The notes under the pieces were generated by a model. The model had not been told where the DNA came from. It saw nothing but the letters and a program-made list of their open reading frames with translations, and did no database searches. From the NCBI GenBank assembly GCA_002894665.1, contig NCRB01000030.1, forward strand, positions 1-36,491: a stretch of DNA of 36,491 bases, given 5' to 3'. Both the position numbers and the translations under genes were made by a program. The DNA is from Salinivenus iranica (lineage in GTDB: Bacteria; Bacteroidota; Rhodothermia; Rhodothermales; Salinibacteraceae). This document shows, piece after piece, positions 1-36,491 of this stretch; position 1 is the stretch's first letter; the number at the start of each line of letters is the position of its first letter.

Positions 1-1
1 G

Positions 2-1318
2 AGTGGGGGACAGCGGGGCCGGGGGCTCGACTACGTGGTCGAGATGCAGCAGCAGGTGGCCCAGCAGCGCATCGAAGCGAATGGCCTGCGCGCCCAGCTC
101 AACACGGCGCAGGATCGCCTCGACGAGTACGAGCAGGAACTGGACAACCTGCCCGAGCAGTCGCTCCAGCTGGCGCGCCTGGAACGAGAGCGTCGCTCCC
201 GAGAGGAAATCTACCAGTACGTCCAGCAGCAGCTCCAGGAAACGCGCATGGCCGAAGAGTCGGAGGTGGGCAACACGGAGATGATCCATTCGGCCGGGGT
301 GCCCGAGGAGCCCGTCGCCCCGAACACCCGCCTCAATCTTGTGCTTGCGGCCTTCCTGGGGTTGCTGGGCGGCGGGGCGCTCGTGTTTCTTCGGGAGGCC
401 CTGGACACCAAGCTCCGCACGCCGGAGGACCTCGAGGCGTACGGCCCGAAGGTGCTGGGCACCATCCCGGACATGGAACGGCAGCTGGCAATGGACTTTG
501 AGGGCAAAAAGACGGTCGACATCGACGGCCGGTCGGTGCCGGTCGAGTTCGTCATGCTCACCAGCCCCATGTCGGGCGCGGCAGAGGGATACCGTCGCCT
601 CCGGGCCAACCTGCAGTTTGCCCGGCCCGACGACCCGGTCCAGACGCTGCTCGTTACGAGTGCGGACAAAGGGGAGGGAAAGACGACGACGACCGTCAAC
701 CTGGCCGTGTCCATGGCCAGTGCCGGGAACGAGACCCTCCTCATCGACGCGGACCTCCGGCGCCCGCGCCTCCACCGGTACGTGGACCGGCAGAAGAGCC
801 CCGGACTCACGGAGGCGCTCTACGATCGCTCGATCCTGGAGGAGGGGCTCGAGACAGGAATCGACCGTCTCTCGGTGCTTACGGGAGGGGGCGACGTACC
901 GAATCCGTCGGAGCTTCTGGGCGCCGAGCGGATGGGACAGTTGATCGAATGGGCGGAAGAACGGTTTGATACGGTTATTGTCGACACTTCGCCCCTGCTC
1001 CTCTTGAGTGACCCGGTGAGCTTAGTATCCCACACGGACGGGGCCCTGCTCGTCGCGGAGGCGAACGCGACGGACGGACCGGCGGTCGAACAGGCGGTGT
1101 CCCTCCTCCGAGATGTTGGCGACCCGCCGCTGGGGGCGGTGCTCAATCGGTTTGATCCGGAGGAGGCGCAATCGTACGGCTACGGGTATGAGTACGGTTA
1201 TGGCTACGGATACGGGTATGGGTATGGGGAAGGGGGGCGCTACGAGGATCCGCAGGATTACTACGACAGGGGCGAGGAAGAGTCTTCGGGGATGCTCTCC
1301 TTCCTGAAATCGCGTTGA
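2..1318 (+). CDS. Wzc-like polysaccharide co-polymerase / tyrosine autokinase, 5'-truncated
   Basis: The reading frame is open to the window edge, so the N-terminus is missing. Numbering from the GTG at 35, a coiled-coil, Gln/Glu-rich periplasmic segment (about 1-80) leads to the second membrane helix of a Wzz domain (about 100-120). A BY-kinase domain follows, with Walker A (DKGEGKTTT, about 211-219), Walker A' (LLIDADLRRPR, about 235) and Walker B (VIVDTSP, about 314). The tail has nine tyrosines in YG/YE dipeptides (381-397) plus Y403, Y409 and Y410, the usual autophosphorylation cluster. In this family the protein sits in the inner membrane and sets polymer length with Wzy and the outer-membrane exporter. 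Its place at the left edge of an EPS/O-antigen cluster fits. The family call is secure; the exact polymer is not known. Confidence 0.93.
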   Translation, partial: SGGQRGRGLDYVVEMQQQVAQQRIEANGLRAQLNTAQDRLDEYEQELDNLPEQSLQLARLERERRSREEIYQYVQQQLQETRMAEESEVGNTEMIHSAGVPEEPVAPNTRLNLVLAAFLGLLGGGALVFLREALDTKLRTPEDLEAYGPKVLGTIPDMERQLAMDFEGKKTVDIDGRSVPVEFVMLTSPMSGAAEGYRRLRANLQFARPDDPVQTLLVTSADKGEGKTTTTVNLAVSMASAGNETLLIDADLRRPRLHRYVDRQKSPGLTEALYDRSILEEGLETGIDRLSVLTGGGDVPNPSELLGAERMGQLIEWAEERFDTVIVDTSPLLLLSDPVSLVSHTDGALLVAEANATDGPAVEQAVSLLRDVGDPPLGAVLNRFDPEEAQSYGYGYEYGYGYGYGYGYGEGGRYEDPQDYYDRGEEESSGMLSFLKSR

Positions 1319-1337
1319 GCGTTCTGCGTGCTCCAAT

Positions 1338-1622
1338 AGCATCGATCCTGACGACGAAGAGGCCCTGCACCGCCGCACGTGCAAGCGCAATTCGGCTGCG
1401 AACCGGCACCTGAAAGAGCTGGCCGGGCAGGCCGGGATCGAGAAGCGGGTGACGTTTCACCTCTCCCGCAACGCGTCGGTGTGGAAGCTCTATCAGAATG
1501 TTGGGGACATCTACAAGGTGAGCAAGTTTCTTGGCCACAGAAACGTGGAGCAGACGAAGGACGACATTGACGGCTTTGTCGACGCGAGTTGGGACGAGGC
1601 CCTTATTGTGTCGACGAGTTAA
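1338..1622 (+). pseudogene. Tyrosine recombinase (integrase) C-terminal remnant
   Basis: One frame reads through the C-terminal half of a phage-type integrase: an acidic DDEEALHR-like stretch, then NRHLKELAGQAGIEK, FHLSRN (normally HxxRH), a VSKFLGH box and EQTKDDIDGF. The position where the family has the catalytic tyrosine (usually TxRYL.GF) is aspartate, the histidine after HxxR is asparagine, and no N-terminal half or start codon is present. It is therefore a dead fragment. It lies directly behind the kinase gene and may mark an old integration at the edge of the cluster. Confidence 0.7.
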
Positions 1623-2122
1623 AAACCGCCCTGTGCGACGAAGAAAGATAGGCGACCGAACAAGAAGTGACGGGGGCACTCAGTACTTCGTCAAGTTAAT
1701 TCTTTGGGGGCCGAATCGAACTCAAAATCCCGAAAATCCAGCACGTCATTTCGAGCACGGTCGAGACATTTTCCTGGCGAAGCCGCCGCTTTCGGGGAGG
1801 CTTCTCGACTGTGCTGGGAGCGAAGCGCCCTGAGCGTAAGCGAAGAAGTGCTCGTGGAGTGCGACCGAATAGTCACCGGGCTGCGCTGGGGGCGAGAGCA
1901 CACGGATGTTTTAAGAACCGTAGCGCACGTGCTCCTCGCGAGTGCGCCCTCCGCCACCGAGCGTTTCCAACAGCGGCTGCATACCCTATCAAATATGTCC
2001 ACTTCAGAGGATAAGCCGAAATAGAAGGTGTAGGCCGTTTGGATAGGTCCGTTTCGGGTTTCGTGGACTGTCTGCAGTGTGGGTGCCTTCGCATCAACTT
2101 TTTGTAAGGAGATTTTAGTTCC
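1623..2122. other. Gene-free region with degenerate palindromic repeats, upstream of cysH
   Basis: No convincing gene is visible in these 500 bases. A GTCATTTCGA half-site (1745-1754), the same core as the hairpin family at 32130-33477 and 36427, is followed by a foldback (GTCGAGA pairing with TCTCGAC, containing GAAGCC/GGCTTC, about 1760-1811). A GCTGGGAGCG module follows at about 1816. A GCGCAC/GTGCGC stem lies near 1923-1947. AAGGAG at about 2106 is the likely ribosome binding site of the next gene. The repeats look like worn copies; no promoter could be assigned. Confidence 0.5.
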
Positions 2123-2869
2123 ATGGGAAAGGATGGGTTGGTTGATGTCAGACAGAGACGACGGGAACTCGAAGGGACGCCTGTCAAAACGATGCTCCAG
2201 TGGACCTGGAACACCTTCGGCGACCAGGCCGCGGCGACCTCGTCCTTCCAGACGCAGAGCGTCCCGCTGCTGCACCTAATCTCGCAGCATGTGCCAGACC
2301 TTCCGATTCTGTTTCTGGATACCGGCTTCCACTTTCCGGAGACGCTCGAATTTCGGGACCAGCTCATTGACGAGTTTGGTCTGAACGTGCGATCGCTGGA
2401 GCCGCGGCTGGGCCACGACGGGTTTCGGGAGAAATACGGCAAACTCCACCAGCGAGACCCGAACATGTGTTGCTACCTCAACAAGGTGGAGCCGCTGGAG
2501 GACGCGATGGAAGAGTACGACGCGTGGGTGAGCGGCATTCGGCGGGATCAGACGAAGAATCGGGCGGGGACGCCGGTGCTGCAGCGGGAAGACGACGGGA
2601 CCCTCAAGGTGTGCCCGATGGTCGAGTGGACGAGTCGGGACGTGTGGACGTACATCGACGAACATGATCTCCCGAAGCATCCGCTCCTGGAAGAGGGGTA
2701 TCTCAGTATTGGGTGTGCCCCCTGCACCCAGGCGCCGGGCGAGGGGGATGGAGAACGGGGGGGGCGATGGTCGGGAAGCGACAAAACCGAGTGTGGACTC
2801 CACACGGACTTTGGCGAAGACAGTGAGAACGATACGGAAGCCGCGAATTCAGAAGGCGACGAGACATGA
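2123..2869 (+). CDS. cysH: Assimilatory adenylylsulfate (APS/PAPS) reductase, CysH family
   Basis: Reduces activated sulfate to sulfite in the cytoplasm. The 248-residue protein has the adenylyl-sulfate binding core (TFGDQAAATS about 31-40, LDTGFHFPET about 65-74). It has the paired cysteines CC116/117 and C198-x-x-C201 that ligate a [4Fe-4S] cluster in APS-type enzymes, and the catalytic ECGLH motif at 223-227. The CC...CxxC pattern points to APS rather than PAPS as substrate. An insertion rich in Gly/Arg (about 205-220) precedes the catalytic cysteine. The ATG at 2123 has AAGGAG about 11 bases upstream. The stop overlaps the next start (ATGA), so the two genes are translationally coupled. 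No other sulfate-assimilation gene is nearby, and a UDP-sulfoquinovose synthase lies downstream, so this copy probably feeds sulfite to sugar sulfonation. Confidence 0.92.
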   Translation: MGKDGLVDVRQRRRELEGTPVKTMLQWTWNTFGDQAAATSSFQTQSVPLLHLISQHVPDLPILFLDTGFHFPETLEFRDQLIDEFGLNVRSLEPRLGHDGFREKYGKLHQRDPNMCCYLNKVEPLEDAMEEYDAWVSGIRRDQTKNRAGTPVLQREDDGTLKVCPMVEWTSRDVWTYIDEHDLPKHPLLEEGYLSIGCAPCTQAPGEGDGERGGRWSGSDKTECGLHTDFGEDSENDTEAANSEGDET

Positions 2870-3843
2870 TGCGAATTCTGGTCACGGGCGGATGCGGATA
2901 CATTGGATCTCAGCTCCTGCGGGACCTCCCGGAGCATTTTGAGGAGGAGATCAGTGTCCGCGTTCTGGACAATTTGCAGGGCGGTCGTCCGGAGGCGTTG
3001 ATGGACCTTCCGGACGACTGCGAGTACGAGTTTATAGAGGGGGACGTGCTCGATCCGTCCGTCCAGCGGGCGGCGCTCCGCGGTGTCGATGCGGTCATTC
3101 ATCTCGCCGCCATTGTCCAGACGCCGCTCAGCTTCGACGATCCGAACTGGGTCGAGCAGGTCAACCACTGGGGCACGTCCCACCTGCTGGAAGCGTGCCT
3201 GGAAGAAGGCGTCGAGGATTTCATTTTCGCCAGTAGTGCGGCCGTCTACGGGCCGGGCGGGCCCTACGACGAAGAGGGTCCGTGCGACCCGATGGGCGCC
3301 TACGCGGAATCGAAGCAGAAGGCGGAGGAGGCCGTGCGCTCGGCCGGGCGGCGTGGATTTCGCGCAACGGTGTTGCGGCTGGGCACGGCCTACGGACAAG
3401 CGCCGGTCACCCGGTACGAGGCGGTTGCCAATCGATTTGCCCTTCTGGCTGGGACGGGGCGTCCCCTGACGATTTTCGGGGAGGGAACGCAAACGCGTCC
3501 CTTCATCCACGTGCGAGATGCCAGCGACGTGCTGTGCTGGACGCTCTCGCACCGGGACAAGACCGCGGGACGGACGCTGAACGCGATGGAGCAGAATGCC
3601 TCGGTCGTCAACCTCGTGGAGGCCATCAAGGAGTCGCGTCCGAGCGTTGACAGTCGACGGACGGAACAGGATATCCGGACCCACCTCTCGTTTGAACTTG
3701 ATGGTAGCCGACTCCGATCGTTAGAATGGGAGCCGTCTGAGAACCTTGCGGATGGACTCGGCGAACTTATTGGTCGGTTGCAAGGGTTTTCGTCCCCGTC
3801 TCATCTCAAAAGCGACTCCTTTGAAAACGCCTATTTTGGGTAA
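2866..3843 (+). CDS. NAD-dependent epimerase/dehydratase (extended SDR)
   Basis: A 325-residue nucleotide-sugar enzyme of the extended short-chain dehydrogenase family. The N-terminal Rossmann motif is TGGCGYIGS (about 7-15). The catalytic set is SSAAVYG (about 123-129) and YAESK (Tyr-x-x-x-Lys, about 147-151). GEGTQTRPFIHVRD (about 204-217) is the usual substrate-side motif. Two ATGs lie back to back at 2866 and 2869; the first overlaps the cysH stop. Substrate and product cannot be told from sequence; a GDP- or UDP-hexose epimerase or dehydratase is equally possible. Coupling to cysH and closeness to the sulfoquinovose synthase suggest the same sugar pathway. The last ~25 residues (Ser/Phe-rich) are unlike the family and may be appended. 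Confidence 0.88.
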   Translation: MMRILVTGGCGYIGSQLLRDLPEHFEEEISVRVLDNLQGGRPEALMDLPDDCEYEFIEGDVLDPSVQRAALRGVDAVIHLAAIVQTPLSFDDPNWVEQVNHWGTSHLLEACLEEGVEDFIFASSAAVYGPGGPYDEEGPCDPMGAYAESKQKAEEAVRSAGRRGFRATVLRLGTAYGQAPVTRYEAVANRFALLAGTGRPLTIFGEGTQTRPFIHVRDASDVLCWTLSHRDKTAGRTLNAMEQNASVVNLVEAIKESRPSVDSRRTEQDIRTHLSFELDGSRLRSLEWEPSENLADGLGELIGRLQGFSSPSHLKSDSFENAYFG

Positions 3844-3860
3844 AGAGGGGCACCCCTTTC
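3842..3860 (+). terminator. Possible terminator hairpin after the epimerase
   Basis: At the stop codon, AAAGAGGGG, CA and CCCCTTT can fold with one bulged A. No clear T-run follows, so intrinsic termination is uncertain. Confidence 0.3.
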
Positions 3861-3904
3861 AAGGTCTTGCGTAATTGATAGTTGAAAGCGTAGCTCCCCA
3901 CAAC

Positions 3905-4062
3905 GCCGGGGACGCAAGCGGTCCCCGGCTATCTATTCGTCGGTCCCTTCGGGACGAACCACGTCTCCGCAAGGAGACCGACGAAGGAATAGCACTCTGG
4001 AAAGCACTCGGTCCCTTCGGTCCCAGCGCCCGAAACTGGAAGCGAAGCGGACGTTTCGGGCG
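3905..4062. repeat. Cluster of perfect hairpins in an 800-base gene-free gap
   Basis: Several perfect stems sit side by side. GCCGGGGAC (3905-3913) pairs with GTCCCCGGC (3921-3929). GTCCC-TTC-GGGAC spans 3943-3955. GTCTCC-GCAA-GGAGAC, with a GNRA-type loop, spans 3963-3978. An alternative, larger fold pairs CGTCGGTC (3938-3945) with GACCGACG (3976-3983) and extends to CTATT/AATAG. CGCCCGAAAC (4027-4036) pairs with GTTTCGGGCG (4053-4062). A variant of the ACTCGGTC...TCCCAGCG module found elsewhere in the window lies at 4006-4028. No ORF here looks real. It could be a structured RNA or another palindromic mobile repeat. I see no promoter. Confidence 0.55.
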
Positions 4063-4204
4063 TGTTTCGAAGCAAACATTGGGTCTGTTTTGGATTTCCT
4101 TCACGCGCATGCGTCACCCGTCGGGACGAACTGCTCTTCGCCTCCGGTGTAGGTTTGCGAGTTTGTCGGCAGGACACCCTGCTTTTTCAGACTCTCATCG
4201 TCTG

Positions 4205-4400
4205 GATAGAAGTCGTTCCGGCCTCGAAGAAAATGCCGCCCGGACGGCTGCAAAGGCCCGAGCGTCCGGAAATTCTTCGCTGTCTGAGCGACCCTGGGAG
4301 CGAGTTCGAAGAATTTCAGCGAAGCCGGAGCAGACGTCAGGCATTTTCTTCGCAGCCGTGATCTTTTTGGTTCGTTTTTGCATCTAGGCAAAAATGAACG
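4205..4400 (-). repeat. Foldback (MITE-like) repeat, copy 1
   Basis: A large palindromic element. GAAGAAAATGCC (4226-4237) pairs with GGCATTTTCTTC (4340-4351). Nested inside, GAAATTCTTCG (4269-4279) pairs with CGAAGAATTTC (4307-4317), and CCGGACG (4240-4246) pairs with CGTCCGG (4263-4269). Beside it a hairpin GTTCGTTTTTGC / GCAAAAATGAAC (about 4369-4398) lies within a conserved stretch GTGATCTTTTTGG. The reverse complement matches 27890-28115 over nearly its whole length, with stem changes that are compensated on the other arm. It encodes nothing recognisable. Confidence 0.7.
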
Positions 4401-4517
4401 TCCATGGCTGGAAGGAATCGGCTCGCCTCGTTTGTAGGCAACAAGTCCTCAGAGAAAACGATGGAACGTACTGCGATTAAACGTAAAGTGTCACAGAGGA
4501 GACCGAAAAATAGAAGC

Positions 4518-4580
4518 ACCGAAAGCTTTCGGTAAACGAAGCGCTGGGAGCGTTAGCGACCGAGTAGTCTCCGGGGTGTG
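4518..4580 (+). repeat. Perfect palindrome and GCTGGGAGCG module upstream of the CapD-like gene
   Basis: A perfect 16-base palindrome (ACCGAAAGCTTTCGGT, 4518-4533) is followed by GCGCTGGGAGCG (4541-4552) and GCGACCGAGT (4556-4565), then CTCCGGGGTG. The latter is the reverse complement of the module inside two array hairpins at 32150-32187 and 33169-33206. It ends 65 bases before the start codon of the next gene, so it may be read into that gene's leader. Confidence 0.5.
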
Positions 4581-4644
4581 GACGTTCCGGGCAAGGCCGG
4601 ATGTTCGTCATCAAATCTCGAAATTGAAAAATTCCAGCTCTCTC

Positions 4645-5715
4645 ATGGCCAATAATCTGTGGGCGGACAAGCGAGTCCTGATCACAGGCATCTGTGGAAC
4701 GGTCGGGACCCGTATCTTCGAGCAGCTCTCGAAGCGGGACCCGGAAGAGATTGTTGGAATTGACAACAACGAAAGTGAGCTCTTCTTCTTCGAGGAGAAG
4801 TGCCGAGGGGACGACTGCGTAAATCTGCACCTGTGTGACGTGCGGGACCGGCAGAATCTGAAACGGCGGATGAAGGGGGTCGATATCGTTCTCCACACAG
4901 CGGCGCTGAAGCACGTCATGCTTTGTGAGAAGTCTCCGGGGGACGCCGTGCGCACAAACATCGACGGGGTGCGGAATGTGGTTGCGGCGGCGATGGAAGC
5001 AAATGTTGAGCGTGTCTTGTTCACCTCCTCGGACAAGGCGGTGAACCCGACCAACGTGATGGGCACCTCGAAGCTCATGGGCGAGCGGCTCCTGACCGCC
5101 GCAAACGCGCGCAAGCGGGATAAGGACGGCCCGATCTTCGCATCCACCCGCTTCGGCAACGTCCTCGGCTCGCGGGGCTCGGTGATCCCGATTTTTAAGG
5201 AGCAGATTGCGGAGGGCGGGCCCGTGACGCTGACCGATCCCCGGATGACACGCTTCATCATGACGTTGAAGGAGGCGGCGCGCCTCGTGCTCGACTCAGT
5301 CTTTTTGGCGAAGGGCGGGGAGGTGTTCGTGACGAAGATGCCGGTCGTCCGGATCGAGGACCTCGCCCACGTGATGATTGAGGAGCTTGCACCCGTACAT
5401 GGCTACAGCCCCGACGCAGTAGAGGTCGAGGTCATTGGGGCGAAACCGGGGGAGAAGTTCTACGAGGAGCTGATGAACAACGAGGAATCTCGGCGCACCG
5501 TCGAGATTCCGGAGTATTTTGCCATCCTGCCGGCCTTCAAGTCACTCTACCACGACATCGACTACAGCTACCCCGGCATGAACGGCGTCGGCGTCGATGA
5601 GGTGTACAACTCTTCGACCGAAGAGCCGATGTCGAGGGAGGAACTGCGAACCTACCTGCACGAGAAGAACCTGCTCGAACCTCACGAAACAGAACCCCAG
5701 AAAGCACACTCATGA
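4645..5715 (+). CDS. CapD/PseB-like UDP-N-acetylhexosamine 4,6-dehydratase (soluble form)
   Basis: Predicted to convert a UDP-N-acetylhexosamine (probably UDP-GlcNAc) to the 4-keto-6-deoxy sugar. The 356-residue protein lacks the N-terminal membrane region of long CapD/WbpM proteins. It shows a Rossmann motif TGICGTVGT (about 14-22), TAALKHV (about 89-95), SSDKAVNPTNVMGTSKLMGE (about 128-147, with the family's MxxxK in place of YxxxK), RFGNVLGSRGSVIP (about 168-181) and GAKPGEKFYEEL (about 271-282). The frame is open back to 4576, but ATG 4645 directly before the Rossmann fold fits the family better. The stop overlaps the next start by four bases (ATGA), so it is coupled to the sulfoquinovose synthase. 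Confidence 0.88.
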   Translation: MANNLWADKRVLITGICGTVGTRIFEQLSKRDPEEIVGIDNNESELFFFEEKCRGDDCVNLHLCDVRDRQNLKRRMKGVDIVLHTAALKHVMLCEKSPGDAVRTNIDGVRNVVAAAMEANVERVLFTSSDKAVNPTNVMGTSKLMGERLLTAANARKRDKDGPIFASTRFGNVLGSRGSVIPIFKEQIAEGGPVTLTDPRMTRFIMTLKEAARLVLDSVFLAKGGEVFVTKMPVVRIEDLAHVMIEELAPVHGYSPDAVEVEVIGAKPGEKFYEELMNNEESRRTVEIPEYFAILPAFKSLYHDIDYSYPGMNGVGVDEVYNSSTEEPMSREELRTYLHEKNLLEPHETEPQKAHS

Positions 5716-6896
5716 ACGTTTTAGTTCTTGGCGGCGACGGCTACCTCGGGTGGCCCACGTCGATGCACTTTGCGGCGCGCGGTCACGAAGTATTGACCGT
5801 CGACAACTACCTCCGGCGCACGATTGCCCGGCAGACGGACTCGGAGGCGCTCATTCCGACGCCGAACCTGCAGAAGCGCGCCGAGATCTTTGAGTCGGTC
5901 TCCGGCCACGAGGTGCAGGTAGAGATCGGCGACTGCACGAATTATCGGTTCATGGAGCGGATTTTTTCCGAGTTCCAGCCGGATGCGGTCGTCCACTACG
6001 CCGAGCAGCCGTCGGCTCCGTACTCGATGATCGGGTATGAGGAGGCGCGGGAGACGCTCAACAACAACCTCAACGCGACGCTCAACGTGATTCATGCGGT
6101 GAAGGAGCATGTGCCGGACTGTCACATCATCAAGCTCGGGACGATGGGGGAGTACGGCACGCCCGACATCGACATTCCGGAGGGCTGGATCGAAATCGAG
6201 CACAACGGGCGGAGCGACGAGTTTCTGTTCCCCCGGCAGACGGGGAGCCTCTACCACACGACGAAGATCATGGACACGGACCTGCTCTGGTTCTACGTCC
6301 GGATGAATGATCTTCGCGTGACGGACCTGATGCAGGGGCCGGTCTACGGCCTCTCGACCCCCGAAGCCGACATGGACGAGCGGCTCGTCCCGAACTTCCA
6401 CTACGACGACATCTTCGGGACGGCGGTGAATCGCTTCCTGACGCAGGCCGTGGCGGGGATCCCGTTGACGGTGTACGGGGAAGGGGGACAAATCCGGGGA
6501 TACCTCAACATCAACGACACGCTGCAGTGCGTGGAGCTAGCCGCCGAGAATCCGGTCGCGCCCGGAGAGCTACGGATCCTAAATCAGTTCACGGAGACAT
6601 TCTCGGTGAACGAGCTCGCCGAGCAGGTCCAGCGCGTGGGCAACGACATGGGGTTGGGCGTTGAGGTCCAGCACATCGAGAACCCGCGCCAGGAGCCGGA
6701 AGATCACCGGTACAATCCGGACAACTCGGGCCTCTTGGAATTGGGCCTCGAGCCGCACTACATGACCGATGAGGTCGTCGCCGACATGCTAGAGCGTCTC
6801 CTACAGTACGAGGATCGAATTGAGGAGGATCGGATCCTGCCGCGTGTCTCATGGAACCCGGAGGCGGAAGCAGAAGACCCAAAGCCCGGTAGCTAA
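5712..6896 (+). CDS. sqdB: UDP-sulfoquinovose synthase (SQD1/Agl3 type)
   Basis: Makes UDP-sulfoquinovose from UDP-glucose and sulfite, with NAD+ bound. The 394-residue protein follows plant SQD1 and archaeal Agl3 almost motif for motif: GGDGYLGW (7-14), VVHYAEQPSAPYSMI (93-107), KLGTMGEYGTPDIDI (141-155, with Thr144), SLYHTTK (Tyr181 and Lys185), then MDERLVPNFHYDDIFGTAVN, LTVYGEGGQIRGYL and LNQFTETFSVNELA. The acid-rich C-terminal tail is a halophile trait. Sulfoquinovose is best known from sulfolipid and archaeal S-layer glycans; here the setting of glycosyltransferases, flippase and polymerase points to a surface polysaccharide. The APS reductase at 2123 would provide the sulfite. No sulfolipid synthase (SqdX) is visible. 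Confidence 0.93.
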   Translation: MNVLVLGGDGYLGWPTSMHFAARGHEVLTVDNYLRRTIARQTDSEALIPTPNLQKRAEIFESVSGHEVQVEIGDCTNYRFMERIFSEFQPDAVVHYAEQPSAPYSMIGYEEARETLNNNLNATLNVIHAVKEHVPDCHIIKLGTMGEYGTPDIDIPEGWIEIEHNGRSDEFLFPRQTGSLYHTTKIMDTDLLWFYVRMNDLRVTDLMQGPVYGLSTPEADMDERLVPNFHYDDIFGTAVNRFLTQAVAGIPLTVYGEGGQIRGYLNINDTLQCVELAAENPVAPGELRILNQFTETFSVNELAEQVQRVGNDMGLGVEVQHIENPRQEPEDHRYNPDNSGLLELGLEPHYMTDEVVADMLERLLQYEDRIEEDRILPRVSWNPEAEAEDPKPGS

Positions 6897-7005
6897 TAGT
6901 TGCTGTACTACTAAAATGCAGTTGAGGGCGGGTTTCGGCAAGCAGTTCGGTGGTCACCGCCCAGTCGTACTGTTCTCGACGCCATTCGCGACGCGACAGC
7001 CTAGA

Positions 7006-8796
7006 ATGGAAATTATCAAAGTCTTTTTCGATCTGCTCACACCTCGGGAGCGGCGTAACCTATACCTCCTCTTCGGTGCTGTTATCATGATGGCCGGTCT
7101 GGAGGTGGTGAGTGTGGGGTCGATTATGCCCTTCCTACAGGTCGCAGCCGACCCGGGGAGCGTGCACGATAATGCCTACTTAAGCTGGGGCTATGAGACG
7201 TTCAGGTTTGAAAACACGAACTCCTTCCTCATCGGGTTGGGACTAACAGCACTTACCGCCCTCATAATAAGTAATGCTTTTATCGTCCTGACAACCTGGG
7301 CGCTCTATCGATACGCATGGGGGCGTAACCACGCTTTATCGAAGCGTCTCATGCGGAGCTACTTGCACCGGCCTTACGAGTACTTTCTCACCCGCAACAG
7401 CTCCGAACTCGGGAAGAACATCCTGGAAGAGGTCAAGGAGGTGGTCGGTCAGATGTTAATACCAGGATTGAGGGGACTATCGAAAGGCGTCGTGGCGCTC
7501 TTTATTATCGGCTTTCTTGTGTTTATTGATCCGGTCGTGGCGGTAATGGTCGCCGCCGTGCTCGGGGCAGCCTATATCTGGATCTACTTTTTGGTCAAGA
7601 ACCGGCTTGATACTTATGGAGAAAAGCGCGTGGCAACGAATACGCAGCGCTACCAGTCCGTGAGCGAAGCCTTTGGAGGTATCAAGGAAGTCAAGCTGAG
7701 GGGGAAGGAAGATGCTTTTCTGGACCGTTATAACGAGCCTTCAAAGTGGTATTCGCGCTACCAGGCACGTTACCGGGTAATTAAAAATATCCCGCGATAC
7801 GTACTGGAGGCAGTGGCATTCGGGGGCATTATTCTAATTGCAGTCTATCTCATTGCGGCACAGAAGAGCATCCGGCAGGTGATACCAATGCTTGGGCTCT
7901 ACGCGTTTGCAGGCTACCGGCTCATGCCTGCGCTCCAGCAAGCGTTCAGAGGTCTTGCCAGTGCGCGTTTTAACCTTGCGGCACTTGAAAAGTTACATCA
8001 GGGACTAAAAAAGACGGACGCATCCGCGCCGCAGAGTTACAAGGCTGTGGATAGGATGGAGCCCCTTACGCTAGACGACAGCCTCGTGCTTGATGGCGTA
8101 CACTATACTTATCCCGGTGCCGACGAGCCTGCTATCCAGAATCTGACACTGGAAATACCGGCTCACACCACGGTTGGTTTTGTAGGTAAAACAGGGTCGG
8201 GCAAGACAACCACGATCGACCTCCTGCTGGGCCTCCTACGCCCGCAGCAGGGCACCATCGTGGTGGATGGCACACCACTTCAAAACGATAATGTCCGGCG
8301 CTGGCAGAAAGACATTGGTTACGTTCCACAAGACATCTATCTTTCGGACGACACGCTGGCGCGTAATATCGCCTTCGGGCTGCCTGATGAAGAGATTGAC
8401 ATGGACGCCGTGAAAGATGCTGCGCAACGAGCCCATATCTACGACTTTGTCGAAGGCCAGCTTCCTAACCAATGGGACACAAACGTCGGAGAGCGAGGGT
8501 TGAAGCTCTCGGGCGGACAGAAGCAGCGTATAGGTATTGCCCGAGCCCTGTACCACAATCCCTCCTTGCTCGTTTTTGACGAGGCGACAAGCGCGTTGGA
8601 CCAGGCGACTGAAACGAATGTAATGGAGGCAGTTTATAAATTAGATAAGCATTACACAATACTGATAATAGCACATCGGTTAAGTACAGTACGTAATGCC
8701 GATAAGATTATAAGTCTCCAAGACGGAAGGAAGGTTAAAGAGTATAAACATAGCGAATTAGATAAGATAGAAAATAGAATCAGTCAAACCCAGTGA
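7006..8796 (+). CDS. PglK-like ABC transporter (lipid-linked oligosaccharide flippase)
   Basis: A 596-residue half-transporter with N-terminal membrane domain (helices about 20-40, 75-100, 160-200, 275-300) and C-terminal ATPase. The ATPase has Walker A GKTGSGKTTT (about 393-402), Q-loop YVPQDIYLSDD (about 441), signature LSGGQKQRIGIARAL (about 501), Walker B LLVFDEATSALD and H-loop IIAHRLST (about 556). The LYAFAGYRLMPALQQ segment at the end of the membrane domain resembles Campylobacter PglK more than MsbA. The longer frame to 6820 runs into the previous gene, so ATG 7006 is preferred. Base composition falls sharply to AT-rich from about 8620 to the stop, as in the genes that follow, which suggests a recombination joint inside the gene. 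It probably flips the repeat unit; no Wzx is visible. Confidence 0.85.
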   Translation: MEIIKVFFDLLTPRERRNLYLLFGAVIMMAGLEVVSVGSIMPFLQVAADPGSVHDNAYLSWGYETFRFENTNSFLIGLGLTALTALIISNAFIVLTTWALYRYAWGRNHALSKRLMRSYLHRPYEYFLTRNSSELGKNILEEVKEVVGQMLIPGLRGLSKGVVALFIIGFLVFIDPVVAVMVAAVLGAAYIWIYFLVKNRLDTYGEKRVATNTQRYQSVSEAFGGIKEVKLRGKEDAFLDRYNEPSKWYSRYQARYRVIKNIPRYVLEAVAFGGIILIAVYLIAAQKSIRQVIPMLGLYAFAGYRLMPALQQAFRGLASARFNLAALEKLHQGLKKTDASAPQSYKAVDRMEPLTLDDSLVLDGVHYTYPGADEPAIQNLTLEIPAHTTVGFVGKTGSGKTTTIDLLLGLLRPQQGTIVVDGTPLQNDNVRRWQKDIGYVPQDIYLSDDTLARNIAFGLPDEEIDMDAVKDAAQRAHIYDFVEGQLPNQWDTNVGERGLKLSGGQKQRIGIARALYHNPSLLVFDEATSALDQATETNVMEAVYKLDKHYTILIIAHRLSTVRNADKIISLQDGRKVKEYKHSELDKIENRISQTQ

Positions 8797-9047
8797 CATA
8801 GGGCTGAGACATCATCAACGCAAGTACTTTAGCACGATTAGTATTTCGAGGCAGACTTTGCCTGTTATGAGACAAAATATTAAGCATGTACTGTTCTGAA
8901 AAGCATTACAAGGCCGAATCGACGTGATCAAAAAATTTCCGTACGTATTATTAGAATGACAGTTAGTACTAAAACATCACAAGTTATATACATCAAAGTG
9001 AAATCAGCCAAAAAGCATCTTGAAATCAGTCATATAACAAATTTATA

Positions 9048-9830
9048 ATGAACCAAATAGTGAGTGTTGTCATTACTACATATAATGAGGAAAATAGGTT
9101 ATGGGAAAGTATAAATAGTATATTAGATCAGACATATAAAAATATAGAGATAATTATAGTTGATGATGGATCGACAGATAAAACGAGACAAATTATTCAA
9201 AAATTTGAAAGGGAGTACACGTGTGTAGAATCGATTTTGAAAGAACATACAGGAAGAGCTGATTCACTGAACAGAGGAATATGGAAAGCGAGCGGTGACT
9301 ATATTGCTATACATGATGCAGATGATGTTGCTAGAGAATATAGAGTACGTACCCAAGTAGATGTGCTGGACAATAGAAATGATATATCAATAGTAGGTGG
9401 AGGTATAAATGTAATATATAATTCAGGCAATAAAGTTGAGATCGAAATGGATAACGTATTGGAGGTTAATGAGTTAAGGCAAATGGCCATATATGGGATG
9501 CCATTTGCTCATACTACTATGATGTTTCGGCGAGAAGTTGCATATACATTAGATGGCTACCGGTCAAAAGGGTATAGGGATTACGACTTTGTAACTCGCG
9601 CACTCGTAAAATATAGTGCAGTAAACACCGGCCAAGTTCTTGCAGACGTGTATAGGGACAACGACGGTGTTATGTATAATCAATCATTTTTTTCTTATTT
9701 AAAACGATCTCTCTATTCGAGAGTCATGGCGCCGATACGTTTAGCTCCCATATACAGTATGCCGATATGTGTCGTATATTCGCTGGCAAGAGTTATATAT
9801 GGGGCGGCAAACTTTGTGTTGAAAAAGTAA
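9048..9830 (+). CDS. Family 2 glycosyltransferase
   Basis: A 260-residue GT-A enzyme. It opens with VSVVITTYNEENRLWESINS, followed by IIIVDDGSTDKT (about 36-47) and the DxD-type metal motif HDADD (about 93-97). GMPFAHTTMMFRR and SKGYRDYDF (about 150-185) form the usual acceptor-side region. A C-terminal hydrophobic stretch (about 225-255) may hold it at the membrane. Donor and linkage cannot be read from sequence. The gene is strikingly AT-rich next to the GC-rich genes before 8.6 kb, consistent with recent transfer. It stands alone, with about 250 AT-rich, featureless bases before it and an IS200 remnant behind. Confidence 0.87.
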   Translation: MNQIVSVVITTYNEENRLWESINSILDQTYKNIEIIIVDDGSTDKTRQIIQKFEREYTCVESILKEHTGRADSLNRGIWKASGDYIAIHDADDVAREYRVRTQVDVLDNRNDISIVGGGINVIYNSGNKVEIEMDNVLEVNELRQMAIYGMPFAHTTMMFRREVAYTLDGYRSKGYRDYDFVTRALVKYSAVNTGQVLADVYRDNDGVMYNQSFFSYLKRSLYSRVMAPIRLAPIYSMPICVVYSLARVIYGAANFVLKK

Positions 9831-9940
9831 AAAGTTTTTGATCTAGTAAATTAATAAGCGTAACACCAGTCGAACTATAAAAATATGAACAACATGAAAA
9901 ATGTAAGGAGTATGTGTAAAAACACAAGTGTTCTTTCTAC

Positions 9941-10500
9941 AAGCCGGTGCTAAACCCTCGTTTTTCAGACGAGCCGCTTTAGCCTTTATGTTCAGGGGAA
10001 CGAGATTTTGTGCAGAGAGCGAGTTCCCCTGGAGAACCGATGAGCAAATACCGGTGCGGTGCCCATACGATGTACGAGATCAAGTATCATCTGGTATGGG
10101 TGAAGAGGGACCGGCATCAAGTACTGACGGGGGAGGTGGCCCATCGGGCCCGCGCGTTGGTTCGGCAGACATGCCTCATCAGTCTGGACGTACGGATCGA
10201 AAAGGGGCTTGTGAGCAACATGTGCATAAATCCTCCGGCCGTCAGTCCTTCAAAATTGATGCAGAGGATAAAAGCTCGGTCGTCGCAAAATCTGCTGCAG
10301 GAGATTTCCATCTTCAGAAGAGGTATTGGGGAAGGCACTTTTGGGCCGGGGATAAATTTTTCGCGACGAGCCACCGGGTGACCGACGAGCAGATAAAGGA
10401 CTACATCGACGGTTACGACGAGAAGCCGGCCGATCCGGAGTTTGCGATAGACTAATGACTCTTTAGCCGGCTTTTAGCCGGATAACGACCCCCCAACTTC
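9941..10500 (+). mobile_element. Decayed IS200/IS605-type element
   Basis: Both ends keep foldbacks typical of Y1-transposase elements. At the left, GCTAAA (9949-9954) and CTCGT (9957-9961) pair with ACGAG (9969-9973) and TTTAGC (9978-9983). At the right, CCGGC (10467-10471) and GCCGG (10477-10481) close a five-base loop. The transposase between them is broken (next entry). The element is GC-richer than the glycosyltransferases on both sides. Outer limits are approximate. Confidence 0.7.
10040..10455 (+). pseudogene. tnpA: IS200-like Y1 transposase TnpA, multiply frameshifted
   Basis: From ATG 10040 the frame starts as an IS200 transposase (MSKYRCGAHTMYEIKYHLVW, then VLTGEVAHRARALVRQ). The HUH motif (HVH, about 10220) lies in a different frame. 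The next block (PPAVSPSKLMQRIKARSSQ) is back in the first frame, and the C-terminal part (LQKRYWGRHFWAG, then TDEQIKDYIDGYDE) is again in the other frame, ending at 10455. At least three frame changes are needed, and the stretch around the HUH motif is shortened. The catalytic tyrosine region cannot be assembled into one product, so the gene is dead. Confidence 0.75.
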
Positions 10501-10650
10501 CAGTCGGGATTGGCTCAGATTTTCAAAAAAATATTGATAAAGACGCTAACCTGTATCAAGCACCAGATAATTATTGGATTAATGAGATCTCGTGAGCTTA
10601 GACAGACAAATAATTTTGGAGCAGTATAAACCAAAACTCAGTTATTTATA

Positions 10651-11823
10651 ATGTACGTACTACACATAACCCCGTTTTTTCCTTCGGAGGAATACCCCCA
10701 TCATGGTACGTTTGTTAAAACTCAGGTAGATGCATTATCGAAGGAAGAAATCGAAATAGGGGTTGTGCAGATATTTCCTTATGTACCCACTATTTTGTCA
10801 AAAGCTATCCCTAATATTACCAAGTATGCAAGATTGAGCAAGGGTGTTGAGAAATATGATCGATATAAGTTACTGCGTCATCCATATATTGACCCGAAAT
10901 GTGATTTGCCCTGTTTGAGAACAAGACTTCTTAAAGATTCTGTTGGTAAGGTGTTGTCCAAAATAGGGGAACCTGACATTGTTCATGGTCATGCCGTATA
11001 TCCAGCTGGGGAATACGCTAACCATCTTGGCAAGTTACTGAACATCCCGTCATTAATTACCTGTCATGGATCGAAAATACATACATATCCACACAAAAGC
11101 AGAATAAATAAGTATCGAGTATTGAAGGCATGCCGCTCAGCAAGTCACCTTGTTGCAGTAAGTGACGATATAAATAGAAAGCTTTGGAACCTAACGAACA
11201 GAAAAGGAACTGTAAACTATATAGGTATTGATACTGGGCGTAACCATGTTGCCTGTAAGGATATAGAAAGTAGCAACTTATATCATGTGCTATATATTGG
11301 GCGAGTTACCAAGCAAAAGGGTGTACATGACTTACTTAACGCTTACAAAAAAGCAAATATTGGTAGAGCAAGTAAGCTTGTCGTGGCAGGCCCTCGGAGT
11401 TATAACATTGGACGCAGTGTTGATGGGTGTAATAAGTCTTTAGAATTATTAGGTCCTGTGAGTAATGATCAGGTTTGGAGACTTATCTTCAAATCTGACG
11501 TTGTCGTCCTTCCGTCTTACGCCGAAGGACTACCTACGGTAATCATAGAAGCTGGTGCTACGGGTACCCCTGTAATCGCGACAGATGTAGGCGGAATAGA
11601 TGAAGTGATAACAAATGGGTACAGTGGCTTTTTATTTCGTCCGGGCGACACATCAACTTTGGCGAGATATCTCGAAGTGCTTGCTTGTCATAGCGAGCTG
11701 AGAGAGTTGTTTGGAAATCGGCTAAACAGTACTGTAAAAAAGAGTTTTGATGCCCGCCGTAATTCGCAGAACTTGATAAAAATATATGAGGAGCTAATCA
11801 ACAATACTAAAATCACGAGATAA
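10651..11823 (+). CDS. Family 4 (group 1) glycosyltransferase
   Basis: A 390-residue GT-B enzyme. The N-terminal domain starts HITPFFPSEEYPHHGTFVK, with HGHAVYPAG and LITCHGSKIHTYP (about 110-150). The C-terminal donor domain has YIGRVTKQKGVHDLLNAY (about 215-232), VVLPSYAEGLPTVIIEAGA (about 286-304, the E-x7-E region) and GTPVIATDVGG. Likely cytoplasmic and membrane-associated, adding one sugar of the repeat unit. AT-rich like its neighbours. It is followed after 17 bases by the Wzy-like gene, so the two are probably co-transcribed. The donor cannot be named. Confidence 0.88.
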   Translation: MYVLHITPFFPSEEYPHHGTFVKTQVDALSKEEIEIGVVQIFPYVPTILSKAIPNITKYARLSKGVEKYDRYKLLRHPYIDPKCDLPCLRTRLLKDSVGKVLSKIGEPDIVHGHAVYPAGEYANHLGKLLNIPSLITCHGSKIHTYPHKSRINKYRVLKACRSASHLVAVSDDINRKLWNLTNRKGTVNYIGIDTGRNHVACKDIESSNLYHVLYIGRVTKQKGVHDLLNAYKKANIGRASKLVVAGPRSYNIGRSVDGCNKSLELLGPVSNDQVWRLIFKSDVVVLPSYAEGLPTVIIEAGATGTPVIATDVGGIDEVITNGYSGFLFRPGDTSTLARYLEVLACHSELRELFGNRLNSTVKKSFDARRNSQNLIKIYEELINNTKITR

Positions 11824-11840
11824 AGAGTACAACGGCTGTT

Positions 11841-13013
11841 ATGAAATATGACGGACAGCAGAGCCCAAACATATGGAGAAGTGTATTCACTTTGTTTTTT
11901 TGTATCTTTGTGTCAAGTATACCGTTAAAGCCTTTATTATCAGTTGGTTTTATTAACGCTACCAAGCTCTCAGCACTTGGTGTTGTATCTTCTGGGATAA
12001 TGTATGGATTGGTATCTAGATACAGTACACATTACAAAACAGTAAAAGTGATACTTGGTTTATTTGTATTATGGTCTGCTTTTATAACAGCTTTTGTCTC
12101 ACCGTCGCTACGTGCTTCATTTGACTTAATCCGTCAAGCATCACAAGTAACATGTGTATTACTATTACTATCAGTTAGATTATCACGAAACGACGTCACA
12201 AAAATACTGAACTCACTATTATATGCGTCTCTATTATCTTCAATCTTCCTGATTAGTAACGCTCAGACATATAACGTATACTACCTTATAATAGGTATAG
12301 CTGACCCAAATACTATCCCTCCTTTAGATCCTAATCAGCTAGGCTTAATTTATGCCATAGCATTATCGCTCGCCCCTGTATCATATATATATAGCAACAC
12401 AACGCCTCACAAGTTTCTGATTTTGTTGTCAGTCCCAGTTGTTGGTTTTGCAGTACTTATCACAGGGTCGAGGGCAGCAATTATGGCGATTAGTTTGGTC
12501 GCGCTTTCTTTTGCCCTTTATTGGTTGGTATATGGCCAAGTACATAGATTTACAAAAATTTCGTTATCGATCATATTTTGTGTCGTTGCTTATGTAAGTT
12601 TAAGCCCTACCAATATTAGTAAAGAAGCAATCGATATCAGCAAAAGACTTGCAATATGGAAGAGTGGGCTTGACCTATATTATACCAAGCCGTTGACTGG
12701 GGTTGGAATTGGGAACTATGTCAATGAGGTAAGACCTATATTTACGGGCAACGCGTATACCGCACATAATACGTACTTGTCGGTCCTAGTAGAGCGAGGC
12801 TTAGTAGGCTTGTCTCTACTTATTAGCTTCGTCACTGCCTCGCTCTACAAAATCCTCGGCGTGTATAGCAACAAACTGTGGTTTATCCTGCCGATATTAG
12901 TCGTTCTTGCGGGGGGGGCTAGTCTAACACTAGAAATGAGGCCTTTATTCTGGTTATGTCCATCTCTCGTTCTGTTGTTATCAGGTCACCTCAATACAAA
13001 ACGTTACCGATGA
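11841..13013 (+). CDS. Wzy-like O-antigen/EPS polymerase (O-antigen ligase superfamily)
   Basis: A 390-residue membrane protein with about ten to twelve hydrophobic helices and an O-antigen ligase-type (Wzy_C) core: ITGSRAAIMAI (about 207-217), then a loop with RLAIWKSGLDLYYTKPLTG, GVGIGNYVNEV and AHNTYLSVLVERGLVGL (about 270-330). The conserved R, H and E of this loop are present. By family it joins lipid-linked repeat units (polymerase) or transfers glycan to lipid A (ligase). Its position between glycosyltransferases favours polymerase. AT-rich. It is the last intact gene before the insertion-sequence pile. Confidence 0.85.
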   Translation: MKYDGQQSPNIWRSVFTLFFCIFVSSIPLKPLLSVGFINATKLSALGVVSSGIMYGLVSRYSTHYKTVKVILGLFVLWSAFITAFVSPSLRASFDLIRQASQVTCVLLLLSVRLSRNDVTKILNSLLYASLLSSIFLISNAQTYNVYYLIIGIADPNTIPPLDPNQLGLIYAIALSLAPVSYIYSNTTPHKFLILLSVPVVGFAVLITGSRAAIMAISLVALSFALYWLVYGQVHRFTKISLSIIFCVVAYVSLSPTNISKEAIDISKRLAIWKSGLDLYYTKPLTGVGIGNYVNEVRPIFTGNAYTAHNTYLSVLVERGLVGLSLLISFVTASLYKILGVYSNKLWFILPILVVLAGGASLTLEMRPLFWLCPSLVLLLSGHLNTKRYR

Positions 13014-13329
13014 TGTAAGAATATAGTCGGTGGTCTGTCGCTGCTGTCTCTGATTTCTATACTATAATTTTGCTCACGGCGTATGCCTGTATATAGTAGT
13101 AAATATTATTATCTTCACTGTTTTAGAATAAGGATGACACTAAGCACGGTATCCAATGATATACGATTAACCAACCACGCAACTCGGTTAGGTTAATCCT
13201 GTACTCTTGTATATAAGCGCTTTTGTGTAATACCCGGCCCAACAAAAATATTTGTTGCCGCTCGACTGAACAGTCAGTGTCATACTCTAAACGTTTGGTT
13301 TTCTTTTTCCCCGTCCGGAACTTTGTCCC
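13014..13329. other. AT-rich gene-free stretch
   Basis: About 300 bases after the polymerase stop with no credible reading frame, terminator hairpin or repeat that I can see. Its right side merges into transposase debris. Confidence 0.5.
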
Positions 13330-13515
13330 GTCCAGGTACCTTTGGCTCGGTAACCACTGCTTGTGGTTTTTCGCTAGCACGACACCAATTAACTACGAGT
13401 GAAGTCTATATTGGTGTAGGTCTGGATGGCGTTCTCCCGCCGAAAGACTTCGTCGATCAGCTGTTCGAGGACGTTTGTCTTCCGCCTGGTCGAACGGATC
13501 CTGGCGTCTCCTACT
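13330..13515 (-). pseudogene. IS256/mutator-type transposase C-terminal remnant
   Basis: Read on the minus strand, 13515 to 13385 gives ARIRSTRRKTNVLEQLIDEV, then FRRENAIQTYTNID. This resembles the end of mutator transposases (RSTN.LER...E.RRR...FPN). After stops and a shift, about 13380-13330 gives NHKQWLPSQRYLDG, like the last residues of the same family (...EW..GRRYL). It is broken by stops and has no N-terminal part. The match is from memory of the family, so confidence is moderate. Confidence 0.45.
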
Positions 13516-13657
13516 TATGCGTCGCTTCATTTAGTAGGGCGATCGTGCGATATGAGGTGCGCCCGATAAGTTGGACTGGGCGTTCGACTAAGAGAACGAG
13601 GTTGGATCGCAGCCTGCTTAGTTTCAATCTTGGTCAAACAATCCAACGATACGCGCC

Positions 13658-13933
13658 ATGGGTAATCGCACCTACAGTCCCGATTTCAAGCCTCAAGTCG
13701 TGCTTGAAGCTCTCTAGTCGGATGGAACCGACGCGGAGGTAGCATGGGCCTATGACATTCATCCCGTCACTTTGTCGAACTGGAAAACGAAGGTGAAAGA
13801 AAACGGCTCCAAGGCCTTCGGTGGCGGAGACGAACTGAAGGAGAAGAAGGACAAGATCGCCAAACTGGAACGCATGGTCGGTAAGAAGGAGGTTGAGATC
13901 GCTTGCCTGAAGAATTTTTTGGGCGAGAGCTGA
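13658..13933 (+). pseudogene. IS3-family OrfA with an internal amber stop
   Basis: ATG 13658 opens MGNRTYSPDFKPQVVLEAL and hits TAG at 13715-13717. The same frame then continues with a helix-turn-helix (VAWAYDIHPVTLSNWKTKV) and a leucine-zipper-like Lys/Glu region to TGA 13931-13933. A T6 run at about 13914-13919, where orfB overlaps in the -1 frame, looks like the programmed frameshift site of IS3 elements. The early stop removes the product. Confidence 0.75.
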
Positions 13934-14855
13934 CCACGACCGAGAAGGTCCGCCTCGTGGATCAGCACAAAGAAGAACGCGGACTGAATCGGTGCCTTTC
14001 GGCAATCGATCTGCCGAAAAGCACCTACTATTATCGACAAAACCGTCCCGACGGCCTCTCCGAAAAAGATCAGAAACTGATGGAGCATGTGCGTGAGACC
14101 ATAGACGAGCATCCAGGGTACGGGTACCGGCGGATCCTGCCGGAGCTTGAGGGCCGCATTGGGGAGCGAGTCAACCATAAACGGCTCAGACGCCTTCTTA
14201 ACGAGCATGAGCTGGCTCTGCCCCGTCAGGTGTCGAAGTCCGAGCCCTCGCCGTGCAGGAAATTCTGGAGGAGGCCTCCGGGCAACTCAACCTCTTGATC
14301 GGCCTTGACCCCGGCCCATTGGAGGCATTCTCGACCGATTTTACCGAGATCCGCTACGCAGGTGGAAACCGCAAGGCACACTTGATGGCCGTCGTCGATC
14401 TGGAGAGCAAGTTTGTGCCAGGCTGGGCCGTCGGCCCGAGCGCCAACGGAGAGTTGGCCATGCGCTGCTGGGAGCGTGTCCGCGAGCGGATGAGCGGACT
14501 TTCTATGCCCCTGCAAGAAAGAATCATCCATCACGATCAGGATAGCGTGTACACCAGCTATCGGTGGCTCAGGGCGGTTCTACTGGAAGATGGCCTGCGC
14601 GTGAGCTACTCAGAGAATGGAGCGAAAGGCAATCCCTGGATCGAGTCGCTCTGGGGACGGACGAAGGCTGAGATCGGATCTCGGATTGCGGGAGCCTCAT
14701 CCCTTCCGGACCTGCTAAGCGTGTTCGAGGACCGCTTTCGGTACTACAACAGCGAGCGGCGGCACTCCTCGACTGGACACATTCCGCCCCGAGAACATAT
14801 CGGTCAAACTCTCGATATCCTCGAATCACAATCTCAAATTGCTGCTGCGTCTTAG
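13903..14855 (+). pseudogene. IS3-family OrfB (DDE transposase) with a frameshift
   Basis: The N-terminal half (KVRLVDQHKEERGLNRCLSA, then HPGYGYRRILPEL and HKRLRRLLNEHELALPR) runs in one frame to about 14249. The catalytic half is one frame over, to TAA at 14855, with the DDE residues in STDFTEIRY, IIHHDQDSVYTSYRW and NPWIESLWGRTKAE. Alignment to copy 2 shows that a single base is missing near 14249. With the OrfA stop this makes the copy dead. Confidence 0.8.
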
Positions 14856-14899
14856 CCTGAAATAGTCGCTCAACTGGTCCAAAAATTCGGGCACCCATC

Positions 14900-15660
14900 C
14901 CAGAGCTTGAGGAGAGGACCGGTCAGACGATCAACCATAAACGTCTCCGTCGGCTTCTTAACGAGCATGAGCTGGCTCTGCCTCGGCAAATGCCAAAGAA
15001 AAGCCCCTCGCCTGTGGAGAAGATCCTGGAAGAAGCCTCCGGCAGCCTTAACCTCATGGAAGGACGGGATCCGGGGCCGTTGGAAGCATTCTCGACCGAC
15101 TTCACCGAGGTTCGCTACGGGGACGGAAACCGAAAGGCTCATCTGATGGCCGTCGTCGACCTGGAAAGCAAGTTTGTACCGGGCTGGGCCGTTGGTCCGA
15201 GCGCCAATCGCGAGCTGGCCCTGCGCTGCTGGAAGCGCGTTCGCAATCGGGTGAGATCCCTCGGCGTGGATCTGAACGGACGGATCATTCACCACGACCA
15301 GGACAGCGTATACACCAGCTATCGGTGGCTCAGGGCGATCCTACTGGAGGACGGCATGCGGGTCAGCTACTCCGAGAATGGAGCGAAAGGCAATCCCTGG
15401 ATTGAGTCGCTCTGGGGACGAACGAAGACCGAGGTCGGATCACGGATCGCCGAGGCCTCGTCCCTGCCGGAGCTGCGAGATGTCCTCGACGGGCGCTTCC
15501 AGTACTACAACCAGGAACGAAGGCACTCCTCGATCGGGTACGTGCCGCCTCGCCAGCATCTGAACAATGTTCTCTCCACCTGCGAATCAGAACCGAGAAT
15601 CACCGCTGCGAGTTAACCGAAATTAGCCGCCCAACTGGTCCAAAAATTCGGGCACCCATC
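14900..15660 (+). mobile_element. IS3-family insertion sequence, copy 2 (5'-truncated)
   Basis: Begins in the middle of orfB exactly where copy 1's right end stops. It reads PELEERTGQTINHKRLRRLL and stays in frame to TAA at 15616, with intact D-D-E residues (STDFTEVRY, IIHHDQDSVYTSYRW, WIESLWGRTKTE). It then carries its own right end at 15631-15660. The orfA, left end and first part of orfB are missing. Copy 1 probably inserted here and the left part was later lost. Confidence 0.75.
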
Positions 15661-15661
15661 C

Positions 15662-15883
15662 GTGGGCCTTGATCTCCGGATCTTCCCAAACGTGGAGTCA
15701 GCCTATCAGCTCGTCGGGGCCCTCTGCGCAGAGACCCACGAAGAGTTGTCGACCGGTCGCCGATACCTGAACATGGACGAATACTTCGAGTGGAGAGTTG
15801 ATCGATCAGGCGAGGACATCCTCGAAGAGGAGGCTTCGCTCAACGGACAAGAGGCCTCCCGATCAGCCCCTGTACCTGCCTAA
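15662..15883 (+). pseudogene. IS256/mutator-type transposase C-terminal fragment
   Basis: The frame gives LRIFPNVESAYQLVGALCAE, then THEELSTGRRYLNMDEYFEW and an acidic tail. This matches the C-terminus of mutator-family transposases (RxFPN...RL..A...E..EEW..GRRYL). The catalytic part is absent and the fragment starts at the right end of IS3 copy 2, which evidently cut into it. It is on the opposite strand to the similar remnant at 13330-13515. Confidence 0.6.
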
Positions 15884-16313
15884 ATTGAAGATCTGGTAGA
15901 ACGCCAGTTACACACTTCTCGGGCCTTAATCTAGGTATGGAAGTTTGGTCATATTACTTGATCAGATGGGCTGTATAAGTCTCAGTAAATGATTGTATAC
16001 GATGCGGAGTGGAAGGGGGGGTTAAAAAAATGTAGCTGTAGTTATCTCACGTTACCCTAGGCGACATATACGCTCAGTACCAACCAATCGTGCCATCCAA
16101 CCTGCCTGATAGGCGGCACGTTCTACACAGCAAGTTTGACTTTGTGGCTGTAAGTCGAATTCGGCACCAGATCGAGTCGCTTTTCAACTAGATCGACGAG
16201 AAAACCGGAATTTAGCAGGCTTCAGAGGTGTGATCATACCAGAGACTTCTCGTCCCCACCTCCGGTCGGTTGCCGATGCAATGCTCTTTCTCACCCTCAA
16301 TCCCTGATTCGTC
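15884..16313. other. Gene-free stretch before a glycosyltransferase
   Basis: About 430 bases without a supportable gene. A short frame near 16110-16200 (HSKFDFVAVSRIRHQIESLF) could be the end of a broken enzyme, but it is too short to assign. A G-run and A-run at 16012-16031 stand out. No promoter was assigned. Confidence 0.4.
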
Positions 16314-17480
16314 TTGATTATAGTTTTTGAGCAGTCCATTCCACATTATCGGGTGCGGGTGTATGAGAAACTGCAGAAGGTCACCGGAGAACGCGTTCTT
16401 GTATGCCACGGGCGTGCAAGACCGGGCTCTGATCTGAGGGTAGTGGAGGAAGGTGACCAGTGTTTGTTCGACCACCGTCGAATTAAGACATTCTGGTTCG
16501 GAAACGGGAAATTCTACGTGCAGAATATATTTCCCGTCGTACGGTCGTACAAACCAGATGCGGTGCTCATAAAAGGAGCCGTTCGCAATCTATCATTTTA
16601 TCCGCTTATAGCCTATTATAAGTACAAGAACGTACCCGTCGTAGTCTGGGGGCATGGCTACAGCAGAGAACGAGGGTTCTCGCCTGAGAGAAATCCTTTG
16701 GATATACCTCATCTGTATTACAATCGTTTATCAGATGCATATGTCTGTTACACAGAAGAGTCGAAAAAAAAGATTTCACCTTACTGTCAGTCCGATAAAC
16801 TCTTTGTGGCCAATAACACAATTGATGTGGATGAGATTATTGATCACAGAAGAAAGCTCGCGTCAGTTGGCAAAGACGCCCTTCGAAAAACTCTCGGACT
16901 GGAGCGAGAAAATTACTTAATTTTTATCGGACGTCTTCACAAGCGGAAAAAAGTTTCTGTGCTTTTGGAGGCGTTCAGACATCTGAAATGCGACCAGAAA
17001 ATAGACTGTGGTCTCCTCATTGTTGGGGACGGCGATCAATCGGAAAAACTTGAAGCGAAAGCCACTCGAATGGACCTTGATAATGTGCACTTCGTCGGAG
17101 AAAAGTATGGAGAAGAGGCGGGACGTTATTTGTTCGCCTCCGATGTCATGGTGATGCCAGGTTGGCTTGGCTTGGCAGTAAATCACTCTCTTGCTTACGG
17201 TCTACCGGTTGTTTCGCAGATTGCAGCGAATGGGGGAGCAAATGATATCCGTGGAAATGCGCCGGAGGCGGCTCACGTAATTCATGGTGAGACAGGATTT
17301 CTAACTAAGCCTGGGGCGGAAACACTGGCCCAGGGGATATCTGCTGTCCTCAATGAAATTACTCGCTATTCAGAGAGGGCAAAGCAATACGCTGAGGAGA
17401 ACTTGACGATAGACCGTATGATGGAGGGATTTGACCGCGCATTTAAGCGCGCGCGCGAGGCTGCGTCACAGAAAGCATAA
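16314..17480 (+). CDS. Family 4 (group 1) glycosyltransferase
   Basis: A 388-residue GT-B enzyme. It starts IIVFEQSIPHYRVRVYEKLQ, has VVVWGHGYSRERGFSP (about 105-120), YLIFIGRLHKRKKVSVLLEA (about 201-220), LLIVGDGDQSEKL and VMVMPGWLGLAVNHSLAYG (about 278-296), then LPVVSQ. The usual E-x7-E pair is replaced by a G-L-A-V-N-H variant, as in some capsule transferases. An in-frame stop at 16305-16307 leaves the TTG at 16314 as the only start that keeps the first beta strand; no good ribosome binding site is seen. Composition is mixed, AT-rich compared with the flanking blocks. It sits between two sets of IS debris. Confidence 0.85.
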   Translation: MIIVFEQSIPHYRVRVYEKLQKVTGERVLVCHGRARPGSDLRVVEEGDQCLFDHRRIKTFWFGNGKFYVQNIFPVVRSYKPDAVLIKGAVRNLSFYPLIAYYKYKNVPVVVWGHGYSRERGFSPERNPLDIPHLYYNRLSDAYVCYTEESKKKISPYCQSDKLFVANNTIDVDEIIDHRRKLASVGKDALRKTLGLERENYLIFIGRLHKRKKVSVLLEAFRHLKCDQKIDCGLLIVGDGDQSEKLEAKATRMDLDNVHFVGEKYGEEAGRYLFASDVMVMPGWLGLAVNHSLAYGLPVVSQIAANGGANDIRGNAPEAAHVIHGETGFLTKPGAETLAQGISAVLNEITRYSERAKQYAEENLTIDRMMEGFDRAFKRAREAASQKA

Positions 17481-17500
17481 CGGTAGTACTACAGTTGCAG

Positions 17501-17715
17501 TTAGCTGCTATCGAGCAGGTCGTGTCCGGAGCGCCGCCTGTAATGAGCCTCTCGGGCCCGACGCTTATGGTGGCGTCGCCACAGGGACCAGCGGATCACA
17601 GCGGTTGTTTCCGGAACCTTCTTCCAAAGCAGTCGCTCTAGCAGGCGCCCTGCTTCAGGCACCGTGATCGGAATCAGGTCTTTCGGTTGTGGGGAGCGAT
17701 TTTCCTTGTGGGAGC
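17501..17715 (-). pseudogene. DDE transposase C-terminal fragment (IS4/ISL-like)
   Basis: On the minus strand an open stretch ends at TAA 17503-17501 and reads PKDLIPITVPEAGRLLERLL, then ETTAVIRWSLWRRHHKRRAR and AHYRRRSGHD. The WSxWRRxHxxxARxxHYRRR ending is one I associate with a class of bacterial DDE transposases. Only the last ~70 residues remain; the 5' part is cut by the IS3 fragment at 17740. Confidence 0.5.
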
Positions 17716-17739
17716 AGCCTTCGAGGGATGTGTATCCAA

Positions 17740-17890
17740 TATTTTGGACCAGTTGTGCGACTATTTTGGGCTAAGATGCAGCAGCGATTTGAGGTTCTGG
17801 TTCGAGAGAATAGAGAGACTGACTGAGATGATCTCGGGCCAGCCTACGAGCAGCTTTATGTGTCCCGGTCCGAGGATCAGCGGGATGGGA
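17740..17890 (-). repeat. IS3-family right-end fragment, inverted (copy 3)
   Basis: The stretch TTTTGGACCAGTTGTGCGAC (17750-17769) and the bases after it match the reverse complement of copy 1's end and orfB tail (14790-14880) with scattered changes, fading out by about 17890. It is a degraded end of the same element type in the opposite orientation, 46 bases before the pyruvyl transferase gene. Confidence 0.65.
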
Positions 17891-17935
17891 ATACAACCGA
17901 GTACATCACAAATACTATTAAAGTGAATACATGAT

Positions 17936-19237
17936 ATGACTGAAAAAAAAGTAGTAGTTTCATATGCTTACGGTACGACTAACGCTGGAGATCATGCTCT
18001 TGCACTTGGTGCTTTACGGCTTTTAAAAAGTATCTCTCTGGAGTTAGACATTACGGTGATATCAAGATATCCTCCACGACGTGAGCCATCTGATGCTATT
18101 AAAGATATAAACTCGAAGTTTCCAGGTGTTGAGACTGTTCCGAGTCCCTTTTCATTTACTCGTAAAAATAGAGTTACTAGACTTTTGGAAAAGGTTGATG
18201 GCGGTGTTACAGTTACGACAGCGCTAACGTCTCCGTTGTTCGCTAAAAAAATTTTCGGAAACAATGCAGCTTTGAGGAAAATCATTGATGCGGACTTGGT
18301 TCTGTGCAATGGTGGTAATCTGTTTTATTGGAATAGTCATCGAAAATCGCTTCCGCGATTGATTGCTTTGTCCTTTCCTCTTATGTTGGCCCGTCGTCTT
18401 GGTATAAGGTATGGATTGTTACCTCAAACAATGGGTCCTTTTGACGGGCCTGTACCGCGCTTTCTATTCAAGAATCTTTTTGAAGATGCATCGTTTATTC
18501 AGTTTCGAGAGCCGATATCTGAGAAGCATGCATCAGATATTATAAACTTATCACGTACGAGAACGTCTGTGGTTCCCGACTTGGCATTTGTTCCAAGTGA
18601 TAATAGTAAGAAAAGTGACTGCGATGATGTTATATATAGTCAGGACACTGGTGATAGAGAACGAGAATTTCTCGCCGTTACTCTTCGAGCGAGTCAACTT
18701 GGGGATCCGGAGCTAGCAAAGGGGGACTCTGTCGACAACGACTCGGTCGAGAGCACCGCCAATTACATGTTGGATGTGGTCGGTCCTGTCGCAGAACGAC
18801 ACGGTCTAGATATTCGCACTGTAGTTCAGACGGATGTTGACAGAACGGTTTCACGACGATTTGTTGAACTCTGTCGTAGGGAACTCGACTCTTCGGTAGA
18901 GCTTGTCGACGACCGCGATTCAGAGAGACTGAGTTCCTTCTATAGTGGTGCAGCACTCCTCGTCGGGATGCGCCTCCACTCAATGATTTTTGCGCTCCGG
19001 CGTAATACACCAGTGGTAGGAATATACAAAAAAAGATTTGGCCCTAAGATAGAAGGCACATTAGACATGTTTGGATTAGGAGAATACTCAGTATTGCAGT
19101 CAGAAACAGAAAAAAATGAGCCCCTAAAAATTGTTGAAAAGGCCTACTTAAATAGAGAAAAAATATCTAAAAAAATAAACCACAAAAAGACAGAGTTAAT
19201 AAATATTATGGAAAAAGATATATCTAGCGCTATATAG
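17936..19237 (+). CDS. Polysaccharide pyruvyl transferase family protein (WcaK/CsaB-like)
   Basis: A 433-residue member of the polysaccharide pyruvyl transferase family, which attaches ketal-linked pyruvate from phosphoenolpyruvate to sugars. Key regions are YGTTNAGDHALALGALRLL (about 12-30), LVLCNGGNLFYW (about 121-132), GLLPQTMGPFDGP (about 160-172), AVTLRASQ (about 243) and GMRLHSMIFALRRNTPVVGI (about 342-361) with its conserved His. The Lys-rich tail is unlike the acidic GC-rich neighbours. Base composition is patchy: AT-rich at both ends and GC-richer from about 18640 to 19010, suggesting a mosaic gene. Pyruvylation would add negative charge to the polymer. It stands alone between IS debris and an AT-rich 140-base gap. 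Confidence 0.85.
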   Translation: MTEKKVVVSYAYGTTNAGDHALALGALRLLKSISLELDITVISRYPPRREPSDAIKDINSKFPGVETVPSPFSFTRKNRVTRLLEKVDGGVTVTTALTSPLFAKKIFGNNAALRKIIDADLVLCNGGNLFYWNSHRKSLPRLIALSFPLMLARRLGIRYGLLPQTMGPFDGPVPRFLFKNLFEDASFIQFREPISEKHASDIINLSRTRTSVVPDLAFVPSDNSKKSDCDDVIYSQDTGDREREFLAVTLRASQLGDPELAKGDSVDNDSVESTANYMLDVVGPVAERHGLDIRTVVQTDVDRTVSRRFVELCRRELDSSVELVDDRDSERLSSFYSGAALLVGMRLHSMIFALRRNTPVVGIYKKRFGPKIEGTLDMFGLGEYSVLQSETEKNEPLKIVEKAYLNREKISKKINHKKTELINIMEKDISSAI

Positions 19238-19378
19238 GAATAAGAAATGTACTAATTTAGATTCATAAAATTAAAATATATATTATATATGCCTATTCGA
19301 GTTAGGTATATGTGCTGACTTATTATTGGTGGTTAGTGTATTATTTTACTATTTAAGAGTACTTGTTTCCACCATATT

Positions 19379-20491
19379 ATGGTTCCCGAAGACTTGTTGT
19401 CCGTATCAATACTTGAGGAGTATGACTACTCTCTCAGGTCTGCCATGTCGTGGCTGGAACGCTCCATTGAGGTTTGTGACGGAGGGTCCTCCCACTCGTT
19501 CTGGGTCTGGGGCCGGTGGTCTCCCCCATATCCGGAGACCACAGGCTATCTCATTCCCACACTTCTTGACTATGCTGAATACACCTCTTCAGAGGCTCCT
19601 GCCCAGGCCGCTTTTGGACTGGGCGAATGGCTCCTGTCAATCCAGGCAGAGGAAGGTTTCTGGCACGGGTTGACGCATCCGCCTCCAAAGCCAAATCCGA
19701 GTACCTTCAACACGGCCCAAATTCTTCTCGGCCTCTGTTCCCTTCATCGGGCTGATCCGGACGGCCCCTGGCTCTCTGCGGCACAGAAGGGGGCGGGCTG
19801 GCTGGTTGACGGACTGGACTCGGAGGGGCGGTGGTCGGACGGAAATTACCAGGGAGACTTTAATCCGTCCTACTACACGCGGGTCGCCTGGCCGCTGCTG
19901 GAGGTCTGGGCACTGACCGGCAATCCCGCCGTTCGCGACGCCGCGGAGCGCGTGCTCTCCAGAATTTTGGCACGACGGCGCGATACGGGTGAATTCCGCG
20001 GGTGGGGATTCGAACCGAACGCATCCGCGTTTAGCCATACCATTGCGTATACGCTTCGGGGATTCTTGGAGTCTGCGCGGCTCCTGGAGGATTGGTCGAC
20101 GTATGGGGAACCGGCGGAAGAAGCTCTCAACCTTTTGTATCGACACGCGGAGCTGTCCAACGGAACGCTTCCGGGGGAATACGGAGAGGGGTGGGACAAG
20201 AACACTGATTTTACGTGCCTGACGGGCAACGCTCAGGTTGCAATCTGTCTGCTAAAGTATGAGTCGCAAGAGTCCGACCTCCGGCTCGTAAATTCGGCGT
20301 GCAAGCTCGTCGATTCTCTGATGGACCACCAATCACAGTCGCATCCGGTTTCGGGCATACAGGGGGCGATTCCGGGGTCGAGTCCGCTATGGGGGAAGTA
20401 CATGCGCTTCCGCTATCCCAACTGGGCGGCGAAATTTTACTGTGACGCCCTTCTTCTTCTCATCCGGCGACTTCGAGACGAAGGACTATGA
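19379..20491 (+). CDS. Alpha/alpha-toroid-like protein of unknown function
   Basis: A 370-residue soluble protein rich in Trp, Gly and Ala with repeated helical-hairpin segments: PETTGYLIPTLLDYAEY (about 58), FGLGEWLLSIQ (about 80), FNTAQILLGLCSLHRA (about 112), YTRVAWPLLEVWALTG (about 165), HTIAYTLRGFLESARLL (about 222) and CLTGNAQVAICLLKYE (about 280). The pattern resembles (alpha/alpha)6-type folds of glycoside hydrolases, lyases and terpene-cyclase-like repeats, but no catalytic motif is clear. It returns to GC-rich composition. ATG 19379 is taken; ATG 19445 is an alternative. The stop overlaps the formyltransferase start (ATGA), and a heparinase-like gene follows, so a role in trimming or modifying the glycan is possible. 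Confidence 0.6.
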   Translation: MVPEDLLSVSILEEYDYSLRSAMSWLERSIEVCDGGSSHSFWVWGRWSPPYPETTGYLIPTLLDYAEYTSSEAPAQAAFGLGEWLLSIQAEEGFWHGLTHPPPKPNPSTFNTAQILLGLCSLHRADPDGPWLSAAQKGAGWLVDGLDSEGRWSDGNYQGDFNPSYYTRVAWPLLEVWALTGNPAVRDAAERVLSRILARRRDTGEFRGWGFEPNASAFSHTIAYTLRGFLESARLLEDWSTYGEPAEEALNLLYRHAELSNGTLPGEYGEGWDKNTDFTCLTGNAQVAICLLKYESQESDLRLVNSACKLVDSLMDHQSQSHPVSGIQGAIPGSSPLWGKYMRFRYPNWAAKFYCDALLLLIRRLRDEGL

Positions 20492-21312
20492 GCACACCTC
20501 GCATCATTCTCACGGCGGGATTTAACCATGCCCGGAACGTTCTTGCCATGGCGGAGCTTCTTCGTCGCCGAGACATCCGCATCGAAGGGCTCCTCGTTGT
20601 CAGTCCGTACAGCTGGGGCCGCCTCCGTAGATACGTTCGTCGGGAAGGGATCGGGGCTGTGTGGGATGCCGTGCCCCGTCTCCTTGGGTGGGAGGACTCT
20701 GCGAAGGATGAGGAGGCGCCCGATCCGCTAATGCGGCTCTACGAAAAACACGACATCGAAAGACAATCTCTGAGTTCTTGGGCGAACTCGCATGACGTTC
20801 CGTTTCAAAGCGTGACGTCAATCAACGACAAAGAGGCAGTCGGTGCCGTAGGAGCTGCTGATGCGGACTGGGTCATTTACGGAGGCGGGGGAATCCTGCG
20901 CGAGTCGTTTATCGATGCGGCGGATGGCCGCATTCTGAATGCCCATTCGGGACCCCTGCCGGAGGTGCGCGGAATGAACGCCTGCGAATGGTCTCTGCTT
21001 CTCGGCTATGAACCGGCCGTCACCATCCATCTGATTAACCATGGCATTGATACTGGGGGGATCATTTCTGAATATCCGGTGCCGGTGTGTGAAGATGACA
21101 CCGTGGAGCATTTGCGCAAGCGGGCTGTGGCGATCGGGGTGGAGGCGCTGTGTCAGGCGGTTCTCGATCCTCCAAAGCAGCTTCCCGAATCCCGAACGGA
21201 CGCCGCAACGCATCGTCAGTGTTTCGTTTTGGCTCCTGCCCTGCGCGAGCTGCTGGAGAAAAGACTGGAGCAGGGAGCGCACGGCGAAGACGTCAGGGCT
21301 TCCTCAAAATAG
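20488..21312 (+). CDS. Formyltransferase-family protein
   Basis: A 274-residue relative of methionyl-tRNA formyltransferase and sugar N-formyltransferases, which use N10-formyltetrahydrofolate. The catalytic region reads LNAHSGPLPEVRGMNACEWS (about 150-169, with the Asn-x-His pair), TIHLINHGIDTGGII (about 179-193, with the conserved Asp). The N-terminal domain is atypical and Arg-rich, and no tRNA-binding domain is present. Family members in surface-glycan clusters formylate amino sugars, so that is the likely role. No sugar aminotransferase is seen in the window, so the amino sugar may come from elsewhere. It overlaps the gene before it and is followed closely by the heparinase-like gene. 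Confidence 0.75.
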   Translation: MSTPRIILTAGFNHARNVLAMAELLRRRDIRIEGLLVVSPYSWGRLRRYVRREGIGAVWDAVPRLLGWEDSAKDEEAPDPLMRLYEKHDIERQSLSSWANSHDVPFQSVTSINDKEAVGAVGAADADWVIYGGGGILRESFIDAADGRILNAHSGPLPEVRGMNACEWSLLLGYEPAVTIHLINHGIDTGGIISEYPVPVCEDDTVEHLRKRAVAIGVEALCQAVLDPPKQLPESRTDAATHRQCFVLAPALRELLEKRLEQGAHGEDVRASSK

Positions 21313-21324
21313 AAATGAGAACTC

Positions 21325-23010
21325 GTGGCCAGTCTTGCTCGATGGTATCGTACGGTCCGCCACATCCCGCTCCGGCAGCTGTCCAGGCGCCTGTACCTGA
21401 AAGGGCGACGAACATGGCGGGTCCGGCACGCCGATCGGTATCGCGACCGACTTGCCTCGCCGTCGTTTCCAGTCTCCGCACTCCGGACGTCTCTCCCTCA
21501 GCCCTTATTCCCGGATCGATCCGCCCTCGCTCGGGAAGAGCAGAATACCTGCACCCTTACGTTCCTCAACGAGTCGTGGACATTTCCTTTAGGGGCGTTT
21601 GACTGGCACCCCACTGATCTCCAGTACGGGACGCGGCTCTGGCTTCTGAATCTCCACTACATGGAGTTTCTGGAAGGACTCTCCGATGAGGCGTTTACGA
21701 CAATCGTCGATGACTGGATTGCCCACGTTTCTCCGTACCAGTCCGAGTACTGGCTAGATGCGTGGAATAGCTTTGCCCTCTCGACACGATGCGTCGTTTG
21801 GTTACAACAGTATGCCCGTCGCCGGGAGCGATTGCCCGATGCGTTCGGGGAGCGTATGCTAACGTCGGTCGCTCGGCAACTGCGGTTTTTGACCGATCAC
21901 CTGGAGACGGATATCGGGGGGAACCATCTCATCCGAAATATCAAAGCCCTCCTCTGGGGAGGCCGGTACTGGGACAGCGATGAAGCCACTGAATGGCAAG
22001 ATCTCGGGAAGCAACTCCTCGCTCAAGAGCTGGAGACTCAGATTTTGGGCGACGGAATGCACTACGAGCGTTCCCCGGCGTACCACGTGCAGGTCTTTGC
22101 CGATTTCCTGGAGTGTTACTCTGTATTGGAAAAGGGACCGCTCAAAGAGCGGCTGGGGGGGCGACTGTCAAAGATGGCCCAGGTGACGGCCCACTTCACG
22201 CACCCTGATGGTCGAGTCAGTCTCTTCAATGACGGCGGGTTGGAGATGGCCCGGGATCCGAAGACGTGCCTGCAGGCCTGGGAAGAGCTTTCGGGAGAAG
22301 ATGTCCATTCTCCTGATATATTCGCGCTTCCGGACGGGGGGTACTACGGACTTCGCCGAGAAGATGAATATGTGCTGGTTGACGCGGGGAAGGTGGCCCC
22401 CGACGAGCTGCCAGGGCACGGGCATGGAGATGTCTTTTCCTTCGAGTGGACCATCGAGGCCCAGCGTGTCGTCGTGGACGCCGGTGTGTACGAGTACAAT
22501 CCCGGTCAGCGTCGGACCTACTCCCGCAGTACGCAGGCGCACAATACCGTAACGGTCGATGGTGAGGACCAGTGTGAATTTTGGGACGCGTTTCGGATGG
22601 GTCGACGGGCCCGAGTGACGAGAAAGAACTTTCAGAACTCCGAAACGGGCTTTCGACTTTCGGGTCGGCATGATGGGTATCGTCACCTCGCCGGTCGCCC
22701 TGTGCACGAGCGAACCTTCAAAGTGGAACCGGGGGACATTCGAGTTGAGGATCAAGTGACAGGGGGAAAGGGGCAACGGGTGGAAGCCCGACTGCTTCTC
22801 CATCCTGAATGCTCAGTCGGTCTGGGGAACGAGGACATTGTAATTTCAAGCGGGGACATTGAGGTTTTTCTCGAAACGAATGCAGCCGTCAGTCTTCGCG
22901 ATGCAATGTGGTTTCCGAATTTTGGGGTCGAGCGCTCGTGTAAGCAGATTATTCTCCGCTACGGGAAGGCGCCCTGCAGCGGTGCATTCCGCCTTGTGCG
23001 GTGCAGGTAA
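21325..23010 (+). CDS. Heparinase II/III-like protein
   Basis: A 561-residue protein with an N-terminal helical toroid and a C-terminal beta-sandwich. Family marks are LWLLNLHYMEFL (about 109-120), GGNHLIRNIKALLWGGRYW (about 199-217), MHYERSPAYHVQV (about 246), GHGHGDVFSFEW (about 365-376) and AHNTVTVDGEDQ (about 405-416). Members cleave uronic-acid polymers or, in export clusters, act on the nascent polymer. No signal peptide is visible, so location is unclear. GTG 21325 is the start that fits the MASLARWYRTVRHIPLRQLS N-terminus typical of EPS-cluster homologues. The nearby ATG 21315 is out of frame. The WecB/WecC genes downstream suggest a uronic acid-containing polymer. Confidence 0.82.
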   Translation: MASLARWYRTVRHIPLRQLSRRLYLKGRRTWRVRHADRYRDRLASPSFPVSALRTSLPQPLFPDRSALAREEQNTCTLTFLNESWTFPLGAFDWHPTDLQYGTRLWLLNLHYMEFLEGLSDEAFTTIVDDWIAHVSPYQSEYWLDAWNSFALSTRCVVWLQQYARRRERLPDAFGERMLTSVARQLRFLTDHLETDIGGNHLIRNIKALLWGGRYWDSDEATEWQDLGKQLLAQELETQILGDGMHYERSPAYHVQVFADFLECYSVLEKGPLKERLGGRLSKMAQVTAHFTHPDGRVSLFNDGGLEMARDPKTCLQAWEELSGEDVHSPDIFALPDGGYYGLRREDEYVLVDAGKVAPDELPGHGHGDVFSFEWTIEAQRVVVDAGVYEYNPGQRRTYSRSTQAHNTVTVDGEDQCEFWDAFRMGRRARVTRKNFQNSETGFRLSGRHDGYRHLAGRPVHERTFKVEPGDIRVEDQVTGGKGQRVEARLLLHPECSVGLGNEDIVISSGDIEVFLETNAAVSLRDAMWFPNFGVERSCKQIILRYGKAPCSGAFRLVRCR

Positions 23011-23081
23011 GGCATGAGATTCCTTATCTTGATGATCCTCCCCAGTATGGGGGAGGACCACTGTAAACAAACTTCTTCTAT

Positions 23082-24335
23082 ATGCGCGTTCTTGTCGTCT
23101 CACAGTACTTTCCTCCCGAATCCGGGGCCTGTGCTAATCGCGTTCGCTCGTTCGTCCGAGGGCTCAAGGCGGAGGGACACGATGTGGCTGTCCTCACCGA
23201 AAAGCCGTGCTATCCCGAAGGCGTTATCGACGAGGAATACAGAGGGGGGCTTTTTAAGGAGCGCATTGTCGATGGGGTCTCGGTGATCAACACCTGGGTC
23301 TATACACGTCCGGAAGCGAGTTTCCTTACCCGGCTTTTGTCCTACCTCACCTTCATGGTGATGGCCGTATTAGGAGCGGGACGCACCGAAGGCCCCTTCG
23401 ATGTTGTGCTGGCGTCATCCCCCCCCCTGACCGTAGGTATGGCCGGATGGGCCGTATCGAAGTTGAAGCGTGCCCGCTTCGTGCTCGACGTACGCGATCT
23501 CTGGCCCGACGTTGCGGTGGCAATGGGCGAGGTGGAGAACCCGGCCGTCATCCGCGTTGCGAAAGCCGTAGAGCGGTTCCTGTATCGGCAGGCCGACGGC
23601 ATCACGGCGGCGACTGAAAGATTTTGCGAGCATATTGGCTCGACCGTCGACGGCGCCCCGCCGCTGAAGCGCATCATGAATGGAACAGTCCCGGAAACCT
23701 TCGACCAGGGAGACCGGCGGGCCGAAGTGCGCGATGCTCTCGGCGTGGATCCGGAGGACTTTGTTGTGACGTATGCGGGGATTATGGGACGGGCACAGGG
23801 ACTCCCCCACATTTTGGAGGCTGCTGATCAACTTGAGGATGAAGACGATGTCGTGTTTCATCTCCGAGGTCGAGGGGCTATCAAAGATCAGCTCGTGGAA
23901 GAAGCCCATACTCGCTCTCTTGATAACGTACGATTCTTCGAGTACTGCCCGTTGGAGAAGGCTGCGGCTCACATGGCGACGTCCGATGCACTTCTCGTGC
24001 CGCTGGCTGACGATGACCTGTACCGATCATTTATTCCGTCGAAGCTGTTCGACAGCATGGCGAGTGGGCGCCCTGTTCTTCTATCGGTGGATGGAGAAGC
24101 CCGAGAGATTTTGGAGGAGGCCGAGGCGGGCACATTCTATCCACCTGAAGATGGGGGAGCGCTCGCCGAGCGGATCCGATGGTTGCTGGATCACCCCGAC
24201 GAGTGTGCTGAAATGGGTCGACGAGGAAAAGCGTACGCGAATACGCACTGCACGCGTCGGGCACAGGCCCGGGAGATGACTGACTTTCTCGAATCTCTGA
24301 CTGAAGCTGAAATTTCTGTTCCACAACCTCAATGA
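23082..24335 (+). CDS. Family 4 glycosyltransferase, WbuB-like
   Basis: A 417-residue GT-B enzyme. It opens VLVVSQYFPPESGACANRV, with DVVLASSPPLTVGMAGW (about 107-123), FVLDVRDLWPDVAVAMG (about 133-149), TYAGIMGRAQGLPHILEAA (about 229-247), LRGRGAIKDQLVEEA and IPSKLFDSMASGRPVL (about 313-328). This is the subfamily that contains WbuB-type amino-deoxyhexose transferases, a reasonable guess in view of the 4,6-dehydratase and 2-epimerase in the cluster. ATG 23082 starts directly before the first strand. Its stop overlaps the wecB start by four bases, so the two are coupled. Confidence 0.88.
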   Translation: MRVLVVSQYFPPESGACANRVRSFVRGLKAEGHDVAVLTEKPCYPEGVIDEEYRGGLFKERIVDGVSVINTWVYTRPEASFLTRLLSYLTFMVMAVLGAGRTEGPFDVVLASSPPLTVGMAGWAVSKLKRARFVLDVRDLWPDVAVAMGEVENPAVIRVAKAVERFLYRQADGITAATERFCEHIGSTVDGAPPLKRIMNGTVPETFDQGDRRAEVRDALGVDPEDFVVTYAGIMGRAQGLPHILEAADQLEDEDDVVFHLRGRGAIKDQLVEEAHTRSLDNVRFFEYCPLEKAAAHMATSDALLVPLADDDLYRSFIPSKLFDSMASGRPVLLSVDGEAREILEEAEAGTFYPPEDGGALAERIRWLLDHPDECAEMGRRGKAYANTHCTRRAQAREMTDFLESLTEAEISVPQPQ

Positions 24336-25468
24336 TTGCGGAAATGAAAATACTCAGTGTCGTCGGCGCTCGGCCCAACTTCATGAAGGTCGCTCCGATC
24401 CATGACGAGTTGACGAAGCACGACCGATTTGCGTCGCAGATCGTCCACACCGGGCAGCACTACGACGAGGAGATGAGCGACATCTTCTTCGAGCAACTTG
24501 GGCTCCCTCGTCCCGACGAGTACCTCGGTGTGGGCAGCGGGGACCACGCCGACCAGACGGCCGAGATCATGAAGGCGTTTAAGACCGTGGTGGAAACGGA
24601 AGCCCCTGATCTCGTCGTCGTGGTTGGGGACGTCAATTCAACGGTGGCCTGTAGCCTCGTGGCCACAAAAAGACAGATTCCGGTGGCTCACGTAGAGGCA
24701 GGTCTCCGCAGCGGGGACCGCACCATGCCGGAAGAGGTCAACCGCATCGTCACTGATCGAATTGCGGACCTGCTGTTCGTGACCGAGCAGAGCGGCGTCG
24801 ACAATCTCCGATCAGAGGGAGTGTCGGACGACAAGATCGCCTTCGTGGGCAATGTAATGATCGACGTCCTCGTCCGCTTTCGCGAGAAGGCCGCCCAAAC
24901 GCCGATTGTCAACGATCTCGGGCTTGAGGAGGGGAACTACGTCGTCATGACCATGCACCGGCCTTCCAATGTGGACGAGAAGGATCAACTTGAGGTGGTC
25001 CTTCAAACCATCCAGCAGATCTGTGAGGAGCGTCCTCTCGTGTTTCCGATGCACCCACGCACGGAGGCTCGGATTGAAGAGTTTGGTTTGGCCGAGGAAT
25101 TGGATCGCATCGACGGACTGTACGTGCTGCCGCCCCAAGGATACCTCGAGTTTCTCGCCCTCATGGATCAGGCAGGCGCAGTCGTCACGGACTCGGGCGG
25201 CATTCAGGAGGAGACCACATTTCTGGGCGTGCCCTGCATCACGCTGCGTCCGAACACCGAGCGGCCGGTCACAATTCGGGAGGGAACCAATGAACTCATG
25301 GGCCTTGCCCCGGATGCGGTGTCCCAGCGGGTCACCGAGCGAATGGGCCAACGAATGAATGGGCAGACGCCGGAATTGTGGGATGGACGGACCGCCGAAA
25401 GAATTGTAGAACACATCGAGTCTCGATTTCATCCCGACCCGGCTCCCTTTCACAAAGAGTCCCGCTGA
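24332..25468 (+). CDS. wecB: UDP-N-acetylglucosamine 2-epimerase (non-hydrolysing)
   Basis: Interconverts UDP-GlcNAc and UDP-ManNAc. The 378-residue protein carries the full family set: SVVGARPNFMKVAPI (about 8-22), HTGQHYDEEMSDIFF (about 37), VVGDVNSTVA (about 93), VAHVEAGLRSGDRTMPEEVN (about 116-135), VMTMHRPSNVDE (about 203), FPMHPRT and TDSGGIQEETTFLGVPCIT (about 286-304), then RPNTERPVT. ATG 24332 overlaps the previous stop; the in-frame ATG 24344 is an alternative start. The dehydrogenase follows after 38 bases, so UDP-ManNAcA is the probable product of the pair. Confidence 0.95.
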   Translation: MIAEMKILSVVGARPNFMKVAPIHDELTKHDRFASQIVHTGQHYDEEMSDIFFEQLGLPRPDEYLGVGSGDHADQTAEIMKAFKTVVETEAPDLVVVVGDVNSTVACSLVATKRQIPVAHVEAGLRSGDRTMPEEVNRIVTDRIADLLFVTEQSGVDNLRSEGVSDDKIAFVGNVMIDVLVRFREKAAQTPIVNDLGLEEGNYVVMTMHRPSNVDEKDQLEVVLQTIQQICEERPLVFPMHPRTEARIEEFGLAEELDRIDGLYVLPPQGYLEFLALMDQAGAVVTDSGGIQEETTFLGVPCITLRPNTERPVTIREGTNELMGLAPDAVSQRVTERMGQRMNGQTPELWDGRTAERIVEHIESRFHPDPAPFHKESR

Positions 25469-25506
25469 CATCACTTCAGGATAAACTAGCCAGAACACTC
25501 CCGATC

Positions 25507-26913
25507 ATGAGCCACAAGTCTCAGACGCAAGGTGAGTCTCCCTCGTCCCTCGTTGATGGAGCAGAGTCGTGTCAGAAACTTCAGCAGAAAATCCAGCAGC
25601 AGACGGCCACAATTGGCGTCGTAGGATTGGGTTACGTTGGCCTTCCCCTCGCCGTCGAATACGCAAAGGCGGGCTTCGAGACTCGTGGAATCGACCTCGA
25701 TGCCGAGCGTGTTCGTCGCCTCAACCAAGGTGACAATTACAACGATGATCTCGACGATGAGACGGTCCAACGAGTCGTAGGGGAGGGCTTACTTTCTGCC
25801 GACGAGGGGTTTGGGCACGCCGGGGATGTCGATGTCTTCTTTATTTGTGTCCCGACGCCGGTCACCGAGCACAACGAGCCGGACACTTCGTTCATCGAGG
25901 CCGCGACCCGCTCGATCGGAGAGCATCTCCGACCGGGGCAGCTCGTCGTGCTCAAAAGCACGACCTATCCGGGCACGACCGAGGAGGTCGTTCAGGACGT
26001 TCTGGAGAAGACCCAAGAGGACTTGCAGGTAGGCCACGACTACTTCGTAGCGTTCAGCCCGGAGCGAATTGACCCAGGAAACGAAGAATACACCACAGCG
26101 AACACGCCGGTTGTGGCGGGAGGAGTGACTTCACGCTGTACAACGCTCGCCGAGCAGGCTATCGGGCAGGTTGTGCAGGAGGTGCATACCGTCTCCAATC
26201 CCAAAGTCGCGGAGATGGAGAAGCTCCTGGAAAATATCTATCGCTCGGTCAACATCGCTCTGGTAAACGAGCTGGCCCAGCTCAGCGAGCGGATGGATGA
26301 CGTGTCCATCTGGGAGGTTATCGAGGCTGCATCGACGAAGCCGTTTGGGTTCGACCCGTTTTATCCGGGGCCGGGCCTTGGTGGACACTGTATTCCTGTC
26401 GATCCCCATTATCTCTCATGGACGGCCCAGCGGCACGATTTCGAAACGAGCTTCATCACCCTGTCGGCGCGGGTGAACGAGGACATGCCCTTTCACGTGT
26501 GCCAGTCCGTCACGGAAGCGATTGCGCAGCAGCCCGTTGCCCTTCGCGACGCGACGGTACTGATTCTCGGAGTGGCCTTCAAGGCCAATGTGGACGATAC
26601 GCGCCATTCGCCAGCGGGAACGATCATTCGGCTCCTCCAAGAGAAGGGGGTCGGGACGATCCGCTACCACGATCCGCACGTGGAGTCGTACAGCGTGCCT
26701 GAGTCAAAAGGAGAGGCAATCGACGTTCCATCGGTGGCCCTCACGCCTGAGGCGCTTCAAGGCTGCGACGTGGCGGTGATCACAACAGGACACGACGCGT
26801 TCGACGCCGAGATGATTGCCGAGCATGCGCCTCACATCGTCGACACCCGAAATGCACTAGCAGACACGGAGAAGCGGTATCAAGATAAGATTCGCCTTCT
26901 TGGGGAGAAGTAG
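25507..26913 (+). CDS. UDP-N-acetylhexosamine 6-dehydrogenase (WecC/WbpA type)
   Basis: Oxidises a UDP-N-acetylhexosamine to the uronic acid with two NAD+. The 468-residue protein has an extra N-terminal ~30 residues rich in Ser/Gln, then IGVVGLGYVGLPLAVEYAKA (about 36-55), FFICVPTPVTEHNEPD (about 113), LKSTTYPGTTEEVV (about 152), FSPERIDPGN, EKLLENIYRSVNIALVNEL (about 239-257), GLGGHCIPVDPHYLSW (about 291-306, with the catalytic Cys) and GVAFKANVDDTRHSP (about 356). The frame is open to 25378 but overlaps wecB. ATG 25507 is preferred. WbpA (UDP-GlcNAc) and WecC (UDP-ManNAc) cannot be separated with confidence. Next to wecB the outcome is likely a HexNAcA sugar. Confidence 0.92.
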   Translation: MSHKSQTQGESPSSLVDGAESCQKLQQKIQQQTATIGVVGLGYVGLPLAVEYAKAGFETRGIDLDAERVRRLNQGDNYNDDLDDETVQRVVGEGLLSADEGFGHAGDVDVFFICVPTPVTEHNEPDTSFIEAATRSIGEHLRPGQLVVLKSTTYPGTTEEVVQDVLEKTQEDLQVGHDYFVAFSPERIDPGNEEYTTANTPVVAGGVTSRCTTLAEQAIGQVVQEVHTVSNPKVAEMEKLLENIYRSVNIALVNELAQLSERMDDVSIWEVIEAASTKPFGFDPFYPGPGLGGHCIPVDPHYLSWTAQRHDFETSFITLSARVNEDMPFHVCQSVTEAIAQQPVALRDATVLILGVAFKANVDDTRHSPAGTIIRLLQEKGVGTIRYHDPHVESYSVPESKGEAIDVPSVALTPEALQGCDVAVITTGHDAFDAEMIAEHAPHIVDTRNALADTEKRYQDKIRLLGEK

Positions 26914-27084
26914 CTGTAGCGAGGAGAATCTTCAGGAATGTCCGCTCAGCCCTTCCCACGGATCCGTGGCCAGGCTCATCCCCGGGCAGTGCTTCCCGGG
27001 CAGTGCTTAAATCCTGTCGAACCTGTGTATGCCTGAGACAGAGATTCGACGATTTCAAATCGGTTATAGTGCCCAGTTTTCCGT

Positions 27085-27759
27085 ATGTCGGATGTCGAAA
27101 ACCATAGTAATGACTGCACCACGGCCGCAATTATTCCTGCCTACAATGAAGTGGAGCGCATTGAGAAGACTGTAGAGTTCGTCGGCAAGTATGTGGATAG
27201 GATACTGGTCGTGGATGACGCCAGTACCGACGACACAGGGGCACGGGCACGAGCGGCAGGGGCGACAGTGCTGACCCAGTCACACAATCAGGGATACATC
27301 GCCGCCAGCAAGCGGGGGTTTCGGGCCGCGGACACGGATATTGTCGTCACGATCGACGCGGATGGGGAATTCTCACCCGATCGAATTCCTCACCTCGTCC
27401 GTCCGGTGTGCAAGGGAGAAGCAGACATGGTTCAGGGGCACCGCGGTAAGATTGTTCGCCCCTCCGAGCAATTTCTGACGTGGCTCGCCGGTTGGGGCGG
27501 TCCCGTCGGGGATTCAGGAACGGGATTTCGGGCCCTGCGCACGGACCTCGCCCAGGCGCTTGACCTTGAGGGGAAGTGTATCTGTGGGATCTTTTCCCTG
27601 GAAGTCTTGGGGCGGGGAGGGAAAATCCAGGAAGTCCCTGTCCGTCTCAATGAGATCGATAAGCCCCGAGGAATTGCCTGGTACCATGGGAAGCAGTTCT
27701 TTTATGTGGTGCAGGCGCTCTTCCGAACTGCCTTCTCGCTATGGAAGGACGACGCCTGA
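27085..27759 (+). CDS. Family 2 glycosyltransferase (dolichol-phosphate-mannose-synthase-like)
   Basis: A 224-residue GT-A enzyme with AAIIPAYNEVERIEKTVEF (about 14-32), ILVVDDASTDDTGARARAAG (about 39-58), NQGYIAASKRGFRAAD (about 67) and the metal-binding DADGEFSPDRIP (about 90-101). SGTGFRALRTDLAQAL (about 144-159) follows. No C-terminal membrane helices are present. Such enzymes often make polyprenyl-phosphate sugars or add the second sugar. A 171-base gap precedes it, containing a perfect palindrome (CCACGGATCCGTGG, 26956-26969) and a 14-base tandem duplication (26981-27008). It is GC-rich, like the upstream block. Confidence 0.85.
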   Translation: MSDVENHSNDCTTAAIIPAYNEVERIEKTVEFVGKYVDRILVVDDASTDDTGARARAAGATVLTQSHNQGYIAASKRGFRAADTDIVVTIDADGEFSPDRIPHLVRPVCKGEADMVQGHRGKIVRPSEQFLTWLAGWGGPVGDSGTGFRALRTDLAQALDLEGKCICGIFSLEVLGRGGKIQEVPVRLNEIDKPRGIAWYHGKQFFYVVQALFRTAFSLWKDDA

Positions 27760-27889
27760 TCGTGACCGTCTTTGTGCAGCTTTCATCAGTTCTTTTTGGA
27801 TTCCCCTCGGAAGTGGCACACCGTGTGAAGTCCTAAGATTAGACGCACTACGACGGTTTGCTTTCCTCAGACGTTGTGCTTCGCGATGA

Positions 27890-28115
27890 AGCAATTGCCC
27901 GGTTTCAAACAGGGGCGTTCATTTTTCGCTGGATCGAAAAACGAACCAAAAAGATCACGGCTACGATGACTCGGGCTGACGTCGGCTCCCCCTCCGCTAA
28001 AATCATCGAAACTCGCTCGCGGGCTCGCACCCCAGGAGTACTCGGTCACTATGTTCCCAGCGCTCAGACACCGATGATTTTGGCCGCTTCGTGTCCGCCT
28101 CCGTCCGGGCGCCCG
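27890..28115 (+). repeat. Foldback (MITE-like) repeat, copy 2
   Basis: Inverted partner of 4205-4400. GTTCATTTTTCG and CGAAAAACGAAC pair (27919-27948), followed by CAAAAAGATCACGGCT shared with copy 1. The outer stem is GATGACTCGGGC (27966-27977) with GCCCGACTCATC (about 28110-28121, one mismatch). The inner stem is AAAATCATCG (about 28000-28009) with CGATGATTTT (about 28072-28081). Copy 2 has an extra insertion with the CACCCCAGGAGTACTCGGTC module at 28029-28048, shared with the hairpin array. It fills most of the 450-base gap between the GT2 gene and the next epimerase. Confidence 0.7.
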
Positions 28116-28212
28116 ACTCATCGAGGCCGAAGTGTATTCCCTCCGGGAAGGTGGCACTCAAGGCGGTCGTAGCATCCATCCGACGTTTAATCTTACAGGA
28201 CCAAAGAATACT

Positions 28213-29230
28213 ATGAAGTGGCTTATTACGGGCGGGTGTGGCTTTATCGGCCGAAATCTCATCCGCCATTCGCTGACGGATGACGAACAGCACTCCATTC
28301 GCGTCCTCGATGATCTCTCCGTTGGCACACGAGCAGATCTAGAGCAGGTTGCCCCGTCGCGCGAGGAGCTGTCGCTGGATGGCGACGAAATCGAAGAGTC
28401 CCTCCAAGACGGAGGTGTCCAGTTGATCGAAGGGGATCTCCTGGACGCAGACGGGGTGCAGAAAGCGGCGACAGGAATCGACGTAATCGTACATCTTGCG
28501 GCGAATACCGGTGGCCCCCTCCGTCGAAGATCCGCGTCACGACTGCGAAACGAACGTCATCGGCACGCTGAATATGCTGGAGGCGGCGCGGCATCAAGAC
28601 GTGTCCCGCTTCGTGCTCGCGTCGAGTGGCGCGCCGATTGGCGAGTGTGAGCCTCCGATCCATGAGGAGATGGCTCCCCATCCCAAATCCCCGTACGGCC
28701 CGAGCAAGTTGGCCGGCGAAGGATACTGCTCGGCCTACTACGGATCGTTTGACGTCGAGACGGTGGCGCTCCGATTCGGAAACGTCTACGGTCCGCTGTC
28801 GAGCCACAAGAGTAGCGTCGTGGCCAAGTTTATTCGGCGGGCCCGCGATGGGAAGGTGTTGGAAATCTACGGCGACGGGCATCAGACCCGCGATTATATC
28901 TTCACCGAGGATCTTGTGCGAGCGATTCGACTTGCCGCAACGACACCCGGCGTTGGGGGCGAGCTGTTCCAGATTGCCACGAATTCCGAAACCAGCGTCA
29001 ATGAGTTGGTCGATGCCCTCGTTCCGGTGCTTCAGGAGGCTGGAATCCAGGACGTAGAGGTCACGAATACGGAGCCGAGAGTGGGGGACGTGCGCCGCAA
29101 CTACTCGGACACGTCCAAGGCCAAATCCATGCTCGGTTGGGAGGCGCAGGTTGATTTGACGGAGGGACTTCGACGCACGGTGGCCGATCTCGTCCCAAGC
29201 GCAGAGTTGGAGAGCCCGGAAATTGGTTGA
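28213..29230 (+). pseudogene. NAD-dependent epimerase/dehydratase broken by a frameshift
   Basis: ATG 28213 opens MKWLITGGCGFIGRNLIRHS and runs in frame to VIVHLAANTG at about 28510. The family sequence then continues in another frame as VAPSVEDPRHDCETNVIGTL. It carries SSGAPIG, YGPSKLAGEGY (YxxxK) and GDGHQTRDYIFTEDLVRAI to the stop at 29230. Two bases appear to be missing after ACCGGT (28507-28512). Everything else looks intact and GC-rich, so the loss is recent or is a sequencing error. If whole, it would be a ~339-residue extended SDR like those at 2866 and 31118, probably a UDP-sugar 4-epimerase. Confidence 0.82.
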
Positions 29231-29667
29231 GAGGTGACTGGGGACGCTAATCTGCAGCAGATGGCGACTCCTCGGGACAAGTTCGAAGATGGGTGGTCAC
29301 GAATGTGTCGTCCTTCGCCGACTACACGACGTGAGATGCCCCTGATTTCTGTACCAAGGTGAATGTTAGTCCGGTGCTGGAGTGAGGGCGGAGGTAGCAA
29401 CGTAGTTCGCGGAATACTCCGCCGGGGTCTGGTAATCGAGTGAGCTGTGTGGGCGTTCGGTACTGTATTCCTGACGGTTACGGGCTCACACTGCTCGCGC
29501 CGCGATCATTCTGACAATAGCAAAGAAGTGCTCCCGATCAGAGACGAACGAATGAGAGTATAGAGAAAATCTACACGATGAGTGTAGGAGTTGCGCTTCT
29601 ACGCATTATCCCTAAATTTTGCCCTCATTTCCTCTCCCGCGTCCTATCCCGTTCAATCTGACCGTAC
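29231..29667. other. Gene-free gap holding an IS3-type remnant, upstream of the sugar transferase
   Basis: No intact gene is present. The middle contains the minus-strand transposase end described separately. About 29500-29640 probably includes the promoter of the sugar transferase, but no convincing -10/-35 pair was found. Confidence 0.45.
29366..29490 (-). pseudogene. IS3/IS481-type transposase C-terminal remnant
   Basis: On the minus strand the frame reads QEYSTERPHSSLDYQTPAEY, then SANYVATSALTP, ending at TAA 29368-29366. The NxxRPHSSLxYxTPxEY signature is diagnostic of the end of integrase-core transposases. Upstream, stops appear within a few codons and the DDE core is gone. It differs in sequence from the IS3 copies at 13.6-15.7 kb, so it comes from another element. 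Confidence 0.7.
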
Positions 29668-31029
29668 ATGTCTCTTTTAAGCTCAGAGAAGGAACCGGCG
29701 ACGGATGTAGTATCGACAGAGCATCCGTCGACATCCGACCGGGGGAAGGATACCAAAACAGAAGGGCCAGTTCTGGTCTCCGTCCCGCTCCCTCCGGATC
29801 GGGTGATTCGGACACGGAAGGTGTGGTCAAAGCTGCTCCATGCGGCCGCCCTGCCGCTGATTGTGGGCCTTTCCATCTGGGCGCTTGAAGGGCAGTTCTC
29901 CATGGGCCTGTTTCAGCGCGCGTGGCCGGTGATGGCCCTGCTGGCCGTGGCGTACCTGACGGCCTGGCGCCTGAGCTCCTCCTTCGAACGATTTCCTTTT
30001 CTCAACCAGTTCGAGGGCGCGTTGGTGAGTGTGGGTACCACCCTGGTGCCGGTCGGGCTCGTCCTGGCGACACTGCCCTACTCGCCCATCAATACCCTGG
30101 CTCTCGTGGCGACAGGAGGGAGCATCGTCTGGTACCTGGCCGACAAATTCCTGCACCGGTACCGGATGTCCCAGCTCGTCGTCTTGCCCGGCGGCGTCAC
30201 GAGTCGGTTGCTCTCCATTCCAGAGGTGTCCGAAGCGAAGCGCGAACGACTCCTGTCGGGCACCCTCGACGGCATTGTCACGGACCTACACACGTCCCTG
30301 TCGGAGTACAAAGAGCTGTTGGCGGACTACAGCATGAAGGGGCTGCCCACTTACCACGCCGGGTACCTGTACGAGCTCCTTACGGCCCGCGTCCTTTTGG
30401 GGGCCTCGTGCAAGCGGAGCGTCGACGTGCGCAAGCGCCGGTACTACCCGTACGTCAAGCGAGGCATGGAGCTGTTCATTGTCCTGTGTACGCTTCCCAT
30501 TACAGGTACCATCGCGGGACTGACGGCCCTTGCGATCCGGCTCGAATCAAAAGGCCCTCTCCTGTTCTGGCAGGAACGCATCGGGCGCAACGGCGAACGA
30601 TTCCAGATGGTGAAGTTTCGGAGCATGTACGCCGGCAACGAGGGGGAGGACGACGATGTCTTTGCGGAGGAGGGAGACGATCGGGTGACGACTGTGGGCC
30701 GCATCATCCGAAAGCTTCGCATCGACGAGCTTCCGCAGTTCTGGAACGTGCTGAAGGGAGAGATGAGCCTGATTGGGCCTCGGCCCGAGCAGGTGGGCCT
30801 CGCGGAGGACTTTTCCGATGAGATTAAACTCTACGAATACCGTCATCTGGTGCGGCCAGGCATCACGGGGTGGGCCCAGGTGCTCCACGGGTACGCCGCC
30901 GATGAAGATGAGACCCGGCGCAAGTTGGAGCACGACCTCTACTACGTCAAGCACCAGTCGGTGACCCTGGACCTTCTGATTGTATACCTGACGGCAAAAA
31001 CGATTCTCACGGGGTTTGGCGCCCGGTAG
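29668..31029 (+). CDS. Polyprenyl-phosphate sugar-1-phosphate transferase (initiating, WcaJ/WbaP family)
   Basis: Starts glycan assembly by moving a sugar-1-phosphate from a UDP-sugar to undecaprenyl phosphate at the inner membrane. The 453-residue protein has a charged N-terminus, four membrane helices (about 52-70, 82-98, 110-135, 140-158) and a cytoplasmic linker. A further helix (about 270-290) leads to the catalytic domain: KGPLLFWQERIGRNGERFQM (about 295-314), VKFRSMYAG, LRKLRIDELPQFWNVLKGEM-type region with DELPQFWNV (about 354), SLIGPRPEQV (about 368) and RPGITGWAQV (about 396). The sugar cannot be decided between hexose and HexNAc. It lies 88 bases before a GalE-like gene. Confidence 0.93.
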   Translation: MSLLSSEKEPATDVVSTEHPSTSDRGKDTKTEGPVLVSVPLPPDRVIRTRKVWSKLLHAAALPLIVGLSIWALEGQFSMGLFQRAWPVMALLAVAYLTAWRLSSSFERFPFLNQFEGALVSVGTTLVPVGLVLATLPYSPINTLALVATGGSIVWYLADKFLHRYRMSQLVVLPGGVTSRLLSIPEVSEAKRERLLSGTLDGIVTDLHTSLSEYKELLADYSMKGLPTYHAGYLYELLTARVLLGASCKRSVDVRKRRYYPYVKRGMELFIVLCTLPITGTIAGLTALAIRLESKGPLLFWQERIGRNGERFQMVKFRSMYAGNEGEDDDVFAEEGDDRVTTVGRIIRKLRIDELPQFWNVLKGEMSLIGPRPEQVGLAEDFSDEIKLYEYRHLVRPGITGWAQVLHGYAADEDETRRKLEHDLYYVKHQSVTLDLLIVYLTAKTILTGFGAR

Positions 31030-31117
31030 CCCTGGAGGGTCCAGGGCTGCTGTTCGGTTGGCGCATCTTTCTCTCCAGTTCGCCTTCTTCGTATTCTGTT
31101 CTAAATGCTCTTCGTAC

Positions 31118-32080
31118 ATGACCATTCTTGTGACTGGTGGCGCCGGGTTTATCGGCTCGCACGTGGCGGATGCCCTTCTTGCCGACGGCCACGACGTGCA
31201 CGTCCTGGACAACCTGTCGACGGGCCGCCGGTGGAAGGTGCCCAGCGCGGCGTCTTTTTTCGAACGCGACATTCGCTCGGATGCTGCGGCGGAGCTTGTG
31301 GCCGAGCACGAATACGGCGTGCTCGTGCACCACGCCGCCCAGATGGACGTGCGGAAATCCGTCGAGGACCCCCGGTTCGACGCAGACGTGAACCTGGGAG
31401 GCCTGCTGAACTTGATGGAGGCTGGCGTCGAAAACGGACTGAAAAAAGTCATATTTGCCTCGACCGGCGGGGCCATTTACGGCGAGCCCGAGCACGCCCC
31501 TCAGACCCTCGACCATCCCCTTCGGCCGGTGTCGCCGTACGGCGTGGCCAAGCTGGCGGGGGAGAAGTACCTCCATTTCTATCGTGAGCAGTACGACGTG
31601 GAGGCAGTGTCCCTCCGGTACGCCAACGTGTACGGCCCGCGGCAGAACCCGCACGGGGAGGCCGGGGTCGTGGCGATTTTTGCGAACGAGATGTTGACGG
31701 GCGGCCAGCCGGTGATCTACGGCGACGGGACGCAGACCCGCGACTACGTGTTCGTCGGCGACGTGGTGCGGGCCAACCGGGCGGCCCTTGCCTACGAGGG
31801 GAGTGGGGTGTTTAACGTCGGAACGGGGCGGGAGACGAGTGTCAATGAACTGTTTCGCATTCTGCGTGCGGCGGCGGGGAGCGACGCAGAGGAAACCCAC
31901 GGCCCGGCTAAGCCCGGCGAACAGCAGCGAAGCGTGCTCGGCTATGAGCACACGACGAATGAGCTGGGCTGGGCGCCGCAGGTGGAACTGGAGGACGGGC
32001 TGCAGCGGACGGTCGACTGGTTTCAGGACGAGCTGGTTTCGTCCGACGGTGTGAGCGGGGGACGGACGGGGCGTGTGTAG
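31118..32080 (+). CDS. UDP-glucose 4-epimerase-like enzyme (GalE family)
   Basis: A 320-residue extended SDR with ILVTGGAGFIGSHVADALL (3-21), VLDNLSTGR (about 29), ASTGGAIYGEPE (about 119), YGVAKLAGEKY (about 145-155, with Tyr-x-x-x-Lys), RYANVYGPRQNPHGEAGVVA (about 172) and YGDGTQTRDYVFVGDVV (about 203). UDP-glucose or UDP-GlcNAc 4-epimerisation is the best guess. ATG 31118 lies directly before the Rossmann fold; the frame is open upstream but overlaps the sugar transferase. The last dozen codons (Gly/Arg-rich) run straight into the hairpin array and may be derived from a repeat insertion that replaced the original end. Confidence 0.88.
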   Translation: MTILVTGGAGFIGSHVADALLADGHDVHVLDNLSTGRRWKVPSAASFFERDIRSDAAAELVAEHEYGVLVHHAAQMDVRKSVEDPRFDADVNLGGLLNLMEAGVENGLKKVIFASTGGAIYGEPEHAPQTLDHPLRPVSPYGVAKLAGEKYLHFYREQYDVEAVSLRYANVYGPRQNPHGEAGVVAIFANEMLTGGQPVIYGDGTQTRDYVFVGDVVRANRAALAYEGSGVFNVGTGRETSVNELFRILRAAAGSDAEETHGPAKPGEQQRSVLGYEHTTNELGWAPQVELEDGLQRTVDWFQDELVSSDGVSGGRTGRV

Positions 32081-33480
32081 AGGTCCCTCCACGGGGGCGG
32101 CGGTCCCGCGTGCTGCCGGCAGGCCCAGGGAGATCTCTCGACTCCCTTCGCACCCCAGGAGTACTCGGTCGCGTTCGCTCCCAGCGGTCGCTCGAGATGA
32201 CCAGTATTGGAGGGGAAGAAGCAGCCCCTTCCGAATACACGTCATGTCGACCGGCGGCCCGACAGCCGGAGGCCCGGAGTGGAGACATCTCCACGGAGAC
32301 AGCACGTCCGGGCGCTTCCGGCAGGACCGAGGAGGTGTCTCGACTCCGCGCTGCTTCGCTCGACACGACCAAGGGTCGAACGGGGAAGCGGCACTTCCCT
32401 CCGAAAATCCGTCGTGTCGACCGACGCCTCGACCCGATCGAGGCGAAGTGGAGACACCTCCACGGGCGGGGCGACACCAGTTGTTTTCAGCAAGACGGAA
32501 GAGATCTCTCGACTCCCTACGGTCGCTCGAGATGACCAGTATTGGGGGGGGAAGAAGCAGCCCCTTCCGAATACACGTCATGTCGACCGGCGGCCCGACA
32601 GCCGGAGGGCCGGAGCGGAGACATCTCCACGGGAACAGCGCTCCCAGACGGGTTCAGCGGGGCCTATGAGGTGTCTCGACTCCGCGTTGCTTCGCTCGAC
32701 ACGACCAGGATCGGGCCGGGAACGGCACGTCCGTTCGAAGTCACGTCGTCTCGACCGGAGCGGAGAGACCTCCACGGGAGCGGCGGTCCCGCGTGCTGCC
32801 GGCAGGCCCAGGGAGATCTCTCGACTCTCTACCGTCGCTCGAGATGACCAGTATTGGGGGGGAAGAAGCAGCCCCTTCCGAATACACGTCATGTCGACCG
32901 AAGGGCCGCCGGTGTGCGACCCGGAGCGGAGACATCTCCACGGGATCGGCGGTCCCAGACGGGTTCAGCAGGGCCTATGAGGTGTCTCGGCTCCGCGTTG
33001 CTTCGCTCGACACGACCAAGGGTCGAACGGGGAAGCGGCACTCCCCTCCGAAAATCCGTCGTGTCGACCGTAGTCTCGTCTTCGGACGAGACGGAGTGGA
33101 GAGACCTCCACGGGGGCGGCGGTCCCGCGCGCTTGCGGCAGGCCCGGGGAGATCTCTCGACTCCCTTCGCACCCCAGGAGTACTCGGTCGCGTTCGCTCC
33201 CAGCGGTCGCTCGAGATGACCAGTATTGGGGGGGAAAGAAGCAGCCCCTTCCGAATACACGTCATGTCGACCGAAGGGCCGCCGTCGTGCGGGCCGGAGC
33301 GGAGACATCTCCACGGGATCGGCGGTCCCAGACGGTTTCAGCGGGGCCTATGAGGTGTCTCGACTCGGGTCCCTCGCTCGACACGACCAGGATCGGGCCG
33401 GGAACGGCACGTCCGTTCGAAGTCACGTCGTCTCGACCAGAGGGCGGCCGTCGTGCCGCCCGGAGTGGAGAGACCTCCAC
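32079..33480. repeat. Array of sixteen alternating covarying hairpins (four A-B units)
   Basis: Each hairpin has arms GTC-RTNTC-GA and GA-GANAY-CTC; the opposite orientation reads GAG-RTNTC-TC and TC-GANAY-GAC. Orientation strictly alternates. Unit 1: 32130-32201, 32241-32291, 32332-32369, 32411-32460. Unit 2: 32501-32536, 32577-32627, 32668-32705, 32745-32772. Unit 3: 32813-32848, 32888-32938, 32979-33016, 33058-33108. Unit 4: 33149-33220, 33261-33311, 33352-33387, 33427-33477. The RTNTC/GANAY pair is ATCTC/GAGAT in each unit's first hairpin, ATGTC/GACAT in the second, GTGTC/GACAC in the third, and GTGTC/GACAC or GTCTC/GAGAC in the fourth. Only 33058-33108 has a mismatch. Linkers are nearly identical between units. 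No gene is visible. It resembles REP/BIME repeats, but is unusually large and ordered. Confidence 0.85.
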
Positions 33481-33577
33481 GGCGTCGGGGTCCTCGCTTC
33501 AGAAGAGATCAGAGAACCTGTCGTACACGGATTGCGTTCGACATCGCCATTTGTTTTCCAACCGTGCTCCCTATACG

Positions 33578-33877
33578 GTGCCTTCTACGAAGGACTTTCA
33601 GTTGCGCATTCCACGCTCAGTTGCCGACGCGCTGGCCCTTCCCGAAGAACGAAAGGGAGACGAGCTTCGGCGTGAGTTGGCCGTCACCTTGTATCGAGAA
33701 GACATGCTCTCTTTTGGGAAGGCCCGTGAGCTTGCTAAGCTGAGCAAGTACGAGTTCGGTCGATTGGTAGGCGAGCGATCCATCGAGCGTCACTACGGGT
33801 CTGAGGAGTTGGAGGAGGACCTGCGCTATGCATGGGGCGACAGTGATCGCCACGCCAACGAGGGATCGGGAGCGTAG
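33578..33877 (+). CDS. UPF0175-family antitoxin-like protein
   Basis: A 99-residue protein matching the UPF0175 pattern: FQLRIPRSVADALALPEE (about 7-24), RRELAVTLYREDMLSFGKAR (about 31-50), ELAKLSKYEFGRLVGERSI (about 51-69) and an acidic YGSEELEEDL (about 74). The central part is a helix-turn-helix-like DNA-binding region (GKARELAKLSKYEF). The frame is open into the repeats upstream, but GTG 33578 gives the normal length; TTG 33602 is another option. It is followed after 56 bases by a DUF3368 gene, the usual partner, so it is probably the antitoxin and autoregulator of a type II pair. Confidence 0.78.
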   Translation: MPSTKDFQLRIPRSVADALALPEERKGDELRRELAVTLYREDMLSFGKARELAKLSKYEFGRLVGERSIERHYGSEELEEDLRYAWGDSDRHANEGSGA

Positions 33878-33933
33878 GAGCCGGGAGGTGCGCCCTCCCC
33901 TTTCTTCTTCTCGCCCCCACACCGACTGTTGAC

Positions 33934-34422
33934 ATGTCGACGGTACGCAACACGTCGCCGCTGCTCAACCTCGCGATTATCGGCAGACTGGAGCAGGTCC
34001 GATCTCAGTTCGGACGCGTGTCCGTTCCCCCAGCTGTAGTAGAGGAGTTTCACCTTGGGGAGAATCGTCCTGGCTCCGCTCCACTCCGTCGGGCCGTCGA
34101 AGAGGAATGGATTGTCACAGAGGGCCCTTCTGACGACGCCCTTATTTGCACGCTTCGGCAAGACCTTGATGAGGGAGAATCCGAAGCAATTGCGCTTGCG
34201 GTGGAGCAAAAGGCCGACCGCGTCCTACTCGACGAACGGGAAGGGCGCCGCAATGCTCGGAATGTGGGTCTACACGTGACCGGTGCACTGGGAATTCTCC
34301 TCCGAGCAGATGAGGAGGGGGAACTCAGTTCGCTTTCTCGTGCTATCGACCAGCTGGAGGAAGAGGCAGGATTCTGGATTGGGCCCGATCTTCGGGAGCA
34401 AATCCTCAGAAAGACCGATTAG
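33934..34422 (+). CDS. DUF3368 PIN-like toxin
   Basis: A 162-residue PIN-like protein. It starts VRNTSPLLNLAIIGRLEQV (about 4-22, with Asn/Ser/Pro in place of the usual first Asp), has VSVPPAVVEEF (about 29), LDEGESEAIALAVEQKADRV (about 78-97), LLDEREGRRNARNVGLHV (about 98-115) and GALGILLRADEEGEL (about 117-131). The acidic residues at the E-G-E-S-E and L-D-E positions fit a metal-dependent nuclease site. These proteins pair with UPF0175 antitoxins and are thought to be RNases. Its stop overlaps by a few bases with the convergent Uma2 gene. Confidence 0.8.
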   Translation: MSTVRNTSPLLNLAIIGRLEQVRSQFGRVSVPPAVVEEFHLGENRPGSAPLRRAVEEEWIVTEGPSDDALICTLRQDLDEGESEAIALAVEQKADRVLLDEREGRRNARNVGLHVTGALGILLRADEEGELSSLSRAIDQLEEEAGFWIGPDLREQILRKTD

Positions 34423-35135
34423 TTGTTCGCAAGTCGCTCCACGAACGCCCGGTGATCCTCCGTTCCGGTGGCCGCCTGCACGGCACCAAGCACCGCCGAT
34501 AGGTCCTCGCCGAGGAGCGCCTCCACGTCCAGCACGAGGCCCGGAAGGGCGCGGCTCGTGAGCCGCCCGTCTGCGCTGGGCGACAGGGGGAGATATTCCC
34601 CGCCCTCCAGCACGAACCAGTCGACCCGCTCCTCCTCGATCTGCCAGACGACGTATTCCTGCACCCCGCTCCGGCGGTAGACCTGCTTTTTGTCGTGCAG
34701 GTCGTACGCCGCTCGCTCCGTGGAGCACTCGGTCGCTCCGCTCCCAGCGGAGCTGTGGGCGATTTCCACGATCAATTCCGGCGGGCCTTCGACGTAGTCA
34801 TCGTCGCTGATGCGGGACTGGCCACCGCAGTCCTCGTCGATGCGGAGGAGGGCATCCGGTTGCGGTTCATTGTCGAGGTCAAGACGCACGGTCGCATTGT
34901 CTGCAACCTGCACGCCGGGCGTGGCAGCCGAGTAGGTGCCGAGCCACGTCATGATCTGCGCGTGTGGTTCGCCGTGAGTGGTGGCGTGAACGGGCGAGGG
35001 CATGTAGACGGTGCCTTCGATGAGCTCAGCTTTTTTGACGTGGGGCAGGGCCTCGTAGCGACGCTCGAACTCGTCGCGGGTAAGGCGGTCGCCGTTGGCC
35101 AGAACCGGGGCAGTCGGAGACGAAGGGGACGACAT
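34419..35135 (-). CDS. Uma2-family PD-(D/E)XK nuclease-like protein with an in-frame repeat insertion
   Basis: A 238-residue Uma2-type protein of the restriction-endonuclease-like fold: RLTRDEFERRYEALPHVKKA (about 17-36), ELIEGTVYMPSPV (about 37), EPQPDALLRI (about 90-99), ELIVEIAHSSA (about 120-130), DLHDKKQVYRRSGVQEYVVW (about 145-164). P-D, E-I-A and D-x-x-x-K give the catalytic pattern. Between HSSA and AYDLHDK lies about twelve extra residues (GSGATECSTERA) where the family has none. They are encoded by 34711-34752, a copy of the ACTCGGTC...TCCCAGCG repeat. ATG at 35135 is preferred over the longer frame to 35186. The cellular role is unknown; Uma2 genes are often found as multicopy families in cyanobacteria and Bacteroidota. 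Confidence 0.82.
   Translation of the reverse strand: MSSPSSPTAPVLANGDRLTRDEFERRYEALPHVKKAELIEGTVYMPSPVHATTHGEPHAQIMTWLGTYSAATPGVQVADNATVRLDLDNEPQPDALLRIDEDCGGQSRISDDDYVEGPPELIVEIAHSSAGSGATECSTERAAYDLHDKKQVYRRSGVQEYVVWQIEEERVDWFVLEGGEYLPLSPSADGRLTSRALPGLVLDVEALLGEDLSAVLGAVQAATGTEDHRAFVERLANN
34711..34752 (+). repeat. Palindromic module inserted inside the Uma2 gene
   Basis: Reads GCTCCGTGGAGCACTCGGTC (34714-34733) followed by GCTCC...GCTCCCAGCGGAGC. ACTCGGTC plus CTCCCAGCG match the loop module of array hairpins at 32150-32187 and 33169-33206 and the copies at 4006-4028 (direct) and 4541-4578 (inverted). GCTCC/GGAGC pairs twice within it. Its length is close to a multiple of three, so the reading frame is kept. 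Confidence 0.6.
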
Positions 35136-35217
35136 AAGCGGACAGCAGTTTTGTATTGAGCTGTCGTGAAGAAACGGTCGAGGCAACGCCGTGATCCGCT
35201 TCCACTCTCAGAACGGA

Positions 35218-35385
35218 GGGCGATTGCATGTTGAATTTCTCGGGGCTGAACGGGTGGCGGTTCTCCACTCAGCCGACACATGCCTGAGGGTGGGCGAAGC
35301 GTCATTTCTGAACTCGATCAGTGGAGCACGGTGAAGAGGGAACGGACCGTTCTCTTACCAGAATTTGCTTAACATGCAATCGCCC
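35218..35385. repeat. Perfect 15-base inverted repeat in the divergent gap
   Basis: GGGCGATTGCATGTT (35218-35232) is repeated inverted as AACATGCAATCGCCC (35371-35385), 138 bases apart, with weaker similarity beyond (CTCTCAGAAC / TCTCAGAAC nearby). It lies between the divergently read Uma2 gene and the nucleotidyltransferase. It may be the ends of a small mobile element or paired binding sites for one regulator. No ORF of note lies between the arms. Confidence 0.6.
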
Positions 35386-35458
35386 TGTCTCAGAACGAAC
35401 GACTGGGCGGGAGAGGCGTTTTCCATACACCGATACTGTCATCACACGTTGGCTCATC

Positions 35459-35962
35459 ATGTCCCCCGCGCAGCAAAACCGACTGAGGGCCTTATTTGCT
35501 CGGATGGACGAAGTGGAGTTGGCGTATCTCTTCGGGTCTCACGTGCGAGGCGAAACCGGGCCGATGAGCGATGTGGACCTCGCCCTTCGCGTCGACCGGG
35601 AGCGGATGACTGATGGGGTTGCCCTACAGGCCCGGTTGGCACACGAAACAGCCGGTGTACTCGGGGGAGAAGATGTGGATCTCACGCTGCTCCGGCGCGC
35701 ACCGGTTGAGTTTGCGTACCACGTAATCGCGCACGGAACGCTTCTGTACCGGCGAAGTCGGGTCGCCCAGGTAGACTACGAGGCCCATGTGCTTGGCCGC
35801 TACGGAGACTATCTCCCCGTGCTACGAGCACAACGAGATCAACTCACGACCGAAACGTCCCATGACGCCCGAGTTCAGCGGTATCGAACGGCGCTTGGAC
35901 GAACTGAACGAACGCTTAGCGCGATTGGCTCCCCTTCAGGAGAAGGAGAGAACCGCGTTTGA
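35459..35962 (+). CDS. MntA-like minimal nucleotidyltransferase (antitoxin)
   Basis: A 167-residue protein with the nucleotidyltransferase signature YLFGSHVRGETGPMSDVDLA (about 23-42, GSx10DxD) and the third acidic strand at EDVDLTLL (about 71). In MNT/HEPN systems this enzyme adds AMP units to a tyrosine of the HEPN toxin and silences it. ATG 35459 is preferred; the frame is open to 35321. The coding region overlaps the next gene by about 100 bases, and the last 35 residues are probably dispensable. The pair is close to the HEPN partner, as is normal. Confidence 0.85.
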   Translation: MSPAQQNRLRALFARMDEVELAYLFGSHVRGETGPMSDVDLALRVDRERMTDGVALQARLAHETAGVLGGEDVDLTLLRRAPVEFAYHVIAHGTLLYRRSRVAQVDYEAHVLGRYGDYLPVLRAQRDQLTTETSHDARVQRYRTALGRTERTLSAIGSPSGEGENRV

Positions 35963-36293
35963 CGAGGACCCGTATCTGCGGGACATTGTCGAGCGAAATT
36001 TAGAGGTTGCCGCGCAGTGTTGTATTGACATCTGCAACCGGATTATTGTCCTGGAAGAGGCGCCAAAGCCGCAGGACTATTACGAAGCAATCCGGAGACA
36101 GGGTGAACTCGGCGTGTTGCCGCCCGAATTCGCGCGGTCGTTGGCGCCGCTTGCTGGCTTTCGGAATATTCTAGCCCACCAGTACTTAAGGGTAGACTGG
36201 GATGAGGTCTACACCCACCTGCAGCGGATCGACGAACTGAATCGCTTTGCGCAGCACATACGCCAGTGGCTCAGGCGTCGCTCTGAGAGCTAG
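35862..36293 (+). CDS. HepT-like HEPN RNase (DUF86, toxin)
   Basis: A 143-residue helical protein of the DUF86/HepT family. The catalytic motif Rx4HxY is present as RNILAHQY (about 107-114). The N-terminal helix and YLRDIVERNLEVAAQCCIDI (about 38-57), then YYEAIRRQGELGVLP and FARSLAPLAGF, are typical. The enzyme is expected to cut RNA unless AMP-modified on the motif tyrosine by the neighbour. ATG 35862 lies inside the end of the nucleotidyltransferase gene, so the two are translationally linked. After the stop comes a 198-base tail with one hairpin repeat and no further gene. Confidence 0.87.
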   Translation: MTPEFSGIERRLDELNERLARLAPLQEKERTAFDEDPYLRDIVERNLEVAAQCCIDICNRIIVLEEAPKPQDYYEAIRRQGELGVLPPEFARSLAPLAGFRNILAHQYLRVDWDEVYTHLQRIDELNRFAQHIRQWLRRRSES

Positions 36294-36426
36294 TCGTGGA
36301 TTTATTTTACGGGCGCGGCGCTAGATGGCGCATCGCGCAATCCAGTGAACATGTGCCGGGAGGTTGGTGGAGACGTTCCGCCGTGAGGAAATCTAAGTAA
36401 CGTCAATCGACAATTTGGGGCATGCC

Positions 36427-36476
36427 GTCATTTCGACCGGAGAGCGCCGAACAGGCGCCCGGAGTGGAGAAATCTC
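36427..36476 (+). repeat. Single hairpin of the array family (ATTTC/GAAAT variant)
   Basis: GTCATTTCGA (36427-36436) and GAGAAATCTC (36467-36476) are the arms, with an inner stem GCGCC/GGCGC. This is the fifth pairing variant of the family seen at 32130-33477 and resembles GTCATTTCGA-type repeats I recall from Bacteroidota genomes. The sequence on from 36477 starts a second part of the repeat but is cut by the window end. Confidence 0.7.
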
Positions 36477-36491
36477 CACAGATCCCGCGTA

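Follow-up and report, generated by a model that had tools for sequence, protein, structure and literature searches.

The stretch of DNA analysed here (the window, 36,491 nt of Salinivenus iranica, which is contig C56 of a 3.4-Mb genome) carries sixteen hairpins at 32129-33478 whose strand alternates strictly, as well as a seventeenth at 36427, and it raises the question of what kind of element builds such an ordered array and which enzyme, if any, serves it. The initial annotation had listed 17 hairpins on alternating strands with five paired arm variants and one mismatch, and our recount agrees with it throughout: ATCTC/GAGAT (4 copies), ATGTC/GACAT (4), GTGTC/GACAC (5), GTCTC/GAGAC (2) and ATTTC/GAAAT (1), with GTGTC opposite GAGAC at 33061-33108 as the sole arm mismatch (Table 1). 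A tag-plus-arm scan finds 15 matches in the window versus 2.35 in mononucleotide shuffles, and all 15 belong to these hairpins. We distinguish A-type copies, which read GTC-RTNTC-GACCG ... GTGGA-GANAY-CTCCAC on the plus strand and have the tag CGTC, and B-type copies, which read GTC-RTNTC-GAGCG ... GTCGA-GANAY-CTC on the minus strand and have the tag GGTC. Spacers within the array are regular, with 42 nt in all seven tail-to-tail spacers and 39-41 nt in the tag-to-tag ones. On its right side the array stops short of the UPF0175/DUF3368 gene pair.

Table 1. Positions of the hairpin array, its individual hairpins and neighbouring genes in the window
Feature	Position	Strand	Description
Whole array	32077..33500	.	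Seven tag-outward A-B pairs with a half unit at each end; about four tandem copies of a four-hairpin unit of ~330 bp
Hairpin 1	32129..32201	-	B-type, ATCTC/GAGAT, GGTC tag at right end
Hairpin 2	32241..32292	+	A-type, ATGTC/GACAT, CGTC tag
Hairpin 3	32331..32369	-	B-type, GTGTC/GACAC
Hairpin 4	32411..32461	+	A-type, GTGTC/GACAC, inner stem GCCTCGA/TCGAGGC
Hairpin 5	32500..32536	-	B-type, ATCTC/GAGAT
Hairpin 6	32577..32628	+	A-type, ATGTC/GACAT
Hairpin 7	32667..32705	-	B-type, GTGTC/GACAC
Hairpin 8	32745..32773	+	A-type without long inner stem, GTCTC/GAGAC
Hairpin 9	32812..32848	-	B-type, ATCTC/GAGAT
Hairpin 10	32888..32939	+	A-type, ATGTC/GACAT
Hairpin 11	32978..33016	-	B-type, GTGTC/GACAC
Hairpin 12	33058..33109	+	A-type, mismatched GTGTC/GAGAC, inner stem GTCTCGTC/GACGAGAC
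Hairpin 13	33148..33220	-	B-type, ATCTC/GAGAT, long middle
Hairpin 14	33261..33312	+	A-type, ATGTC/GACAT
Hairpin 15	33351..33387	-	B-type, GTGTC/GACAC
Hairpin 16	33427..33478	+	A-type, GTCTC/GAGAC, inner stem GGGCGGC/GCCGCCC
Hairpin 17	36427..36477	+	ATTTC/GAAAT, within a dispersed element of ~198 bp that runs off the contig end
NAD-dependent epimerase gene	31016..32080	+	Flanking gene; stop codon ~50 nt before the first hairpin
UPF0175 protein gene	33287..33877	+	Flanking gene; domain from ~33608, start codon uncertain
DUF3368 protein gene	33934-34422		Follows the UPF0175 gene

Further features of the window lie outside the array. A cluster of small genes at 33287-36293 encodes the UPF0175 protein with the DUF3368 protein, a Uma2-type protein and a nucleotidyltransferase/HepT pair, and a perfect 16-bp inverted repeat, AGGGCGATTGCATGTT, stands just before the nucleotidyltransferase gene (35217-35232 and 35371-35386, spacing 138 nt). 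The low-GC part of the polysaccharide region holds a divergent, apparently decayed IS200-like Y1 transposase ORF (9928-10455).

Read on the minus strand, the array consists of a four-hairpin unit in the order A (GTCTC or GTGTC), B (GTGTC), A (ATGTC), B (ATCTC), repeated in about four tandem copies with a mutual identity of 75-87%. Because the array is made of tandem copies of one unit, arm covariation within it represents a handful of independent events and not 16, so that the covariation claimed at first from this array is inflated there by tandem duplication, while across independent loci it proves real and strong (see below). The accompanying claim that inner stems differ between copies and stay complementary holds for some A-type copies (32414, 33061, 33430 and 36430), the inner stems of the other A-type copies being poor. 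When folded as single-stranded DNA, most A-type copies tested lack the outer arms in their best structure and fold into two hairpins, an inner one and one in the tail (GTGGAG-ANAY-CTCCAC), the A-type tail GTGGAGANAYCTCCAC being a palindrome that competes with the outer stem; the B-type copies tested do not exceed shuffled sequences in fold stability. Standard nearest-neighbour parameters may misjudge the GA/GA mismatch, and the case for arm pairing is the covariation across independent loci, not the folding energy. An array of four diverged copies of one unit is also what a passive repeat would leave, one that grows by tandem duplication and unequal exchange and has its arms matched by template-switch correction of quasi-palindromes, with no dedicated enzyme; one-arm-changed intermediates are rare, as template-switch correction predicts. 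We nevertheless hold this explanation to be unlikely, since it does not account for four results set out below: the association of one nuclease clade with such hairpins over many phyla, the decay of that association within 2 kb, the tag-defined boundaries, and the correlation between arm and nuclease similarity. Template-switch correction may, all the same, be how the arms are kept matched.

The window's hairpin type is not confined to the window. Pattern searches of the whole genome yield 84 copies of the 13-nt left arm GTCRTNTCGASCG and none when it is read backwards, although the left-arm pattern alone probably also matches, by chance, sites that have no right arm in this GC-rich genome. 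Arrays of the same type recur on C13, C18, C48, C54 and C70, with the four-hairpin order of the window kept in most of the C13 array and in parts of the C18 array, and two further arm types appear outside the window (GCTTC/GAAGC and GCCTC/GAGGC). The ATTTC hairpin at the end of the window is carried by a dispersed element of ~198 bp (ends CTAAGTAACGTCAATCG ... TTGATTGCACTTAG; window 36394-36491) with about ten copies, found in L041, L043, L045, L047, L048, L051, L052 and L054 in addition to the window, many of them lying where a contig stops; the right half of this element closes the C18 array. Congeners have 3-15 matches to the left-arm pattern, and the array expansion belongs to this species. 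Among these congeners, the copy number of AYTCC-arm hairpins does not clearly track the presence of a nuclease ortholog. The sister genome G001 matches the C54 site at one flank with 96% identity and lacks the hairpin-carrying stretches, and no array stands behind its epimerase gene; these comparisons are absences, not clean empty sites.

With respect to known repeats, the closest match is the class of CGTC-tagged REPs, described as families CGTC-1 to CGTC-4 by Di Nocera, De Gregorio and Rocco in 2013 (PMC3733652). Those repeats have a CGTC tag, complementary A-T first pairs and a C-rich tail, form inverted pairs mostly with the tags outside, are frequently heterodimers without an "obvious explanation", and "apparently lack a dedicated transposase" (PMC3733652). 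The window hairpins likewise have an unpaired (C)GTC tag at one end (the class tag being CGTC, or TGTC/CCTC), arms that begin with A-T or G-T (AT/GT) and a short C-rich tail (CTCC, in A-type copies CTCCAC); their inverted pairs have the tags outward, heterodimers are common, and they do not flank a tyrosine transposase gene. They differ in the GGTC tag of the B-type copies, a variant absent from the published list (PMC3733652), and in their stems: CGTC-1 to CGTC-4 have stems of 8-9 bp and loops of 4-5 nt, with exceptions noted, whereas here the outer stem has 5 bp, and a GA/GA mismatch and a middle that varies in length come after it. As the published stem and loop lengths do not fit, we place the window hairpins in the superfamily as a new variant outside CGTC-1 to CGTC-4. 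Unlike the published repeats, for which large ordered clusters are rare (PMC3733652), the window type forms such clusters, and one of its arrays, that on C13, has a GIY-YIG gene inside. Two other identities were rejected on reading the sequence: CRISPR, as the spacers are repeated and not unique, and integron attC, as the tag is not an attC box.

The initial annotation had also offered the term REP-like mobile array, together with a search for a co-occurring Y1/RAYT transposase. The term is right in kind, given CGTC-tagged palindromes that alternate, occur in several arrays and are absent at those matching positions of the sister genome that could be checked; the search for the transposase gave no co-occurring RAYT. 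Hairpins that alternate in inverted orientation are reminiscent of BIMEs and REPINs (PMC3116915), the genome has two Y1 genes, and an array mobilised in trans by a RAYT or an IS200-type tyrosine transposase would fit both observations. Yet both Y1 genes are IS200-like, one is decayed and neither adjoins these hairpins or lies near the arrays, and the tag is CGTC/GGTC instead of GTAG; we therefore reject a RAYT/IS200 origin as hardly credible. The likeness to BIMEs and REPINs with their RAYTs (PMC3116915, PMC2817692) extends to alternating inverted palindromes in arrays, an inverted pair as the dispersed unit and a cognate nuclease gene flanked by repeats; the difference is that a CGTC tag replaces GTAG and a GIY-YIG nuclease replaces the tyrosine HUH transposase.

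The candidate for that nuclease is encoded on C13 (1700-1996), enclosed by an array of the window's hairpin type, as a single-domain GIY-YIG protein of 98 aa (PF01541, 61 bits) that keeps the positions invariant among 19 relatives (Y10, Y21, G23, R31, E68 and N87). Of the four free-standing GIY-YIG genes in the genome, three have CGTC hairpins around them, and the arm type differs from gene to gene. Besides the C13 gene, these are the gene at C2:88583 (L058, 900-2300), inside a second array system of CGTC hairpins with ATCCCGG arms, and the gene on C42 (L059, 900-2300), between copies of a CGTC pair with arms GTCCCAAA/GCTCCAAG and a repeated tract of ~200 bp. The fourth, a YhbQ-like gene, has no CGTC hairpins around it. 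The window array itself contains no nuclease gene.

This association is general across bacteria. A hairpin was counted where GTC preceded an arm of six bases (or of five with GA after them) and the exact complement of the arm (or GA plus the complement), with CC or CT behind it, lay no more than ~80 nt further on. In this genome and 60 related ones, 37 of 49 close nuclease relatives have hairpins within 600 bp (109 hairpins), compared with 4/49 in reversed sequence and 4/24 for YhbQ-like GIY-YIG genes. For the 80 best nuclease matches from GTDB species genomes, which cover Treponema, Bifidobacterium, Rickettsiales, Planctomycetota, Chloroflexi, Patescibacteria, Bacteroidia, Clostridia and others, CGTC-tagged hairpins lie within 300 bp of the gene in 72 loci (reversed control, 1/80), so that a gene among repeat copies, as on C13, is the general arrangement. 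This set holds 252 hairpins, with 59 loci having hairpins on both sides, and the hairpins nearest the gene have their tags outward in 36 of these 59 and inward in 7. Hairpin density per 250 bp is 1.46 beside the gene, drops to 0.27 one bin further out and reaches 0.04 at 2 kb, the distant bins serving as an internal control within the same genomes. We also observe, in the hairpins of L133-L211, that most CGTC hairpins across phyla keep a GA on each side of the variable stem (a tandem G-A mismatch), and that a GCGAAGC core is frequent.

Arm covariation was measured on 150 distinct hairpins from nuclease loci, in which GTCAT...GA and GA...ATC(T or C) were required and three positions left free. 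Watson-Crick pairs occupy the free positions in 145, 141 and 142 of the 150 hairpins, the first being the most variable pair and presenting all four pair types, versus means of 54, 75 and 72 (maxima 74, 95 and 90) with shuffled partners. Arm distance tends to fall as nuclease identity rises (Mantel r = −0.214, P = 0.001, 72 loci); the loci are related by descent, and neither the covariation count nor the Mantel correlation amounts to a full phylogenetic test. G-T combinations make up 6 of the 450 free pair cells (~1%), which bears on the proposal, raised from the sequence at the outset, of a conserved structured transcript. The array lies between same-strand genes shortly after a stop codon, a placement common for REPs (PMC3733652), and, if transcription of the epimerase operon ran on into it, could stabilise the mRNA or terminate it. 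Such an RNA would be expected to tolerate G-T (that is, G-U) steps more often than is seen, the Rfam search returned no family above its gathering score, by which a known structured RNA is rejected, and the array is missing behind the sister epimerase; we do not favour an RNA element and consider it quite improbable.

The arms also follow a rule between neighbours. Across the 80 loci, the five-base arm is shared by 304 of 347 same-orientation pairs (88%) and by 44 of 449 inverted pairs (10%), a contrast that none of 1,000 permutations of orientation within loci reached (P = 0.001). In the genome that holds the window the corresponding counts are 51/138 and 15/155. The effect is weaker in related genomes (43/62 and 40/87), and the rule that neighbours differ is not universal, because inverted hairpins share arms there in 46% of pairs.

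The unit that disperses is best seen in G046. Nine tag-outward pairs scattered through this genome have an internal identity of 74%, and the unaligned flanks drop to 41-47% identity over the nearest 8 nt and to 22-30% farther out, so that homology stops at T|GTC and GAC|A. Dispersed copies bounded by a tag at each end, and arrays specific to the species, have the look of mobile DNA. They stand against the view that the repeats serve the nuclease as targets or markers, spread by selection or hitch-hiking and used, for example, to limit uptake or integration of foreign single-stranded DNA. Support for target sites comes from Neisseria, in which a GIY-YIG nuclease of this kind is said to act on repeats and to modulate natural transformation. 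We judge this view somewhat unlikely, and the association itself could also arise if the nuclease had the repeats as regulatory or immunity-like targets and not as cargo, which counts against a mobile-element reading.

A 2025 paper in Nature Communications reportedly describes "Ssn" (site-specific single-stranded) GIY-YIG nucleases that cut specific single-stranded repeats, first in Neisseria, and is said to report part of the nuclease-repeat pairing. These are reportedly also small single-domain GIY-YIG proteins whose genes lie among copies of a genomic repeat that matches them; our case differs in that the nuclease is tied to CGTC REPs generally and tag-outward units are the dispersed form. 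Should that paper already establish such pairing in general, our finding of it would repeat known work, and what would still be new is the ordered variant of the array, the tie to the CGTC REP class, the tag-defined unit and the neighbour rule.

Taken together, we read the array, with a probability of about 0.7, as a cluster of CGTC-tagged miniature elements in which the tag-outward hairpin pair is the working unit and which is served by a GIY-YIG nuclease, nuclease action and mobilisation being the parts that we infer. On single-stranded DNA, whether of the lagging strand or entering during transformation, the nuclease would recognise the tag together with the five-base arm and the GA/GA mismatch, and would cut at or near the tag. 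Repair or re-insertion could then carry tag-outward pairs to new intergenic sites; alternatively to such spread, in-place amplification by unequal exchange could yield the four-hairpin tandem unit of the window, whose array would be a non-autonomous cluster served from C13. Arms may covary because each hairpin must match itself for recognition, and inverted neighbours may stay different because fusion into one long palindrome is thereby avoided. Several observations count against this explanation, namely the GGTC tag of the B-type copies, the outer stem disfavoured by folding in most A-type copies, the 15 left-arm pattern matches in G006, a genome without a close relative of the nuclease, and a sister-genome comparison that gives no clean empty site. 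More tentatively, and as a possibility well short of probable, CGTC-tagged palindromes at large might be a widespread class of miniature elements that owe their mobility to a single-domain GIY-YIG nuclease, not to an HUH/tyrosine transposase, with the tag-outward pair as the mobile unit and arms that match themselves and mismatch their neighbours.

A GIY-YIG gene among CGTC palindromes in most genomes examined is a candidate for the enzyme that maintains or moves these repeats. If this is true, a second, chemically different class of enzyme would serve one repeat superfamily as RAYTs serve another, and the nuclease link, together with the joint variation of arm and protein, places the question of maintenance and movement within reach of a few oligonucleotide assays.
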